NCBI RefSeq assembly: GCF_000177215.2 | Contig: NZ_CM001368.1 | Span: 1-64,000, forward strand | DNA from: Solidesulfovibrio carbinoliphilus subsp. oakridgensis | Lineage (GTDB): Bacteria > Desulfobacterota > Desulfovibrionia > Desulfovibrionales > Desulfovibrionaceae | DNA: 64,000 nt | Reading direction: 5' to 3' | Shown: one piece after another, positions 1-64,000 of the stretch | How positions within the stretch are numbered: position 1 is the stretch's first letter | Layout: each line of letters begins with the position of its first letter | Notes under the pieces: model-generated | The model's input: only the letters and a program-made list of their open reading frames with translations | Database searches by the model: none | What the model was told of the DNA's origin: nothing | Translations under genes and position numbers: made by a program

Positions 1-43
1 ATAAATTAAGATTGAGGAAAATGAAGCTACGTTAAAATGGACC

Positions 44-73
44 TGTGGAAAACGCTTTCACATGTGTGCAAAA
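44..73 (-). promoter_or_regulatory. Two DnaA boxes upstream of dnaA (oriC-proximal region)
   Basis: Read on the minus strand, positions 44-52 give TTTTCCACA and 65-73 give TTTTGCACA. Both fit the DnaA-box consensus TTWTNCACA, in the same orientation and 21 bp apart. The first 40 bases of the window are AT-rich in an otherwise GC-rich sequence. Together with dnaA immediately downstream this suggests the edge of oriC, most of which would lie left of the window. The rest of 74-266 shows no further clear box. Confidence 0.55.
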
Positions 74-266
74 GGACGGCCCGTGTCCCAAAATCCACGC
101 CCGGCGGGGGCTGGCGGCCGTGCCCGAAACCCCCCGTCCTGCCTGGGTTCGCAGAAATATTCCTTTATTTCATGTGGTTGCATTGTAGAGAACCAAAGAC
201 CCCGGCCCCTGAAAGCGGCCGCTAATCAGCCTTTGCCCTCCGGCCACCTCTCCGTAATGTGCCGCT

Positions 267-1628
267 ATGGAAACGATCTGGCCCCGTATCAAAAAGCTTC
301 TTGAACAGACCCTGAGTCCAGGGCTCTATAATCTTTGGATAAAACCCCTTACCGCCCGGGCCCGCGACGGCGTTTTGGAACTGGCCGCGCCCAATGCCTT
401 CGTGGCCTCCTGGGTGCGGGAACGGCTGGCCGATTCCGTGGTCGAGGCCGCGGCTGTGGTCATGGGGTCCCGGCCCCAACTGGTGGTGACCGAAGCCGCC
501 CGGACCGCCGATGCCCCGGCCGCCGCGCCGGCCGCCACCGCCCCGCGTCCGGCCAGGGCGCCCAGGTCCCTGACCCTGCCCATGGCCCCCAAGGCTCCAG
601 ATCTCGGCAACGACCGTTTCCGTTTCAGTTACGACGAATTTGTGGTCGGTCCGTCCAACGAGCTGGCCTATGTGGCCAGCCAGGGCATTTGTGACATGTC
701 GTTGTCGGCGGACCAGCTGTTCATCAGTTCCGCGCCCGGCCTCGGCAAGACCCACCTCATCCAGGCCATGGGCAAGCGCCTCTCCCACACCGGCGGCGAA
801 GACGGCCGCAACCTGCGGGTGGCCTATCTTTCGGCCGAGGAGTTCGCCAACCGGCTGGTCATCGCCTTGAAGACCCGGCAGGTCGAGAAGTTCAAGGCCG
901 CCTTCCGCGAGAACGTGGACGTGCTGCTTCTGGAGGACATCCATTTCTTCCGCGACAAGCCGCGCATCCAGGACGAACTCTTAAATACGCTCATTGCCCT
1001 TAATTCCCGGGGCTGCCGGCTGGTCTTCACCAGTTCGTTTCTGCCCCGCGACCTGGCCGGCCTCGACGCCCAGCTCCTGTCGCGCATCAGTTCCGGGTTT
1101 TTGACGGTTATCGACAAGCCGGACCTGGCCACCAGAAAGCGCATCCTCGAGCGCAAGGCCGCCGTCCACCAGGTCCTGCTGCCGGACGAGGTGTCCACGC
1201 TTCTGGCCGACCGGCTCCACGCCGACGTGCGCCAGCTCGAGAGCTGCCTGCAGAACCTGGCCTTGAAGGCCCGGCTTCTCAACTGCCGCATCTCCGTGGA
1301 TTTGGCCTGGGACGTCCTGCGCCACTACGACCTGGAGGCCCGGTCGCTGACCCTGGAAGACATCGTGGAATACGTCTGCGACGTCTACCGGCTTTCGGCC
1401 GACCAGCTCGTGTCCAAATCCCGCAAGCGCCAGTACGTCCTGGCCCGCAACACGGCTTTTCTACTGGCCCGCCAGCACACGGACATGTCCCTGGTCGACA
1501 TCGGCAACCGGTTCAACCGCCGCCATTCCACCGTGGTCAAGGGCATCACGTCCCTGGAGCGCCACCTGTCCCTGCGCACGCCCCTTGGCCGGGAACTGGA
1601 ACGGACCATCGAGAGCGTCCGCGCCTAG
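267..1628 (+). CDS. dnaA: Chromosomal replication initiator DnaA (divergent motifs)
   Basis: DnaA-type AAA+ initiator of 453 residues, the usual length. Domain I covers about 1-75, an Ala/Pro-rich linker 76-110, AAA+ about 113-330 and the DNA-binding domain IV about 360-453. Several landmark motifs are unusual. The P-loop reads SAPGLGKTH (155-163) where GxxGLGKTH is typical. Walker B is LLLEDI (220-225) rather than LLIDDI. The Arg-finger box reads LLSRISSGF, and the domain IV signature reads NRRHSTVVKG, with Arg in place of the usual Asp before His. No clear Shine-Dalgarno precedes the ATG. Convergent with the Lon-type gene; dnaN, gyrB and gyrA are not downstream. It may be the main initiator or a diverged paralogue. 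Confidence 0.9.
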   Translation: METIWPRIKKLLEQTLSPGLYNLWIKPLTARARDGVLELAAPNAFVASWVRERLADSVVEAAAVVMGSRPQLVVTEAARTADAPAAAPAATAPRPARAPRSLTLPMAPKAPDLGNDRFRFSYDEFVVGPSNELAYVASQGICDMSLSADQLFISSAPGLGKTHLIQAMGKRLSHTGGEDGRNLRVAYLSAEEFANRLVIALKTRQVEKFKAAFRENVDVLLLEDIHFFRDKPRIQDELLNTLIALNSRGCRLVFTSSFLPRDLAGLDAQLLSRISSGFLTVIDKPDLATRKRILERKAAVHQVLLPDEVSTLLADRLHADVRQLESCLQNLALKARLLNCRISVDLAWDVLRHYDLEARSLTLEDIVEYVCDVYRLSADQLVSKSRKRQYVLARNTAFLLARQHTDMSLVDIGNRFNRRHSTVVKGITSLERHLSLRTPLGRELERTIESVRA

Positions 1629-1800
1629 GCGGCCCGCCGATCCCGCAGCCGTGACACACGTTTTCCCGAGAGCCCCCTTTCCGGGCAGTCCCGCCCGGCA
1701 GTGCCGGCGACCGCTCCACCCGCGTTCGCCGTCCCCTGCCGCCGCGAGCGGACGCAAACGACACGACGCCACCAGCTAGGGGGAGGCCGCCATCAGGCCG

Positions 1801-1840
1801 GGCGGGCGTCGGACATTGTCCGACGCCCGCCTTTTTTTTT
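1801..1840. terminator. Rho-independent terminator between dnaA and the Lon-type gene
   Basis: A perfect 15-bp inverted repeat (1801-1815 / 1817-1831) is followed by nine T residues at 1832-1840. It lies between two convergent genes; the T-tract is on the dnaA side. Confidence 0.9.
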
Positions 1841-1893
1841 CACCGCCGCTAGATCCTTCCCTGCTGCCATCCCACCCCGGCTCCCCATCGAGG

Positions 1894-1931
1894 GGGTCCG
1901 GGGGGAATCATTCTCCCCGGCCGCCGGAGGC
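1894..1931 (+). repeat. Palindromic intergenic repeat, copy 1 (overlaps Lon 3' end)
   Basis: First of eight related elements. Each consists of GGGTCC, then a G-rich/C-rich palindrome, then the tail CGGCCGCCGGAGGC. A small CCCC-loop-GGGG stem precedes it (about 1882-1896). The tail runs into the 3' end of the minus-strand Lon-type gene and encodes its final residues ASGGRGE and the stop codon. This copy ends GGAGGCCT where the others end GGAGGCAT. Confidence 0.8.
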
Positions 1932-3974
1932 CTCTTCCTTTTCCTTCTCTCCTCGCAACACCACCCGGGCGGCTTCGGCGGCGTCGGCGGCCAGGACCAC
2001 GTCGAGGCCTTCGAGGACATCGTCCGGCAGGGCCGCGACCACTTCGCCGTTGGCCCGGGGCAGGACAACCGTGGTGATGCCGGCCCGTTTGGCGGCCAGG
2101 CACTTTTCCCGGATGCCGGCCACGGGCAAAAGGCGGCCGGCCAGCGTCATCTCGCCGGTCGCGGCCGCGTCGCAGCGGGCCGGGCGGCCGGTCAAAAGCG
2201 AGAGCAGGGCGCAGAAGATGGTGACCCCGGCCGAGGGGCCGTCCTTGGTGACGGCCCCGGCCGGAAAGTGGATGTGCAGGTCGGTCTTTTCGAAAAAGCC
2301 GGGTTCCACACCCAACGCGGCGGCCTGGCTGCGGATGTGGCTGAGCGCCGCCTGGGCCGATTCTCGCAGCACCTCGCCCAAAGAGCCCGTCAGAAGCAGC
2401 TGGCCCGTGCCCGGCATCCGGGCGGTCTCGACAAAGACGATCTCGCCGCCGTGCTCGCCGACCACCAGGCCCGTGACCACGCCGACCCGGTCCCCGGCCT
2501 CGGCCGCCTCGCGGGTGAAGCGGCGGGGGCCAAGGAGCGTCGGGATGTCCGGGGCGTCGATGCGGGCCGGGGCTTGCCCCGCGTTCTCGAAGGTCAGTTT
2601 GGCCAGCCGGCGGCAGGCCGTGCCGATCTCCCGGGACAGGCCCCGCAGCCCGGATTCCCGGGTGTAGTCGTCGATGATGCGGGAAAGGGCCTGGTCGGTG
2701 AAGGAGACCGAGGCCTGGGACAGGCCGTTTTCGCGCAAATGGCGGGGCAGGAGGAAATCTTTGGCGATGCCGCATTTTTCCCGGTCCGTGTAGCCCGGGA
2801 AGGCCAGGTTCTCCAGACGGTCGAGGAGGGGGCCCGGCAGGCGCGAGACGTCGTTGGCCGTGGCGAGGAACATGATGCGCGACAGGTCGAAGGGGATTTC
2901 GAGAAAATTGTCGGAAAACCGGGCGTTCTGCTCGGGATCGAGGATTTCCAGCAGGGCCGAGGCGGCGTCGCCGCGAAAATCGCTGCCGATCTTGTCGATT
3001 TCGTCCAGCATGAAGACCGGGTTGGCCACGCCCACGCGCGTGAGTTCCTTTAAGATGCGACCCGGCATGGCCCCGACGTAGGTACGTCGGTGGCCGCGAA
3101 GCTCGGCCTCGTCGCGAAGGCCGGCCAGGGAGACGCGCACGAACTCCCGGCCGAGCGACTCGGCCACGGCCTGGCCGACGGAAGTCTTGCCCACGCCCGG
3201 CGGGCCGGAAAAGCACAGGACCGGCCCCCGGCCCGGGCTGGACGCGGTCCTGGCCTCCAGGACCGCGCGCACGGTCCGCTTGAGTTCGTCCAGATTGACG
3301 GGCTTGCCGAGGTAGTGGGCCGCCCCGGCCCGCAGGGCCTCCACGGCCGTGCCGACCGTGGCGAAGCCCGTGACCATGACCACCGCCGCGTCCGGGGCCA
3401 CCCGCCGCAGCCGCCGCAACAGCTCCATGCCGTCCAGGCGTTCCATCTTGAGATCTGTCACCACCACATCGGCCTCGAAGCCGCCGGTCAGGACGTCGAG
3501 CGCTTCGAGCCCGTCCCCGGCCACCCGCACCTCGTAGCCTTCCCGGCCAAGGACATGGGCCATGTTGGTCCGGGCGATCTCCTCGTCGTCGACCACGAGC
3601 AGCCGGGGCCGGGCCGCGCCGCGCAGGGCCCGGGCGGCCAAAAACTCCAGGATGCGCTCCTTGACCGGGGCCAGGCCGTGGTGGCGGGCGTCCAGCACGT
3701 CCCTGGCCCGGGTCAGGTCGAGGGTGTCCCGGGTGCAGGCGTTCCACGGCAGTTTCAGGATGCATTCCAGGTAATGGATGCCAACGGCATACTCGGCCAC
3801 GGACGGGTCGGTCTTCTCGAGCCTGGCCAGTTCGCGGCCGGCGGCGGCGGCGGCCTGGGCCGGCAGTCGGGCGGCGTCGAGGGAACGGCGCAGGGTGTCG
3901 AGGACGCCGGTGTCCTCGGTCGGTGCGTCCGGGTCGGCGGCCGTGGCCGGACGGGGTTTGCTGCGGAAAAACAT
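1908..3974 (-). CDS. Lon-type (S16) protease with embedded response-regulator receiver domain
   Basis: Protein of 688 residues. Residues about 60-118 match the Lon segment just before the ATPase (KLPWNACTRD, then HHGLAPVKERILEFLAARAL). A complete receiver domain follows at about 123-242, with the acidic pair D129/D130, phospho-acceptor D174 and K224. The AAA+ module resumes with the P-loop GPPGVGKTS (257-265) and Walker B FMLDEID (321-327). The C-terminal S16 domain has catalytic S581 (KDGPSAG) and K624 (GIREK). The large N-terminal LON substrate domain is absent. The receiver thus sits inside the normal Lon ATPase, between its first helices and the P-loop, suggesting phosphorylation-gated proteolysis. 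AAGGAG precedes the ATG. The C-terminal seven residues are encoded by an intergenic repeat. Substrates and the partner kinase are unknown. Confidence 0.9.
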   Translation of the reverse strand: MFFRSKPRPATAADPDAPTEDTGVLDTLRRSLDAARLPAQAAAAAGRELARLEKTDPSVAEYAVGIHYLECILKLPWNACTRDTLDLTRARDVLDARHHGLAPVKERILEFLAARALRGAARPRLLVVDDEEIARTNMAHVLGREGYEVRVAGDGLEALDVLTGGFEADVVVTDLKMERLDGMELLRRLRRVAPDAAVVMVTGFATVGTAVEALRAGAAHYLGKPVNLDELKRTVRAVLEARTASSPGRGPVLCFSGPPGVGKTSVGQAVAESLGREFVRVSLAGLRDEAELRGHRRTYVGAMPGRILKELTRVGVANPVFMLDEIDKIGSDFRGDAASALLEILDPEQNARFSDNFLEIPFDLSRIMFLATANDVSRLPGPLLDRLENLAFPGYTDREKCGIAKDFLLPRHLRENGLSQASVSFTDQALSRIIDDYTRESGLRGLSREIGTACRRLAKLTFENAGQAPARIDAPDIPTLLGPRRFTREAAEAGDRVGVVTGLVVGEHGGEIVFVETARMPGTGQLLLTGSLGEVLRESAQAALSHIRSQAAALGVEPGFFEKTDLHIHFPAGAVTKDGPSAGVTIFCALLSLLTGRPARCDAAATGEMTLAGRLLPVAGIREKCLAAKRAGITTVVLPRANGEVVAALPDDVLEGLDVVLAADAAEAARVVLRGEKEKEEASGGRGE

Positions 3975-4044
3975 GGGCTTCTCCTTGGTGCCGGGCTGGC
4001 CGCCACCCTAGCGCCAAAAGACCGGGCCGGGCAAATCCCCTGCT

Positions 4045-4060
4045 GACTGAGTGCTCAGTC
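4045..4060. promoter_or_regulatory. Palindromic operator GACTGAG-N2-CTCAGTC
   Basis: A perfect 7-2-7 inverted repeat in the 353-bp divergent region between the Lon-type gene and the Usp-like gene. It resembles TetR-family operators of the ACTGAGT type. No TetR gene is adjacent in the window. It lies about 70 bp upstream of the Lon-type start codon. Confidence 0.5.
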
Positions 4061-4092
4061 GGGTGTTGCAGGATGTTACGAAAAATCGCCTT

Positions 4093-4109
4093 CGTTGCAA
4101 TCTGCAACG
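4093..4109. promoter_or_regulatory. Inverted repeat CGTTGC-N5-GCAACG (site 1)
   Basis: Perfect 6-5-6 inverted repeat (7-3-7 if extended by one base each side). The same motif recurs at 4172-4188, 79 bp away. A weaker copy may start near 4064. The pair suggests binding by a dimeric regulator that is not identified here. Confidence 0.5.
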
Positions 4110-4171
4110 CCTGCTCCCCTTTGCCCGAAATCCGCCTGCCAAGGTGTCCCTGGGCGCACCGGACACGCTCC

Positions 4172-4188
4172 CGTTGCATATCGCAACG
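4172..4188. promoter_or_regulatory. Inverted repeat CGTTGC-N5-GCAACG (site 2)
   Basis: Second perfect copy of the motif at 4093-4109. It lies about 60 bp upstream of the AT-rich -10-like region of the rightward Usp/TauE transcription unit, a position suitable for an activator. Confidence 0.5.
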
Positions 4189-4246
4189 ATCCACCTGCCC
4201 CGGCCGGCGACCAGTTTTGCGAGAATAATAAATTAAAATAGTATGT

Positions 4247-4252
4247 TATAAT
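4247..4252 (+). promoter_or_regulatory. TATAAT -10-like element in AT-rich patch
   Basis: A perfect TATAAT sits in a conspicuous AT-rich stretch (4224-4258), about 75 bp before the ATG at 4328. No good -35 box lies at normal spacing, which fits a promoter that depends on an activator binding the upstream inverted repeats. Confidence 0.45.
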
Positions 4253-4327
4253 ATTTCCTCAAGCGGCACGCATCTTGTTCTTTAAGGCACATCCGGCCGC
4301 CAAGGCCCGAACAGACGAGGGAGCCGC

Positions 4328-5131
4328 ATGCACGACGCCAGACCGACCACGAGCCCGACCGAGGCCGCCGCCAACCGTCCCCACCAGGTGTTGGTGGTGA
4401 TCCGGGGAGGCGGAGCCAGGCAGGCCCTTTCCGACTACGCCCTGGGCGTGGCCGAGCGGCTGGGGCTTTCGGTGCTGGCCGCCTATGTCGATACGCTGCC
4501 CCGGTTCGGGGACAGGCAGGCCCGGCGGGAACGGTTCGCCGCCGGCGTGGCCCATGACGCGGCCGCGTTCCGGGAAAAGGCCGGAGAGCGGGACATTGGG
4601 TTCGAGCACGTCACGGTCTCGGGCAAGGCGTCCGAGGCCGTGGTGGCCCTCACGCACGGGGGCCGGCGGATCGATTTCGTGGTGCTCGACCCGGCGATAC
4701 GGCTTGAAGAGGTGGCCAGGCGGTCGCCGGTCCCCGTGTTCGGCCTCGATGTGGCCGACGGGGACAGGGCGGGGCGCCGGGGCCGTTTTCCCTCGCAACA
4801 CCAAACCCCTGGGAGGTTGTCCATGTCCGAGAAGATGCGCAAGCGAAACGCGGTCCGGTCGGTCGTCTTCGGCGCGGGCGCCGTGGCCCTCTACGCCGCG
4901 GTGTTCACGCATTCGGAACTTTTCACCAACCTGTCGGCCAAGGGCGGCATGTACGCCGTGGTGCCGGTGATCACGGTCTTCCTCTTTTCCTACGTGCACG
5001 GCAGCTTCACCAGCGCCTTCTGGTCGGCGCTCGGCATCGAGGCCTCCAAGGGCGCCACGGCCAAGAAACAGCCGACCGCCCACACCGAGAAGCGCAAGGA
5101 CGGCCGGGCCGCCGCCCGCATCAACGCCTGA
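4328..5131 (+). CDS. UspA-like domain joined to a small membrane protein
   Basis: Open frame of 267 codons. Residues about 18-150 have a Usp-like alpha/beta pattern (HQVLVVIRG near the start, IDFVVLDP later) but lack the ATP-binding GxxG...GS motif. A low-complexity linker follows. From residue 166 (Met at 4823) there is a separate-looking protein of about 102 residues with two hydrophobic segments and a Lys/Arg-rich tail. A good ribosome-binding site (GGGAGG, then ATG) precedes this internal Met. Two readings fit: a true fusion, or two genes whose intervening stop has been lost, with translation also starting at 4823. It lies just upstream of the TauE/SafE gene and is probably cotranscribed. 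GAGGGAG precedes the first ATG. Specific function unknown. Confidence 0.75.
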   Translation: MHDARPTTSPTEAAANRPHQVLVVIRGGGARQALSDYALGVAERLGLSVLAAYVDTLPRFGDRQARRERFAAGVAHDAAAFREKAGERDIGFEHVTVSGKASEAVVALTHGGRRIDFVVLDPAIRLEEVARRSPVPVFGLDVADGDRAGRRGRFPSQHQTPGRLSMSEKMRKRNAVRSVVFGAGAVALYAAVFTHSELFTNLSAKGGMYAVVPVITVFLFSYVHGSFTSAFWSALGIEASKGATAKKQPTAHTEKRKDGRAAARINA

Positions 5132-5241
5132 TTCGCGGAAGCGCGGCCAGGGAAGATCCTGTTTCGCACTGGAACGGGCGATCCGGAAGGCCGGATGCGT
5201 CCGACGGCACTTGGGCACATAAACAACGCGGAGGAGCGGAT

Positions 5242-6282
5242 ATGCACGGCGCGGGCGAAATGATCAGCTTCATCGATCTCAATCTCTATTCCATTGTTTT
5301 CCTGTTTCTGGTCGGCTTCATCGGCGGCCTGGTCAGCGGCTTCATCGGTTCGGGCGGTGCCTTTGTGCTCACCCCCGGCATGATGAGCCTTGGCGTGCCC
5401 GGCCCCGTGGCCGTGGCCAGCAACATGTGCCACAAGTTTCCCAAGGCCCTGGTCGGTTCCATCAAGCGCTACCGCTACGGCCAGGTGGACATCAAGCTCG
5501 GCGTCATCATGGGCCTTTTCGCGGAAATCGGCGTCCAGGCCGGCATCCACGTCCAGCAGATCATCCTGGAGAAATGGGGCGAGGCCGGCTCGAACCTCTA
5601 CGTCAGCCTGTCGTTCGTGTTCGTGCTCCTGACCGTCGGCAGCTTCGTCATGCGCGACGCCCTGCGCCTGGCCAAAAACGACGGCCAGGGCAAGCCCAAC
5701 AAGCTGGCCCAGCGGCTGCAGGCCATCGAACTGTGGCCCATGATGACCTTCAAGCGGGCCGGCGTGCGCATCTCGGTCTGGTTTCTCATCCCCGTCGCCC
5801 TGGCCACGGGCATGCTGGCCGCGACCATCGCGGTCGGCGGCTTCATCGGCGTGCCGGGCCTCATGTACATCATCGGCGTGACCAGCATCGTGGCCTCGGC
5901 CACCGAACTCGTCATCGCCTTTGTCATGGGCCTTGGCGGCACCCTCATCTGGGCCTACTACGGCATGGTCGACATCCGGCTGACGCTCATCATCCTCGGC
6001 GGCTCGCTTTTCGGCGTCCAGCTCGGCGCCATCGGCACCACCTATGTCAAGGAATACATGATCAAGATGGTCATGGCCATCATCATGCTGATCGTGGCCT
6101 TCAGCCGTTTCCTGGCCATGCCCAAGTACTTGAACAAGCTCGCCCTGACCGATTTCTCGGACACGGTGGTTAGCATGCTCAACCAGACGAGCTTCGGCGT
6201 GATGGTCGTGGCCCTGCTCGTTGGCGCCGGCATCATCCTGGCGGCCATGTTCAAGGCCCGCCGGCTCGAAAGCCGGGCCTAG
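5242..6282 (+). CDS. TauE/SafE-family membrane exporter (sulfite/organosulfonate type)
   Basis: Integral membrane protein of 346 residues with the two-repeat TauE/SafE layout. The N-terminal helix carries the GGLVSGFIGSGGA motif (about 29-41) and the second half repeats it around VGGFIGVPG. About eight hydrophobic segments are visible. The family exports sulfite, sulfoacetate or related anions; the substrate here is not determined. GGAGGAG lies 8-12 bp before the ATG. It follows the Usp/membrane gene by 110 bp and precedes a tandem UspA gene, an arrangement suggesting a stress-linked anion transport module. Confidence 0.88.
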   Translation: MHGAGEMISFIDLNLYSIVFLFLVGFIGGLVSGFIGSGGAFVLTPGMMSLGVPGPVAVASNMCHKFPKALVGSIKRYRYGQVDIKLGVIMGLFAEIGVQAGIHVQQIILEKWGEAGSNLYVSLSFVFVLLTVGSFVMRDALRLAKNDGQGKPNKLAQRLQAIELWPMMTFKRAGVRISVWFLIPVALATGMLAATIAVGGFIGVPGLMYIIGVTSIVASATELVIAFVMGLGGTLIWAYYGMVDIRLTLIILGGSLFGVQLGAIGTTYVKEYMIKMVMAIIMLIVAFSRFLAMPKYLNKLALTDFSDTVVSMLNQTSFGVMVVALLVGAGIILAAMFKARRLESRA

Positions 6283-6306
6283 CTGCCCAGAAGGAAGACG
6301 GCGGCA

Positions 6307-6351
6307 TTTTTTAATAAAAAATAATCATCTTCGATGGTTCTTTATTAAAAA
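6307..6351. repeat. AT-rich inverted repeat after the TauE gene
   Basis: TTTTTAATAAA (ending 6318) pairs perfectly with TTTATTAAAAA (6341-6351) across a 22-nt spacer. It begins 25 bp after the TauE stop. It could act as a weak terminator or a protein-binding site; it is strikingly AT-rich for this genome. Confidence 0.45.
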
Positions 6352-6460
6352 GCACGTCCTGTTCCCTGGGCGCGGCACGGGCGGCGCATCCCGACACGGG
6401 GCGCCGCGTGGCACGAAAGAGACGCAGCGAAGGCAACCGCTCCTTTCCAAATCCGCCGCG

Positions 6461-6494
6461 CCGTCCCGGGGAGCGGCCACGCTCCCCGGGACGG
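6461..6494 (+). promoter_or_regulatory. Strong leader hairpin just upstream of the tandem Usp gene
   Basis: A perfect 14-bp stem (6461-6474 / 6481-6494) with a 6-nt loop ends six bases before the ribosome-binding site GGAGGGA of the Usp gene. There is no T-tract, so a translational or processing role is more likely than termination. Confidence 0.5.
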
Positions 6495-6509
6495 CCATCC
6501 GGAGGGACC

Positions 6510-7427
6510 ATGTACCTGCACCGTCCCAAGACCCTCGTCGTCGGCCTCGACGGTTCTCCGGCCTCCCGGGGGGCCTTTGCCCAGGCCATGATCCTGGCCG
6601 CCTCCCTGCGGGGACGCCTGGTGGCCGTGGCGGTCGTGCCCGGGCTCGGGGGCCTGGAGCGCATCGGCCGGGAGCGCGAGCGCCGGGAGCTGTTGCGGCC
6701 CTACGAAGAGGCCCTGGCCGAGGCCGGGGAGGCCGCGGCCGCCGCCTCGCTGCCGCTGAAAAAAGTGATCGAGACCGGCGAGGCCTTCGAGCGGCTGGTG
6801 GACGTGGCCGAAGCCGAGGAGGCGAGCCTGGTGGTCATCGGCGACGCGCGCCGGGCCTACATGGAGCGGGTGCTCCTCGGGCGCAACGTGGCCAAGGTCA
6901 TCGGCTACAGCCCGTGCGACGTGCTGGTGGTGCCGGAGGGCACGGCCCTCGATTTTTCCCGGGTGGTCACGGCCGTGGACGGCTCCCGGCAGAGCTTGGC
7001 CGCCGCCGGCCGGGCCCTGGGCCTGGCCGCCGCCTACGGCGGGACGCTCGCCGTGGTGTCGGTCCTGGACGTGCCCGTGGACCGCCATCTCATCTACGGC
7101 ATTTTCGAGGACATCAAGCGCCGGGCCTTGGTCGCCACCGGAGCCGTGGCCAAGGCGGCCAAGGCCCGGGGCGTGGCCGCCGACGTCCTCTTGCTCGAAG
7201 GCTCGCCCTACCGGGGCATCGCCTCCTTTGCCCGGGACGCCTGCGCCGGTTGCCTGGTGCTCGGGTCCTACGGCAAAAGCGGCCTGCGCCGGCTGCTCCT
7301 TGGCAGCGTGGCCGAGCGGGTCCTGGCCCTGGCCCCGTGCCCGGTGCTGGTGGTCAAGGCCGCCCCCGGCGACCCGGACGCCATTGCCGGCGACGCGGAC
7401 GAGGCGCTTGGAGCCGAGGCCGAATAA
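6510..7427 (+). CDS. Tandem-domain universal stress protein
   Basis: Cytoplasmic protein of 305 residues with two UspA domains, about 1-145 and 150-290. Each starts with a VxxxDGS strand (VVGLDGSPASRG near residue 12; VTAVDGSRQSLA in the second). The second ends with the ATP-binding pattern GSYGKSGLRRLLLGSVAERVL. The first has GDARRAYMERVLLGRNVAKVI, a weaker version. Start chosen at 6510 because GGAGGGA precedes this ATG and the N-terminus then matches the family; a longer in-frame extension reads through the leader hairpin. Family members bind nucleotides and respond to starvation or redox stress. Confidence 0.88.
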   Translation: MYLHRPKTLVVGLDGSPASRGAFAQAMILAASLRGRLVAVAVVPGLGGLERIGRERERRELLRPYEEALAEAGEAAAAASLPLKKVIETGEAFERLVDVAEAEEASLVVIGDARRAYMERVLLGRNVAKVIGYSPCDVLVVPEGTALDFSRVVTAVDGSRQSLAAAGRALGLAAAYGGTLAVVSVLDVPVDRHLIYGIFEDIKRRALVATGAVAKAAKARGVAADVLLLEGSPYRGIASFARDACAGCLVLGSYGKSGLRRLLLGSVAERVLALAPCPVLVVKAAPGDPDAIAGDADEALGAEAE

Positions 7428-7450
7428 CCTCTTTTCCCTTGGAGGACGGT

Positions 7451-7756
7451 ATGGATATGCGACTGGCTTTTACCGGGTTCTTGTTTGCCTTTTGCGCCGT
7501 GGTGCTGGCCGATCGCGTCTATGGCTTCTCCGAACGCTTCCTGGCGGCCCGGGGCCGGACCCGGCCGGGGGCGGCCGCGTCCAGGCCCGACTGGACCGAC
7601 GGCCCGGCCTGCGACTGGTACGTGCACTTTTACCGCAGCGACCTGACCGGCGAGACCGTCCGTCCGGTCCGGTCTGCTCCCGCGGCACCGTCGCCCACGT
7701 TCCGGGCGCCGTCGGCCGCTTCCCGCCGGGACACCCGGCCAAGGGTGCGGGCCTAG
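7451..7756 (+). CDS. Small single-pass membrane protein
   Basis: Protein of 101 residues, 23 bp after the Usp gene, with GGAGG ahead of its ATG. One N-terminal hydrophobic helix (about 4-21) acts as signal or anchor, followed by an Arg/Pro/Ala-rich tail. No recognised domain. The spacing suggests it belongs to the Usp/TauE transcription unit. Confidence 0.6.
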   Translation: MDMRLAFTGFLFAFCAVVLADRVYGFSERFLAARGRTRPGAAASRPDWTDGPACDWYVHFYRSDLTGETVRPVRSAPAAPSPTFRAPSAASRRDTRPRVRA

Positions 7757-7880
7757 GCCATACGGGAGTCAGAATGGTCGGGGGGGAGCTTCCGGCGGCC
7801 AATGGGCTGCCACCCTTTGAAATCCCATCATGATCCGGGAGACCGCAAACGCCCCCGCATCCGCCACACCCCGCCGGGGA

Positions 7881-7922
7881 GGGTCCGGGAGGGGATCACC
7901 CCCTCCCGGCCGCCGGAGGCAT
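7881..7922 (+). repeat. Palindromic intergenic repeat, copy 2
   Basis: 42-bp copy with the GGGAGGGG/CCCCTCCC palindrome core and the tail CGGCCGCCGGAGGCAT. A CCCC-GCC-GGGG mini-stem precedes it. The tail faces the 3' end of the malic enzyme gene, with a terminator between them. Confidence 0.8.
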
Positions 7923-7928
7923 TCGCCT

Positions 7929-7968
7929 AAAAAAAGCCCGGAACGGTGCACCGTTCCGGGCTTTTTTT
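7929..7968. terminator. Bidirectional Rho-independent terminator
   Basis: A 26-nt self-complementary sequence (7936-7961) is flanked by seven A residues on the left and seven T residues on the right. It can terminate both the rightward Usp unit and the leftward malic enzyme operon. Confidence 0.92.
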
Positions 7969-7987
7969 AGGCCGCGCGGGCCTGGGA

Positions 7988-9307
<1,320 letters not shown>

Positions 9308-9336
9308 GTACGTCTCCTTGACTGGTTTGGTTTGCG

Positions 9337-10815
9337 TTATGCGTCGGCGGCATCGTCCGCCGTCAGATCCGGTCCTTGTCCGGCCGCGGCCGGCCCGAGG
9401 AGCCGTTCGGCAATGGCCTTGGCCGCCCGGCGGCCGGCGCCCATGGCCGAGATGACCGTGGCCGCGCCGGTGACGATGTCGCCCCCGGCGAAGACGTTTC
9501 GTATCGAGGTCTCGCCCGTGGCCGCGTCGGCCACGATGTAGCCCCGGCGGTAGGTTTCGAGCCCGGGCGTGGTCTGGCTGATGAGCGGATTGGCCCCGGT
9601 GCCGACGGCCACCACGGCCATGTCGGCCTCGACCACGCAGGTGTCGCCCTGGCAGGCGACCGGCGCGCACCGGCCCGAGGCGTCGGGCTCGCCAAGGACC
9701 ATCCGCTGCAGGACAATGCTTTTAAGGCGCCCGTTCTCGTCGCCAATGAATTCCAGCGGGGCGTTCAGGCACAGGATGTCGAGGCCCTCTTCCTTGGCGT
9801 GGTGGAGTTCCTCCAGCCGGCAGGGCATCTCGTGTTCCGTCCGCCGGTAGGCCAGCGACACCTTCTCGGCCCCCAGGCGCATGGCCGTGCGGGCCGCGTC
9901 CATGGCCACGTTGCCGCCGCCGAAGACCACGACATGCCTGGCCGGGAAGGTCGGGGTGTCGGCGGCCGGGAACTTGTAGGCCCGGCCGAGGTTGACCCGG
10001 GTCAGGTATTCGTTGGCCGAGAAGACGCCGATCAGGTTTTCGCCGGGGATGCCGATAAAACGCGGCAGCCCGGCCCCGACGCCGATAAAGACGGCGTCGT
10101 AGCCCGACTCCAGCAGTTCCGGCACGGTAATGGTCTTCCCTCCCACCCAGTTGGTGCGAAGCTCCACGCCGAGGGCTTTCAAGGCCTCGACCTCCTGGCG
10201 GACCACGCCCTTTGGCAGGCGGAATTCCGGGATGCCGTAGACAAGGACGCCGCCGACCTCGTGCAGGGCCTCGAAGACCGTGACCGGGATGCCCCGGGCG
10301 GCCAGATAGCCGGCGCAGGTGAGGCTACTTGGCCCCGAGCCGATGCAGGCGACCTTGAGGTCGTCCCGGGCCATGGCACAGGCCGGGCCGCCGGTCACGG
10401 TCTCGCAGGCCGACTTGGCCAGATACGTGTCGGCCACGAACCGCTCCAAGCGGCCGATGGCCACGGGCTGGCCCTTCTTGCCGAGGATGCAGGCCCCTTC
10501 GCACTGGTTTTCCTGGGGGCAGACCCGGCCGCAGACGGCGGGCAGGGAGTTGGTGTCGCGAAGGACGCCGTAGGAGGCGTCGAGGTCCTCGTCCAGGACC
10601 TTTTTAATAAAGCCGGGGATGTCGACTTCCACCGGGCAGCCTTTGCGGCAGGCCGGTTTCTTGCATTGCAGGCAGCGGGCCGCTTCGGTCCGGGCCATTT
10701 CCGGGGTGTAGCCGAGGGCCACTTCCCGGAAATTGCGGGCCCGCTCGCGGGGCGGCTGTTCGGGCATGGGGGTGCGGGGGGCCTTGGCCTTCTTACTTGG
10801 AGCATTGGCAGACAT
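9337..10815 (-). CDS. nfnB: NfnB / GltD-like flavoprotein of NADH-dependent ferredoxin:NADP oxidoreductase
   Basis: Large subunit (492 residues) of the NfnAB electron-bifurcating transhydrogenase, also annotated as sulfide dehydrogenase or glutamate synthase small chain-like. The N-terminus holds two Fe-S motifs: CLQCKKPACRKGCPVEVDIP (about 48-67) and CGRVCPQENQCEGAC further on. An FAD fold (CIGSGPSSLTCAGYLAARG) and an NADPH fold (VVFGGGNVAMDAARTA) follow. It overlaps nfnA by 23 bp, which is strong evidence for a two-subunit complex rather than a free glutamate synthase subunit. Its role is to balance NADPH against NADH and reduced ferredoxin beside the malic enzyme. Confidence 0.9.
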   Translation of the reverse strand: MSANAPSKKAKAPRTPMPEQPPRERARNFREVALGYTPEMARTEAARCLQCKKPACRKGCPVEVDIPGFIKKVLDEDLDASYGVLRDTNSLPAVCGRVCPQENQCEGACILGKKGQPVAIGRLERFVADTYLAKSACETVTGGPACAMARDDLKVACIGSGPSSLTCAGYLAARGIPVTVFEALHEVGGVLVYGIPEFRLPKGVVRQEVEALKALGVELRTNWVGGKTITVPELLESGYDAVFIGVGAGLPRFIGIPGENLIGVFSANEYLTRVNLGRAYKFPAADTPTFPARHVVVFGGGNVAMDAARTAMRLGAEKVSLAYRRTEHEMPCRLEELHHAKEEGLDILCLNAPLEFIGDENGRLKSIVLQRMVLGEPDASGRCAPVACQGDTCVVEADMAVVAVGTGANPLISQTTPGLETYRRGYIVADAATGETSIRNVFAGGDIVTGAATVISAMGAGRRAAKAIAERLLGPAAAGQGPDLTADDAADA

Positions 10816-11647
10816 GGCTTTTTTTAAACTCCTCGTAGGAAAGGCGTTCTTGTTCCTTGAAAGACGTCAGCCGGGCGGCGAGCCCGGCGAAGTCCACCTG
10901 GTGGCCGTCGAATTCCGGGCCGTCGACGCAGGCGAATTTCGTTTCGCCGCCGACGCTGACCCGGCAGGCCCCGCACATGCCGATGCCGTCGACCATGATC
11001 GAATTGAGGCTGACCGTGGTTTTGACGCCAAAGGGCCGGGTGGCCTCGGCCACGGCCCGCATCATGGGCACCGGGCCGATGGCCACCACCTCGGCCACGG
11101 TTTTGTCTTCGGTCAGGCGCTCGACCAGGAGGTCCGTGACGAACCCCTGCCGGCCGCAGCTGCCGTCGTTGGTGCTGATGAGGACTTCGGGGCAAAACGA
11201 GCAGAGTTCGTCGCGAAAGAGGAGCAGATCCTCGCAACGGGCGCCGATGATGGTGACCACATGGTTGCCGGCCGCGTGATGGCCCTTGGCGATGTGGTGC
11301 ATGGCCGCGATGCCGGTGCCGCCGCCGACGCAGATGACCGGTCCGTCGAGCTTGTGGATCTCGGTTGGCCGTCCGAGCGGGCCGCACAGGTCCAGGATGT
11401 CGTCGCCGGCCTCCAGGGTGTCCAGGTGGGCCGTGGTCTTGCCCATGAGGAGAAAGACCAGGGTGATGGTCCCGGCCCCGGTGTCGGCGTCGGCAATGGT
11501 CAGGGGAATGCGTTCCCCTTCCTCCCAGACCCTGAGGATCACGAAGTTCCCGGGTTTGGCCTTGGCGGCGATGTGCGGGGCCTCGATCACCAGTTCGGTG
11601 GTCTGGCCCTCGATGAGTCTTCGCTTGCGCAGGATTCGGCTTGGCAT
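10793..11647 (-). CDS. nfnA: NfnA / ferredoxin-NADP reductase-like small subunit
   Basis: Protein of 284 residues with a ferredoxin-reductase fold. An FAD-binding barrel (about 1-100, with the RIPLTIAD motif) is followed by an NAD-binding domain (VICVGGGTGIAAMHHIAKG). The C-terminal 2Fe-2S motif is MCGACRVSVGGETKFACVDG (about 225-245). This layout matches NfnA/SudB. It sits 35 bp after the fumarase beta gene and overlaps nfnB at its 3' end. Family knowledge assigns reversible, ferredoxin-coupled NADH/NADPH transhydrogenation in the cytoplasm. Confidence 0.9.
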   Translation of the reverse strand: MPSRILRKRRLIEGQTTELVIEAPHIAAKAKPGNFVILRVWEEGERIPLTIADADTGAGTITLVFLLMGKTTAHLDTLEAGDDILDLCGPLGRPTEIHKLDGPVICVGGGTGIAAMHHIAKGHHAAGNHVVTIIGARCEDLLLFRDELCSFCPEVLISTNDGSCGRQGFVTDLLVERLTEDKTVAEVVAIGPVPMMRAVAEATRPFGVKTTVSLNSIMVDGIGMCGACRVSVGGETKFACVDGPEFDGHQVDFAGLAARLTSFKEQERLSYEEFKKSHVCQCSK

Positions 11648-11682
11648 CGGTGCTCCGCTGCGCGCCCCCCTGGGGCGCGGCT

Positions 11683-12225
11683 TTAGCCAAGGTTTGGCTT
11701 CACGTACAGCTCCCCGCCGTGACAGTCGTTTATGACCAGAAGCGGGAAGTCCTTGACCGCCAGCTCCCGAATGGCCTCCGGCCCCAGGTCCTCGTAGGCG
11801 ATGACCTTGGCGCCCGTTATGCGCTGCGACAAGAGCGCGCCGGCGCCGCCGGTGGCCCCCAGATACACCGCCTTGTGCTCGGCCAGCGCCGCCTTCACGG
11901 CGTCGTTGCGCTTGCCCTTGCCGATGGAGCCCTTGAGACCCAGGGAATGGAGCCTGGGGGCGTAGGTGTCCATGCGGTAGCTGGTGGTGGGTCCGGCCGC
12001 GCCGATGGGACGTCCCGGAGGCGCGGGGGAGGGGCCGACATAGTAGATGAGGGCACCTTTCAGGTCAAAGGGAAGGGTTTCCCCGGCGTCCAGTGATTCG
12101 ACCAGCCGCTTGTGGGCGGCGTCGCGGGCCGTGTAGATGTGGCCGGAGACGAAAACCACGTCCCCGGACTTGAGCTGTTCCACGTCGGCATCGGAGAGCG
12201 GCGTGGTGAGATGGTACTCGGCCAT
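11683..12225 (-). CDS. Class I fumarate hydratase, beta (C-terminal) subunit
   Basis: Protein of 180 residues matching the C-terminal domain of two-subunit Fe-S fumarases/tartrate dehydratases. It has the VYVGPSP-like segment IYYVGPSPAPPGRPIGAAGPTTS region (positions about 62-84), MDTYAPRLHSLGLKG, and a C-terminal strand-rich swivel domain. Its ATG overlaps the stop of the alpha gene by one base, implying translational coupling. It forms the heterodimeric 4Fe-4S hydro-lyase with the alpha subunit, interconverting fumarate and malate. Confidence 0.92.
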   Translation of the reverse strand: MAEYHLTTPLSDADVEQLKSGDVVFVSGHIYTARDAAHKRLVESLDAGETLPFDLKGALIYYVGPSPAPPGRPIGAAGPTTSYRMDTYAPRLHSLGLKGSIGKGKRNDAVKAALAEHKAVYLGATGGAGALLSQRITGAKVIAYEDLGPEAIRELAVKDFPLLVINDCHGGELYVKPNLG

Positions 12226-13064
12226 TAGAAGGTGACCTCCTTGTGGCGGGCGCTGTGGCACTGGATATTGACGGCCAAGGGCAGGCTGGCCAGATGGCAG
12301 GGGGCGACCAGGATCTTGACGCCAAGGCTGGTGGTCTTGCCGCCAAGGCCCATGGGTCCGATGCCGAGGTCGTTTATCGCTTCCATCAGCTCGTCCTCGA
12401 GCTTGGCGATGGCCGGGTCCGGGTGGCGGTCGTCGAGCGGCCGCATGAGGGCCTTTTTGGAATTGAGAGCCGCCAGCTCGAAGTTGCCGCCGATGCCGAC
12501 GCCGACGATGGTCGGCGGGCAGGGGTTGGGGCCGGCCTCGGCCACGCGGTTGACGACGAATTCCTTGATGCCCTTCCAGCCCTGGGCCGGAGCCAGCATG
12601 GTGACCCGCGACATGTTTTCCGAGCCGCCGCCCTTGGCCATCATGGTGATCTTGAGCGCATCGCCCGGCACCACGTCGAAGTGGATGATGGCCGGGGAGT
12701 TGTCGCCGGTATTCTTGCGGGTAAACGGGTCGCAGGAGGATTTCCGGAGATACCCTTCCTGATAGCCCTTGACCATGCCGTCGTTTATGGCCTGCCGGAG
12801 GCTCCCGCCTTCGACCTTCACGTCCTCGCCGACCTCGACGAAAAAGACGCCAAGGCCGGTGTCCTGGCACAGGGGCAGGTTGGTGTCGCGGGAGAGCTTT
12901 GAATTTTCCAGCAGCTGCCGGAAGATTTCCTTGGCCGCCGGAGCCTCCTCGGCCGCGTGGCAGGCCTCGAAGGCGGCCTGGACGTCGGCGGGCAGCTCGT
13001 GGTTGGCCGTGACGCACAGGGCGGCCACGGCTTCGAGGATGTCGTTTGCCGGTATCGTCTTCAT
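12225..13064 (-). CDS. Class I fumarate hydratase, alpha (Fe-S) subunit
   Basis: Protein of 279 residues, the expected size of the 4Fe-4S catalytic subunit. Cluster-ligand cysteines are seen in PLCQDTG (about 64-70), in PNPCPPTIVG (mid-protein) and in LVAPCHLASLP near the C-terminus. The motif GGGSENMSRVTML is also typical. It starts 1 bp after the frdB stop and is coupled to the beta subunit gene. It interconverts fumarate and malate, linking fumarate reductase with malic enzyme in this operon. The cluster should be oxygen-sensitive, as fits an anaerobe. Confidence 0.93.
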   Translation of the reverse strand: MKTIPANDILEAVAALCVTANHELPADVQAAFEACHAAEEAPAAKEIFRQLLENSKLSRDTNLPLCQDTGLGVFFVEVGEDVKVEGGSLRQAINDGMVKGYQEGYLRKSSCDPFTRKNTGDNSPAIIHFDVVPGDALKITMMAKGGGSENMSRVTMLAPAQGWKGIKEFVVNRVAEAGPNPCPPTIVGVGIGGNFELAALNSKKALMRPLDDRHPDPAIAKLEDELMEAINDLGIGPMGLGGKTTSLGVKILVAPCHLASLPLAVNIQCHSARHKEVTF

Positions 13065-13065
13065 C

Positions 13066-13821
13066 TTAGAAGTCCTTTCTGAGGAACCGGGGCAGGATGT
13101 TTTTGACGGCGGCCAGCGCCATTTTGCGGCGCAGTTTGCCGAGCTGCTCCTGGAGGGGAATCTCCTTGGGGCAGACGTCCTCGCAGGCGAGCAGGCCCAT
13201 GCAGCCGAAGATGCCCTCGTCCGTGCCGACGATGTCGAAGTAGTCCTTTTCGGTCCGCTCGTCGCGGGGGTCGAGGATGAACCGGGCCACGCGGTTTAAG
13301 GCCACGGCGCCGAGGAAGTCCGGACGCATAAGCGCCGTGCCGCAGGCGGCCACGCAGCAGCCGCACTCGATGCAGCGGTCGAGCTCGTAGATCTGCTCGG
13401 CAAGCGCGTTGTCCATGCGCTCTTCCTGGGCCGTGGGGTCGAAGACCTTTTTTGTGTGCACCCAGGACTCGACCTTCTGGTACATGCCCCGAAACCAGGT
13501 GCCGGTATCGACCGAGAGGTCGCCGACCAGCTTGAAGACGGGGAGCGGCATGAGGGTGATTTCGTCGGGCAGGTCCTTGGTCTTGGTGTGGCAGGCCAGG
13601 CCCGGGCGGCCGTTTATGACCATGGCGCAGGCGCCGCAGATGCCGGCCCGGCAGCAGAAGTCGAACATGAGGGTCGGGTCGATCTCCTCCCGAATGCGGT
13701 TGAGCGCGATGAAAAGCGTCATGCGCTCGGTTTCGTCGAGCTTTATGGTATCCATATGCGGCGTGCTGTCCGCATCCGTGGGATTATAGCGGAATATATT
13801 GAAGGTGAGCGTTCTGCCCAT
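13066..13821 (-). CDS. frdB: Fumarate reductase/succinate dehydrogenase iron-sulfur subunit
   Basis: Protein of 251 residues with the full three-cluster cysteine set. 2Fe-2S: C56 or C57, C62, C65 and C77 (CCRAGICGAC motif). The 4Fe-4S and 3Fe-4S ligands lie in CIECGCCVAAC (150-160) and CMGLLACEDVCP (207-218). It transfers electrons between the menaquinone-linked cytochrome b and the flavoprotein. It lies downstream of frdA, from which it is separated by 125 bp holding a palindromic repeat. GAGACAACG precedes the ATG, a moderate ribosome-binding site. Confidence 0.93.
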   Translation of the reverse strand: MGRTLTFNIFRYNPTDADSTPHMDTIKLDETERMTLFIALNRIREEIDPTLMFDFCCRAGICGACAMVINGRPGLACHTKTKDLPDEITLMPLPVFKLVGDLSVDTGTWFRGMYQKVESWVHTKKVFDPTAQEERMDNALAEQIYELDRCIECGCCVAACGTALMRPDFLGAVALNRVARFILDPRDERTEKDYFDIVGTDEGIFGCMGLLACEDVCPKEIPLQEQLGKLRRKMALAAVKNILPRFLRKDF

Positions 13822-13888
13822 GACCGTTGTCTCCTTGGTGTCCTTGCGATTGCGGCAATGCCTTCCGGTTGCCGATTTCCCTTTCAGG

Positions 13889-13928
13889 GGGTCCGGGGGG
13901 GATGATCCCCCCCGGCCGCCGGAGGCAT
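13889..13928 (+). repeat. Palindromic intergenic repeat, copy 3 (inside the frd operon)
   Basis: 40-bp copy with a GATGATC centre between seven-G and seven-C runs and the tail CGGCCGCCGGAGGCAT. The tail ends 19 bp from the frdA stop. The element thus lies between frdA and frdB, in the middle of an otherwise compact operon, where it could alter the ratio of the two transcripts. Confidence 0.8.
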
Positions 13929-13946
13929 CTTCACTCCTCTCCAGCC

Positions 13947-15773
13947 TTATTTCCCTTCCATGGGGATGATCTGGCCGCCGCCGTAGCCGCGGTCGCCGGG
14001 GGGCATCTCGAAGATGCCGGTCGCGGGCTCGTAGTTGAGCGTCGGCAGGTCCGCGCCCTCGTCCCAGGTGGCGAGCGTGCGTTTGAGCCAATCGCGGTCG
14101 TTTCGGGCCGGGAAGTCCTCGCGGGTGTGGGCCCCGCGCGATTCGGTGCGCTGAAGCGCCCCGTAGGCCACACACAGGGCGAGTTTCACCATGCCTTCGA
14201 TCTTGAGCGCCATGGTCAGCTCGGGGTTGGCGCCCTTGCCGTTGCTGCGAAGGCCGACCTTGCGGGCCCGGCCGAGGATCTCCTGGAGTTCGCCCACGCA
14301 CTTCTCCAGGTCCGCGCCGTTTCGGAAGATGCCGGCGCCCTGCATGATGGAGTCGAACATGGCGTTTCGCACGGTGTAGGGATTCTCGCTGCCGTTTTTG
14401 CAGGCCACGAGATCGGCGATGCGGGCGGTCTGCCGGGCCATGGCGTCGCGCACGGCGGCGGTGGAGAAGGTCGTTTCGGAACCCTTCAGGAACTCCACGA
14501 TCTTGCCGCCGACGATCATGCCGGCAACGACGGTCTCGGCCAGGGAGTTGCCGCCCAGGCGGTTGAAGCCGTGCATGTCCCAGCACGAGGCCTCGCCGGC
14601 CGCGAAAAGACCCTTCAGGCCATAGGCCGCGCCGTCCTTGTTGGTCCGCACGCCGCCCATGGAATAGTGCTGGGTGGGCCGGACCGGGATCAGCTGGTGG
14701 ACCGGGTCCACGCCGAGGAAGGATTGGCAGATCTCGTCGACTTCCCGCAGTTTGGTGCGGATGTGCTGCTCGCCGAGGTGGCGGATGTCGAGCCACAGGT
14801 GGTCGCCGTAGGGCGAGGGCACGCCGAGGCCCTTTCGCATGTGTTCGGTCATGCGGCGGGAAACCACGTCGCGGGAGGCGAGCTCCGCCTTTTCCGGCTC
14901 GTAGTCGGGCATGAACCGGTATTCGTTCTTGTCGAGAAGGGTGCCGCCGTCGCCCCGGCAGCCTTCGGTGACCAGGATGTCGGTCGGCACGATGCCGGTC
15001 GGGTGGAACTGCACGGCCTCCATGTTGCCAAGGGAGACCACCCCGGTATCGAGGGCCGTGATGAGGCCGCCGCCGTCGCAGATGACCGCGTTGGTGGACT
15101 CGCGGTAGATGCGGCCGAAACCGCCGGTGGCGACGAGGGTCGCCCGGGCCAGATACGCGGTCAGCTCGCCGGTCTTGAGGCAGCGGGCGATGGCGCCCAT
15201 GCAGGTGTCGCCGTCGTGAATGAGGGCTATGGCCTCGACCTTGTCCACGACATTGACGCCCATCTGGGCGGCCCGGTTATCCAGCGTATAAAGGACGCAG
15301 TGCCCGGTGCCGTCGGACGTGTAGCAGGTGCGCCACTTGGCCGTGCCGCCGAAGTTGCGCGAGTGGATCAGGCCCTCGTTTTCGGCCTTTTCCACGGCGG
15401 TAAAGGGCTTGCCGCCCTTGTAATAGGTCTGTTCGCCCGGCACGACGCGGTTCCAGGGCACGCCCCAGAAGGCCATCTGGCGCATGGCGACGGGGGCGGC
15501 GTCGACGAACAGCCGGGCCACTTCCTGGTCGCAGCCCCAGTCCGAGCCTTTGACCGTGTCGGCGAAGTGGACGTCCGGGGAATCCCCCTCGCCCATGGCC
15601 GAGTTGCCAAGGGCCGCCTGCATGCCGCCCTGGGCGGCCGAGGAGTGGGAGCGGCGGGCCGGGACGATGGACAGGCAGATGGCGGAAAACCCGTTGTCCG
15701 CGGCCTCGATGGCCACGCGTTCGCCGGCCAGGCCCGCGCCCAGACACAGCAGATCGGTTTGTATGATCCTCAT
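13947..15773 (-). CDS. frdA: Fumarate reductase/succinate dehydrogenase flavoprotein subunit
   Basis: Protein of 608 residues. The N-terminal dinucleotide fold LCLGAGLAGERVAIEAA is followed by RSHSSAAQGG with H43 at the position of the covalent FAD linkage. Later motifs are TGGFGRIYRESTNA, the substrate-site region MEAVQFHPTGIVPTD, and HYSMGGVRTN. The sequence is closest in style to epsilon/delta-proteobacterial quinol:fumarate reductases. Start placed at 15773 (MRIIQTDLL), with an AAGGA sequence upstream; a longer frame would overlap frdC. The first base of the frdC stop lies 10 bp from this start. Reduces fumarate to succinate or runs in reverse. Confidence 0.94.
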   Translation of the reverse strand: MRIIQTDLLCLGAGLAGERVAIEAADNGFSAICLSIVPARRSHSSAAQGGMQAALGNSAMGEGDSPDVHFADTVKGSDWGCDQEVARLFVDAAPVAMRQMAFWGVPWNRVVPGEQTYYKGGKPFTAVEKAENEGLIHSRNFGGTAKWRTCYTSDGTGHCVLYTLDNRAAQMGVNVVDKVEAIALIHDGDTCMGAIARCLKTGELTAYLARATLVATGGFGRIYRESTNAVICDGGGLITALDTGVVSLGNMEAVQFHPTGIVPTDILVTEGCRGDGGTLLDKNEYRFMPDYEPEKAELASRDVVSRRMTEHMRKGLGVPSPYGDHLWLDIRHLGEQHIRTKLREVDEICQSFLGVDPVHQLIPVRPTQHYSMGGVRTNKDGAAYGLKGLFAAGEASCWDMHGFNRLGGNSLAETVVAGMIVGGKIVEFLKGSETTFSTAAVRDAMARQTARIADLVACKNGSENPYTVRNAMFDSIMQGAGIFRNGADLEKCVGELQEILGRARKVGLRSNGKGANPELTMALKIEGMVKLALCVAYGALQRTESRGAHTREDFPARNDRDWLKRTLATWDEGADLPTLNYEPATGIFEMPPGDRGYGGGQIIPMEGK

Positions 15774-15783
15774 GACGGCATCC

Positions 15784-16443
15784 TTATTGGAGGGGCAGGA
15801 AGTAGTAACGCAACAGCGACAGCAGGCCGACGGCAATGAAGAGGGCGGTGAGCAGGTTCTCCTTCTTCTTGATGGCCCACCGGCCGGACCGGTCGAGGAA
15901 GCCCCACTTGACCAGGATGCGGTAGAACCCGATGCCGACGTGCAGTTCCACCATGGGCAAGAGGAACAGATAGAAGACGAACCAGAAGCCGGTCTGGATG
16001 CGGGCGGCCGACTTCTCGGCCGTGATCGGCAGATTGGTCAGGATGACCCACATGTGGATGCCGCCCATGATGAGGATGCCCATGGCCGTGGTGGCCTGGA
16101 CGATCCACAGCCAGGTGTCGGGATGGCGCATGCGCTTGGCGTTGGCGAGCATGACGCGCTGCTCCCGGGTGGCAAAGGGGATCTTGCGGGCGGCCAGGGC
16201 GAAGTGGACCAGGAAGGCCAGGAAGACGAGCGGCCCGCCGACCTGCGCCATGTAGGTGGCCTCGAAGAACCAGGCCAGGCCGTTCATCACCCGGGGGCCA
16301 AGGAGGATGCTGGAGACCAGAATCAGGTGGCTCCACATGAAAAGGATGAGCGCGGCGCCGGTCAGCATCTGCACCCAGTCGAGGTAGGCCGAAAGCTTGC
16401 CGACGGGCAGCCCCTGATGGGTTGCCGTGGTTGGTACGGACAT
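15784..16443 (-). CDS. frdC: Fumarate reductase/succinate dehydrogenase cytochrome b subunit
   Basis: Membrane anchor of 219 residues with five hydrophobic helices (about 25-48, 65-90, 115-138, 155-178 and 195-215) and His residues in or beside helices 1, 2, 3 and 4, the pattern of the single-subunit di-haem cytochrome b of the Wolinella type. Start at 16443 (MSVPTTATHQG) is preceded by GGAGGAA; a longer reading frame exists but lacks a ribosome-binding site. It exchanges electrons with menaquinone. Confidence 0.92.
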   Translation of the reverse strand: MSVPTTATHQGLPVGKLSAYLDWVQMLTGAALILFMWSHLILVSSILLGPRVMNGLAWFFEATYMAQVGGPLVFLAFLVHFALAARKIPFATREQRVMLANAKRMRHPDTWLWIVQATTAMGILIMGGIHMWVILTNLPITAEKSAARIQTGFWFVFYLFLLPMVELHVGIGFYRILVKWGFLDRSGRWAIKKKENLLTALFIAVGLLSLLRYYFLPLQ

Positions 16444-16459
16444 GTTGTTCCTCCGTCCT

Positions 16460-17827
16460 TTAGGATTTGCTGGTGACGGCGACAGTGGCAGTTTCGGCTG
16501 ATTCTTCAAGGATCAGCATATCTTCCGGATCATCGGCGTACTCGTCGTCCGCGCCGGAAAGGACCCGGGCCAGCTTGGCCTCGTCCAGGGCGTTCTCCCA
16601 CTTGGCGACCACAAGCGTGGCGATGCCGTTGCCGATCAGGTTGGTGATGGCCCGGGCCTCGGACATGAAGCGATCGACGCCGAGCAGGAGGGTCAGCGAG
16701 GCGACCGGAATGGTGCCGAGCGTCTGGAGGGTGGCGGCGAGCGTAATGAAGCCGCCGCCCGTGACCGCGGCCGCGCCCTTGGAGGTCAGAAGCAGGATGA
16801 AGAGCAGGTAGAGCTGGTGGCTGAGATCGAGCGGCGTGTTGGTGGCCTGGGCCAGGAACACGGCGGCCATGGTGAGATAAATGCAGGTGCCGTCCAGGTT
16901 GAAGGAATAGCCCATGGGCAGGCACAGGCCGACCACCGACTTGTCGGCGCCGGCGTTTTCGAGCTTGGCCATCATGCGCGGCAGGGCCGCTTCCGAGGAA
17001 GAGGTGCCAAGGACGAGCAGGATTTCTTCCTTGATGTAGACGAGGTAGCGCCACAGGGAGAACTTGGCCAGCCGGCAGACCATGGCCAGGACCACGAAGA
17101 TGAAGATCAGGCAGGTCGAATAGACGCCGACCATGAGGAACAAGAGCTTGTAGAGGGCTTCGACGCCCTGGGAGGCGACCACGTAGGCCATGGCCCCGAA
17201 CGCGCCAAGTGGCGCGAAATACATGATGTAGTGGACAACCCTGAACAATCCTTTGGCGAATTCGTCGATGATCCGCACGAAGTTCTTGGCCTTGTCGCCG
17301 AGATTGGCCAGGGCCACGCCGAAGAGGATGGAGAAGAAAAGGACCTGCAGGATTTCGCCCTTGGCAAAGGCGTCCACGACCGAAGTCGGGATGATGTTCA
17401 TCATGAAGTCGACGGTCGACATCTTCTTGGCTTTGCCGGCGTAGGCCTCGACCTTGGCGATTTCAGCCTGGTTGTTCTGGAGCTTGGCCGCATACTCGTC
17501 CATGCCGGCGCCGGGCTTGTAGAGGTTGACGATGACCAGGCCGATGGCCAGGGCGAAAAGCGTCATGGTCCAGAAGTAGAGCATGCACTTGAGCCCGACC
17601 CGGCCGACCTTGCCCATGTCGCCCATCTTGGCGATGCCGGTGACCACGGTGCAGAAGATGATCGGCGCGATGATCATCTTGACCATGCGGATAAAGGCCG
17701 TTCCAAAGGGCTGCATGCTTTCGGCAAAGCCCTTGGTGGCCGGTATGAGGCCGATGACGATGCCGAGGACGATGCCGGTGATGACCCAGAAATACAGTGT
17801 CTTGTAGATCGCTTTGTGGCCGCTCAT
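16460..17827 (-). CDS. dctA: DctA-type C4-dicarboxylate:cation symporter
   Basis: Protein of 455 residues in the DAACS family. It has eight or more hydrophobic segments, the serine-rich re-entrant motif [12 protein letters not shown] (about 303-314) and the second signature [12 protein letters not shown]. The C-terminal tail is Asp/Glu-rich and variable. It imports fumarate, malate or succinate with Na+ or H+. First gene of the leftward operon with frdCAB, fumarase, nfnAB and malic enzyme; AAGGAG precedes the ATG. A sigma54-type promoter lies about 165 bp upstream, with activator-like palindromes beyond it. Confidence 0.92.
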
Positions 17828-17994
17828 GCTGCTGCTCCTTGGTCCTTGGCCGTGCGGCGGGCTTTTGCCGCGCGACACCTTTACGCCGGAAAGGCCTTTA
17901 CGGGAGCGCCCGGCCGCAACCGCCGCGGTTGCGGCCCGAGGGCGCCGGCATCGACGGGGCAGGCGACCGCCGCGGATGCTTTCCGGACATGTTG

Positions 17995-18009
17995 GCAAGG
18001 AACATGCCA
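17995..18009 (-). promoter_or_regulatory. Sigma54 (-24/-12) promoter for the dctA operon
   Basis: On the minus strand the sequence reads TGGCATGTTCCTTGC. It matches the RpoN consensus TGGCAC-N5-TTGC, with the invariant GG (18008-18007) and GC (17996-17995) at exact spacing. The predicted start is near 17983, leaving a leader of about 155 nt before dctA. The site is also part of an inverted repeat TTGGCA-N7-TGCCAA. Confidence 0.8.
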
Positions 18010-18104
18010 ATATGAGCGCAGACTCGGTATTGAGGAAAAGAAAGGAATAACAGTCAGTTGTTCAATAAGAACATGCAAGGAAAGAGCGGAAGTGTGGCTC
18101 TTTG

Positions 18105-18150
18105 TGTGGCGCATGTGCCACACCTGTGGCATATGTGGGGCATGTGCCCC
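18105..18150. promoter_or_regulatory. Cluster of activator-like palindromes upstream of the sigma54 promoter
   Basis: TGTGGC-N6-GCCACA (18105-18122) and GGGGCATGTGCCCC (18137-18150) are perfect palindromes. A related half-site TGTGGCATATGTGG lies between and overlaps the second. The shared pattern is TGTGGS-CATGTG-SCCACA. The sites lie about 95-140 bp upstream of the -24 element, a usual distance for a sigma54 activator, and end about 23 bp from the activator gene stop. They are probable binding sites of that protein. Confidence 0.7.
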
Positions 18151-18172
18151 AGTCCGGGAAGGCCCACCGGCC

Positions 18173-20947
<2,775 letters not shown>

Positions 20948-20967
20948 GGGAAACGGCCGGAGTTCGT

Positions 20968-20990
20968 CGGCCGGGAGTTCTTCCCGGCCG
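20968..20990 (-). terminator. GC-rich hairpin after creA
   Basis: A 9-bp perfect stem with a 5-nt loop, nested in a longer inverted repeat (20950-20960 / 20984-20994). There is no T-tract. It lies between the creA stop and the activator start, both leftward, so it may attenuate read-through. Confidence 0.4.
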
Positions 20991-21069
20991 TTTCGGGGCG
21001 GACGGCGTCAGGGCGTGTCGTGGCGTCATGGCTTCTGCGGCAACCCGTTTTCTCCCGGCGGCCAGGCCG

Positions 21070-21525
21070 CTAGTGGATGACCACGGTGGAGATGGAGTTC
21101 TTGGGGGACCCGGACACGATCTTGCGGCTGACCGCGAGGTAAATCAAAGTTTTGCGTTTGTCATCGTAAAACCGGGTGACCTGGGTGTCCTTGAAAAGGA
21201 CGGAGGTTCCTTCGGAGAAGACTTTCTTTTTCTTGGGAAACTTTTCGGGCAGCGTGACGGGGCAGGTCTGCTTGCAGTCGAGGGAGAATTCCGACGGGTC
21301 CTCGGCCAGGCCCACCGAGCCCGAGATGCCGCCGGTGCGGGCCTGGCTCATGTAGCAGGTGACGCAGGGCACGTCCGGGTCCTCGAAGCCATTGACGCAG
21401 ACCTTGTGGTTGGCGCCAAGGAGCTTCCACTCGGTGGTGATGCAGTCGATTTCCTCGGCCGCGGCCGGCAGGGCGGCGGCGCAAAGAGCCACGATGGTGC
21501 AGAAAAGGAAAAAAATGGGGCGCAT
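21070..21525 (-). CDS. creA: CreA family periplasmic protein
   Basis: Protein of 151 residues with a signal peptide (about 1-20, ending AAAEE). The body matches CreA: DPDVPCVTCYMSQARTGG (about 49-66), then LGLAEDPSEFS-like, and RFYDDKRKTLIYLAVSRKIVSGSPKN near the C-terminus. E. coli CreA has no firm biochemical function. Four Cys residues, including the CVTC pair, could form disulfides in the periplasm. The start at 21525 gives a normal signal peptide; a longer frame does not. Confidence 0.88.
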   Translation of the reverse strand: MRPIFFLFCTIVALCAAALPAAAEEIDCITTEWKLLGANHKVCVNGFEDPDVPCVTCYMSQARTGGISGSVGLAEDPSEFSLDCKQTCPVTLPEKFPKKKKVFSEGTSVLFKDTQVTRFYDDKRKTLIYLAVSRKIVSGSPKNSISTVVIH

Positions 21526-21742
21526 GCTGTCCTCGCGGTTGGGGTTGGTACGGATATCACCCCATAGACGATACGGCAAAATCGCGGGTTGCGCCAGAAG
21601 GAGCACAGGGTTGCCCGCCACGCGGCGGCCAAAGAGGATTACTGCGACACCGGAAAGTGGAGCGTCGCCGGCACGAGGCGGGCCGGCGGCGGCCCCGCCC
21701 CGCCGAGGGCGCGGTTTGAAGGCGGGCGCGGCAGGCCGGCTA

Positions 21743-22290
21743 GCCGGTACCGGCCATGGGCGGGACAGCGTCCTTGGGGAGGGATTTTCCCTCGTCCTGC
21801 CGGTCGCCGGGCAGGCCCCGGGAGCGCATGCGGGCCGCCTCCTCCAACCGCAGGGCCGCGCCCCGCAGGTGCCGGGTGAGCGGCGTGGAATAGGCCCCGC
21901 AGGAGGCCATGGCTTCGGCCGGCCCGGTGTCCCCGATCTCCAGGAGCAGTTCGCCGAGGAGGGCCCGGTCCACGTTGACGGACAGGGCGAGCAGCGGCGC
22001 TTCGGGGCTCGCGGCCTTCACCTCGCACTCGAAGGGCAGGAGGACCGAGGTGACGAAGTAGTGGTCCGGGTCGTAGGTGTGGACCGCGTCCCCGACGTAG
22101 CCGTGCTTTTGCCCTGGCCGACGATGACGATGCCCGGGCTGTAGACCACGGGCCGGCGGGGGAAGGGGTGGGAATTGCGCACCACCTGCACGTCCGGCAG
22201 CCGGGTCGGGGTGAAGCCGTCCCGGGCGGCCAGTCCGGCCAGGAGGGCGGCCATGCGGCTTTTGGGTCGAAGCAGGTCCGGGTGTTCCAT
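21743..22290 (-). pseudogene. Decayed AraC-type regulator (N-terminal domain, frameshifted)
   Basis: From the ATG at 22290 the frame encodes the start of an AraC_N domain (DGFTPTRLPDVQVVRNSHP, then VVYSPGIVIVGQGK). It then loses frame in a run of four A residues (rc of 22107-22110). One extra A would restore the expected continuation (KHGYVGDAVHTYDPDHYFVTS, then LLALSVNVDRALLGELLLEIGD), which is present in the next frame. Even with the frame restored, the product would be about 183 residues and stop before the two helix-turn-helix motifs. It lies just after the molybdenum hydroxylase operon, which it may once have regulated. A sequencing error could explain the frameshift but not the missing C-terminal half. 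Confidence 0.75.
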
Positions 22291-22322
22291 GGCGGTCGGT
22301 CTCCGGGCGGGCGCACTCGGCC

Positions 22323-22823
22323 TCAGGATGCCCCGTTGCCTGTGACGCCGGCGGCGTCGGGGGCGCCGGACCGTTGCCCGGCCGCGTCCGGGGCCGGATG
22401 TTGCCGCGTCTTGACGATTTCGTCGATGAGGAAAATGTCGGTCAAAAGGGTGCGCACATGGATCGAGGCGTTCAGGTTGTCGATGAGTTGGGACGAGAGT
22501 CGCGGCTGGGCCAGGACCAGTTCCATGGCGGCGAGGGCGCTTGCCGCGTCGCGAGCCAGGACGTCCAGAAAGGCCCGGTACCGGTCGGCCGGTTCGAGGC
22601 CAAGGCCGGCCGCCATGGCGGCGTAGGCCCCGGCCAGTCCGGCGGCGGCCGCGGCGGCCCGGGTCAGCAGTTCGCGCACCCGGGTGCCAGACGGGCTCCC
22701 CTGGTCGTCGAGAACGCCCTGGGCCGCGTAGGCCAGCATGAATTCGTAGCCTTCCTCGATGGCGTCGCACCGGGCCGTGATATCGGCAAGCAGCGTGGTC
22801 ATCAGGTCGTGTCCTGGCATCAT
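22323..22823 (-). CDS. Uncharacterised helical protein of the molybdenum hydroxylase operon
   Basis: Protein of 166 residues with no recognised motif. It is predicted by eye to be almost wholly alpha-helical and Ala/Leu-rich, and has no signal peptide. Its ATG overlaps the stop of the cytochrome b gene (ATGA), so it is translationally coupled to it. By position it could be an assembly or chaperone factor for the enzyme, but this is only inference. Confidence 0.65.
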   Translation of the reverse strand: MMPGHDLMTTLLADITARCDAIEEGYEFMLAYAAQGVLDDQGSPSGTRVRELLTRAAAAAAGLAGAYAAMAAGLGLEPADRYRAFLDVLARDAASALAAMELVLAQPRLSSQLIDNLNASIHVRTLLTDIFLIDEIVKTRQHPAPDAAGQRSGAPDAAGVTGNGAS

Positions 22824-23626
22824 TTGGTCTCCGCCGGCTCGCAGCCCCATTTGGCCGGGTCGTGGTGGGTGAGGACGAACTCCCGGTCCATGGAGCCCGT
22901 GACCATGGCCCGGGCAATGGGCTGCTCGTCGGGCCGGGCCGCGAAGTAGATGTGGACGATGACCAGGGCGACCAGACTGATGCCGGCCAGCCCGTGGAGC
23001 AGGTAGATGCCGCCCCAGGCGGCGTCGCCGAAGAGGTAGGGGTTTCGGGTGAAAAAGGGCGTGCGGATCCGGGAGAGCATGAGGCCGCCGGTTACGACCA
23101 TGGTCAGGCCGACCACGACGATGGCCAGATGGTAGAGCTTGTTGGCCAGCGGGTATTTGCCGGGCCGGGCCGCGACCGGGGCGTCTTCCCCCTGGCCGAA
23201 GCCGGCCAGATCCGCGCCGGTCGGCCAGATGGACCGGAAGTCCATGAAAAAGACGGCGTGGACGATGTGAAAGGCGATGGCGAAAATAAGGAGCAGGCCC
23301 GCGGCGTAGTGGACGCCGACCCAGGGAAAGAGGACCCCGGCCTTGGGCAGGAAGGCCGAGAGCAGGAGTGTCAGCATGCAGGCGGCCATGAACCAGTGGA
23401 AGAGCCGGGCCGGCAGGGAGTGGCGGGGCACCCGGGCCGGAACGCAGGCCGCAAGGGCCGGCGGCGCGGGAGGGGCCGCCGGCCCGGGCTTTTGAAGGGC
23501 TTTCCAGACGGCGTGGACCACCAGGATGCCGAACCCGAGGGCCAGGGCCCACCACAAGAGGTGCCAGGCGGCGTGCAGGGGGACGGGCTGTCCCCACGGG
23601 GTCGTGCCCCACGTGATGCTGTTCAT
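22820..23626 (-). CDS. Di-haem cytochrome b, formate dehydrogenase gamma-like
   Basis: Protein of 268 residues with five hydrophobic segments: about 20-42, 75-95, 105-128, 172-192 and 210-230. His residues in HWFMAACM, HYAAGLLLIFAIAFHIVHAVFF and HGLAGISLVALVIVHIYFAARP fit the FdnI/hydrogenase cytochrome b pattern. A C-terminal soluble tail ends PAKWGCEPAETK. Its start overlaps the FAD subunit stop by 4 bp. Placing a quinone-reactive cytochrome b with a molybdenum hydroxylase implies the enzyme feeds electrons directly into the membrane pool. Confidence 0.88.
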   Translation of the reverse strand: MNSITWGTTPWGQPVPLHAAWHLLWWALALGFGILVVHAVWKALQKPGPAAPPAPPALAACVPARVPRHSLPARLFHWFMAACMLTLLLSAFLPKAGVLFPWVGVHYAAGLLLIFAIAFHIVHAVFFMDFRSIWPTGADLAGFGQGEDAPVAARPGKYPLANKLYHLAIVVVGLTMVVTGGLMLSRIRTPFFTRNPYLFGDAAWGGIYLLHGLAGISLVALVIVHIYFAARPDEQPIARAMVTGSMDREFVLTHHDPAKWGCEPAETK

Positions 23627-24627
23627 GCGTCCTCCCGGCCGGCAACGGCCCGCTTGACCAGGTTTTTGACCAGGGCCACCTTGTAGGCGTTGTGCGCCAG
23701 CGGCACCGCCCCCCGGACGGCCAGATTGCCGGCCGTCTCGCCCGTGACCGCGTCAACGGGCCGGCCGGCCAGGGCCGACTCCACCCGGGGAAGGCGCAGG
23801 GGATGGGCGGCCACGGCCCCGACGGCCAGCCGGGCCCGCTCGATCCGGCCGCCCGTGACGACCAGGGCGGCGGCGATGTTGACCAGGGGAAAATCCCAGA
23901 CCTGCCGGTCCCGGACTTTCTCGAAATAAAACCGGGCCCCGGCCCAGTCCGGCGGAATCCGGATGGCGGTCAAAATCTCGCCCGGGGTGAGGACGGTCAT
24001 GCGGGTGATGTCGTGGGCCGGCCCGATCCAGTAGTCCCGGGCCGGAACCTCGCGGGCGCCCCGGGGGCCGGCCACGACCATGCGGGCGTCCAGGGCGAGG
24101 AGCGCCGGGGCCGTGTCCGAGGGCGAGACGGCCACGCACCGGTCGGCGCCGAAAATGGCGTGTTCGCGGTTCTGGCCGGTCGGGGTGTCGGCGTAGCAGG
24201 TGTTGCCGCCGGCCCGGTAGCAGGTCCAGCCGTTGCGGTAATACCAGCAGCGGGTGTCCTGGGACACGTTGCCGCCGAGGGTGCCCTGGTTTCGGATCTG
24301 GGGCGAGGCGACCAGGCCCGCCGCCCGGGCCAGCAGGCCGAACCGCTCCCTGACCAGCGGATGGTTTTCCACCTCGGTCAGGGTGGTCATGGCCCCGATC
24401 ACGAGATCCGGACCGTCCTCGCGCACACCGCGAAGGGCTTCGATGCGGCCGAGGTCCACCACGGCTTTGGGCCGCTTGGTCCGGTCCTTGAACCACTCCA
24501 GGCTGTCGAGGCCGCCGGCCAGCAGCCAGCCGCCCTGGCCCAGGCGTTCGCCAAGGGCCAGGGCGTCCTCCACGGACCGGGGCTGGTAGAGCTCGAAAGG
24601 CGGCATGACGTCGCGAAGGGTGGCCAT
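23623..24627 (-). CDS. Molybdenum hydroxylase FAD subunit with extra Fe-S motif
   Basis: Protein of 334 residues of the CoxM/XDH FAD-binding family. The FAD motifs are LLAGGLDSLEWFKDR (about 35-49) and QIRNQGTLGGNVSQDT (about 110-125). A cysteine-rich insertion follows: C at RCWYY, WTCYR and NTCYA (about 127-148), as in 4-hydroxybenzoyl-CoA reductase beta and PaoB, where it binds a 4Fe-4S cluster. Lies between the Mo subunit gene and the cytochrome b gene. No signal peptide; presumably exported with the Tat-bearing 2Fe-2S subunit. Confidence 0.9.
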   Translation of the reverse strand: MATLRDVMPPFELYQPRSVEDALALGERLGQGGWLLAGGLDSLEWFKDRTKRPKAVVDLGRIEALRGVREDGPDLVIGAMTTLTEVENHPLVRERFGLLARAAGLVASPQIRNQGTLGGNVSQDTRCWYYRNGWTCYRAGGNTCYADTPTGQNREHAIFGADRCVAVSPSDTAPALLALDARMVVAGPRGAREVPARDYWIGPAHDITRMTVLTPGEILTAIRIPPDWAGARFYFEKVRDRQVWDFPLVNIAAALVVTGGRIERARLAVGAVAAHPLRLPRVESALAGRPVDAVTGETAGNLAVRGAVPLAHNAYKVALVKNLVKRAVAGREDA

Positions 24628-24666
24628 ATCCGTGCTCCTTTGCCGGAGTCCTGCCCCGGCGCGGGG

Positions 24667-27174
24667 TTAAAACGTGGTCGCGAGCCGGTTGTCCGGGCTG
24701 GCCAGGGAATCGAGCGAAGCCAGCACCATGTCGGCCGTGACCGGGGCCCGGCGAAACCGGTCGTCGCCCAGGGCGTCGGACAGGGCGTTTAAGATGGCGG
24801 CGCAGCCGGCGCTGGTCGGCGGTTCGCCGACCCCCCGGGCCCCGATCGGGGTCTCGGGGTCGGGAATGCCAAGGGCCTCCCAGGCCATGCGTTTGGGCAC
24901 ATCGAGAATGGTCGGGGGCTTGGTGTGGTAGAACCGCTTGGCCAGGGGCAGGCCGTAGTGCCGGTCGTAGGCCCATTTCTGGCCGATGGCGTGGCCGATG
25001 CCGAGCATGGACCGGCCGAGGATCTGGCCGCCCAGGGCCCGGGGGTGGACCACCGTGCCGACGTCGGCCACCACCAGGTAGTCGAGGATGGCGTACATGC
25101 CGGTTTCGACGTCCACCTCGACCTCGGCGAAGCTGGCCACATAGGAAAAGCTCTGGCCGTCGCGGGGGAAGGTGTCCTTGGCCACGGCCACGAGCCCTTG
25201 CCCGGCCAGGGTCGCCAGGGAGGCCTTGGTCAGCTTGTGGACGTTTTCCGGGGCCTCGTGGCCGTCGTAGGCCCCGCCGAGGGCGATGGCCTGCCGGGCG
25301 GCCTCGGCAAAGGTCATGGCCACCCCGCCGGACGTGCGGACCACGTTGCCGCCGGCCACGTCGTAGTCCTCGGGCTCGCCGCCGTGGGTCCTGGCCGCGA
25401 TCTCCCGGAGCTTGCGTTTGGCGTCGAGGGCGGCGGCCAGGGCGGCCCGGCTCATGGCGTGGACGGTCTGGCTGCCGCCGGAGACGCAGCTCCAGCCGAG
25501 GTTTTTCCCGGTGTCGCCCCAGACGATCTCGCACCGGTCCCACGGGAGGCCAAGCGCGTCGGCCGCCACCCGCTGCACGTCGGAAAAAGACGCCGTGCCG
25601 AGGTTGCCGACCCCGGTGTGGAAGCGGGCCCTGCCTTCGGGCGTGATGACGAAAAGGCCGTCAAAGCCGACCGTGCCGGCCACGAAACAGCCGAGCGACA
25701 CGCCGATGCCGCGCCGTTTGGGGCCGGCCTGGCCGTCGCTTCGGGCCAGGCGGCCCTGCCAGTCGAAAAGGGCCGCGCCCCGGTCCAGGGCCTGCCGGAC
25801 AAAGGCGCTGGTGGCGTGGGGCCGGTCGCCACCGGTGGGGGATACGCCGACCGGGGCCTTGCCTTCGGGGGCGTTTATGCGCCGCACGGCCACCTGGTCG
25901 AGGCCGAGCTTCCGCGCCGCCTTGGCCAGGACCGGCTCCATGAGGGTGATGCCTTGCAAGCCGCCGGGCGCGGTCTGGGCGGCCCTGGTCGGGGTGTTGG
26001 TCAGGATGGCCAGCCCCCGCCAACGCATGGCCGCCGGCTGGTAAAGAAGCGAGACGATGCGCCCGGAGGCCGAGGCGTCGTTATTTTGCTCGTAGGGGCC
26101 GTTGTCCTGGAGGACGAACATGTCGCAGGCCAGGATGCGGCCGTCTTTTCCAAAGCCGACCTTCATGCGGCCAAGGAGCCCCGGCCGGGCCCGGCCGACG
26201 AAGTGCTCGTCCTCGCGACTGAGGCGCATCATGACCGGGGCCCCGGCCTTTCGGGCCAAAAGCGCCGGAATGATGACCGGGATCGAGGCCGTGATCTTGC
26301 CGCCAAAGCCGCCACCCGTGTATTCGCTGATGAAAACGATCTTCTCGACGTCGACCCCGAGCCAGCGCGAGATGGCCGGCACGGTCTGGATGGTGCTCTG
26401 GGTGCCGGTGTGGATGAAGACCTTGCCGTTTTGCCAATAGGCCAGGGCCGAGCGGGGCTCCAGGGTCTGGTGGCTGACGTTTGGGGTGGCAAAGGATTCG
26501 TCGAGGACGAGGGCCGCGTCCTTGAACCCGGCCGCGAGGTCGCCGTAGGACCACTCGTCGGCCGCCTGGCCCAGGGGCAGCCGGCCTTCCTGCAGTTCCT
26601 CGAAAGCGGCCGCGCTCCATTTGAGCTCGCGCACTTCGAGCGGCGGTGGTCCGTTCGTGTCGCCGGGCTTTGCCGGCGGGCGCATCCAGACGTTGCCGTC
26701 GGTCCGGGCATTGGGGCCGCCGGGGCGCAGGCTGTCCAGGGGATCGATGACAAAGGGCAGGGGCGAAAACTCGATGTCCAGGGCCTCGATGGCGGCGGCG
26801 GCCGCCTGCTCGTCCACCGCGGCCACGGCCAGGACCGGGTCGCCCTGGAAGACCGGCTCCATGGTGAGGGCCTTTTCCCCCCACGGGCTGGCGTGGATGA
26901 CGGCCCCGGTGTCGGTCACGAGGTCGGCCGGCGGCGGCAGGTCGTCGGCCGTGAGGATGGCCCGGACCCCGGGGATGGCCCGGGCCGCGTCGAGGTTCAG
27001 GCGCGTGACCCTGGCATGGGGCATGGGGCTCAAAAGGAGCTTGGCCACCAGCATGCCGTCCACGCGGAAGTCCTCGGCGTATCGGGCCTGCCCGGTCAGT
27101 TTGGCCCGCTGGTCCGGGGTGGTGTAGTTCTGGCCGACGAGGACGGGCGTGAAGGAAACCTGTTCATTGGCCAT
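24667..27174 (-). CDS. Molybdopterin-binding catalytic subunit (xanthine oxidase/aldehyde oxidoreductase family)
   Basis: Protein of 835 residues, normal for the large subunit. N-terminal ald_Xan_dh_C domain about 15-130 (KLTGQARYAEDF), then two molybdopterin domains with TGGGFGGK (about 297-304), the central motif near NTPTRAAQTAPGG and the active-site loop GARGVGEPP with base E784. By family it would hydroxylate aldehydes or heterocycles; the substrate cannot be read from the sequence. The genes follow the order 2Fe-2S, Mo, FAD, cytochrome b, helical protein. Confidence 0.9.
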   Translation of the reverse strand: MANEQVSFTPVLVGQNYTTPDQRAKLTGQARYAEDFRVDGMLVAKLLLSPMPHARVTRLNLDAARAIPGVRAILTADDLPPPADLVTDTGAVIHASPWGEKALTMEPVFQGDPVLAVAAVDEQAAAAAIEALDIEFSPLPFVIDPLDSLRPGGPNARTDGNVWMRPPAKPGDTNGPPPLEVRELKWSAAAFEELQEGRLPLGQAADEWSYGDLAAGFKDAALVLDESFATPNVSHQTLEPRSALAYWQNGKVFIHTGTQSTIQTVPAISRWLGVDVEKIVFISEYTGGGFGGKITASIPVIIPALLARKAGAPVMMRLSREDEHFVGRARPGLLGRMKVGFGKDGRILACDMFVLQDNGPYEQNNDASASGRIVSLLYQPAAMRWRGLAILTNTPTRAAQTAPGGLQGITLMEPVLAKAARKLGLDQVAVRRINAPEGKAPVGVSPTGGDRPHATSAFVRQALDRGAALFDWQGRLARSDGQAGPKRRGIGVSLGCFVAGTVGFDGLFVITPEGRARFHTGVGNLGTASFSDVQRVAADALGLPWDRCEIVWGDTGKNLGWSCVSGGSQTVHAMSRAALAAALDAKRKLREIAARTHGGEPEDYDVAGGNVVRTSGGVAMTFAEAARQAIALGGAYDGHEAPENVHKLTKASLATLAGQGLVAVAKDTFPRDGQSFSYVASFAEVEVDVETGMYAILDYLVVADVGTVVHPRALGGQILGRSMLGIGHAIGQKWAYDRHYGLPLAKRFYHTKPPTILDVPKRMAWEALGIPDPETPIGARGVGEPPTSAGCAAILNALSDALGDDRFRRAPVTADMVLASLDSLASPDNRLATTF

Positions 27175-27179
27175 GGCGG

Positions 27180-27806
27180 CTACCCCCTCCTCATATACTC
27201 GGCCCCGCGCAGGAGGCCGGTCAGGATCTTGTCATAGTCCTGGCAGCGGCAGAGGTTGCCGGAAACGCCGCGGGCCAGTTCCTCCCGGCTGGGATCGGGA
27301 TGGGTTTGCAGGTAGCCGAGGGTGGCCATCAGAAACCCGGGGGCGCAGTAGCCGCACTGGAAGCCCTGTTCGTCGAGGACCCCCTGCTGGAGGGGGTGGA
27401 GCCTGCCGTCCGGGGCGGCCAGACCCTCGATGGTGACGATTTTTTTGTCCCTGACCGAGTGGGTGAGAACCGAGCAGGAATACTGGGGCACGCCGTCGAC
27501 GAGCACGGTGCAGGCCCCGCATTCGGCCCGGTCGCAGCCGATCTTGAGCCCGGTCAGGCCGAGCTTGTTGCGCAGGGTCTGGGCCAGGGTCTCCTGGGGC
27601 AGGACGTCCACCGGCCGCTTCTGGCCGTTGACGGAGAGGGTGAGCAGGCGTTCGACCCCGGCCGGTCCGGCCTTCCCGCCGGCCAGGGCCAGGCCCGGGA
27701 TCAGGTGGCCGGCGGCCGAGACGGCCCCGGCCGCGATCACGCTTTTGATGAATTGCCGCCGGGTCAGGCCCTGGCGCGGCGTGGCGTTGTCCGTGGCATC
27801 CGTCAT
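27180..27806 (-). CDS. Tat-exported 2Fe-2S subunit of the molybdenum hydroxylase
   Basis: Protein of 208 residues. The N-terminus carries a twin-arginine signal, TRRQFIKSVIAAGAVSAAG (about 15-33). The plant-type 2Fe-2S domain has GCDRAECGACTVLVDG and the paired Cys QYSC. The helical 2Fe-2S domain has CGYCAPGF and LCRCQDY. The layout resembles PaoA/YagT, which exports the folded heterotrimer to the periplasm. First gene of the leftward operon and 5 bp upstream of the Mo subunit gene. GAGGTG lies before the ATG. Confidence 0.92.
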   Translation of the reverse strand: MTDATDNATPRQGLTRRQFIKSVIAAGAVSAAGHLIPGLALAGGKAGPAGVERLLTLSVNGQKRPVDVLPQETLAQTLRNKLGLTGLKIGCDRAECGACTVLVDGVPQYSCSVLTHSVRDKKIVTIEGLAAPDGRLHPLQQGVLDEQGFQCGYCAPGFLMATLGYLQTHPDPSREELARGVSGNLCRCQDYDKILTGLLRGAEYMRRG

Positions 27807-28024
27807 CGCGGGCACCTCGCAAGCCTTGGCGAAGCGGGCGTTGCCCTTGGCGCAAGGCGTTTTCCCCCCGCCCTGGCCGATGGTCCGCGAAAGCGGCGGA
27901 AAGCGGGAGGGGCCGCGCCCCTCATACCACGAACCGGGGGCGCGGTCACGATTCTCGCTTTTTACGTGCAATCGAGACGAACGGGTAGCCCGATCCTCCA
28001 AACTTTTTGCCTGATCCTGGCTTT

Positions 28025-31000
28025 TTATTCCGCCAGCCGGCGGGAATCGACCGTGGCCTTGCGCTCGAGCTTGGACCAGCCCATCTCCCGGCCGCGCAGC
28101 GAGGCCAAAAGCGTGCGCAGGGCCACCACGTACATGAGCTGGCGGTAGAAAAACCGTTGGGGCACCAGCCAGGCCAGAAGCCGTTTGTCCTCTCCGCGCT
28201 CCAGGAGAAAGGCGACCAGCCCGGCCAGGATGTCCGCGGCCATGAAGAGGGCATAGTAGAAAAGGACCCGGAATAAGGCGTCCGGGTCCCAGGTGGCCGG
28301 GTGCCACAGCCACAGGACCCAGGACTTGAGGCAGGTGTAGGCCAGCCACAGGTCCATGACGGGCGAGATGATCTGAAAAAAGATCTGGTAGAGCCAGATG
28401 TTGGGCAGTCCGAAAAAGCCGAGCAGGCCGTAGCGGGGGCGAAAAAGCGCGTCCTTGTGCTTCCAGGCCACTTGCAGGGTGCCGAACATCCAGCGGAATC
28501 GCTGGCGCAGGAACCCGCGCATGGTGTCCGGGGCCTCGGTCAGGGCCACGGCCCGGTCCTCGTAGGCGACGGTGTGGCCCATGCGCTGGATGCGGATGGT
28601 CAGGTCCGCGTCCTCGGCCAGGGTCTCGCCGGAAAACCCGCCCGCCGCCTCGACCACCTCCCGGCGCCAGGCCCCGACGGCCCCGGGCACCACGGTCACG
28701 CTGTCAAGGACGGTCAGGGCCCGGCGGTCCAGGTTCTGGCTGGTGACGTATTCGAGGGCCTGGCACCGGGTCAGGAAGTTGATGCGGTTGCCGACCTTGG
28801 CGTTGCCGGCCACGGCCCCGACCTTGGGATCACGAAACCAGTCGGCCAGGCGCAGGATGGTGTCCCGGGCGAAGACCGTGTCGGCGTCGAGGGTCACCAC
28901 GATGTCGGCCCTGGTCAGGGCGATGCCGTGGTTGAGCGCCGCCGGCTTGCCGCCATTGGGCTTGGTCACGATGGTGACGAGCTTTTCCCCGGCAAGGGCC
29001 TCGCAAAGCACCCGGTAGGTGGCGTCGGTCGAGCCGTCGTCCACCACGATGATCTCGAAGGTGGCCGGGTGCTGGCAGGCGAGCAGCGACTGCACGGTCT
29101 GGAGCACGACCTTTTCCTCGTTGTAGGCCGGGACCACCACCGCCACCGACAGGTCCGGGGCCGGGCCGGAAACCGGCCGCCGCCGGCCCCGGACCTTTTC
29201 GAAGACCGCCAGGACCGCCAGGATCAAAAGCCGGCCGAGGCCAAGGATGGTACCGGTGACAAACAGGTACTGGAGCCCGGCCGACCAGGCGAAAAGGAGA
29301 AAGAACCCGACCCGGTTGCCAAGGGCCACCAGCGGGTTCTCGCCCCGGACCTCGGGCATGATGGTATCCCGGGTCTGGCCGAGAAGCTCGGACACCGTGG
29401 CGAACCGGTAGCCCTTTTCCCGCAAGGTTTCGATGATCCTGGGCAGGGCGGCCAAGGTCTGGGACCGGTCGCCGCCCGAGTCGTGGAGCAGGACCACGTT
29501 GCCCTCGCCGGTCTCGGCCTGGCGCACGGCCTCCTCCACGATGGCGTCCACGCCCGGCTGCTTCCAGTCCGAGGGATCGATGCGCATGCCGACAAAGACG
29601 TAGCCCTGCTTGCCGAGGATCTCCAGGGGCCGGACCTGGTCCTGGGTTTCCGGTTCGCTGTCCTCGCCGTAGGGCGAGCGGAAAAGGTGGGTCTGGCGGC
29701 CGAGCACGCTTTCGAGGAGGCGCTGGGTGGCCGAGACTTCGAGGTTCAGCTGGGTGGCCGAGACGTCGGCGATGTTGGGGTGGGTGTAGGTGTGGTTGCC
29801 GATGTCGTGGCCCTCGGCATAGGTGCGCCGCAGCAACTCCGGATTTTTTTCCCCGTTGCCGCCGATGATGAAGAAGGTGGCCTTGACGTCCTGCTCTTTG
29901 AGGATGTCGAGGACCCGGGGGGTGAACTTCGGGTCCGGGCCGTCGTCGAAAGTCAGGGCCACGGTTTTGGGCGTAAACCCGTGGCGCTCGATGACGTAGG
30001 GCGAGGGATAGACCTCGAAGTTCTCGCCGGACACCAGTCCGGTCTTGTCGTTGAAGGCCACGGTCCGGCGGCCGACGCGCGGCGTCTGGGCGATGCGCAG
30101 GATCTCGCCCTGGCCCTCGTAGTCCAGGTCGTAGTCGAACCGGATCTCCGCGAGCCGCTTGGCGGTTTCGGCCCCAAGCCGCCAGTCCACGCCGAAAAAG
30201 GTCCAGATGGACGGGTCCTCGCCGCCGAGCCGCCACAGGGCGAAGCCGGCCGGCATGAGCGGCATGGCCGAGACCATGCCGTTTAAGACCGTGGTCGCGT
30301 CCATGAGCCAGACGTCGTGGGTGACGTCCTTTTCGTCCTGGTAGTCGAAATGGGGATTGAGCGACACGGGATCGAGGGTGATTGCGGCCTCGGATTCCTT
30401 GGCCGTGAGGATCGCCTCCTCGAACGTCGCCTCTTCGGCCGGTTTCCCTTTGGGCCAGTCGTAGGCGTAGCTGCCAAGGGCCACCACCAGCTTTTGGGCC
30501 GGGATTTCGGCCGCCCGGGCGCGCAGGGCCTTGAGGTACCAGGGCAGGCTGGCGATGGGGCCGGCTTTGCCCGCGGCCCAGTGCTCGTCGTAGGCCATGA
30601 CGATCACCTGGTCGACCTGCGCGGCAATGGCCTTGTAGGGAAAGGCCGGGTCCTCGGCCGGGACGTTGATCGACACGGCCAGGCCCTTGGCATGGAAGGC
30701 GGCCGCAAGCTCGGTGACGAACCGCAGGAAGTTTTTCTGGCCGGCCGGCGGAATGTCCTCGAAATCGAGGCTCAGGCCCGCAAAGCCGTTTTTCTCCACA
30801 TAGTCGAGCAGGGCGGCCACGACCCGGGCCCGGGCGTCGTTTTTGGCCGCCATGCGGGCCACCTGGTCGCCGTGCCAGGCCATGTCCGTAAAGTTGTTGA
30901 CCAGCGGCATGACCGGCAGGCCGGGCCGTCGGTCGCGGATGAAGGCCAGGGCTTCCCGGGTCTTGTCCGGGCTGTCCTCGCGGATGGTGCCGTCGCCGTC

Positions 31001-31447
31001 GGTCAGGTGCAGCCATTCGGGCACCAGGATATCGAGGTTGTCGATGTTTTTTTTGAGCGAACTGAGGCTGGCGTCGTCCCAGTTGACGAAAAAGCCGATG
31101 GCCTTGGTGGCGTAGGGCTGCTGGGGCTGGGCCTTGGGCGTGGCCCGGGAGGCGTGCTTGGCGGCCTTGATCTCCTTGGCCAGGACGCGCTTGAGCTTGG
31201 CCAGCCAGGCGTCGGTGGCGGCCGGCGTTTCCTTGGGCAGGGGCGGGCTGGTGTGGTTGGGGTGGGGCAGGAACCGGGCCGAGGGCAGGGACAGGGATTC
31301 CAGGGCCGGATTGACCAGGACGCTGGCCACGAGCACGACCAGCACGGCGGAGACGAGGGCCGCGGCGACCAGGGCCCCGGCCTTGACCCTGGGCCAGCGT
31401 TTGTTCTGGGGATCGAAAAAGACCGGACGTTTTGGGGGAAGGGACAC
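28025..31447 (-). CDS. Three-domain GH18-like / polysaccharide deacetylase / GT2 glycosyltransferase
   Basis: Very large protein of 1140 residues. N-terminal membrane anchor at 23-46. A GH18-type TIM-barrel domain (about 112-440) has the core LSLDFED (225-231; D228 and E230). A CE4 deacetylase domain (about 490-690) has TFDDGP (499-504) and NHTYTHP with H552 and H556. A membrane span region (710-750) is followed by a GT2 synthase domain (about 765-1000) with VVDDGS (801-806), DAD (854-856), EDAD (945-948) and QRFRW (982-986), then three or more C-terminal helices. It joins in one chain the activities divided between PgaB and PgaC in PNAG synthesis, so a secreted beta-linked amino-sugar polymer is the likely product. 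GTG start. Confidence 0.9.
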   Translation of the reverse strand: MSLPPKRPVFFDPQNKRWPRVKAGALVAAALVSAVLVVLVASVLVNPALESLSLPSARFLPHPNHTSPPLPKETPAATDAWLAKLKRVLAKEIKAAKHASRATPKAQPQQPYATKAIGFFVNWDDASLSSLKKNIDNLDILVPEWLHLTDGDGTIREDSPDKTREALAFIRDRRPGLPVMPLVNNFTDMAWHGDQVARMAAKNDARARVVAALLDYVEKNGFAGLSLDFEDIPPAGQKNFLRFVTELAAAFHAKGLAVSINVPAEDPAFPYKAIAAQVDQVIVMAYDEHWAAGKAGPIASLPWYLKALRARAAEIPAQKLVVALGSYAYDWPKGKPAEEATFEEAILTAKESEAAITLDPVSLNPHFDYQDEKDVTHDVWLMDATTVLNGMVSAMPLMPAGFALWRLGGEDPSIWTFFGVDWRLGAETAKRLAEIRFDYDLDYEGQGEILRIAQTPRVGRRTVAFNDKTGLVSGENFEVYPSPYVIERHGFTPKTVALTFDDGPDPKFTPRVLDILKEQDVKATFFIIGGNGEKNPELLRRTYAEGHDIGNHTYTHPNIADVSATQLNLEVSATQRLLESVLGRQTHLFRSPYGEDSEPETQDQVRPLEILGKQGYVFVGMRIDPSDWKQPGVDAIVEEAVRQAETGEGNVVLLHDSGGDRSQTLAALPRIIETLREKGYRFATVSELLGQTRDTIMPEVRGENPLVALGNRVGFFLLFAWSAGLQYLFVTGTILGLGRLLILAVLAVFEKVRGRRRPVSGPAPDLSVAVVVPAYNEEKVVLQTVQSLLACQHPATFEIIVVDDGSTDATYRVLCEALAGEKLVTIVTKPNGGKPAALNHGIALTRADIVVTLDADTVFARDTILRLADWFRDPKVGAVAGNAKVGNRINFLTRCQALEYVTSQNLDRRALTVLDSVTVVPGAVGAWRREVVEAAGGFSGETLAEDADLTIRIQRMGHTVAYEDRAVALTEAPDTMRGFLRQRFRWMFGTLQVAWKHKDALFRPRYGLLGFFGLPNIWLYQIFFQIISPVMDLWLAYTCLKSWVLWLWHPATWDPDALFRVLFYYALFMAADILAGLVAFLLERGEDKRLLAWLVPQRFFYRQLMYVVALRTLLASLRGREMGWSKLERKATVDSRRLAE

Positions 31448-31662
31448 GGTTCTCTCGCCGGGTTGGAAGTGGCTGGGGGGGCACGGTGCGCCAGGAGGGG
31501 GAGCGGGTCAAATGACAATTTCGAAGTGTCCCGGCGCAAGGGGGTGAAAAGGGGAAAAAGCCCGGCGGCAGGCGCGCCCGCCGCAGAGCGCGGCCGGAAC
31601 CGTGGCGTCCTTTCCCCGGCGCCCTTTCCCCGGCCGGGCGGGGCAGAACCTCCCGGGCCCGC

Positions 31663-32790
31663 CTACTCGTAGGTGATCCGGTAGAGCAGGCCGGCCCGGT
31701 CGTCGCTGACGAGGAGCGCCCCGTCCGGCATGACCAGCACGTCGACGGGCCGGCCCCAGGCGGACCGGCCCTTGAGCCAGCCCGTGGCAAAGGGCTCGAC
31801 GCGGGCCGTGCCGTCCGGGGCGAGGGTGGCCGTGGACACCTGGTAGCCGACCGGGGAGGAGCGGTTCCAGGAGCCGTGCTCGGCGAGGAAGATGCGGTTG
31901 CGGTATTCCCTGGGAAACATGGCGCCGGTGTAGAACTTCATGCCGAGGGCCGCGCTGTGGGCCTGGATGTGGGCGGCGTTTTTGGCGTAGCGCGAGCAGT
32001 CGGCTCCCTGGCCGTACTCCGGATCGGGCGTGCCGGCGTTGCAGAAAGGGAAGCCGAAGTCGAGGCCGGGCGCGGGGGCGCGGTTCAGGCTGTCCGGCGG
32101 CACGTCGTCGCCGAGCCGGTCCCGGCCGTTTTCCGTGAACCACAGCTCCCGGGTCTCGGGGTGCCAGTCGAAACCCACGGTGTTGCGGATGCCCCGGGCG
32201 AAGACCTCTTGTCCGCCCGTGGCCGCGTCGAGGCGCAGGATGGCGGCGTAGGGGTCCTTTCGCGGACAGATGTTGCAGGGCGCGCCGACCGGCACATAGA
32301 GCCGGCCGTCCGGACCGAAGGCGATGTATTTCCAGCCGTGGTGCCGGTCGCTCGGCAGCCGCACGGGCACGGATTCCGGCTTGGGCGGATTGTCGAGCCG
32401 CGATTCGATGTCGCGCAAGCGGTAGATCTTGTCCAGGGCGGCCACGTACAGGTCGCCGTCCTTGAAAGCTACGCCGTTGGGTTCGGTCAGGCCCGAGGCG
32501 ATGACGCGCACGGTGCGGTGGGCCGGGTCCGGTCCGGACACGGCGTAGACCTTACCCTCGTCCCGGGTGCCGACAAAGACCGTGCCCTTGGCCCCACGGG
32601 CCATGGAACGGGCCCCGGGCACCGGGGCGTAGACCTCGATGGCGAACCCGGGCGGCAACCTGATGGAGGCGAGATCGGGCCTGGCGCAATAGGCCGGCCC
32701 GAACCCGGCCAGCATGGCGCAGCAAAGGGCCAGGGCGGCCAGGGACCACGGCCCCGGACGTGCGGCGGTTCTCGTTTGGCGGTACGGCAT
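31663..32790 (-). CDS. Secreted sorbosone/glucose dehydrogenase-like beta-propeller
   Basis: Protein of 375 residues with a signal peptide (about 1-36, ending PAYCA). The rest is a PQQ-type sugar dehydrogenase-like beta-propeller with GLTEPNGVAFKDGDLYVAALDKIYR, FGPDGRLYVPVGAPCNIC, RGIRNTVGFDWHP and FLAEHGSWNRS. Paired Cys residues suggest periplasmic disulfides. Many members of this family have no shown enzyme activity, so the substrate and even the dehydrogenase role are uncertain. AAGGAG lies upstream of the ATG. It is 215 bp upstream of the GH18-CE4-GT2 gene, on the same strand. Confidence 0.85.
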   Translation of the reverse strand: MPYRQTRTAARPGPWSLAALALCCAMLAGFGPAYCARPDLASIRLPPGFAIEVYAPVPGARSMARGAKGTVFVGTRDEGKVYAVSGPDPAHRTVRVIASGLTEPNGVAFKDGDLYVAALDKIYRLRDIESRLDNPPKPESVPVRLPSDRHHGWKYIAFGPDGRLYVPVGAPCNICPRKDPYAAILRLDAATGGQEVFARGIRNTVGFDWHPETRELWFTENGRDRLGDDVPPDSLNRAPAPGLDFGFPFCNAGTPDPEYGQGADCSRYAKNAAHIQAHSAALGMKFYTGAMFPREYRNRIFLAEHGSWNRSSPVGYQVSTATLAPDGTARVEPFATGWLKGRSAWGRPVDVLVMPDGALLVSDDRAGLLYRITYE

Positions 32791-32937
32791 CGGCGAACTC
32801 CTTGGTCGGAATTTTGCCGCGACCCTACCAGAGCGCCGGCCGCGTGCAAAGACGGGCCGACGCTTTTGGGGGAAAAAGGGAATTCTGGCCGGGTCGGCGG
32901 CCACCGTAAAAGCCGTTTAGCCGCACCCGCCGGAGCG

Positions 32938-32958
32938 CCGGCCCGGCCACCGGGCCGG
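32938..32958. terminator. GC hairpin between the glycosyltransferase and the sorbosone dehydrogenase-like gene
   Basis: A perfect 9-bp stem with a 3-nt loop lies 24 bp past the stop codon of the leftward glycosyltransferase gene. It lacks a T-tract, so terminator activity is uncertain. Confidence 0.4.
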
Positions 32959-32981
32959 TGGTGACAGGGGCGAGCCGGATA

Positions 32982-34865
32982 TTACCGATATTTTCCCGCT
33001 TGCCCGGTGATTCGATCCGCGCCGGACGCGTTTTTTCTTTTATACAGCATCACGCTGAAGCCACTGGCTTCAACCGATTGGACCAAATCGTATTTGGCTC
33101 GGATGAAATCCGCCAGCGGTATCCCGTAGTCGTCGAAAAAGGAATTCACGCCGTAGACGATCACCTGGGTACTGATGCAGGCGATCCAGTCCGGCGGCGT
33201 CTTCTCGTAGGCCGCCACAATGGTATCGCCGCCAAACGTCGTCCATTCCGGGGGCATCAGGTTGATATAGGGTGTGGGGTTGGGCAGTTTCGTCAGAAAA
33301 TTGAACATGGCTCCTTCTGGCAGCACCGCCAGGGTCTGGTTTGGCTTTTTGTGTTGCTGCAAGGTGTCCACAAGCTGTTGCGCGGCTATGGCCTGCCCGT
33401 CCCAAAAGACGGTTTCCTGGTCGGCATGGATGCTCCGGCTGTAACTGGCCAGACGCAAATTGGTCATTTGGACCCTGGGATAAACGATAATGGCGATCAT
33501 CGCCATCCCACCGATGATCGCAGCCCGTCGGGCCACAAGGTCGTTTCTAAAAAGAAGCGGCAGGTAGTGGATGCAAAAGATGCAATAGAGAAAAAGGGCC
33601 GGGGCGAGCAGGAAATTTCCGTAATGGAAAAAACGCGCAAAAAAAAGGATTTTTAAAAGCAGGATAAGTGAAAAGAGGCTAAGGATAAAAAGGAGTATGA
33701 AATTTTTGTTTTTCTGAGAACGGTTGTCATGATTTATGATGATTACAAATAGAAAAATACATGTTCCAGTAACAAGAAACGGCCAAGCATTGGTCCACCA
33801 GATGGCGTATAGGCACTGCCGTGAATAATTCAAAAATGTTGCCAGAAAGAGTGCCATGGAAAGAATAAAAGTGTAACAAAGCCACTGGTTGTTCTTGGAA
33901 AATATCTTTCCGATCTGACCACAAAACAGAATGACGATGGCTATGCCGGCATTGACTACTCCGGAAAAGAGGATGGCCTTGAGGTTTTGCGGCAGATCCG
34001 CAGTGCCCATGACATGCCGGTAAAAGATATTGCCGGTGATCCGCCGATCGAGGACCATTCTCCACATCCGCGTCATGTCCGATAACGCGTCCCATGGCGT
34101 TTGGCGGATGGAGAGCAAGGCAAGGGCTGCTCCGAATATCAGAAGGGCGCCGGCTGAAAACAAGGAAAATTGCATGACGTATGTCCTGGCGCCGGGCTGT
34201 GTACGGCAGAGGGACAATCCTAGACCGACGGCGGAGCAGGCAGTCACCGCGAGGGCGATTTCCGGCTTTGTCAGGAGCGCTGCTCCGGCACACAACCCAA
34301 GGAGGAACGAAACACGGTTGGAAGGATTGTCTAGGTGCCGTGCGACCAAGAAGAGGGAAACAAACCCGATGAGCAAGCCATGCGTGATTTCATGGGAATA
34401 GGGCGCGATGAAAGAGAATATGGCGGTTTGGTAATCAGCGCTGAAAACCGACAACAAGAAAAACAAGAGAATGGAAAACGTGGCCACAAGCCCGTCGGAA
34501 AGACGGGAAACAAGGCGCCAGGCAAAATATGAAAAGAGAAGCGCAATGCAGATATTGATGACCTGAAGTGTTGCAATAGATTGTCGAAAAATATTCAGGA
34601 GAAGTGCATTGAGATGCGGAGAAAGTGGGCCGTTGATGTGTGCAACATCCCTGTATAATATTTTCCCTTTGAGAATCTGCCAAGGAATATATAGTTCTCT
34701 GCCGAAATCGACGTTGATGCTTCCCCATCGCCCGAAGTAATGACTAAGGTAATAATAGAAAGTATAAACTATGCAGATGCTTAGAAATGCTATAAGATAA
34801 AAATGGAATGTAAATTCCTTGTGTGGACGTGGTGCCGCTTGTGTCCGCCGTTCTTGTCTTCTCAT
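32982..34865 (-). CDS. AT-rich polytopic membrane glycosyltransferase-like protein
   Basis: Protein of 627 residues with about 11-12 hydrophobic helices and a C-terminal soluble domain (about 480-627). The first loop holds NVDFGRELYIPWQILKGK and ILYRDVAHINGPLS, which resemble the catalytic loop region of PMT/ArnT-like (GT-C) transferases, where an Asp is used. Exact family not certain. The gene is far more AT-rich than its surroundings and uses A/T-ending codons, a strong sign of horizontal acquisition. It lies next to the 3' end of tRNA-Arg, a common integration site. Probable role: transfer of a sugar to an envelope glycan from a lipid-linked donor. Confidence 0.75.
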   Translation of the reverse strand: MRRQERRTQAAPRPHKEFTFHFYLIAFLSICIVYTFYYYLSHYFGRWGSINVDFGRELYIPWQILKGKILYRDVAHINGPLSPHLNALLLNIFRQSIATLQVINICIALLFSYFAWRLVSRLSDGLVATFSILLFFLLSVFSADYQTAIFSFIAPYSHEITHGLLIGFVSLFLVARHLDNPSNRVSFLLGLCAGAALLTKPEIALAVTACSAVGLGLSLCRTQPGARTYVMQFSLFSAGALLIFGAALALLSIRQTPWDALSDMTRMWRMVLDRRITGNIFYRHVMGTADLPQNLKAILFSGVVNAGIAIVILFCGQIGKIFSKNNQWLCYTFILSMALFLATFLNYSRQCLYAIWWTNAWPFLVTGTCIFLFVIIINHDNRSQKNKNFILLFILSLFSLILLLKILFFARFFHYGNFLLAPALFLYCIFCIHYLPLLFRNDLVARRAAIIGGMAMIAIIVYPRVQMTNLRLASYSRSIHADQETVFWDGQAIAAQQLVDTLQQHKKPNQTLAVLPEGAMFNFLTKLPNPTPYINLMPPEWTTFGGDTIVAAYEKTPPDWIACISTQVIVYGVNSFFDDYGIPLADFIRAKYDLVQSVEASGFSVMLYKRKNASGADRITGQAGKYR

Positions 34866-35000
34866 GAGGGCATGTTTCCTTCTCGAACTTTTTGACGGGT
34901 GCTGGCAAGCAGTTTCGGCGCAAACGGCCCCGCAATCAAGAACCAGCCGTTCCTTCCTCGAACGGTGGAACGGATGGCCAAGATCAGGGATGGCAAACGC

Positions 35001-35034
35001 AAAAAGGGGTCAGGCCTTTTGGACCTAACCCCTT
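35001..35034 (-). terminator. Terminator of tRNA-Arg
   Basis: Read leftward, an 8-bp outer stem (AAGGGGTT pairing with GACCCCTT) encloses a second short stem and is followed by a run of five T. It is nine bases past the CCA end of tRNA-Arg. Confidence 0.75.
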
Positions 35035-35042
35035 GGAAGTAT

Positions 35043-35119
<77 letters not shown>

Positions 35120-35240
35120 ACGCGAGAAGAGGACATCTACGCACCTTGCCCGGGAGCGTCAACAACTTTCTGCGGAAACTTCGAATTTTCTGACCGGACA
35201 GCCGCCGGCACCGGGAAATCGGCCCCGGCGCCAACGGAAA

Positions 35241-36568
35241 GGTCCTTCCGACTTTTCCGTGGGTAGGTGACCGGATATGGTCCGCCCCGGGAGGGTGACC
35301 ATGAAGGACACGGACCTGTATTCTCGGATTCTGGGGCTGAGTGACCCGTGGTTTGTTGCCGACGTCGAGTTGGACACGGCGGGAGGCCGGGTGGACGTCC
35401 ATGTTGATCATGTTGCCGGTGTCCGCTGGCGCTGTCCGACCTGTGGTCGCGAACTGGCTTGTCGGGATCATGCCGAGCCTCGGGTATGGCGTCACCTCGA
35501 CACCTGCCAGTTCAAGACCTTCCTTCATGCCCGGATTCCGCGCGTCGAGTGCCCCGAGCACGGCGTGCTTCAGGTGAGAGTGCCTTGGGCCGAGGCTAAA
35601 GGGCGTTTTACCTTGCTCATGGAGCGCTTGATCATCGATGTGTTGCGCGAGTGCGCCACCGTGTCCGGCACCTGCCGGCTCATGCGGATCAGCTGGGATG
35701 AGGCCTGGAACGTCATGGATCGAGCCGTCCGGCGAGGGCAAACCAGGAAGAAGACCACCCCCGCACGCTATCTTGGTATCGATGAGAAGGCCTTCCGCAA
35801 AGGTCACGACTACATGACCGTGGTCTGCGACCTGCTTGGCGGAACAGTGGAGTTTGTGGCCCAGGATCGCAAGACCGAGAGCCTCGAGGACTATTACCGG
35901 CAGTTCACGGCGCAGCAACTCGAGCGCATCCGGGCCGTGGCCATGGACATGTGGGAACCGTACTTCAAGGCCACGATCAAGCACGTGCCCGATGCGGCGC
36001 ACAAGATCGTCCATGACCGCTTTCACATCATGCAGCACGTGGGCCAGGCCGTGGACAAGGTCCGCCGGCAGGAACATCGCGAACTGCTCCGCCAGGAAGA
36101 CGAACGCCTCAAGGGCACCAAGTACATCTGGCTTTACCGGGAAGAGAATCTGCCGGACAAGCACCGACCGACCTTGGAAGCCCTGAAGGCCACGAACCTG
36201 AAGGTGGCCAAGGCCTGGGCGATGAAAGAAAGCCTGGCCGGATTGTGGAACTACCTCAGCGTCGGCTGGGCAAAGCGGTTCATGAAACGCTGGCTGACCT
36301 GGGTGAGGAAGTCAGACTTGCCCCCGATGCGCAAGGTCGGGGAGATGCTCTCTCGGCATCTGGACAACATCCTGACCTTTTGCCGGCATCGGATCACCAA
36401 CGGCGCGGCCGAGGGACTCAACAGCAAGATCATGGCCATCAAGCGCAGGGCGTGCGGGTACCGCAATCGGGAGCACTTCAAGACCGCTATCTACTTCTTC
36501 TGCGGCGGCCTGGACCTCTATCCTAGACAGGCCTGAACCCGGGTACCCACGGAAAATCCGGAAGGACC
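35241..36568 (+). mobile_element. Complete ISL3-family insertion sequence
   Basis: 1,328-bp element bounded by 25-bp terminal inverted repeats beginning GGTCCTTCCG and differing at two positions. It is flanked by a perfect 8-bp direct repeat AACGGAAA (35233-35240 and 36569-36576), the duplication length expected for ISL3. One transposase gene lies inside. The insertion point abuts the terminator of the cyclophilin gene. Perfect duplication and an intact gene suggest recent insertion. Confidence 0.95.
35301..36536 (+). CDS. ISL3 family transposase
   Basis: Protein of 411 residues. The N-terminal zinc-ribbon region has CPTCGRELAC (about 46-55) and CPEHG further on. The DDE catalytic core shows Asp in YLGIDEKAFRKGHDYMT, Asp in AVAMDMWEPYF, and Glu in GAAEGLNSKIMAIKRRACGYRN near the C-terminus. 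This is the ISL3 pattern. Start at 35301 is preceded by GGGAGGGTGACC; an upstream in-frame start is less well supported. All catalytic residues appear intact. Confidence 0.95.
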   Translation: MKDTDLYSRILGLSDPWFVADVELDTAGGRVDVHVDHVAGVRWRCPTCGRELACRDHAEPRVWRHLDTCQFKTFLHARIPRVECPEHGVLQVRVPWAEAKGRFTLLMERLIIDVLRECATVSGTCRLMRISWDEAWNVMDRAVRRGQTRKKTTPARYLGIDEKAFRKGHDYMTVVCDLLGGTVEFVAQDRKTESLEDYYRQFTAQQLERIRAVAMDMWEPYFKATIKHVPDAAHKIVHDRFHIMQHVGQAVDKVRRQEHRELLRQEDERLKGTKYIWLYREENLPDKHRPTLEALKATNLKVAKAWAMKESLAGLWNYLSVGWAKRFMKRWLTWVRKSDLPPMRKVGEMLSRHLDNILTFCRHRITNGAAEGLNSKIMAIKRRACGYRNREHFKTAIYFFCGGLDLYPRQA

Positions 36569-36573
36569 AACGG

Positions 36574-36608
36574 AAAAGGCCGCCCCGGTTGTCCCGGGAC
36601 GGCCTTTT
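36574..36608. terminator. Terminator downstream of the cyclophilin gene
   Basis: AAAAGGCCG (36574-36582) pairs with CGGCCTTTT (36600-36608), with further pairing inside. A and T runs on both sides make it bidirectional. Its left edge overlaps the ISL3 target duplication. Confidence 0.8.
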
Positions 36609-36628
36609 CAAGCCGGGCAGCGGAAAAA

Positions 36629-37237
36629 CTACTCGCTGACCACTTCGGCCTTTTCGATCACCACCGGCACGACCGGGACGTTCTCGTGAAAGCCCTTGGT
36701 CATGGTCGGCACGGCCTTGATGGCGTCCACGACGTCCTGGCCGGAGGTCACCTTGCCGAACACGGCATAGCCCCAGCCCTGCGGGTTCTTGCCGGTGTGG
36801 TCCAGGAAGCCGTTGTCGGCCACGTTGATGAAAAACTGGGCCGTGGCCGAATGCGGATCCCCGGTGCGGGCCATGGCCAGGGTGTAGGCCTTGTTTTTCA
36901 GGCCGTTGTCGGCTTCGTTCTGGATCGGGGCCTCGGTGGACCGCTCCTTCATGGCCTTGTCCATGCCGCCGCCCTGGATCATGAAGCCGTTTATCACCCG
37001 GTGGAAGACCGTGCCGTCGTAGTGGCCGGCCTTGACGTACTTGAGGAAGTTCTCAACCGTCACCGGAGCCTTTTCCTTGTCCAGTTCGATTACGATGTCG
37101 CCTTTGCTGGTCGTCAGTTTGACCATGGGTTTTCCTCCCTCGGCCCGGGCGGCGGTCACGCCTCCCAGGGTTGCGGCCAGAACGCAGCACAGCGCGACAA
37201 GCGCCCGCAGACAGAACATCCGGCCTTTTGCCACCAT
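36629..37237 (-). CDS. Exported cyclophilin-type peptidyl-prolyl isomerase
   Basis: Protein of 202 residues with an N-terminal signal peptide (about 1-32, ending AARAE). The cyclophilin domain spans about 38-200 with [15 protein letters not shown] (about 77-91), the catalytic Arg within FHRV, and [16 protein letters not shown]. It catalyses proline isomerisation during folding of secreted proteins in the periplasm. GGAGG precedes the ATG at 37237. Divergent from the kor operon, with a 150-bp shared upstream region. Confidence 0.93.
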
Positions 37238-37387
37238 AACGTCAACCTCCGAAAAAAAGTTTTATCGCCCTATGGGAATTTTTCAATTTCGTCGAGCGGA
37301 AAATTAAGACAGCCGCGCGCATTGCCACTTTTCGACGAACACGGCACAGTCCGGTCCAATCGTTGATCCTCTTTCCGGGATGGTGCC

Positions 37388-37777
37388 ATGACCGAGTCGA
37401 AAACAGGTCGAAACCGCGTCATCGTCTACCCCGACTGGTGCAAAGGCTGCGGCATCTGCGTGGCATTCTGCCCGAAACAGGTACTCGCGCTCGGGTCCGA
37501 TGGCAAGGCCCGGGTCGTTGCCGAAGAGGCTTGCATCAACTGCGGCTTTTGCGAACCCCACTGCCCGGACTTCGCCGTCATGGTCGTGCCGCCAAACGGC
37601 AACGGCCGGTGCGGTCCCAAGTCCGTCGAGGCGGCCGAACCGCCCTCCAAGCCGCCGCCCGAGTTCCCCTCGGAGGCCGCGCCCGAAGCCGCGCCCCCTC
37701 CCGCGTCCGAAACCGCACCCGAACCGTCCCCCCGGCCGGGCGGGACCCCTAACGGCGACAAGGAGGGCAGGCCGTGA
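37388..37777 (+). CDS. korD: 2-oxoacid:ferredoxin oxidoreductase, delta (2x4Fe-4S) subunit
   Basis: Protein of 129 residues. Residues 18-72 contain two 4Fe-4S motifs, CKGCGICVAFCP and CINCGFCEPHCP. Residues 75-129 form an extra tail rich in Pro, Ala and Glu with no clear fold, longer than in typical KorD. The stop overlaps the GTG start of korA (GTGA). First gene of korDABC; it passes electrons to ferredoxin. Confidence 0.9.
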   Translation: MTESKTGRNRVIVYPDWCKGCGICVAFCPKQVLALGSDGKARVVAEEACINCGFCEPHCPDFAVMVVPPNGNGRCGPKSVEAAEPPSKPPPEFPSEAAPEAAPPPASETAPEPSPRPGGTPNGDKEGRP

Positions 37778-38919
37778 CCCAGCAGGTCCGCAAGAAACGG
37801 CGCGAGGCCTTTCTGCTCGGCAACGAGGCCGTGGTCGAGGGGGCGCTGGCCGCCGGCTGCACCTTCTACGCCGGCTATCCCATCACCCCGTCCACGGAAA
37901 TCATGGAAACCATGGCCCGCCGCCTGCCGGCGGTGCCGGATGGCGTCTTTTTGCAGATGGAAGACGAGATCGCCTCCATGGGCGCGGTCATCGGCGGGTC
38001 CCTGGCCGGCCGCAAGGCCATGACCGCCACCTCGGGCCCGGGCTTTTCGCTCATGCAGGAGCAGATCGGCTACGCCGCCATGACCGAGACGCCGCTTGTG
38101 GTGGTTGACGTCATGCGCGGCGGGGCCAGCACGGGGCTCCCGACCAGCCCCGGCCAGGGCGACGTGCAGCAGGCCCGGTGGGGGGCCCACGGCGACCACC
38201 CGATCATCGTCCTGTCGGCCGCCGACGTGCCGGAGTGCCTGGAGATGACGGTGGCGGCCTTCAACTTTGCGGAGAAATACCGCACTCCGGTCATCCTGCT
38301 TCTGGACGAGATCACGGCCCACACCCGGGAGAAGATCGAGCTGCCGGAACCGGGCGATTTCGAGATCTTTTCCCGCCTGGTCCCGACCATGCCGCCCGAG
38401 TGGTACAAGCCCTACGAGGAGACGCTTCGCGGCGTGCCGCCCATGCCGCCCCTCGGCACGGGCTACCGGTTCCACGTCACGGGCCTGACCCACGATCCCC
38501 TCGGGTTTCCGACCGCCCGGCCCGAGGAGGTCCGGGCCCTGGTCGAGCGGCAGTTTCGCAAGATCGACCGGTTTTTCCACGACATCCAGCTCGTGGACGC
38601 CGTGGACACCGACGACGCCGAGGTCCTGGTCATCGCCTACGGCTGCGTGGCCCGCTCGGCCCGGCTCGCCGTGAAGCAGGCCCGGGAGGCCGGGGTCCGG
38701 GCCGGACTCTTGGTGCTCAAGACCCTCTATCCCTTTCCCCGGACCCACGTGGAAAAGCTCATGCGGACCTGCCGGCTGGTGGTGGTGCCGGAACTGAACG
38801 TCGGCCAGATCTCCCGCGAGGTCAAACGGGTCAACGAGGGCCTGACCACCGTGCGCACCATAAACCGCATCGACGGCCAGATCATCACTCCGTCGCAAAT
38901 TCTCAAGGAGATCGCGTGA
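37774..38919 (+). CDS. korA: 2-oxoglutarate:ferredoxin oxidoreductase, alpha subunit
   Basis: Protein of 381 residues with the POR_N fold: NEAVVEGALAAGCTFYAGYPITPSTEIMETMA (spread over about 17-48), the cofactor-site segment QMEDEIASMGAVIGGSLAGRKAMTATSGPGFSLM, and a transketolase C domain with KTLYPFP. GTG start overlapping the korD stop. With KorB it oxidises 2-oxoglutarate (or another 2-oxoacid) to the acyl-CoA and CO2. The choice of 2-oxoglutarate rests on KorA/B resemblance and the adjacent succinyl-CoA synthetase-like gene. Confidence 0.9.
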   Translation: MTQQVRKKRREAFLLGNEAVVEGALAAGCTFYAGYPITPSTEIMETMARRLPAVPDGVFLQMEDEIASMGAVIGGSLAGRKAMTATSGPGFSLMQEQIGYAAMTETPLVVVDVMRGGASTGLPTSPGQGDVQQARWGAHGDHPIIVLSAADVPECLEMTVAAFNFAEKYRTPVILLLDEITAHTREKIELPEPGDFEIFSRLVPTMPPEWYKPYEETLRGVPPMPPLGTGYRFHVTGLTHDPLGFPTARPEEVRALVERQFRKIDRFFHDIQLVDAVDTDDAEVLVIAYGCVARSARLAVKQAREAGVRAGLLVLKTLYPFPRTHVEKLMRTCRLVVVPELNVGQISREVKRVNEGLTTVRTINRIDGQIITPSQILKEIA

Positions 38920-38920
38920 C

Positions 38921-39757
38921 ATGGCCGAAGTCACCCAGCTCATCCACCAGTACCTGCGCCACAACAAGAAATTCCCCCTGGTCTTCTGCCCGGGCTGCGG
39001 CCACGGCATTGTGCTCGGGTCGCTGGTTCGAAGCGTCCACGCCCTGGGGCTTTCCAAGGACGACGTGGTCATTGTGGCCGGCATCGGCTGCTCCGGCCGC
39101 ATCGCCGCCTACGTGGACTTCAACACCGTCCACGCCACCCACGGCCGGGCACTCACCATCGCCACGGGCATCAAGATGGCAAGCCCCCATCTGACCGTCA
39201 TCGCGGTCATGGGCGACGGGGACGCCTTTTCCATCGGCGGCAACCATCTGATCCACGCCGCCCGGCGCAACATCGGCGTGACGGCGCTTGTGCTCAACAA
39301 TTTCATCTACGGCATGACCGGCGGCCAGTGCTCCTCGACCACGCCCGAGGGGGCCTGGTCCCACACCAGTCCGCAAGGCCAGCTGGAGAGCGCCTTTGAC
39401 ATCGTGGAACTGACCAAAGCGGCCGGGGCCAGTGGCGTGGCCAGGGGTACGGTCTACCACGTCAAGGCCCTCGATGCGCTCATCGCCGCGGCCATAAGCC
39501 AGCCGGGCTTCAATCTGGTCGAGGCCCTTTCCCCGTGCTTCACCCAGTACGGCCGGGGCAACGGGTTCAAAAGCCCGGTGGAGATGTTCAAGTGGCTCAA
39601 AGACCGGGCCGTGCCGCGCGAAGCCTACGAGAAGCTCGAAAACAAGGACGGCAGGATTCCCCTTGGCGTGTTCGTCAAACGCGACGCCCCCGGCCTTGAG
39701 ACCCGCTACGCCGCCATGTGCGGCCGGCTGCGGGAGAAAAAGGGAGGTGCCGCGTGA
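38921..39757 (+). CDS. korB: 2-oxoglutarate:ferredoxin oxidoreductase, beta (TPP) subunit
   Basis: Protein of 278 residues. It carries FCPGCGHGIV (about 22-31), GIGCSGR, and the thiamine pyrophosphate motif GDGDAFSIGGNH followed by NNFIYGMTGGQ. One base separates it from korA. Its TGA stop overlaps the GTG start of korC. It binds thiamine pyrophosphate and performs the decarboxylation half-reaction. Confidence 0.92.
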   Translation: MAEVTQLIHQYLRHNKKFPLVFCPGCGHGIVLGSLVRSVHALGLSKDDVVIVAGIGCSGRIAAYVDFNTVHATHGRALTIATGIKMASPHLTVIAVMGDGDAFSIGGNHLIHAARRNIGVTALVLNNFIYGMTGGQCSSTTPEGAWSHTSPQGQLESAFDIVELTKAAGASGVARGTVYHVKALDALIAAAISQPGFNLVEALSPCFTQYGRGNGFKSPVEMFKWLKDRAVPREAYEKLENKDGRIPLGVFVKRDAPGLETRYAAMCGRLREKKGGAA

Positions 39758-40398
39758 ACGGCGAGGATCTGACGCTTTCCCGCTACGAGATCCGGCTCTC
39801 GGGCCTGGGCGGCCAGGGGATCCTGACCATGGGCAAGCTGCTTGGCCAGGCCCTGGCCCTTTACCACGGCTACTACGTCACCCAGACCCAGAGCTACGGT
39901 CCCGAAGCCCGGGGCGGGGCCAGCCGGTCGGACCTGGTGGTCAGCTCCGAGCCCATCAGCTACCCCAAGACCGAATACCTGGACCTGCTCGTCGCCCTGT
40001 CCCAGGAGGCGGTCGGCATCTACTACCATTACTTGAAACCCCGGGGCACGCTGCTGATCGACACCGGGCTGGTCAAACAGACCCCGTCCAACGTCTTTCT
40101 GGGCCTCCCCTTCACGGACCTGGCCCGGGACACGGTGGGCGTGCCCCAGGCCACCAATGTGGTGGCCCTTGGCGCGGTGGCCTATTTGCTCCCGTTTGCC
40201 CGGCCCGACGCCATGCGCAAAAGCCTCAAGGCGACGCTGCCGGAAAAGATCCGGGCCGCCAATTTGCGAGCCTTCAACCTCGGCTACCAGGAGGCGCGCA
40301 AAAAGCTCGGCCAGCCCATCGCCGTGCCCGGAACGGGCGGCGAAAACGGCCAGGACGAGGAGCGCATGGACCTGACCGACATCATGGCCGAAGACTGA
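39754..40398 (+). CDS. korC: 2-oxoglutarate:ferredoxin oxidoreductase, gamma subunit
   Basis: Protein of 214 residues of the POR gamma family. Motifs are IRLSGLGGQGILTMGKLLG (about 12-30) and SYGPEARGGASRSDLVVS (about 46-63). The GTG start at 39754 overlaps the korB stop and follows GGGAGG; a longer in-frame ATG start inside korB is less likely. It completes the four-subunit enzyme and is followed after 116 bp by the acyl-CoA synthetase. Confidence 0.9.
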   Translation: MNGEDLTLSRYEIRLSGLGGQGILTMGKLLGQALALYHGYYVTQTQSYGPEARGGASRSDLVVSSEPISYPKTEYLDLLVALSQEAVGIYYHYLKPRGTLLIDTGLVKQTPSNVFLGLPFTDLARDTVGVPQATNVVALGAVAYLLPFARPDAMRKSLKATLPEKIRAANLRAFNLGYQEARKKLGQPIAVPGTGGENGQDEERMDLTDIMAED

Positions 40399-40514
40399 AG
40401 CCGCCTGGCAACCCCTGGATTTTTCCCACGGAAACAGGATAGGAAGGCCGGGAGAAGCCGGGGCGGCGGCCGGGGCGAACCGGCCGGCCGCCCAATTCCA
40501 AGGAGTGACCGGCC

Positions 40515-42629
40515 ATGCTCTTGACAGAACACGCCGGCAAGGCCCTTTTCGCCGAGGCCGGCATCGAGACGCCCCCGGGACTGGCCCTCGGTCCGGGCGA
40601 GGCGGCCGGGTTCGTGCCGCCCTTTGCCGCGCCCTGGTACTTGAAGGCCCAGACCCTTTCCGGCGGCCGGGGCAAGGCCGGCGGGGTGGTCCGGCTGGAC
40701 GATCCGGCCGGGCTCGAAGCCGCGGCCGAAGGGTTGTTCGGCCTCTCGCTTGGCGGCCAGACGCCGCCTTTTTTGCGCCTGGAGCCGGTGGTGCCCTTTG
40801 ACCGGGCCGTCTACCTGTCCCTGGGCGTCTCCCGGGAGCGCAAGGCCCTGTGCCTGACCGTGGCCCGGCAGGGCGGGGTGGACGTGGAAGGGCTGGCCGG
40901 CTCCGAGGAGCTGCTCGTCCTCGACGTGCCGCCGCCCTTTGCCCTGACCCCGAGGCTCGGCCGGGCCGCCTTTTTCCACCTGGGCCTGGAGCCGGAGCGG
41001 TTCGAGGCCTTTTTTACCCTGCTCTCCCGGCTTTTCGCGGCCGTCGACGCCTACGGTCTGCTCCTGGCCGAGATCAACCCCCTGGCCGTGACTCCGGACG
41101 GCCGGTTCGTGGCCCTGGACGCCAAGGTGGTGGTCGACGACCACGCCGTCTGCGTCACCCCGGCCCTGGCCCGGTTCGGGGACGACCGCTTCGCCACCCC
41201 GTCGGAGCGGCGGGCCGTGGCCCACAAGCTGTCTTTCGTGAGCCTGGCCGGCCGGGTGGGGCTGGTGGCCAACGGCGCCGGCCTGGCCATGGCCACCATG
41301 GACGCCCTGGACACGGCCGGGCTTTCGGCCGCCAATTTCCTGGATTTCGGCGGCGCGGCCGACGCCCCGCGCCTCACGGCCGCCTTTGACCTGATCTTTG
41401 CCGACCCGAACGTCACGGCCTGCTGCGTCAATATGTACGGCGGCATCCTGTCGTGTCTCGACGTGGCCGAGGCCCTGGCCGTGACCCTGGCCGACGCGCC
41501 GCCGCCACGGCCGGTGGTGGTGCGCTTTGCCGGCAACGGGGCGACTGCCGGGGCGGCCCGCCTGCGCCGGCTCGGGCTGCCGTCGTTGCTGGTCGCCGGG
41601 GACATGGACGAGGCCATGGCCCTGCTCTCGGAAATCGTTCCGGTCGGCCCCAGGCGGCCGCTTTCCATCCCCCTGGCCGAGGCCTGCCGGGACCGGCCGG
41701 CCGTTGCGCCGACAGACGCGGGGATGGCCCGCCGGACCACGCCTTCCCTGCCTTCGCTTCTCGACCTCGACCAAACGTCCGGCGTGCTGGTCCAGGGCCT
41801 GACCGGCCGGGCCGGCCGGCTCCACGCCCGGCGGATGGTGGCCGGGGGCACCAACGTGGCCTGCGGGGTGACGCCGTTTCGGGGCGGTACGGCCGTGGAC
41901 GGGATTCCGGTCTACGGCACCGTGGCCCAGGCGGTTCGCCACCACGACATCGCCCTGTCCGTCCTCTTCGTGCCCGCGCCCGGGGCGGCCGACGCCGTCC
42001 TGGAGGCGGCCGAGGCCGGCATCCGGCGGATCGTGTGCATCACCGACGGCGTGCCCCAGAAGGACATGCTGGCCGTGCGCACGGCCCTGGCCGGCCAGGG
42101 CACGCTGCTCCTTGGCCCCAACACGCCGGGCCTTTGCCTGCCGGGCCGGATGCAGGCCGGCATCATGCCCGGGGAGCCGTTTTCGCCCGGCCCGGTGGCG
42201 GTCTTTTCCCGCAGCGGCACCCTGGCCTACGAGGTCTGCTCACGGCTTACCGCCGCCGGCATCGGCCAGGCCGTGGTGGCCGGCATCGGCGGCGATCCGT
42301 TCGGCGGGGCGGGATTCGTGGAACTGTGCGAAATGGTGCGCCATGACGAGCGGGTGCGGGCCGTCATGGTCGTCGGCGAGGTCGGCGGCTACGCCGAGGA
42401 GGATTTGGCCGCCCACGTGGCCGCGACCGGCTATCCCAAGCCGGTGGCCGCCTTCGTGGCCGGGCTGACGGCCCCGCCGGGGCGCACCCTCGGCCATGCC
42501 GGGGCCCTTCTCGACCGGCCGGGCGGCATCACGGAAAAGCTGGCCTGCCTGGCCCGGGCCGGCATTGCCGTGTGTCCGGAACTCGGCGACGTGGCCGGCG
42601 TCATGGCCGGGGCGCTCTGCGGCGCGTAG
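40515..42629 (+). CDS. Fused beta-alpha succinyl-CoA synthetase-like (nucleoside-diphosphate-forming) enzyme
   Basis: Protein of 704 residues in which a SucC-like half precedes a SucD-like half. Residues 1-235 form the ATP-grasp domain (KAQTLSGGRGKAGGVV; LAEINPLAV). Residues 240-390 form the beta C-terminal domain. From about 415 the CoA-binding fold starts (VLVQGLTGRAGRLHARRMV), and the phospho-histidine is in TLGHAG at H661. By context with korDABC it would convert succinyl-CoA to succinate with ATP or GTP formation, or work in reverse. The two halves are separate genes in most bacteria. GGAGTG precedes the ATG. Confidence 0.88.
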   Translation: MLLTEHAGKALFAEAGIETPPGLALGPGEAAGFVPPFAAPWYLKAQTLSGGRGKAGGVVRLDDPAGLEAAAEGLFGLSLGGQTPPFLRLEPVVPFDRAVYLSLGVSRERKALCLTVARQGGVDVEGLAGSEELLVLDVPPPFALTPRLGRAAFFHLGLEPERFEAFFTLLSRLFAAVDAYGLLLAEINPLAVTPDGRFVALDAKVVVDDHAVCVTPALARFGDDRFATPSERRAVAHKLSFVSLAGRVGLVANGAGLAMATMDALDTAGLSAANFLDFGGAADAPRLTAAFDLIFADPNVTACCVNMYGGILSCLDVAEALAVTLADAPPPRPVVVRFAGNGATAGAARLRRLGLPSLLVAGDMDEAMALLSEIVPVGPRRPLSIPLAEACRDRPAVAPTDAGMARRTTPSLPSLLDLDQTSGVLVQGLTGRAGRLHARRMVAGGTNVACGVTPFRGGTAVDGIPVYGTVAQAVRHHDIALSVLFVPAPGAADAVLEAAEAGIRRIVCITDGVPQKDMLAVRTALAGQGTLLLGPNTPGLCLPGRMQAGIMPGEPFSPGPVAVFSRSGTLAYEVCSRLTAAGIGQAVVAGIGGDPFGGAGFVELCEMVRHDERVRAVMVVGEVGGYAEEDLAAHVAATGYPKPVAAFVAGLTAPPGRTLGHAGALLDRPGGITEKLACLARAGIAVCPELGDVAGVMAGALCGA

Positions 42630-42660
42630 GGGAACTTTGGACTCGGCGGCATCGTCTGGC

Positions 42661-42687
42661 GGGCCGGCCGGCTTTCCTGGCCGGCCC
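42661..42687 (+). terminator. GC hairpin after the acyl-CoA synthetase
   Basis: A perfect 9-bp stem (42661-42669 / 42679-42687) with a 9-nt loop lies between convergent genes. Only GC-rich sequence follows, so termination would not be classic Rho-independent. Confidence 0.45.
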
Positions 42688-42722
42688 GGTGGGGGAACGT
42701 CGGAAAGGGGAAGCGGGGCTGG

Positions 42723-43055
42723 CTAGTTTCCCGGGGCCGGAGCCTGCCCGGTCTTGGCGTCCTTTTTCTCCCGCTGGGGCTTGACGTAACCCTTGTACTT
42801 GTCCTCGATCTTGGACTTGTCCTTGGCGAACTCGGTCGCGTCCTTGGCGTGCTCCCGGTCCACCCAGGCCCGGTAGCGGGCTTCGGCCGCATCGGTCTTG
42901 ACGGTGGAGGGCCGGGCCTTGGCCGGGGCGGGGGCGGCTTCGGGAGCGCCATCCCCGGCGGCTGCCGGCTGGGGGGCCGGTCCGGCCGCCGTGGCCGCCA
43001 GCGGGGAAGCGAGCAGAAGCGCCGCAACCACGATCGAAAGCAGGACCTTTTCCAT
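42723..43055 (-). CDS. Small secreted Ala/Pro- and Lys-rich protein
   Basis: Protein of 110 residues with a signal peptide (about 1-23, ending ATAAG). An Ala/Pro-rich segment follows, then a charged helical segment with many Lys, Asp and Glu (about 50-100). No recognised domain. It would be periplasmic or surface-exposed. Monocistronic, convergent with the synthetase gene. GAGTCCTC lies before the ATG. Confidence 0.6.
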   Translation of the reverse strand: MEKVLLSIVVAALLLASPLAATAAGPAPQPAAAGDGAPEAAPAPAKARPSTVKTDAAEARYRAWVDREHAKDATEFAKDKSKIEDKYKGYVKPQREKKDAKTGQAPAPGN

Positions 43056-43228
43056 GAGGACTCCCTGGCGGCCGGACGGGCCGCGAAAACGTCGGGCTGG
43101 AACTAACCATATTTTGCCTGCCCCGGCAATGGCGGGCACCCCCCGATTCCTTCCTGTGCGGTCCCTGTGGCCGGGAGCATGGGAGCGACCCCCTGGTCAA
43201 AAAGCCGGCGCTGCCGTATGCCGGGCCT

Positions 43229-44866
43229 ATGACGGACACGCCACCCCTCTGGGACGACCCGGCTTTTGCCGGGGCCATGATGGACGCTTCCCCGGACCTT
43301 TTTTTCTTCAAGGACGCCTCCGGCGTCTACCGGTACGCCAACACGGCCTTTTGCCGCCTGTTCGGGCTCTCCCGGGAAGCCGTTGTCGGCCACACCGACG
43401 CGGACCTCTTTCCCCCCGAAAACGCCGAACGCCATACCCGGGCCGACCGGTCGGTGCTGGCCGGCGGCCGGTCCGACTCCTTTGAATACGAGGTGGCCCG
43501 AAACGGCCGGACGGTCTGGCTGCAGGTGCTCAAAACCCCGGTTGCGGATGCGTCCGGGCAGGCGGCCGGCCTTTTTTGCACCGCCCGCAACATCACCGGG
43601 CACAAGCAGCGGGAAGCCCAGGCCCGGCTCACCCGCAACGAACTGGAAAAGGACGTCAGCGAACAGGCCGAGGACCTGCGCCAGGCCAACCAGGAGTTGC
43701 GCCGCCAGATCGAGGAGCGGCACAAGGCCGAACAGGCCCTGGAACAATCCCTGCGGACCGTCAACCTGATTCTGGAAAACAGCCCCATCGGCATCGCCTT
43801 CGTTTCCGAACGCGTGGTGCAACGGGCCAACCCCCGTTTCCACGAGCTGTTCGCCCGGCCCGGCGGCTCCATCCTCGGCCTTTCCACCGCGGCCTTCTAT
43901 CCCGACCGGGAGGCCTTCGAGGCGTTCGGCCGGGAGTTCTATCCGATTCTCGGCCGGGGCGAGCGGGTGGACACGGTGCGGGTCATGCGCCGGGCCGACG
44001 GCACGGATTTCTGGTGCCGCATCATCGGCCAGGTCCTTTTTCCGGACCGGCCCCAGGCCGGCTCCATCTGGCTCATGGAGGACGTGACCGACAGGCGGCT
44101 GGCCGAGGAGGCGACGCTGGCCGCCGAACGCCTCAAGCGCGAGTTCATGGACAACATGTCCCACGAGATCCGCACGCCCCTAAACGGCATCCTCGGCATG
44201 GCCGAACTGCTCCAGGCCGCCGCCCTGCCTCCCGAGCAGCGCGGGCAGGTGGAAACCTTGCAGGAGGCCGCCCACATCCTGATGGACCTCCTTGAGAGCA
44301 TCCTCGATTTCTCGCGCCTGGATTCCGGCGACACGGAGACCCGGCGCACGCCGTTCAGTCTCAACAACATCATCCAGGGGGCCGTCAATTCCTTCGGCTC
44401 CGCGGCCCTCAAAAAGGGCCTGTCCCTGCGCTGGCAGATCAGCCCGCAGGCCCCGGACACGGTGGTCGGGGACGGCGGCGGCCTGCGCCAGGTGCTGGCC
44501 GCGCTTATAAGCAACGCCATCAAGTTCACGAACGAGGGAATGGTGGAAGTGGTGGTGGGCCTTGGCCCGTTGGGCGAGGTGTCCGCCGGCCGGACCGGGG
44601 AGGGGGATTCGCCGGTGCTGCTGACGGTTGCCGTGGGGGACACGGGCATCGGCCTGGCCCCGGACCAGCTCGAAACCATTTTCGAGCCGTTTCGGCAGGC
44701 CGACGGCAGCATGACCCGCCGTTTCGGCGGCGCGGGCCTGGGGCTCGCCATCGCCCGCAAGCTGGCCGCCGCCATGGGCGGCACCCTCGAGGTCCGCAGC
44801 GAACCGGGCAAGGGGAGCGTGTTTTGCTTCACCGCCCCCTTCGACCTCCTGCCCGCCACGGCCTGA
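43229..44866 (+). CDS. Cytoplasmic PAS-PAS sensor histidine kinase
   Basis: Protein of 545 residues without transmembrane segments. PAS domains at about 12-125 and 175-292 are joined by a coiled-coil (130-180). The dimerisation/phosphoacceptor domain has MSHEIRTPLNG with H312. The HATPase domain shows the N box ISNAIKFTNEG, the G1 box VGDTGIGLAP, the F box IFEPFRQ and the G2 box GGAGLGLAIARKL. There is no receiver or HPt domain and no response regulator gene nearby, so the partner is elsewhere. The Lon-receiver protein is a conceivable but unproven partner. Confidence 0.9.
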   Translation: MTDTPPLWDDPAFAGAMMDASPDLFFFKDASGVYRYANTAFCRLFGLSREAVVGHTDADLFPPENAERHTRADRSVLAGGRSDSFEYEVARNGRTVWLQVLKTPVADASGQAAGLFCTARNITGHKQREAQARLTRNELEKDVSEQAEDLRQANQELRRQIEERHKAEQALEQSLRTVNLILENSPIGIAFVSERVVQRANPRFHELFARPGGSILGLSTAAFYPDREAFEAFGREFYPILGRGERVDTVRVMRRADGTDFWCRIIGQVLFPDRPQAGSIWLMEDVTDRRLAEEATLAAERLKREFMDNMSHEIRTPLNGILGMAELLQAAALPPEQRGQVETLQEAAHILMDLLESILDFSRLDSGDTETRRTPFSLNNIIQGAVNSFGSAALKKGLSLRWQISPQAPDTVVGDGGGLRQVLAALISNAIKFTNEGMVEVVVGLGPLGEVSAGRTGEGDSPVLLTVAVGDTGIGLAPDQLETIFEPFRQADGSMTRRFGGAGLGLAIARKLAAAMGGTLEVRSEPGKGSVFCFTAPFDLLPATA

Positions 44867-44897
44867 GCAGGGGGAAGCGTCCGGGACGGCCGGCGGA

Positions 44898-45329
44898 TCA
44901 GGCCGGCAAGCTTTGGCCGTCGGCCGCAACCGCCTCCACCGCCTGCTCGGTCAGGGCTTCCATGACCGGGCCGTGGTCGAGGCCGGCCAGGTGCAAAAAT
45001 CCGTGGGCCAGGAGCCGGGCCAGATGGGTGGCCGGCTCCTGGCCGTAGAGAAAGGCCTCCCGGGCCACCGTGTCGAGACTGACGGCCATTTCCCCGAGAT
45101 ACTCCGGCCGGCCCGGATCGTCGGCCGGAAAGCTCAGGACGTTGGTCGGGCCGACAAGGCCGAGATAGTCCCGGTTGAGCGCCGCCATCTCCCCATCCCC
45201 GACCAGCCGCAGGTCGTACTCCCGGCCGTCAAGGTCGAGGGCACGCAGCACCCGGCCGCAAAGCGCCCCGATCTCGAAGCGCGTCCCCGGAAGGCCGGGC
45301 GCGAAAAGCCCGCGCGCCACCCCGATCAT
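44898..45329 (-). CDS. ybeY: Endoribonuclease YbeY
   Basis: Protein of 143 residues. The zinc motif is HGFLHLAGLDH (about 110-120), the YbeY signature HGxLHLxGxDH. TNVLSFP is the conserved fold element upstream. It functions in 16S rRNA 3' end maturation and ribosome quality control. ATGA overlap with pgpH; third gene of phoH-pgpH-ybeY, a conserved order. Confidence 0.93.
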   Translation of the reverse strand: MIGVARGLFAPGLPGTRFEIGALCGRVLRALDLDGREYDLRLVGDGEMAALNRDYLGLVGPTNVLSFPADDPGRPEYLGEMAVSLDTVAREAFLYGQEPATHLARLLAHGFLHLAGLDHGPVMEALTEQAVEAVAADGQSLPA

Positions 45330-47641
45330 GCGGCGTGTTCCGCGGTCTTGGGATCCACGGCGCAGACCGGCTCCTCGCGGGGCTTGCCGTTTTTGGCCTC
45401 CACGGCCTTGGCGCTCGGGTATTCGATCCGCTGGTGGAAGATGCCGGTCAGGATGCGGTGGAAGGTGTCGGTCAAAAGCGTCAGGTCCTTGAGCGTCAAC
45501 TGGGATTCGTCGAGTTCGCCCTCGGTGTAGATCTTGCGCACGATGTTCTGGATGTGTCCCTTGATGCGGCTCGGCGTCGGATCGACCAGGGTCCGGCTCG
45601 AGGCCTCGATGGCGTCGGCCAGGAGAATGAGGCCCGCTTCCTTGCTCTGGGGCTTGGGGCCGGGATAACGGTAGTCCTCTTCGCGCACCGGGTCGTCGCC
45701 CTTGGATTCGGCCAGTTCCTTGGCCTTGTGGTGGAAGTAGGCGATGAGCGTGGTGCCGTGGTGCTGGCCGATCAGATCCGTGATCTGCTGGCCGAGCCGG
45801 TGCTCCCGGGCCAGCTCCACGCCCTTTTTGACGTGGGCGATCAAAATGAGCGCGCTCATGGACGGGGCGAGCTTGTTGTGGCGGTTCTCCTTGCAGGAGA
45901 TGTTTTCGATGAAATAATGGGGATTTTTGAGCTTGCCGATGTCGTGGTACAGGGCCGCCACCTTGCCGAGGAGCGGATTGGCCCCGATGGCCCTTGCCCC
46001 GGCCTCGACCATGTTGGAGACGATGAGCGCATGGTGGTAGGTGCCGGGCGCCTTGACCATCAGCTCCTGGAGCAGGGGTTGCTCCAGGTTCAGGAGTTCC
46101 ATCAGGCGAAACCGCGAGGTGTAGCCGAAGATGAGTTCCATGATCGGGGCGATGCCGACCACGGCCAAAAGCGACAGGAACGAGGACAGGGCCACGAAGA
46201 CCAGGCCCGTGCCGGCCATGGCCGGGTCGCCCAGCTCCATGAGGTTGACCGACAGCCAGATGGCGCACAGCGAGGCCAGGAGCGGCAGCACGCTTTTAAG
46301 GACCTGGGACCGGGTTTCGGAACGCTTCATGAGGTAGATGTAGATCATGGAGCCGACGAAATAATAACAGAAGATGCCGATGCCGCCGTAGACCATGTTG
46401 GCGGCCAGAAACGACAGGATGAGGCTGACCAGGATGCATAGCCGCTTGGAGAAAAAAAGGGCCAGGATGCCGGCCGCGCCGGCCATGGGCAGGCTGAAGG
46501 CGAAGTAGATCGAGCGCGTGGCCTCGGGCAGCCCCCCTCCGCCCGGCAGGGTGACCACGTCGGCCACCTTGGCCAGCATGCCGAAAATGAGCAGGATGAC
46601 GCCGAGAAAGACCCAGTCCGTGCTGCGGATGCGCTTTATGCCCGAGCGTTCAAGCGAGATGTAGAGCACGGCCAGGAACATGAGGCACATGCCGAACACG
46701 CCGAACGCGCGCAGCAGGTTGTAGGGCCCTTTGCGGTGCGAATAGAGGGCCTGGAGCTTTAACTGCTGGATCGGCCCCACGCGCTCGCCCTGGCGTACGA
46801 TGACCTCGCCTTTCTTGATGATGTAGTAGAGCGGTTCCACGGCCCGGGTGATCTCGCGCTTCCTGGCCTGGGTGATGTCCTGGTTGAAGGTCATGTTCGG
46901 CGCGAGCAGGGGATAGATGAGGGTATAGACCGCCTTTCGCAGGCGAAAGGGCTTGTTCATGGACACCTTGAGCTTGTGCTCCAGGTCGTCTTTTATCTGC
47001 TTCAAGTCCCTGACGTCGCGCGTGTCCACGCGCAGCGTCTCCATCATGGAGGGCAGATCGCGCATGAGCACGCCGTTTTTAAACGGCGCGAAAAGCGCGG
47101 TCGAGGCCACGACCCCGGGCTCGTAGTTCTGCTTGAGCCAGGGCAGGACCTCCCCCTGGAGCAGGGCCTTGAAGTCGTCCTGCCGCCAGACCTCGATGAT
47201 GTCACTGCCGATTTCGGTGTTGAGGTTCTCCGCGATCTGCCACCGCAGCTTTTCCAGGTCCTCGCCGCCGGCGGCGCGGACCGAGGCCAGGATGTCCTCG
47301 GCGCTTTTGGCCAGGGCCTCGTAGGGCAGGGGGCTGACGTCGAAGACCGGGGGCTGGGAATCGGCCACCTGGTCGCGCTTGCGGCTGGTGGCTTCCACAT
47401 CCTCGATCTGGAGGCTCTGGTCCGCGGCCACGTCCTGGGTCGCGATCTCGCCGGCCGTAAACAGCCGGACCGAATTGTCGAGCCCGAGCCGGGCCACGAA
47501 ACTCAAGGTGAAAACGGCGGCCAGGAAAAAAACGAATCCCGGCAACCCATGGGGCGCCGGACAGCAACGGCTCCCCTGGGAGGCCTGGGACGGCTGCTGG
47601 CCCTTAATTTTCCGTTTTACCTTGTCTACTATCTCGCTCAT
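45326..47641 (-). CDS. pgpH: 7TM-HD domain c-di-AMP phosphodiesterase-like protein (PgpH/YqfF)
   Basis: Protein of 771 residues. An N-terminal helix (about 33-52) leads to a large extracytoplasmic 7TMR-HDED domain (about 55-330), seven hydrophobic helices (about 340-535) and a cytoplasmic HD domain (about 560-720). The HD motif is LYHDIGK with HHALIVSNM before it and HHGTTLIAYFHH after. Members degrade c-di-AMP in Firmicutes; the signal in this group is not established. Start at 47641; it overlaps the phoH 3' end by 38 bp. Confidence 0.88.
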   Translation of the reverse strand: MSEIVDKVKRKIKGQQPSQASQGSRCCPAPHGLPGFVFFLAAVFTLSFVARLGLDNSVRLFTAGEIATQDVAADQSLQIEDVEATSRKRDQVADSQPPVFDVSPLPYEALAKSAEDILASVRAAGGEDLEKLRWQIAENLNTEIGSDIIEVWRQDDFKALLQGEVLPWLKQNYEPGVVASTALFAPFKNGVLMRDLPSMMETLRVDTRDVRDLKQIKDDLEHKLKVSMNKPFRLRKAVYTLIYPLLAPNMTFNQDITQARKREITRAVEPLYYIIKKGEVIVRQGERVGPIQQLKLQALYSHRKGPYNLLRAFGVFGMCLMFLAVLYISLERSGIKRIRSTDWVFLGVILLIFGMLAKVADVVTLPGGGGLPEATRSIYFAFSLPMAGAAGILALFFSKRLCILVSLILSFLAANMVYGGIGIFCYYFVGSMIYIYLMKRSETRSQVLKSVLPLLASLCAIWLSVNLMELGDPAMAGTGLVFVALSSFLSLLAVVGIAPIMELIFGYTSRFRLMELLNLEQPLLQELMVKAPGTYHHALIVSNMVEAGARAIGANPLLGKVAALYHDIGKLKNPHYFIENISCKENRHNKLAPSMSALILIAHVKKGVELAREHRLGQQITDLIGQHHGTTLIAYFHHKAKELAESKGDDPVREEDYRYPGPKPQSKEAGLILLADAIEASSRTLVDPTPSRIKGHIQNIVRKIYTEGELDESQLTLKDLTLLTDTFHRILTGIFHQRIEYPSAKAVEAKNGKPREEPVCAVDPKTAEHAA

Positions 47642-48590
47642 AGGCCTGTACGATCCTTCCCACGAGGGGATGGCGGATGACGTCCGCGTCGGTAAAAGAG
47701 ACGAAATCAATGCCGTGCACCCCGTCCAGCACCCGTTTGGCCTCAACCAGGCCGGATACCGAGCGGGGGGGCAGGTCGATCTGGGTCACGTCGCCCGTGA
47801 CCACGGCCTTGGACGCGAGCCCAAGCCGGGTCAGGAACATCTTCATCTGTTCGGGCGTGGTGTTCTGGGCCTCGTCCAGGATGATGAGCGCGTCGTTTAA
47901 GGTCCGGCCGCGCATGAAGGCCAGGGGGGCCACCTCGATGACCCCGGTGTCGAGCATCTCCCGGACTTTCCGGAAGTCGAGCATGTCGTTTAAGGCGTCG
48001 TAGAGCGGACGCAGGTACGGATTGACCTTTTCCACCATGTCGCCGGGCAGGAAGCCGAGCTTCTCGCCCGCTTCCACCGCCGGCCGGGTGAGGATCAGCC
48101 GCTTGACCCGGCGCTCCAGCAGGAACCCGACGCCCATGGCCACGGCCAGGTAGGTCTTGCCCGTGCCGGCCGGCCCGATGCCGAAGACCAGGTCGTGCTT
48201 GCGGATCGAGGCCAGGTACTGCCGCTGGGTGGCGGTCTTGGGGGTGACGGTCTTTTTCGGGGAAACGGCCAGGCTTTCCTCGCGGTAGACCCGCTGCAGG
48301 CTGGCCTCGGGCTCCCGGGCCAGGACGCTGAGCGCCTGTTCCACGTCGGCCGGATAGACGGGCTTGCCCTGGCGCAAAAGGCCGTAGAGCTGCACCAGCA
48401 CATTGGCCACATGGGAAAGCGTCTCCTCGGACTCGGCGCGCACAATCACCGCGCTGCCCCTGGTGTCGAGACGCGCCCCGGATTTGTCGGCAATCAGGGC
48501 GATATTTTCGTTGTGGGGACCAAACAGGTCCCTGGCCAGCTCGGAGTCGTCGAATTCGAGCCGCCGTTCGTGGCCAAGCGTTTCGATCAT
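47604..48590 (-). CDS. PhoH-like ATPase (YbeZ)
   Basis: Protein of 328 residues. An N-terminal KH-like RNA-binding region (about 10-90) is followed by the PhoH ATPase with Walker A GPAGTGKTYLA (about 139-149), LTRPAVEAGEKLGFLPGD and Walker B IILDEAQNTTPEQ. Family members are RNA-linked NTPases often encoded beside YbeY. First of three overlapping genes. Confidence 0.92.
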   Translation of the reverse strand: MIETLGHERRLEFDDSELARDLFGPHNENIALIADKSGARLDTRGSAVIVRAESEETLSHVANVLVQLYGLLRQGKPVYPADVEQALSVLAREPEASLQRVYREESLAVSPKKTVTPKTATQRQYLASIRKHDLVFGIGPAGTGKTYLAVAMGVGFLLERRVKRLILTRPAVEAGEKLGFLPGDMVEKVNPYLRPLYDALNDMLDFRKVREMLDTGVIEVAPLAFMRGRTLNDALIILDEAQNTTPEQMKMFLTRLGLASKAVVTGDVTQIDLPPRSVSGLVEAKRVLDGVHGIDFVSFTDADVIRHPLVGRIVQAYERDSRQGKTEN

Positions 48591-48684
48591 AATTTCATGA
48601 CGCTATCCCGGTACGAATGCCGTGAGCATGGTCCGGTTACGCAATTAATACAACCCCGCGCCAACTACAAGCGAATCAGCGGAT

Positions 48685-50223
48685 TCACGCGGGTTCCCGC
48701 AACCCTTCGAGCCGCGGGTCCGGGGCCACCCGCAGCGTCTCGAGGACCGTGGCCACCGACACCTGGCCGGCGGCCGCGCCCTTCACGCGCCGCACGTCGG
48801 CCACCCGGGCCATCATGACGTCCGCGGCCCCGGACGCGGCCGCGAAGCTCGACAGGGCGGCCAGTCCGGCCGCCTCCAGGAGGCTTTGCCGGGGGACCTC
48901 CCGGCCGGGATGGTCCCGGCGCAGGATCACGTGGGCCCCGGGCCCGCCTGCGGCGTGAAACCAGAAATCAAAAGGGCTGGCCAGGCGCAGGAGCTGGTCG
49001 TTGGCCCGGGCGTTTTTGCCCCGAAGGACCAGAAAGCCGTCGGAAGTGCGGTAGACGTGGGCCGCCACCCCGGCAAGGGGCGCGGGCGGGGTCCGGGAGG
49101 GCGCAGAGGTGCCGGCGGTTTGTTCCCGACCTTGTAAGTATTTTTTCCCATCTTGCAAGTCCCCCCGACGCTTGGCGATGGCGCGAAGGCCCCGTTCCCC
49201 TTTGGCCGCCAAATGATAAAGCTTTTGCATGTTCCGGACCACGGAGAGGGCCGGGTCGAGGCGCAGCTCCAGGTTGCCGCCATCCTCGGCCGGCAGGGAA
49301 AGTGCAGTCATCTTGGCGTCTTTGTCCAGGCGGTGGAGGTTGGCGGCCAGGGCGTCGGCCTCGGCCCGGCGGGCAATAAATGCCAGCATCCGCTCCTCGT
49401 CCGCGGCAAGTTTGGCCAGGGCCCGGGCCAGCCGTCGCTGGCCCGCCGCCTGGGCCGCCCGCCGGGGCGCGGCCTCCCGGCCGGACACCTCTCCAAAGGC
49501 CAGCGGTTCGCCAAAGGCGGCCGCGGCCTCAAGGGCCGTGGCAAAGGCCCGGGCGCGGACTCCCGGCCGCTCCCCGCCCGTTGTTCCGGGCCAGGCCAGG
49601 GGCCAGACCGCGTCCGGTTCGCCCTGCCGGTAGTGCACGAAAAATTCCCGGGCCTCCCCGTTTTGGAGGGCCGCATAGGCGGCCTCGGCCGCGGGCCGGG
49701 GCAGGGCGGCCAGCCGGCGGCGCAGGGCCGGCGACAGGTGGGGATGGGCCTGCCAGATGTCCGGGTCGCCGAGCACGGCGTCGAGCGGCGGCCAGCCGAT
49801 GTCGCCCGCCCCCGGCGGCACGGGCGGCGTGGTCGCCAGGGACGGAAAGGCGCGGGGATCAAGGACCAGGGACGGACCCTCGCCGCCAAGGACCAGGGTC
49901 AGCCGGCGGCGCGGCCAGTCGGCCAGGACTCCCGCCACCCGGCGGCCGCGCAGGTGCTTGCGCAGGCGCATGGCCGGTTCCGGGGCCCGGTCCGGCTGGA
50001 TCGTCTTCATGGCCGAAAGAAAGAGGAAAAAGCGGCCCGTGCCGTAGCGGGCGTGGAGGTAGACGGTCCTTTTTCCGGCCAGTCCGGCCGGTTCGCGCCC
50101 CGGGGGGACGTACAGGGCCAGGGACAGGACGTTTGGCGCGGGCAGGAAGACCTTCTCCACCCGGCAGCCGGGGAGGACGGCGGCCAGCTCCTCGGCCAGG
50201 AAGCGAAAAAAAACGGCCTCCAT
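48685..50223 (-). CDS. NFACT family protein (RqcH-like ribosome quality control factor)
   Basis: Protein of 512 residues. NFACT-N domain at about 5-130 (MEAVFFRFLAEELA; AMRLRKHLRGRRV), a coiled-coil centre (about 255-360), and an NFACT-R domain at about 395-490 with FWFHAAGGPGAHVILRRDHPG (about 427-447), a conserved signature. RqcH recruits tRNA-Ala to stalled 50S subunits to add alanine tails. The centre contains an irregular Gly/Pro/Thr segment (365-385). Lies between dksA and phoH, all leftward, so a translation/RNA-surveillance cluster is likely. Confidence 0.85.
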   Translation of the reverse strand: MEAVFFRFLAEELAAVLPGCRVEKVFLPAPNVLSLALYVPPGREPAGLAGKRTVYLHARYGTGRFFLFLSAMKTIQPDRAPEPAMRLRKHLRGRRVAGVLADWPRRRLTLVLGGEGPSLVLDPRAFPSLATTPPVPPGAGDIGWPPLDAVLGDPDIWQAHPHLSPALRRRLAALPRPAAEAAYAALQNGEAREFFVHYRQGEPDAVWPLAWPGTTGGERPGVRARAFATALEAAAAFGEPLAFGEVSGREAAPRRAAQAAGQRRLARALAKLAADEERMLAFIARRAEADALAANLHRLDKDAKMTALSLPAEDGGNLELRLDPALSVVRNMQKLYHLAAKGERGLRAIAKRRGDLQDGKKYLQGREQTAGTSAPSRTPPAPLAGVAAHVYRTSDGFLVLRGKNARANDQLLRLASPFDFWFHAAGGPGAHVILRRDHPGREVPRQSLLEAAGLAALSSFAAASGAADVMMARVADVRRVKGAAAGQVSVATVLETLRVAPDPRLEGLREPA

Positions 50224-50316
50224 GCGGGTCGTCGTTCACGAAGCGGTCAGAAACCGGTCCGGCCGGGCCGGCGCAGGGGGGGACGGAAGGGGGGCATGGC
50301 GGTGGCGCGGGGACGG

Positions 50317-50679
50317 CTAGTCCCCGCGAAGGTCCTCGTCGGCTTCCTGGCGGCTTTTGCACTTGATGCAAAGGGTGGTGACGGGCCGGGCCTTCATGCG
50401 GGCGACGCTGATGTCCTCGCCGCACTCCACGCATTCGCCGTAGGTGCCCTCGTCGATGCGGTCCAGGGCCTCCTTGATCTTCTTGATCAGCCGGCGCTCC
50501 CGGTCGCGCAGGCGCAGGGTGAAGGCGCGGTCGGACTCGGCCGTGGCCCGGTCGGCCGGATCGGCGTAGACCTCGACGGTGTCGGTCATGTCCTCGATGG
50601 TTTCCTCGCCCTTCTTGAGGATATCGTGGAGCATGCCGTTTAGGAGTTCGCGGAAAAATTCGACATCCTTGGAATCCAT
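50317..50679 (-). CDS. dksA: DksA/TraR family RNA polymerase-binding regulator
   Basis: Protein of 120 residues. A coiled-coil N-terminal half has the acidic tip DPADRATAESD (about 40-50). A four-cysteine zinc finger follows: C83, C86, C104 and C107. It modulates rRNA and stress promoters with ppGpp by entering the RNA polymerase secondary channel. GGAGGG precedes the ATG. Divergent from the diguanylate cyclase. Confidence 0.93.
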   Translation of the reverse strand: MDSKDVEFFRELLNGMLHDILKKGEETIEDMTDTVEVYADPADRATAESDRAFTLRLRDRERRLIKKIKEALDRIDEGTYGECVECGEDISVARMKARPVTTLCIKCKSRQEADEDLRGD

Positions 50680-50832
50680 GCAGCCCTCCTCTGCCTTGAG
50701 CCCTGCCAGCTCCGTCTTGGGAATTGACTCCTCTAATGCAAACTCGCCCCAAGGTAAAGAGGGCGGACTCGCCGCCGGGGCCCGGCCGGGCCGGCGGGAT
50801 CGGAAGGCCCCGCGAAAAATGGCGGCAACCGC

Positions 50833-50860
50833 TTGCACGCCAGCCATAACCGGTTATAGT
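50833..50860 (+). promoter_or_regulatory. Sigma70-like promoter overlapping a palindrome
   Basis: TTGCAC (50833-50838) and TATAGT (50855-50860) are 16 bp apart and face the diguanylate cyclase gene. The perfect 12-bp palindrome ATAACCGGTTAT (50846-50857) overlaps the -10 box, so it may be a repressor site. Confidence 0.5.
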
Positions 50861-50910
50861 GGGTCAGTTCCGAGAAAGGTTCCAAACGGCCCGTTCCAAA
50901 GGACAAGCCC

Positions 50911-51981
50911 ATGGTCGAGACTTCCGAGGATCACGCCTGCGCCCTGCAAAACCTGTGCGGCGATCTCCACAAAATCGGCTGCGGGGAAGACCCGGCCTGG
51001 CTCGCGGTCCTGCTCTTCGTCCGCGATCTGGTCCGCCATTTCTCCCTTTTCAGCGACGTCCAGAAAAAGGCGGTGCAGCGGTTCGTCTTTCGCGAACTGG
51101 CCCGGCGCGATCCGTCCGAAAGGCAGTTGCGCCGGATCGTCACCGGCCTGGAAGGGTTTCTGGCGGAAAATTCCCGGACCGCGGCCCTCAGGCAGGCGCT
51201 TGCGGCCGAGAAGAAGGCCACCCATGCCCTGGCCGAGTCGGTCAGCGCCTTTTTGCGGGAATCCCTGGCCTCGGAGCGGGAGCGGGGGAAGCTTTTGGGC
51301 CGCTTCGGCTGCGAGGCCATGGGCACCCTTTCGGGCGAGTCCGAACCGGCCGCCATGGTGGCCCAGTTGCGGGGGCTCGTGACGGACATGCTCACCCACT
51401 ACCGGGAGGAGGCCCTGGCCTGGGAGCAAAAGGCCAACCAGCTCGAAAAGACCGTGCGGGTGGATCCGCTCCTGGCGCCGCTCCATAACCGCCGGGCCCT
51501 GGACAGCCATCTCCGGCAGGCCATCGCCGGGGCCGCGGACGGCCAAAAGCCGCTTTCCGTGCTCATGATCGACGTGGACAATTTCAAGACCAGCATCAAT
51601 GACGTCCACGGCCACACCGTGGGCGACGACGTCCTGCGCGCCCTGGCCAAGATCATCGACGGCCACGCGGCCAAAAACGGCTGGTTCGCGGCCCGCTACG
51701 GCGGCGACGAGCTGGTGCTGGCCTGCGGCCTGGACGGGGAGACGGCCGAATTCCATGCCGACGCCATCCGGCTGGCCGTGCAGCAGTACGAATTCCGCCC
51801 ACGCGTCGGCGGCACGTTCGCCGGCACGCCCATCCGTTTCACCGTGTCCATCGGCGTCGCCGCCTATGAGTCCGGCATGACGGCCGAGGATCTGGTGGCC
51901 GCGGCCGACAGGGCCATGTACCGGGTCAAGGGAACGGGCCGCAACAATGTGGCCCGCTTCGCCGCAGCCGCCCCGGCCTGA
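50911..51981 (+). CDS. GGDEF diguanylate cyclase
   Basis: Protein of 356 residues, cytoplasmic. A helical N-terminal region (about 1-175) resembles the unnamed sensory modules in front of GGDEF domains. The GGDEF domain spans about 180-350, with DVDNFKTSIND and the active-site YGGDELVL (263-270), in which Leu replaces the usual Phe of GGDEF. No RxxD inhibitory site precedes it at the usual distance. It should make cyclic di-GMP. It could control the exopolysaccharide genes of this window, but that is inference. Confidence 0.9.
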   Translation: MVETSEDHACALQNLCGDLHKIGCGEDPAWLAVLLFVRDLVRHFSLFSDVQKKAVQRFVFRELARRDPSERQLRRIVTGLEGFLAENSRTAALRQALAAEKKATHALAESVSAFLRESLASERERGKLLGRFGCEAMGTLSGESEPAAMVAQLRGLVTDMLTHYREEALAWEQKANQLEKTVRVDPLLAPLHNRRALDSHLRQAIAGAADGQKPLSVLMIDVDNFKTSINDVHGHTVGDDVLRALAKIIDGHAAKNGWFAARYGGDELVLACGLDGETAEFHADAIRLAVQQYEFRPRVGGTFAGTPIRFTVSIGVAAYESGMTAEDLVAAADRAMYRVKGTGRNNVARFAAAAPA

Positions 51982-52148
51982 GCCACGGACACGCTTTTTC
52001 CGGTTTCCGGACGCCTCCTTTTTCGGAAAAAGGGCCGGTTGCCATGTATTTGCCATAAAGTGTACGCAATGGACCGACACCATCGCCTTTCCCGGTCAGG
52101 GTCCGCTGGAGGGCCGGGAACCGTAACCACCCCCGTAAGGAGGGAACC

Positions 52149-52709
52149 ATGAGCGAAAAGGAATGCGCGTATTACCGCACCTTGTATGAAGTGGCCAAAG
52201 GCATCAATTCCAGCCTCGAACCCGTCACCGTGCTCCGGGCCATCGTGGAGCAGGTGGCCAGGGCCCTTGGCGCCAAGGCCTGCTCCATCCGCCTGCTCGA
52301 CCGCCAGGGCAAGACGCTGCTCGCCAGCACATCCTATGGCCTGAGCCGTGGCTACCTGCGAAAGGGGCCCGTCGAGGTGGCCAAGAGCCGCCTCGACCAG
52401 GAAACGCTGGCCGGCGACATCGTGCAGATCAAGGACGCGGGCAACGATCCCCGGTTCCAATACCCCGACGCCGCCAAGGAAGAGGGCATCGCCTCGGTCA
52501 TGGCCCTGCCGCTGACCGTCGAGGGCCGGGCCATCGGCGTCCTTCGCCTCTATAGCGACAGCTTCCGGGAGTTCGACCAGTCGGAAAAGGACTTTGCCAC
52601 GGCCATCGCCAACTTAAGCGCCATTGCCATCGAAAACGCCCGCCTGCACCAGGCGCTCAAGACCGACTACGAACTTCTGACCGCCTACGACTACACCTTC
52701 CACGAATAG
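52149..52709 (+). CDS. GAF domain protein adjoining gap
   Basis: Protein of 186 residues with a single GAF domain (about 25-170): ACSIRLLDRQGKTLLASTSYGL, DPRFQYPDAAKEEGIASVMALPL and GVLRLYSD. No output domain is present. An 11-residue helical start leads into the GAF fold. It is 15 bp upstream of gap and cotranscribed, so it may act as a small-molecule sensor that binds to or tunes GAPDH or another partner. The ligand is unknown. AAGGAGGG precedes the ATG. Confidence 0.85.
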   Translation: MSEKECAYYRTLYEVAKGINSSLEPVTVLRAIVEQVARALGAKACSIRLLDRQGKTLLASTSYGLSRGYLRKGPVEVAKSRLDQETLAGDIVQIKDAGNDPRFQYPDAAKEEGIASVMALPLTVEGRAIGVLRLYSDSFREFDQSEKDFATAIANLSAIAIENARLHQALKTDYELLTAYDYTFHE

Positions 52710-52724
52710 CGGGAGCACACCGAT

Positions 52725-53741
52725 ATGGATAAACTTCGCATAGCCATCAACGGGTTCGGCCGCATCGGCCGCCAGGTTCTCAAGGCCATGATCGAACGCC
52801 ACGGCGACGCCATGGAAGTCGTGGCCATAAACGACCTCTTCGACGTGGCCACCAACCTCCACCTGCTCCAGTACGACACCAACTACGGCCAGCTCTCCGT
52901 GCCCTCCCACGCCGAAGGCGACATCATGGTGGTCGGCGACTGGCGGATCAAAAACTTTGCCGAGCGCGACCCCCGGGGACTGCCCTGGGACGACCTCGGC
53001 GTCGACGTGGTGGTCGAGTCCACGGGCATCTTCCGCACCGGCCCCAAATGCCAGGCCCACATCGAGGCCGGGGCCAAAAAGGTCATCATCACCTCGCCGG
53101 CCAAGGAAGAGGACCTGACCATCGTCCTTGGCGTCAACCAGGACGCCTACGATCCGGAAAAGCACCACATCCTGTCCAACGCCTCCTGCACCACCAACTG
53201 CCTGGCTCCGGTGGCCAAGGTCATCCACGACCGGTTCGGCATCGTCAAAGGGATGATGACCACCATCCACTCCTACACCAACGACCAGCGCATTCTCGAC
53301 CTGCCCCACAAGGACCTGCGCCGGGCCCGGGCCGCGGCCTGCAACATGATCCCGACCTCCACCGGCGCGGCCCAGGCCGTGTCCCTGGTCATTCCGGACC
53401 TCAAGGGCAAGTTCTCGGGCCTGTCCGTGCGCGTGCCGACCCCGACCGTGTCCCTGGTCGATTTCGTGGTCCAGCTCCAAAAGCCGACCACCACCGACGA
53501 GCTGCGGGCCACGCTCAAAAGCGCCGCCGAAGGGCCGCTCGAAGGCATCCTGGCCTTTAGCGAAAAGCCACTCGTGTCCATGGACTTCAAGGCCGATGCC
53601 CATTCGAGCATCGTGGACGCGGAATACACCACCGTTCAGGACGGCGACATGGCCAAGGTCCTGGCCTGGTACGACAACGAATGGGGCTATTCGTGCCGGG
53701 TGGCCGATCTGGCCGCCTTCATGGCCGAAAAGGGCCTCTAG
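52725..53741 (+). CDS. gap: Glyceraldehyde-3-phosphate dehydrogenase, type I
   Basis: Protein of 338 residues. The NAD fold INGFGRIGR is at 8-16, the catalytic cysteine is C155 in [12 protein letters not shown], the phosphate-site TGAAQAV is present, and [11 protein letters not shown] is near the C-terminus. It converts glyceraldehyde-3-phosphate to 1,3-bisphosphoglycerate in glycolysis and gluconeogenesis. Second gene of the GAF-gap pair, followed by a terminator. Confidence 0.96.
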
Positions 53742-53757
53742 CCTCGAATCTGTTCCC

Positions 53758-53787
53758 GCGCGGGAGGGTCGATCGACCCTCCCGCGC
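53758..53787 (+). terminator. Terminator after gap
   Basis: A 30-bp perfect palindrome starts 16 bp after the gap stop. It is GC-rich with no strong T-tract. The stem would be 13 or more base pairs. Confidence 0.7.
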
Positions 53788-53966
53788 TCATTGCCACCGC
53801 GATTCCCCCTTTTCCCACTACCTCTTTGCCGCCTTGCCGCGACGGATCCCGGTCGATTGCGCCGGGCCTGCCTCGTCTTCCTGGTCCGTTCGATCGGCCG
53901 GGCTTGTTCCTCCCCTCGTCTCTCGTCCTTCGGCCGCGTCGCCGGTTGCGCCCGGGAAGCATTTTG

Positions 53967-53991
53967 TTGATCAAGATGTTTGACATTCAAA
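53967..53991 (+). promoter_or_regulatory. Palindromic operators near a TTGACA box, upstream of the P-type ATPase
   Basis: TTGATCAA (53967-53974) and TTTGA-CAT-TCAAA (53979-53991) are perfect inverted repeats. A consensus -35 hexamer TTGACA (53980-53985) overlaps the second. A weak -10 lies near 54003. The TTGA/TCAA half-sites resemble MarR-family operators, and a MarR gene ends this operon. The rest of 53788-54043 shows only AT-rich sequence. Confidence 0.5.
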
Positions 53992-54043
53992 ATATCATGC
54001 ACTAGAGCATCTTCGACATCAAACTGTGAGACGAGGTGTGTCC

Positions 54044-55951
54044 ATGATCGGTCGTTTTTCGAGCCTTGGCGCCTACCGGGGGCTGTTTGCGTTGCGGGAG
54101 TTTTACCTGTGTCTGGCCGGCGGGGGGCTGGCCCTGGCCGCCTTCCTGGTCGACCGGCCCGGGGCCGCCCACTGGCTGGCCCTGGCCCTGGGGCTCGGGT
54201 CCGTGGCCATAAACGGCCTGCCCATCGTCATCGAGGCGGGCAAGGGGCTCCTCGAGCGCCGGGTGAACGTGGACGAGCTGGTGAGCCTGGCCATCGTGGC
54301 GTCGCTTTTTCAGGGCGAGGTCCTGACGGCGGCCACGGTCAGCTTTATCATGACGCTCGGGGCCCTGGTCGAGGAGGCGGTCAGCGACGGGGCCAGACGG
54401 TCCATCGCGGCGCTGGCCGGCCTGGCTCCCCAGGAGGCGGTGGTCCTTGGCGAGGACGGGACCGAGCGGACCGTGCCCGTGGCCGGGGTCCGGGTCGGGG
54501 ACCGGGTGCTGGTGCGGCCGGGCGAGCGGATCGCCGTGGACGCGGTCATCCTTTCCGGGGTCACGGCCGTGGACGAGTCGGCCATCACCGGCGAGTCGCT
54601 CCCCCGGGAGCGCCGGCCCGGGGACACGATCCTGGCCGGCACGCTCAATTTCGACGGCCGGGTCGAGGCCCGGGCCGTCAAGGTTGGGGAGGACTCCACC
54701 TTCGGCAAAGTGGTCAGCCTCGTGGTCGCGGCCGAGGCCGGCAAGCCCCGGGCGGCCCGGATCGTCGACCGCTACGCCGCCTGGTTCACGCCGACGGTCC
54801 TGTCCCTGGCCGGCCTGACCTGGCTTTTTTCCGGCGACCTGGACCGGGCCGTGGCCGTGCTCGTGGCCGGCTGTCCGTGCGCCCTCATCATGGCCGCGCC
54901 GACAGCCACCGTGGCGGCCATCGGTCGGGCGGCCCGCCGTGGCATCCTGGTCAAGGGCGGCCAGTTCCTGGAAGAGGCGGCCCGGGCCGACGTGGTCCTT
55001 TTCGACAAGACCGGCACCCTGACCCTGGGCCGGCCGTCCGTGACCGGCGTCACCGTGGCGCCCGGGCAGACCGAGGCCGACGTCATCGGCTGCGCCGCCT
55101 GCCTGGAAAGGGACTGCTCCCATCCGCTGGCCTCGGCCGTGGTGGCCGCGGCCGAGGCGGCGGGCGTGGCCGTGGCCGCGCCGGACGCCATGGCCACCGT
55201 GGTCGGGCTCGGGGTGCGGGGCACCGTGGCCGGCCAGGCGGTGGAAGTCGGCAGCCCGGAGCTCGTGGGCGGCGAGGAGGCCCTGTCGCCGGAACTGCGC
55301 CGGTGTCTGGCGGAGATCCGCGAGCGCGGGGCGACCGGGCTGGTCGTGCGCCGGGAAGGGACGGTCATTGGCGTCATCGGCGTCTCGGACACCACCAAGG
55401 ACACGGCTGCCCGAGCCGTCGCCGCCCTGCGGGAACTCGGCATCGCCACGGTCGGCATCCTGTCCGGAGACCACGAAAAGGCCGTGGCCACCCTGGCCGG
55501 CCGGGTCGGCATCACCGAATACTGGTCCGGGCTCAAGCCGCAGGGCAAGCTCGACATCCTGTCCCGGTTCCAGGAGAAGGGCCGGCGGGTCCTTTTCGTC
55601 GGCGACGGCGTCAACGACGCCCCGGCGTTGGCCCGGGCCAACGTCGGCGTGGCCATGGGCGCGGCCGGCTCGGACGTGGCCCTGGAAACGGCCGACGTGG
55701 CCCTCACCAACGACGATATTGGCCGGTTGCCGTTTCTGGTGTATCTGGGCCGCAGGATGGTGAAAATGATCGGCATAAACATCGGCCTCGGGCTTTTTTT
55801 CAACGCCGTGGCCATTTTCGGCGGGGCCTACGGGATTTTGTCCCCCATCGCGGCGGCCGTCTTCCACAACGTCGGCTCCATCGTGGTGGTGCTCTCCTCG
55901 GCCAGCCTCGCCTTCACGGCCGAGCCCGCCGCGCCGGCCCGGGCATCCTGA
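54044..55951 (+). CDS. Heavy-metal-translocating P-type ATPase (P1B)
   Basis: Protein of 635 residues. Features in order: N-terminal helices, TGES (182-185), the transmembrane CPC motif (277-279), DKTGTLT with phospho-aspartate D321, the HP locus CSHPLASA, and GDGVNDAPAL near the C-terminus. No cysteine metal-binding domain lies at the N-terminus, unlike ZntA or CopA. The CPC plus HP pattern gives the P1B class, but Zn/Cd/Co and Cu cannot be told apart. GAGGTG precedes the ATG at 54044. A MarR gene follows after 7 bp. Confidence 0.9.
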   Translation: MIGRFSSLGAYRGLFALREFYLCLAGGGLALAAFLVDRPGAAHWLALALGLGSVAINGLPIVIEAGKGLLERRVNVDELVSLAIVASLFQGEVLTAATVSFIMTLGALVEEAVSDGARRSIAALAGLAPQEAVVLGEDGTERTVPVAGVRVGDRVLVRPGERIAVDAVILSGVTAVDESAITGESLPRERRPGDTILAGTLNFDGRVEARAVKVGEDSTFGKVVSLVVAAEAGKPRAARIVDRYAAWFTPTVLSLAGLTWLFSGDLDRAVAVLVAGCPCALIMAAPTATVAAIGRAARRGILVKGGQFLEEAARADVVLFDKTGTLTLGRPSVTGVTVAPGQTEADVIGCAACLERDCSHPLASAVVAAAEAAGVAVAAPDAMATVVGLGVRGTVAGQAVEVGSPELVGGEEALSPELRRCLAEIRERGATGLVVRREGTVIGVIGVSDTTKDTAARAVAALRELGIATVGILSGDHEKAVATLAGRVGITEYWSGLKPQGKLDILSRFQEKGRRVLFVGDGVNDAPALARANVGVAMGAAGSDVALETADVALTNDDIGRLPFLVYLGRRMVKMIGINIGLGLFFNAVAIFGGAYGILSPIAAAVFHNVGSIVVVLSSASLAFTAEPAAPARAS

Positions 55952-55958
55952 GCCGGCC

Positions 55959-56372
55959 ATGGATACCGAACACCTCACCCGGCTTCTGATCGAGTTCTAC
56001 GAGAAGTTCTCCTCGTGGGAGCACGGCGTGGTCAAGGAAAGCGGGCTGACCCTGCCCCAGATGCACACGCTCGAGATCCTCGGCACGGCCGGGGATCTCC
56101 GCATGACCGAGCTTGCCGCCAAGATGGGCGTCACTACCGGCTCCCTGACCGTGCTGGTCGATCGCCTGGAGCGGGGCGGCTTCGTGTCGCGCCGGCCCCA
56201 CGAGACCGACCGCCGCTCCATCCGCGTCGGCCTCACTCCCGAGGGCGAGCGCCTGTCCAGGGAGCACCACCAGCTCCACGAGCACCTGACCCAGGAGATC
56301 GTCTGCGCGCTGACCCCCGAGGAAGCCGGACAACTCGCAGCCATGCTGGGGAAGATAACGACGTGTTTGTAA
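55959..56372 (+). CDS. MarR-family transcriptional regulator
   Basis: Protein of 137 residues. The winged helix spans about 28-100 with LPQMHTLEILG, MTELAAKMGVTTGSLTVLVDRLERGGFV and the wing RRSIRVGLTPEG. It is 7 bp after the ATPase and probably its regulator, by autoregulation of the operon. It is followed after 21 bp by the split repeat and the IS481-like element. The gene itself looks whole. Confidence 0.88.
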   Translation: MDTEHLTRLLIEFYEKFSSWEHGVVKESGLTLPQMHTLEILGTAGDLRMTELAAKMGVTTGSLTVLVDRLERGGFVSRRPHETDRRSIRVGLTPEGERLSREHHQLHEHLTQEIVCALTPEEAGQLAAMLGKITTCL

Positions 56373-56393
56373 ACAGGAGGGGAGAAGGCGAAG

Positions 56394-56427
56394 ATGCCTC
56401 CGGCGGCCGGGGGGAATGATTCCGGTA
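56394..56427 (-). repeat. Palindromic repeat, copy 4, left part (disrupted by IS)
   Basis: The tail ATGCCTCCGGCGGCCGGGG is intact and 21 bp from the marR stop. The palindrome is cut near its centre (about 56420-56427) and resumes at 57725. This matches the reverse complement of the other copies. Confidence 0.75.
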
Positions 56428-57724
56428 TGAACCGGGTACATGATTGACAGAACGGACCGGGTACATGGTTGACACTTTTGGGCAGAGGAGGAAGCTCCAA
56501 TGCCCTGGAAAAAGGTCAATCCGATGGAAGAACGCGCCCGGTTCATTGTGGAGTTGTCGCAGCGACGGGAATCATTTGCAGCCTTGTGCCGCAAGTATGG
56601 GATCAGTCGCGAAACGGGTTACAAGTGGCTGCGCCGCTATCAGGCAGGGGAAGGGCTTGGGGAACGAAGCCGCGTTGCCCGGCATTGCCCGCACAAAACA
56701 CCTGATGCAGTCGTCACGTTATTACTCGCATTGCGACAGGAGAATCCCTACTGGGGTCCCAAAAAGCTCGTCAGGCTTCTGCAAGATGTGCACGGCATAG
56801 AGTACCCACCGGCCAAAAGTACAGCCGGCGACATTTTGAAACGGCACGGATTGATCACCGCCACAAAAGCAAAGCGCCGTCAGTCAGGAGGCCGGTTGCG
56901 GCGAGAGGATCTCCGGCAGCCCAAACAGGCAAATGATGTTTGGAGTGCGGATTACAAGGGCTGGTTTCGCCTGGAGGACAGGAGCATTTGCCATCCTTTG
57001 ACAATCAGTGACATCTTTAGCCGCTATGTCTTAGGGTGTTACGTCTTTCCTACGCAGACGCTTGAACGAACAAAAGAGGCGATGCGGCGGGTGTTTATGC
57101 GATACGGCCTGCCACGCGCCATCCGCGTGGACAATGGGACTCCGTTTGGTTCGACCGGGATCGCAGGTTTGACCGGCTTAAGCGTCTGGTGGCTCCAGCT
57201 GGGTATTGTCGTGGACTTCATCGCGCCTGGAAAGCCCGAGCAAAATGGCTGCCACGAAAGAATGCATCGGACCTTGAAACTGGAAGCCACTATCCCGCCT
57301 TCGGCGAATCTGCGGGAGCAACAAGAACGATTGGAGTCCTGGCGGGAGCGATTTAATAGCCATCGTCCCCATGAAGCACTTGATCAGGCCACGCCGGCTT
57401 CAATCTACCGGCCTTCGTCCCGGCGGCTGCCTCGAAACGAACCATGCTTTGAGTATCCCTCCTCTTTCGAAAGTCGGACGGTTCGCCGGGATGGGATGTT
57501 CAACTGGGAAGGCAGGCAGATTTTTCTCGGCGAGGCATTTGCGAAATGTCGCATCGGCCTGACCAGAAATTATGATGATCGTTGGCTGGTTTATCTTGGA
57601 GAGCACCTGCTCGGCGGGTTTTGCCCCAAAGACCCCAAACGGGTGGTTCCGGTTCGATCCCTGATCAGCTAAAAAGTGTCAGGGATGTACCCGGTCCAAA
57701 CTGTCAACGATGTTCCCGGTTGCA
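56428..57724 (+). mobile_element. IS481-like insertion sequence with doubled terminal repeats
   Basis: Element of about 1.3 kb. Each end carries two copies of the motif ACCGGGTACATNNTTGACA, 25 bp apart (56431 and 56456 at the left; complements ending 57695 and 57720 at the right), so the outer 45-50 bp form imperfect inverted repeats. One transposase gene lies inside. It inserted into the centre of a palindromic repeat. No clear target duplication was found, and the exact ends are uncertain by a few bases. Base composition is more AT-rich than the surroundings. Confidence 0.88.
56500..57672 (+). CDS. IS481/IS3-like DDE transposase
   Basis: Protein of 390 residues. An N-terminal helix-turn-helix (about 15-60: FAALCRKYGISRETGYKWLRRY) precedes the rve integrase core: Asp in VWSADYKGWF, Asp in IRVDNGTPF, Glu in GKPEQNGCHERMHRTLK, giving a D-D-E set with the expected spacing. 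GGAGGAAG precedes the ATG. Catalytic residues look intact, so the element may be active. Confidence 0.93.
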   Translation: MPWKKVNPMEERARFIVELSQRRESFAALCRKYGISRETGYKWLRRYQAGEGLGERSRVARHCPHKTPDAVVTLLLALRQENPYWGPKKLVRLLQDVHGIEYPPAKSTAGDILKRHGLITATKAKRRQSGGRLRREDLRQPKQANDVWSADYKGWFRLEDRSICHPLTISDIFSRYVLGCYVFPTQTLERTKEAMRRVFMRYGLPRAIRVDNGTPFGSTGIAGLTGLSVWWLQLGIVVDFIAPGKPEQNGCHERMHRTLKLEATIPPSANLREQQERLESWRERFNSHRPHEALDQATPASIYRPSSRRLPRNEPCFEYPSSFESRTVRRDGMFNWEGRQIFLGEAFAKCRIGLTRNYDDRWLVYLGEHLLGGFCPKDPKRVVPVRSLIS

Positions 57725-57751
57725 CATCCCCCCGGACCCCCTCAAAGGGGG
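57725..57751 (-). repeat. Palindromic repeat, copy 4, right part
   Basis: CATCCCCCCGGACCCCCT plus the CCCCC-TCAAA-GGGGG mini-stem complete the element whose other half is at 56394-56427. The two parts together give one full copy, which shows that the IS481-like element inserted into it. Confidence 0.75.
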
Positions 57752-57787
57752 CTCGTCGAGTCGATTCCATAAGGCATGACGCCTAAT

Positions 57788-57821
57788 AAAAAAGCCGGCA
57801 GGGTCCGCCCTGCCGGCTTTT
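57788..57821. terminator. Bidirectional terminator downstream of the acyl-CoA ligase
   Basis: A run of six A leads into an inverted repeat with 10-bp stems (57794-57803 / 57808-57817) that ends in TTTT. It lies between the IS481-like element and the leftward ligase gene. Confidence 0.85.
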
Positions 57822-57871
57822 GCGTTTCCATTGCCGCGCCGCGTCCGTCTGCCGGCCTGCCCCGTTCGGGT

Positions 57872-57913
57872 GGGTCCGGGAGGGGGTGACCCCCTCCCGG
57901 CCGCCGGAGGCAT
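57872..57913 (+). repeat. Palindromic intergenic repeat, copy 5
   Basis: 42-bp copy with a GTGAC centre between GGGAGGGG and CCCCTCCC and the tail CGGCCGCCGGAGGCAT. The tail ends 13 bp from the stop of the leftward ligase gene. Confidence 0.8.
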
Positions 57914-57925
57914 CCCCCTGCATTA

Positions 57926-59599
57926 TTACCGCATGGCTTCCGGGAAGAGCTTGGCCCCAAGCTCGCGCAGCTTGTACTTCTGGACCTTGCCGCTGGTGGT
58001 CAGCGGGAATTCCTTGACGAAGGCGATGTACTTCGGGATCTTGTGCCAGGCGATCTGCCCCCGGCAGTAATCGCGCACCTCCTCGGGAGCCATCTCCACG
58101 TCCTTTCTGAGGATGATGAAGGCCCCCACTTCCTCGCCGTACTTGCGGCTCGGCACGCCGGCCACCTGGACGTCGGCGATGCCGGGCATGGTGTAGAGGT
58201 ACTCCTCGATCTCGCGCGGGTAGATGTTCTCGCCGCCGCGGATGATCATGTCCTTGATGCGGCCGGTGATGGCCACGTAGCCGTACTCGTCCATGACGCC
58301 GAGGTCGCCGGAGTGCAGCCAGCCGTCCGCGTCGATGCATTTGGCCGTGGCCTCGGGGTTGTTGTAGTAGCCTTTCATGGAATTGTAGCCCCGGCAGCAC
58401 AGTTCCCCCTGCTTGCCGCGTTCCACTTCCGCGCCCGTTTCCGGATCGGCCACCTTGACCTCGACGTGGGGGAAGGCCCGGCCCACGCCCTCGACCCGGT
58501 AGTGGAAGGGGTCGGTCACGTCGGTCTGGGTCATGCCGGGCGAGCTTTCGGTCAGCCCGTACACGCTCGTGATTTCCTTCATGTACATCTTCTCGGTCAC
58601 TTGCCGCATGGTCTGGATGGGGCAGACCGCGCCGGCCATGATGCCGGTGCGCAAGGACGAGAAGTCGAACTTCGGGAAGAGCTTGTGTTCCAGCATGGCG
58701 ATGAACATGGTGGGCACGCCGTAGATGGCCGTGCACTGCTCCTGCTCGATGCTCATCATGGAATGGACCGGGTTGAAGACCTCGGTGAAGACCATGGTGG
58801 TGCCGTGGTTGACGCAGGCCATGACCGCGAGCACGCAGCCGAAGCAGTGGAACAACGGCACCTGGATGCACAGCTTGTCCTTTTCCGTGAACCGCTGGCG
58901 TTGGCCGATGGAGTAGCCGTTGTTGACGATGTTGTGGTGGCTCAGCATGACGCCCTTGGGAAAGCCGGTGGTTCCCGAGGTGTACTGCATGTTCACCACG
59001 TCGTGGCAGGTGAAGGTGGCTTGGCGAGCGCGCAGGTCCTCGTCCGAGACGGTCCGGGCCAGGCCCAGGATCTCGGGGATGGAGTACATGCCCCGGTGTT
59101 TTTCCACGCCGAGAAAGCAGACGCGCTTGAGGTGCGGGAAGGTCTCGCTTTTGACGGCCCCGCGCTGCATGGTGCGCAGCTCCGGGGCCAGGTCGTAGAG
59201 GATCTCGATGTAGTCCGAGTCGCGGAAGCCGTTTATGATGAAGATGTTTTCCGCGTCGGAATTGGTCATCAGGTATTTGAGCTCGTTGCGCTTGTAGGCG
59301 GTGTTGACCGTCAAGAGCCAGGCCCCCATCTTGGCCGTGGCGAACATGAGCGCCACCCAGAAGGGAACGTTGGTGGCCCAGACTGCGACCTTTTCGCCTT
59401 TCTGGATGCCAAGGGCCATGAGCCCCTTGGCCAGCTCGTCGGTCAGTTCGTCGAACTGCCGCCAGGTGAGCCGGTAATCCCGGTCCACGTAGACCACGGC
59501 GTCCTGGTCCGGAAACCGGGTGGCCGTCTGGTGGAGCAATTCGCCGAGCGTCAGGTCGAACAGCGGGGGCTGGTGCAACGGAGGAGGCACGAAGGTCAT
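57926..59599 (-). CDS. AMP-forming acyl-CoA synthetase (FadD-like)
   Basis: Protein of 557 residues. Adenylation motifs: YTSGTTGFPKGVMLSHHN (about 192-209), the A5 region YGLTESSPGMTQ, A7 SGDLGVMDEYGYV, A8 GRIKDMIIRGGENIYPREIE, and A10 with K at TTSGKVQKYKLR. It activates a carboxylic acid with ATP and CoA in the cytoplasm; the chain length is not clear. Encoded 14 bp after an XRE-cupin regulator gene on the same strand. Confidence 0.9.
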   Translation of the reverse strand: MTFVPPPLHQPPLFDLTLGELLHQTATRFPDQDAVVYVDRDYRLTWRQFDELTDELAKGLMALGIQKGEKVAVWATNVPFWVALMFATAKMGAWLLTVNTAYKRNELKYLMTNSDAENIFIINGFRDSDYIEILYDLAPELRTMQRGAVKSETFPHLKRVCFLGVEKHRGMYSIPEILGLARTVSDEDLRARQATFTCHDVVNMQYTSGTTGFPKGVMLSHHNIVNNGYSIGQRQRFTEKDKLCIQVPLFHCFGCVLAVMACVNHGTTMVFTEVFNPVHSMMSIEQEQCTAIYGVPTMFIAMLEHKLFPKFDFSSLRTGIMAGAVCPIQTMRQVTEKMYMKEITSVYGLTESSPGMTQTDVTDPFHYRVEGVGRAFPHVEVKVADPETGAEVERGKQGELCCRGYNSMKGYYNNPEATAKCIDADGWLHSGDLGVMDEYGYVAITGRIKDMIIRGGENIYPREIEEYLYTMPGIADVQVAGVPSRKYGEEVGAFIILRKDVEMAPEEVRDYCRGQIAWHKIPKYIAFVKEFPLTTSGKVQKYKLRELGAKLFPEAMR

Positions 59600-59613
59600 G
59601 GGCGGCTCCTTGC

Positions 59614-60192
59614 TTACTGCGGGATGTAGAGCACGGCGTAGATGTCGGCTTTGGGCGCGTTGCCGCAGCCGACGTAGTGGGGCACCACCGAGTTGTAATA
59701 GATGGAGTCGCCGGGTCCGAGGATGTGGCGGTCGGACCCGACGATCACTTCGAGCTCGCCGGACATGACCACGATGAACTCCTCGCCCTCGTGGGAGGAG
59801 AGGGGCTTCTCGCCGCCGGCCTCCTCGTCGGGGTAGACCTCGATGAAAAAGGGCTCCATGTGCCGGTCGGTCTTGCCCTTGCCGAGCGAATGGTAGCGGA
59901 AGGCGGCCCGCTTGCCCCGGGCCTTCCGGAGCACGGTGTCGTCCTCGGTCAGCTCGGCCCGGCAGGTCATGCACAGGTCGCCGCCAATCTGGTCGTCCAT
60001 GAAGGTGCCGAGGCGCTGGCCAAGGGCCAGGGCGATCTTGAGGAGGGGCCCGAGCGACGGGGTGACGTCCTCCTCTTCCAGGGCAGCCAGGAAGTCCACG
60101 GACAGGCCGGTACGGGCGGAGAGTTCCTCGCGGGAAAGTTCCTGGGCTTCCCGGTAAGTGCGAATGCGATCACCAAGCTTTTTGTCGCTCAT
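59614..60192 (-). CDS. XRE-family regulator with C-terminal cupin domain (left copy)
   Basis: Protein of 192 residues. A lambda-repressor-like HTH (about 6-60: LGDRIRTYREAQELSREELSA, with LSVDFLAALE) is followed by a linker carrying CMTC, then a cupin (about 108-188) with HEGEEFIVVMSGELEVIVGS and PGDSIYYNSVVPHYV. The HTH-cupin architecture is typical of metabolite-responsive repressors. Directly upstream of an acyl-CoA ligase and divergent from a second such regulator. Confidence 0.9.
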   Translation of the reverse strand: MSDKKLGDRIRTYREAQELSREELSARTGLSVDFLAALEEEDVTPSLGPLLKIALALGQRLGTFMDDQIGGDLCMTCRAELTEDDTVLRKARGKRAAFRYHSLGKGKTDRHMEPFFIEVYPDEEAGGEKPLSSHEGEEFIVVMSGELEVIVGSDRHILGPGDSIYYNSVVPHYVGCGNAPKADIYAVLYIPQ

Positions 60193-60320
60193 GGCTACCT
60201 CGTTGGGAAAAATATGGTGGGCTGGGGCGGAATGACGGCACGGCCCCGTGAAAGTTTTCCCATATCCCAGGACGCGGTGGAATTCCAGCGTTTTCGTGGC
60301 CGTCGGGCCGGCGAAAGAAA

Positions 60321-60346
60321 TTGACAAGCCCGGCTTTCGTGCGAAA
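60321..60346 (+). promoter_or_regulatory. TTGACA box with TTTCG-N2-CGAAA palindrome between the divergent regulators
   Basis: A consensus -35 hexamer TTGACA is at 60321-60326. The palindrome TTTCG-TG-CGAAA (60335-60346) lies in the spacer to a weak -10. Another CGAAA half-site is at 60312-60316. The site is placed to control the rightward regulator and possibly both genes. Confidence 0.5.
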
Positions 60347-60392
60347 TGACGGGGAAACGACCTTCCAACCCAAAAACAGAGCAGGGGTTCCC

Positions 60393-60953
60393 ATGAGCAA
60401 GGAAATCGGACCGGTGCGGGAAATCGCCATGCGCCTGCGGGGCATCCGCGAGGTGACGGGCTTTTCCGCCGAGGCCCTGGCCGAGGCCACCGGCGTGTCG
60501 CCGGCGCAGGTCCTCCAGTACGAGACCGGGGAAACGGAGATTCCGGTCAGCTACCTGTACGAAGTGGCCAAGGCCTGCGGCGTGGACCTGACCGCGCTTC
60601 TGACCGGCGACGAGGCCCATCTGCTCGCCTATTCCCTGGTGCCGGCCGGCCAGGGCCTGTCCGTGGACCGGCGCAAGGCCTACAAGTACCAGGCGTTGGC
60701 CTATCGTTTCCACAAGCCGTCCATGGAGCCTTTCATCGTCACGGTGCCGGCCAAGCAGGAATCCGAGCTGGAATTCAACCGGCACCTGGGCGAGGAATTC
60801 ATCTACATGCTGCGCGGCCGCCTGGAAGTGCGCCTGGGCGACGACGTGGTGACGCTAAACCCCCACGACTCCCTCTATTTCTCCTCCCGCACGCCCCACG
60901 CCATGCGCGGCCTGGACGGGGAAGAGGCCGAGTTCCTGGACGTGATCATCTAA
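60393..60953 (+). CDS. XRE-family regulator with C-terminal cupin domain (right copy)
   Basis: Protein of 186 residues. The HTH (about 8-65: MRLRGIREVTGFSAEALAE, VSPAQVLQYETGE) is followed by a cupin (about 100-185) with HLGEEFIYMLRGRLEVRLGD and NPHDSLYFSSRTPHAM. It has the same architecture as the left copy but only moderate sequence similarity. GCAGGGG precedes the ATG. It is 22 bp upstream of a second acyl-CoA synthetase, mirroring the left arrangement. Confidence 0.9.
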   Translation: MSKEIGPVREIAMRLRGIREVTGFSAEALAEATGVSPAQVLQYETGETEIPVSYLYEVAKACGVDLTALLTGDEAHLLAYSLVPAGQGLSVDRRKAYKYQALAYRFHKPSMEPFIVTVPAKQESELEFNRHLGEEFIYMLRGRLEVRLGDDVVTLNPHDSLYFSSRTPHAMRGLDGEEAEFLDVII

Positions 60954-60975
60954 CCCCTTGCAGCCGGAGCCATTC

Positions 60976-62628
60976 ATGCCTGTCGCCAAACTGCGGCCCA
61001 AAAGCTATCGTGAAATGCTCGAGACCATCCACGTCTCCGTGCCCGAGAACTACAATTTCGCCTTCGATTTCCTCGACGCCGAGGCCGCCGCGGACCCGAC
61101 CCGGCCGGCCATGATCCATATCGGCCCGGACGGCACCCGCCGGGACTTCGACCTGGCCTGGTTCAGCCGCGAATCGGCCAGGATGGCCAATGCCTTCCAG
61201 GCGGCCGGCCTGGCCAAGGGCGACCGGGTCATGGTCATCCTCTACCGCCGGGTGGAGTGGTGGGTGACCATGCTGGCCCTGCACAAGCTTGGCGCCGTGC
61301 CGGTCCCGTCCCCGAACCTGCTCACCCCCCACGACATCGATTTCCGTGTCAACTATGCCGGCATCAAGGCCGTCATCGCCGAGGACTCGGTGGCCGCCCG
61401 GGTCGAGGCCGCCCGGCCCACCTGCCCGACGCTCGCCCTGTGCGTCCAGGTCGGGGAGTCCCCCCTGCCGGCCGGCTGGCTCGACTACGAAACCATCCGC
61501 GCCGCGGCGTCGGAATCCTTCCCCCGCACCTGCCAGTGCCCGGGCGGCAACGACACCCTGCTCATCTTTTTCTCCTCCGGCACCACCGGCATGCCGAAGA
61601 TGGTCGAGCACAACCACGGCTACGCCCTGGGCCACCTGGCCACCGGCGTCTACTGGCACAACCTGGAGCCCGGCGACATCCACCTCACCGTGGCCGACAC
61701 CGGCTGGGGCAAGGCGGTCTGGGGCAAGTTCTACGGCCAGTGGATGGCCGGGGCCACGGTCTTTACCTGGGACTTCCGGGGCAAGTTCGCGCCGGCCGAA
61801 CTCCTCGACGTCATGTGCGCCCACAAGGTGACCACCTTCTGCGCCCCGCCCACGGTCTACCGTTTCCTGGTGCGCGAGGACCTCAAAAAATACGACCTCT
61901 CGGCCCTCAGGTACTGCACCACCGCCGGCGAACTCCTAAACGACGGCGTGTTCCGGGCCTGGAAGGAAATCACGGGCCTTCCCATCTACGAAGGCTACGG
62001 CCAGACCGAAACCTGCCTGCAGATCGCCACCTTCCCCTGCATGACGCCCAAGCCCGGCTCCATCGGCCGGCCGACGCCGGGCTGGAACGTGGCCATCCTC
62101 GACGAGGAGGGCAAGGTCTGCGCCCCGGGCGTGGAAGGCGAAATCTGCCTCAGGCTCGAGGACGGCAAGAACCTCGGGCTTTTTACCGGCTACCTGCTCG
62201 AGCCGGAAAAGACCGCCAGCGTCATGGTGGACGGCTACTACCACACCGGGGACAAGGCCTGGATGGACGAGGACGGCTACTACTGGTTCCTCGGCCGCAC
62301 CGACGATCTCATCAAGTCGAGCGGCTACCGCATCGGACCCTTTGAAGTGGAAAGCGCGCTCATCACCCACAAGGCCGTGGTCGAGGCGGCCGTGACCGGC
62401 GTGCCCGATCCGGTGCGCGGCCAGGCCGTCAAGGCCACGGTCGTCCTGGCCCCGGGCTACGAAGCCTCGGAAGAGCTGGCCAAGGAACTGCAGAACCACG
62501 TCAAGAAGGAAACCGCCCCCTACAAGTACCCGCGCATCATCGACTTCGTCCCCGAACTGCCGAAGACCATCAGCGGCAAGATCAAACGCGCCGAGATCCG
62601 CGCCAAGGATGCGAACAGGGAGATATAA
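60976..62628 (+). CDS. AMP-forming acyl-CoA synthetase (Acs/medium-chain type)
   Basis: Protein of 550 residues. Adenylation motifs: FFSSGTTGMPKMVEHNH (about 199-215), YEGYGQTETCLQI, TGDKAWMDEDGYYWFLGR, DDLIKSSGYRIGPFEVES, and the C-terminal Lys in TISGKIKRAEIR. It resembles acetyl/propionyl and medium-chain acid ligases more than the left-hand enzyme does. It likely activates a short or medium fatty or aromatic acid. The ligand sensed by the cupin regulator may be this acid or its CoA ester; that is inference. Confidence 0.9.
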   Translation: MPVAKLRPKSYREMLETIHVSVPENYNFAFDFLDAEAAADPTRPAMIHIGPDGTRRDFDLAWFSRESARMANAFQAAGLAKGDRVMVILYRRVEWWVTMLALHKLGAVPVPSPNLLTPHDIDFRVNYAGIKAVIAEDSVAARVEAARPTCPTLALCVQVGESPLPAGWLDYETIRAAASESFPRTCQCPGGNDTLLIFFSSGTTGMPKMVEHNHGYALGHLATGVYWHNLEPGDIHLTVADTGWGKAVWGKFYGQWMAGATVFTWDFRGKFAPAELLDVMCAHKVTTFCAPPTVYRFLVREDLKKYDLSALRYCTTAGELLNDGVFRAWKEITGLPIYEGYGQTETCLQIATFPCMTPKPGSIGRPTPGWNVAILDEEGKVCAPGVEGEICLRLEDGKNLGLFTGYLLEPEKTASVMVDGYYHTGDKAWMDEDGYYWFLGRTDDLIKSSGYRIGPFEVESALITHKAVVEAAVTGVPDPVRGQAVKATVVLAPGYEASEELAKELQNHVKKETAPYKYPRIIDFVPELPKTISGKIKRAEIRAKDANREI

Positions 62629-62635
62629 GAGGGGG

Positions 62636-62675
62636 ATGCCTCCGGCGGCCGGGGGGGATCATCCCCCCCGGACCC
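62636..62675 (-). repeat. Palindromic intergenic repeat, copy 6
   Basis: 40-bp copy in reverse orientation: the tail ATGCCTCC starts 8 bp after the stop of the rightward ligase gene, followed by a GATC-centred palindrome and GGACCC. A CCCCC-TGGAC-GGGGG mini-stem follows (62672-62686). Confidence 0.8.
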
Positions 62676-62725
62676 CCTGGACGGGGGAGCGGGGGAAGCG
62701 GGCGCGGCTGTCGTATCCCCTTGTT

Positions 62726-62777
62726 CGGGTGCTCGTCCGGTCGGGCCGGCTTTGCGGCCCGACCGGACGAGCACCCG
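62726..62777. terminator. Very strong hairpin between two palindromic repeats
   Basis: A 23-bp perfect inverted repeat (62726-62748 / 62755-62777) with a 6-nt loop. It lies between repeat copies 6 and 7. There is no T-tract. As the strongest hairpin in this 212-bp gap, it probably ends the ligase transcript or is processed by RNases. Confidence 0.6.
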
Positions 62778-62785
62778 GACAGGGA

Positions 62786-62827
62786 GGGTCCGGGAGGGGG
62801 TTACCCCCTCCCGGCCGCCGGAGGCAT
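62786..62827 (+). repeat. Palindromic intergenic repeat, copy 7
   Basis: 42-bp copy of the GGGAGGGG/CCCCTCCC subtype. Unlike the others, its tail faces the 5' end of a gene: it ends 13 bp before the K+ channel start codon. The channel gene has only a purine-rich AGAAAAAAGA before its ATG. Confidence 0.75.
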
Positions 62828-62840
62828 CTTAGAAAAAAGA

Positions 62841-63656
62841 ATGGAACGCACCCGCCTCTACATCTTTGCCGCCGTCTTTTTCGGCGTGGCCCTGGCCGGC
62901 ACCCTGGGCTTCATGCACGTGGAGGGGCTCGGGGCCCTGGACGCCCTGTACTTTTCCGTCGTCACCATCACCACCGTCGGCTACGGCGACATCCATCCGG
63001 TCACGGCCACGGGAAAGCTTTTGGCCATGGCCCTTATTTTGTCCGGCGGCGGCACGTTTTTCGGCATCCTGGCCGCGGCCGTGGAGATGTTTCTCGGCCG
63101 CCGGGAGAAGCGGGTGCGCGGGCAAAAGCTCGACATGATCATCGGGCTTTTTTTCAGCCAGGTCGGCTCGACCCTTGTGCGCCGGCTGATCCGGGCCGAC
63201 GCCGGGGTGGCGTTTTTAAAGGAGAACCTCGACGTCTCGCTGCGCTGGGACAAGGAAAATTTCCGCAAGGCCCAGGCTATCCTGCGCGACTACGCCTATG
63301 ACGTGGACATGGCCGCCCTGGACCTGCCGGCCCTGGGCAAGCTCCTGTCCGACAACTCGGAATTTCTGGTCCGGCTCCTGGAAAACCCCAACATCCTGGA
63401 GCACGAGGCCTTCACGTCGCTTTTGCAGGCGGTCTTTCACCTGAAAGAGGAGCTGGCCCACCGGCGCGACCTGGAACACCTGCCCCGGGCCGACCTCGAA
63501 CACCTGCGCGTGGACGTGCGGCGCATCTATTCCCAGATCCTCATCCAGTGGCTCCATTACCTGGACCACATCAAGGAAAACTTTCCCTACTTTTTTTCCT
63601 TCCAGTGCCGGGTGACGCCGTTTCTGGCCGGGGAGGACGCCACCGTGCGGGAGTAG
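62841..63656 (+). CDS. Two-helix K+ channel with long cytoplasmic domain
   Basis: Protein of 271 residues. Two hydrophobic helices (about 6-26 and 59-82) flank a pore loop with the selectivity filter TVGYGD (45-50). A helical cytoplasmic region follows (about 90-271), without the RCK/TrkA NAD-binding motif. It is therefore a tetrameric K+ channel with an unusual C-terminal domain. The start at 62841 follows the repeat by 13 bp. The ATG is preceded by AGAAAAAAGA, a weak ribosome-binding site. Confidence 0.85.
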   Translation: MERTRLYIFAAVFFGVALAGTLGFMHVEGLGALDALYFSVVTITTVGYGDIHPVTATGKLLAMALILSGGGTFFGILAAAVEMFLGRREKRVRGQKLDMIIGLFFSQVGSTLVRRLIRADAGVAFLKENLDVSLRWDKENFRKAQAILRDYAYDVDMAALDLPALGKLLSDNSEFLVRLLENPNILEHEAFTSLLQAVFHLKEELAHRRDLEHLPRADLEHLRVDVRRIYSQILIQWLHYLDHIKENFPYFFSFQCRVTPFLAGEDATVRE

Positions 63657-63712
63657 GGGGGCCTTGCCCCAAAGGGGACGGCGGGCGAAAGGCCGGCCGA
63701 CCGCGCTGCCGG

Positions 63713-63726
63713 CGGGAAATTTCCCG
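63713..63726. promoter_or_regulatory. Palindrome CGGGAAATTTCCCG
   Basis: A perfect 14-bp palindrome in the 171-bp gap between the channel gene and the last gene of the window. It could be an operator for the downstream gene. No -10/-35 pair was clear. Confidence 0.3.
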
Positions 63727-63827
63727 GAAAAAACGCTGTCCCGGGCGGTTGCCACCGGCCCCGGCCCGGTCTATGAAAAGCCCGACCGGCGCGGGGGAGT
63801 CCCCGCCGCCTGTTCCCGCGAGGTTCC

Positions 63828-64000
63828 ATGCGCCAGGCCGAATCCCCCAAACTTTTCCCCCCCCTGGAAGCCGTGCGCCGCTATTGCCTGTTCGCCTGCA
63901 TGGGCGGCCAGCGGAGCCTGGTCGCCGGTTGTGTCGATGGCGACTGCCCGTTTCATCCCCTGCGCATGAAGGAGATCCCCGAAGGCTTCGGCCTGCGGGT
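63828..64000 (+). CDS. Cys-rich protein (partial, runs off window)
   Basis: The open frame from the ATG at 63828 continues past the edge; 57 full codons are visible. The sequence has two Cys pairs, YCLFAC and GCVDGDC followed by PFHPLR. This resembles the short zinc-ribbon-like motif in hypothetical proteins with a CxxC...CxxxxC-PxxPxR pattern. GCGAGGTTCC precedes the ATG. Function unknown. Confidence 0.6.
   Translation, partial: MRQAESPKLFPPLEAVRRYCLFACMGGQRSLVAGCVDGDCPFHPLRMKEIPEGFGLR

Follow-up and report, generated by a model that had tools for sequence, protein, structure and literature searches.

A receiver domain inside the motor of a Lon protease

What is a response-regulator receiver doing inside the ATPase of a Lon protease? 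The question is raised by a gene lying close to the start of a 64,000-nucleotide stretch of Solidesulfovibrio carbinoliphilus subsp. oakridgensis DNA (the window; positions 1 to 64,000 of contig NZ_CM001368.1). The gene, here called REC-Lon, and the parts of its product are located as follows.

1908..3974, minus strand: REC-Lon gene, 688 residues, ATG at 3974 (open reading frame, Pfam and NCBIfam matches)
3615..3917, minus strand: N-terminal Lon helices and box II helix, residues 20-120, with no PF02190 (first block of the 3m6a alignment, AF2 model)
3246..3608, minus strand: inserted receiver (REC), residues 123-243 (PF00072, AF2 model)
3453..3455, minus strand: codon of D174, predicted phosphorylation site; the pocket also comprises D129, D130, T202 and K224 (conservation)
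2583..3230, minus strand: AAA+ core and lid, residues 249-464 (PF00004 at 253-390, Lon_lid PF22667 at 415-464)
3180..3206, minus strand: Walker A motif GPPGVGKTS, residues 257-265 (sequence)
1956..2561, minus strand: S16 protease domain, residues 472-673 (PF05362, 236.4 bits)
2232..2234 and 2103..2105, minus strand: catalytic codons S581 and K624 (Ser and Lys aligned across REC-Lons)

A preliminary description of this DNA had given no strand for the gene. The opposite (plus-strand) frame of 1908-3974 contains one stop.

In a Pfam search, the receiver family PF00072 matched residues 126-235 at 92.4 bits, above its cut-off. PF02190, the Lon substrate-binding domain, was absent among the 17 Pfam families matched at E <= 0.1. 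Canonical LonA proteins possess this N-domain, which normally helps in substrate selection. Because PF02190 is missing, the window protein is LonA-derived rather than a canonical LonA, even though it passes the cut-off of the NCBIfam model for endopeptidase La (TIGR00763; two stretches, 643.6 bits against 608.05).

Alignment to the Bacillus subtilis Lon structure (3m6a_A) falls into two blocks, pairing query residues 21-118 with chain residues 6-103 and query residues 249-680 with chain residues 107-537. Query residues 119-248 stand opposite only chain residues 104-106, a three-residue gap filled by the receiver. The receiver thus takes the place of the tight turn that joins the box II helix to the strand preceding Walker A. 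An AF2 model of the monomer (33-row alignment, mean pLDDT 80.7, pTM 0.67) has N-terminal helices at residues 20-34, 39-53, 60-74, 87-97 and 102-120, the last of which is that of box II. The receiver is complete in this model, with five strands and five helices alternating over residues 124-243. Three residues link the box II helix to the receiver, and a low-confidence stretch (244-248) leads from the receiver to strand beta1 of the AAA+ domain (252-256). Lon proteases make up the 50 best solved chains in the Foldseek listing, with fold-alignment identities of 36-38% to 3m6a, 4ypl and 6u5z. REC-Lon shares with LonA (3m6a of B. subtilis, 4ypl, and 6u5z of E. coli) the N-terminal helices, AAA+ core and lid, S16 domain and catalytic residues, but differs in having a receiver and in lacking the N-domain.

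These results bear out the preliminary description, which had announced a Lon-type protease with a receiver inserted in its ATPase between the LPWN...ERILEFLA helices and the P-loop, and with the usual substrate-binding N-domain missing. The domain search it proposed places PF00072 between the two Lon segments as predicted, and the residue numbers it gave (D174, K224, S581 and K624) are all correct by alignment.

Distribution and apparent single origin of REC-Lons

A match running uninterrupted through the insert was obtained in 28 of 59 genomes (the window genome and 58 relatives). Wider searches detected REC-Lon in at least 115 of 348 genomes of the class (E <= 1e-160) and in at least 48 of 395 genomes sampled from the phylum (E <= 1e-170); the last two counts are lower bounds, since their score cut-offs were placed above the best plain-Lon scores of the 59-genome search, and the three sets overlap. 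A chance fusion or frame artefact was considered and rejected, as the same fusion recurs in all three of these overlapping sets. Plasmids yielded no REC-Lon match at E <= 1e-150. The window genome encodes two plain Lons in addition to REC-Lon.

The span across the insertion point measures 127-129 residues in all of 52 REC-Lons (128 in 45 of them), as opposed to 2-3 residues in 51 and 18-19 residues in 2 of 53 plain Lons. In a Lon tree built with the insert removed, a single branch parts the 52 REC-Lons from the 53 plain Lons (SH-aLRT 99, quick method). A single origin of REC-Lon, apparent from these comparisons, would be the simplest reading.

Conservation of the receiver pocket, motor and protease site

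The phosphorylation pocket consists of D129, D130, D174, T202 and K224. All five residues are present in 46 of 46 REC-Lons (among them the window protein) and in 38 of 38 members of a second, overlapping set. Loss of the Asp pocket in homologues, for which the preliminary description had suggested looking, did not occur. Its statement that the protease site is preserved also stands, S581 and K624 being found in 52 of 52 aligned REC-Lons. This 52-row alignment is informative on the catalytic serine; the 46-locus sets, which include near-copies, were chosen by a pattern containing the serine motif and are uninformative on that point. The idea of a degenerate protease, raised when a motif scan missed DGPSAG in several homologues, was rejected on the same alignment. 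The serine motif reads EGSSAG in some REC-Lons. Proteins of one genus (g40) that match part of the query contain low-complexity inserts, with the motifs kept in L156, L157, L165 and L168.

The motor residues were compared in the same proteins. K263 of Walker A, D324 of Walker B and R386 are present in 52 of 52 REC-Lons, and Y299, E325, N374 and R444 in 51; residues G257, P258, P259, G260, G262, K263, T264 and S265 of Walker A are invariant across 33 aligned rows. Taken together, K263, D324, E325, N374, R386 and R444 are found in the window protein and in 50 of the 51 other REC-Lons. We assign these residues to Walker motifs, sensors, Arg finger and pore loop on the basis of what is established for Lon. 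The exception, L114 (genome G018), has lost Y299, E325, N374 and R444 while retaining the receiver pocket, the Ser-Lys pair and a kinase match (see below), and it forms a long branch in the Lon tree. The motor may be dead in this lineage. It is one divergent lineage in 52 and weighs little on the window protein, so our assessment of the best explanation is unchanged. REC-Lons and plain Lons differ at a few positions, for example at two of the following kind: residue 284 is Ala in REC-Lons (frequency 0.98) but Gly in 53 of 53 plain Lons, and residue 622 is Arg in REC-Lons (0.98) but Lys in 47 and Arg in 5 plain Lons.

It seems conceivable that the receiver merely shapes assembly, contributing for example to hexamer formation or ring pairing in place of the N-domain, with phosphorylation of minor importance. 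The loss of the N-domain and the near-constant length of the insert, which suggests a structural role, are both in line with this. Purely structural receivers, however, would have no need of the five phosphorylation residues, and the co-occurrence with a kinase described below also speaks against the proposal, which we hold to be highly improbable.

A candidate kinase and its sigma54 activator

No kinase was found beside REC-Lon within the window. Elsewhere in the window genome lie the following genes.

C1:3811245-3812696: histidine kinase, HAMP-bearing, presumably membrane
C1:3812699-3814048: partner sigma54 activator

This pair is about 290 kb from REC-Lon if the 4,102,695-base C1 is circular, as assumed here, and otherwise 3.8 Mb away. 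"Partner" activators are NtrC-type neighbors recognized by pattern and profile, so that the partnership is putative; neighboring genes were called with a homology-based greedy script.

Among the 59 genomes, REC-Lon and a close kinase match are both present in 28 and both absent in 31, with a kinase cut-off (best match E <= 2.3e-78) chosen after viewing the list. Four of the 31 genomes devoid of REC-Lon gave weaker kinase matches (3.9e-63 to 3.2e-72) and 27 gave none at E <= 1e-62. Second-best kinase matches elsewhere reach 275.6 bits, exceeding the weakest accepted best match (262.9 bits). Because the cut-off is post hoc, the bit scores overlap and the genomes are related, the co-occurrence suggests an association and does not amount to proof. 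In 21 of the 28 genomes no more than 5 kb separates the kinase from REC-Lon, and in G013 the distance is about 16 kb; the kinase is unlinked in G000 and in the single-contig genome G004, and on another contig in G001, G010, G011 and G026.

When 46 REC-Lon loci were inspected for a histidine kinase and a sigma54 response regulator within 3.5 kb, 19 had both, 9 had one and 18 had neither. Many of these 18 loci end at a contig edge. An NtrC-type activator was present somewhere in the fetched stretch at 31 of the 46 loci.

This arrangement recalls the DVU3303 system of Desulfovibrio vulgaris Hildenborough, for which a phospho-activated Lon response regulator has already been proposed (Rajeev 2011, PMC3333781). 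As described in the available parts of the published accounts, the system comprises the Lon-containing regulator, histidine kinase DVU3304 and sigma54 regulator DVU3305, and its targets comprise, among others, genes of UspA type and membrane genes, one of the latter for a putative anion transporter (PMC3333781; PMC10102598); DVU3305 targets are tabulated in a 2015 sigma54 paper (PMC4641369). Orthologues of DVU3305 are noted in Thermodesulfovibrio, Thioalkalivibrio and Dechloromonas, mostly together with a Lon regulator (PMC3333781). Genes DVU3303-3305 are reported to be detrimental to growth fitness in chlorate, and cofitness exceeds 0.9 for every pair of them (Trotter 2023, PMC10102598), a correlation that could reflect polarity if the genes form one operon. 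The window genome has all three members of the trio, that is, a Lon regulator, a matching kinase and a sigma54 regulator. The genes are grouped in D. vulgaris, whereas the kinase-activator pair of the window genome is not adjacent to REC-Lon; the side-by-side order is the usual one and was not taken as defining. Architecture and neighbors suggest that DVU3303 is orthologous to the window REC-Lon. The passages on DVU3303 in the available portions of these papers make no mention of the nesting site, the insert length, the origin or the missing N-domain.

Kinship of the nested receiver with the activator receiver

Among the non-Lon RECs of the window genome in the fetched loci, the partner activator's REC scored highest against a profile built from the Lon receivers (133.6 bits); the next scored 110.9 bits. 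The window-genome RECs used amount to 56 rows from fetched loci; the whole genome yields 140 matches at E <= 1e-15. In a search with the whole REC-Lon, the partner's REC ranks second among the genome's own RECs (87.5 vs 89.7 bits). A REC tree was built from 134 distinct rows out of 152 found. In this tree, which rests on few columns, has an unsettled bootstrap and is rooted for drawing only, 46 Lon RECs form one branch (98/91), together with one stray long-branch row. The branch falls inside an 82-row group (88/96) that also holds 32 RECs of neighboring activators and the partner's REC.

Residues of receiver helix 1 help to set kinase specificity. Over these residues, identity between a Lon REC and the activator of the same locus is 0.551 (32 pairs), and between loci 0.525 (1440 pairs), as compared to 0.21 for the other window-genome RECs examined (2530 comparisons). 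The pattern would fit one kinase serving both receivers, as a family-wide resemblance and not a locus-by-locus co-variation. At beta5-alpha5, the identity of the window REC to its partner is 0.33, vs 0.53 to some other RECs of the same genome. Co-occurrence, receiver kinship and helix-1 residues lend support to a putative kinase partnership, and REC-Lon is probably served by the same sensor kinase as the sigma54 activator.

The kinship of the two receivers would also be expected if the nested receiver were a docking site that delivers the activator (or the kinase) to the protease, in the manner of RssB or CpdR, for negative feedback; the absence of the substrate-selecting N-domain is likewise consistent with such a role. 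Feedback of this kind, however, predicts opposite phenotypes, and the D. vulgaris genes show strong cofitness, subject to the polarity caveat. Docking alone, moreover, leaves unexplained why the insertion lies between nucleotide-binding segments and why its length varies by no more than 3 residues among all 52 proteins. We regard this explanation as unlikely.

The residue at position D+2 influences the lifetime of the phosphoryl group. It is Lys at a frequency of 0.97 in 34 non-redundant Lon RECs, vs 0.25 in 28 RECs of neighboring activators. This difference, the intact phosphorylation pocket and the persistence of the receiver in L114 despite its lost motor residues would all suit a receiver acting as a phosphate sink or timing element attached to an ordinary, constitutive Lon. 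A sink, however, would have no reason to sit inside the motor, and it predicts a phenotype opposite to that of the activator, whereas the D. vulgaris cofitness runs in the same direction (again subject to polarity). This possibility, too, appears very improbable.

Palindromes between REC-Lon and its divergent neighbors

Upstream of REC-Lon, the window contains repeated palindromes and a set of genes read in the opposite direction.

4094..4108: palindrome GTTGC-N5-GCAAC, exact copy, candidate enhancer of the partner sigma54 activator
4173..4187: second exact copy, starting 79 bp further on
4065..4079: third copy, degenerate, 2 mismatches
4328..5131, plus strand: divergent gene, 267 residues, first of the possibly co-regulated genes
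5242..6282, plus strand: TauE/SafE-type anion permease (PF01925, 4e-34)
6408..7427, plus strand: tandem universal stress protein (PF00582, two stretches)

The 267-residue product had no match in Pfam (E <= 0.001) or NCBIfam (E <= 0.01). At many loci the other flank of REC-Lon, often divergent, carries small uncharacterized genes, universal stress proteins and a transporter, represented by TauE (window), CitMHS, NhaB and sulfate-permease proteins.

The 4.22-Mb genome contains 5 exact GTTGC-N5-GCAAC sites, two of them between REC-Lon and the divergent gene, and zero sites for a reversed-pattern control. Across the 46 loci (746,259 bp), 43 of 45 exact palindromes fall in the 1-kb zone at the REC-Lon start; such a palindrome is found near the start in 28 loci and is missing from 18, many of the loci being close kin. 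Both the palindrome and the N-terminal motif were defined after viewing these sequences. Of the remaining genomic sites, the one at C1:2183139, accompanied by a degenerate neighbor, precedes an outer-membrane porin, and those at C1:1152161 and C1:2291533 have GC-rich spacers. An initial assignment of the gene next to C1:2183139 as a dicarboxylate transporter, which would have agreed with a DVU3305 target, was rejected when the product proved to be a DESULF_POR1 porin. The 19.9 kb around the kinase-activator pair contain no exact or one-mismatch palindrome. A scan for sigma54 promoters upstream of REC-Lon found none in the window under the criterion set, and 13 of the 46 loci scored positive. 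We read the palindromes as candidate enhancers to which the sigma54 activator may bind. The published DVU3305 motif is given in figures and supplements, and the strings GCAAC, GTTGC and TGCAA do not occur in the available main text on it.

Discussion

Proteins of this kind are known and their mechanism has been proposed in print; the literature searched, which took in few subscription papers, yielded no biochemical study of a REC-Lon. What the present analysis adds is the exact nesting of the receiver, its apparent single origin and its kinship with the activator receivers, the co-occurrence with a kinase, and the two palindromes beside the gene.

We consider it rather probable that a sigma54 activator and a phospho-gated Lon each have a receiver fed by one and the same kinase. 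The two-component system would then be branched, with REC-Lon as its second output. The kinase at C1:3811245-3812696 would phosphorylate the receiver of the activator as well as D174 in the nested receiver, altering the alpha4-beta5-alpha5 face of the latter. Since the receiver is tied to the box II helix on one side and, via a short linker, to beta1 and Walker A on the other, this change would set an idle AAA+ ring to work, and the ring would then unfold and degrade a small set of regulatory substrates. Meanwhile, the activator would turn on anion-transport and universal-stress genes through the GTTGC-N5-GCAAC sites. Phosphotransfer to D174, gating of the ATPase by phosphorylation (as the preliminary description had also suggested), its direction, binding of the activator to the palindromes and the nature of the substrates are our inferences. 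We favor gating through D174 on three grounds: the receiver connects the two nucleotide-holding segments, no residue of its pocket has been lost, and it hardly varies in length. That phosphorylation would activate rather than inhibit is a judgement by analogy with the parent receiver family and with the 2011 proposal. To the fuller statement we would give an even chance: that a single kinase drives transcription and proteolysis in parallel, one of two receivers of common descent having been captured once into the turn between box II and Walker A of Lon, to yield an AAA+ protease that aspartyl phosphorylation switches directly, inside the nucleotide-binding module itself.

NtrC-family sigma54 regulators resemble REC-Lon in combining a receiver with an AAA+ domain, and the receivers of those that neighbor REC-Lon group with its own. 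The receiver precedes the AAA+ domain in those proteins, however, and the output is transcription; in REC-Lon it lies inside the AAA+ module, with proteolysis as the presumed output. RssB and CpdR are receiver adaptors of ClpXP in which phosphorylation of the receiver governs regulated proteolysis. They are separate proteins, whereas the receiver of REC-Lon is part of the protease chain itself; to our knowledge, phospho-controlled proteolysis described in bacteria goes through such separate adaptors. Lon activity is also under signal control in the cases of LarA, a separate activator protein of Lon (PMC10665427), and of a phosphorylation switch on Xanthomonas citri Lon (PMC5784255), neither of which involves any mention of a receiver in the available parts of these reports.

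A receiver of this kind can be hidden in annotation, in that TIGR00763 accepts REC-Lon as a plain endopeptidase La. If the favored reading is true, the family would offer a protease with a built-in motor switch and a candidate kinase, in which the gating of an AAA+ ring by a receiver could be tested directly, and REC-Lon could serve as a scaffold for inducible proteases.

N-terminal peptide and inserts of the REC-Lon proteins

In place of the N-domain, the REC-Lon proteins (Lon proteases with a response-regulator receiver nested in the AAA+ motor) have a short M-x-FF-(R/K/N/Q)-K-type peptide at the N-terminus (window 3930-3974; 46 REC-Lons compared), and the linker that comes after it is variable. 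A strict pattern for this peptide, set post hoc from inspection of these same sequences, was matched by 38 of the 46 proteins, as against a mean of 0.26 and a maximum of 2 in 200 shuffles. It is absent from the window protein and its five closest kin, which have MFFRSK-like starts, and from the proteins of loci L017 and L154. In four REC-Lons of genus g40 (L156, L157, L165 and L168), low-complexity inserts are found in the N-terminal linker, ahead of the protease domain and preceding the region around the catalytic Ser; the motifs are retained despite these inserts.

Flanking features and a second kinase-activator pair

Features flanking the REC-Lon gene (3974..1908, minus strand) are as follows.

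1800-1832: hairpin of 15 pairs with a T-run, between dnaA (267-1628, plus strand) and the REC-Lon stop (1908)
4264-4279: sigma54-like -24/-12 element, CGGCAC-N5-TTGTT, seen by eye, with two mismatches
4328-5131, plus strand: divergent gene, 267-aa protein

The hairpin is likely to be a terminator between the convergent dnaA and REC-Lon genes. The 267-aa protein had no match in Pfam or NCBIfam. On visual inspection it resembles a fusion product whose two parts have separate, adjacent genes in other loci, for example L141 (8060-8602 and 7705-8064). The sigma54-like element lies about 50 bp upstream of this gene and was not picked out by a sigma54 promoter scan of upstream regions.

The window genome also carries, at C1:3149057-3151800 (locus L221), a second kinase and sigma54 activator pair similar to the partner pair. 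Its kinase is 37% identical to the partner kinase (C1:3811245-3812696), and its activator 47% identical to the L151 activator. A nearby receiver (C1:3141053-3141502) gave the second-best score against the Lon-receiver profile among the genome's own receivers examined.

A REC-Lon with an altered motor

The REC-Lon of locus L114 (genome G018) has lost Y299, E325, N374 and R444 of the motor; its receiver pocket is retained, as is its Ser-Lys pair. The protein perhaps represents a lineage with an inactive motor, or one in which the receiver alone still counts.
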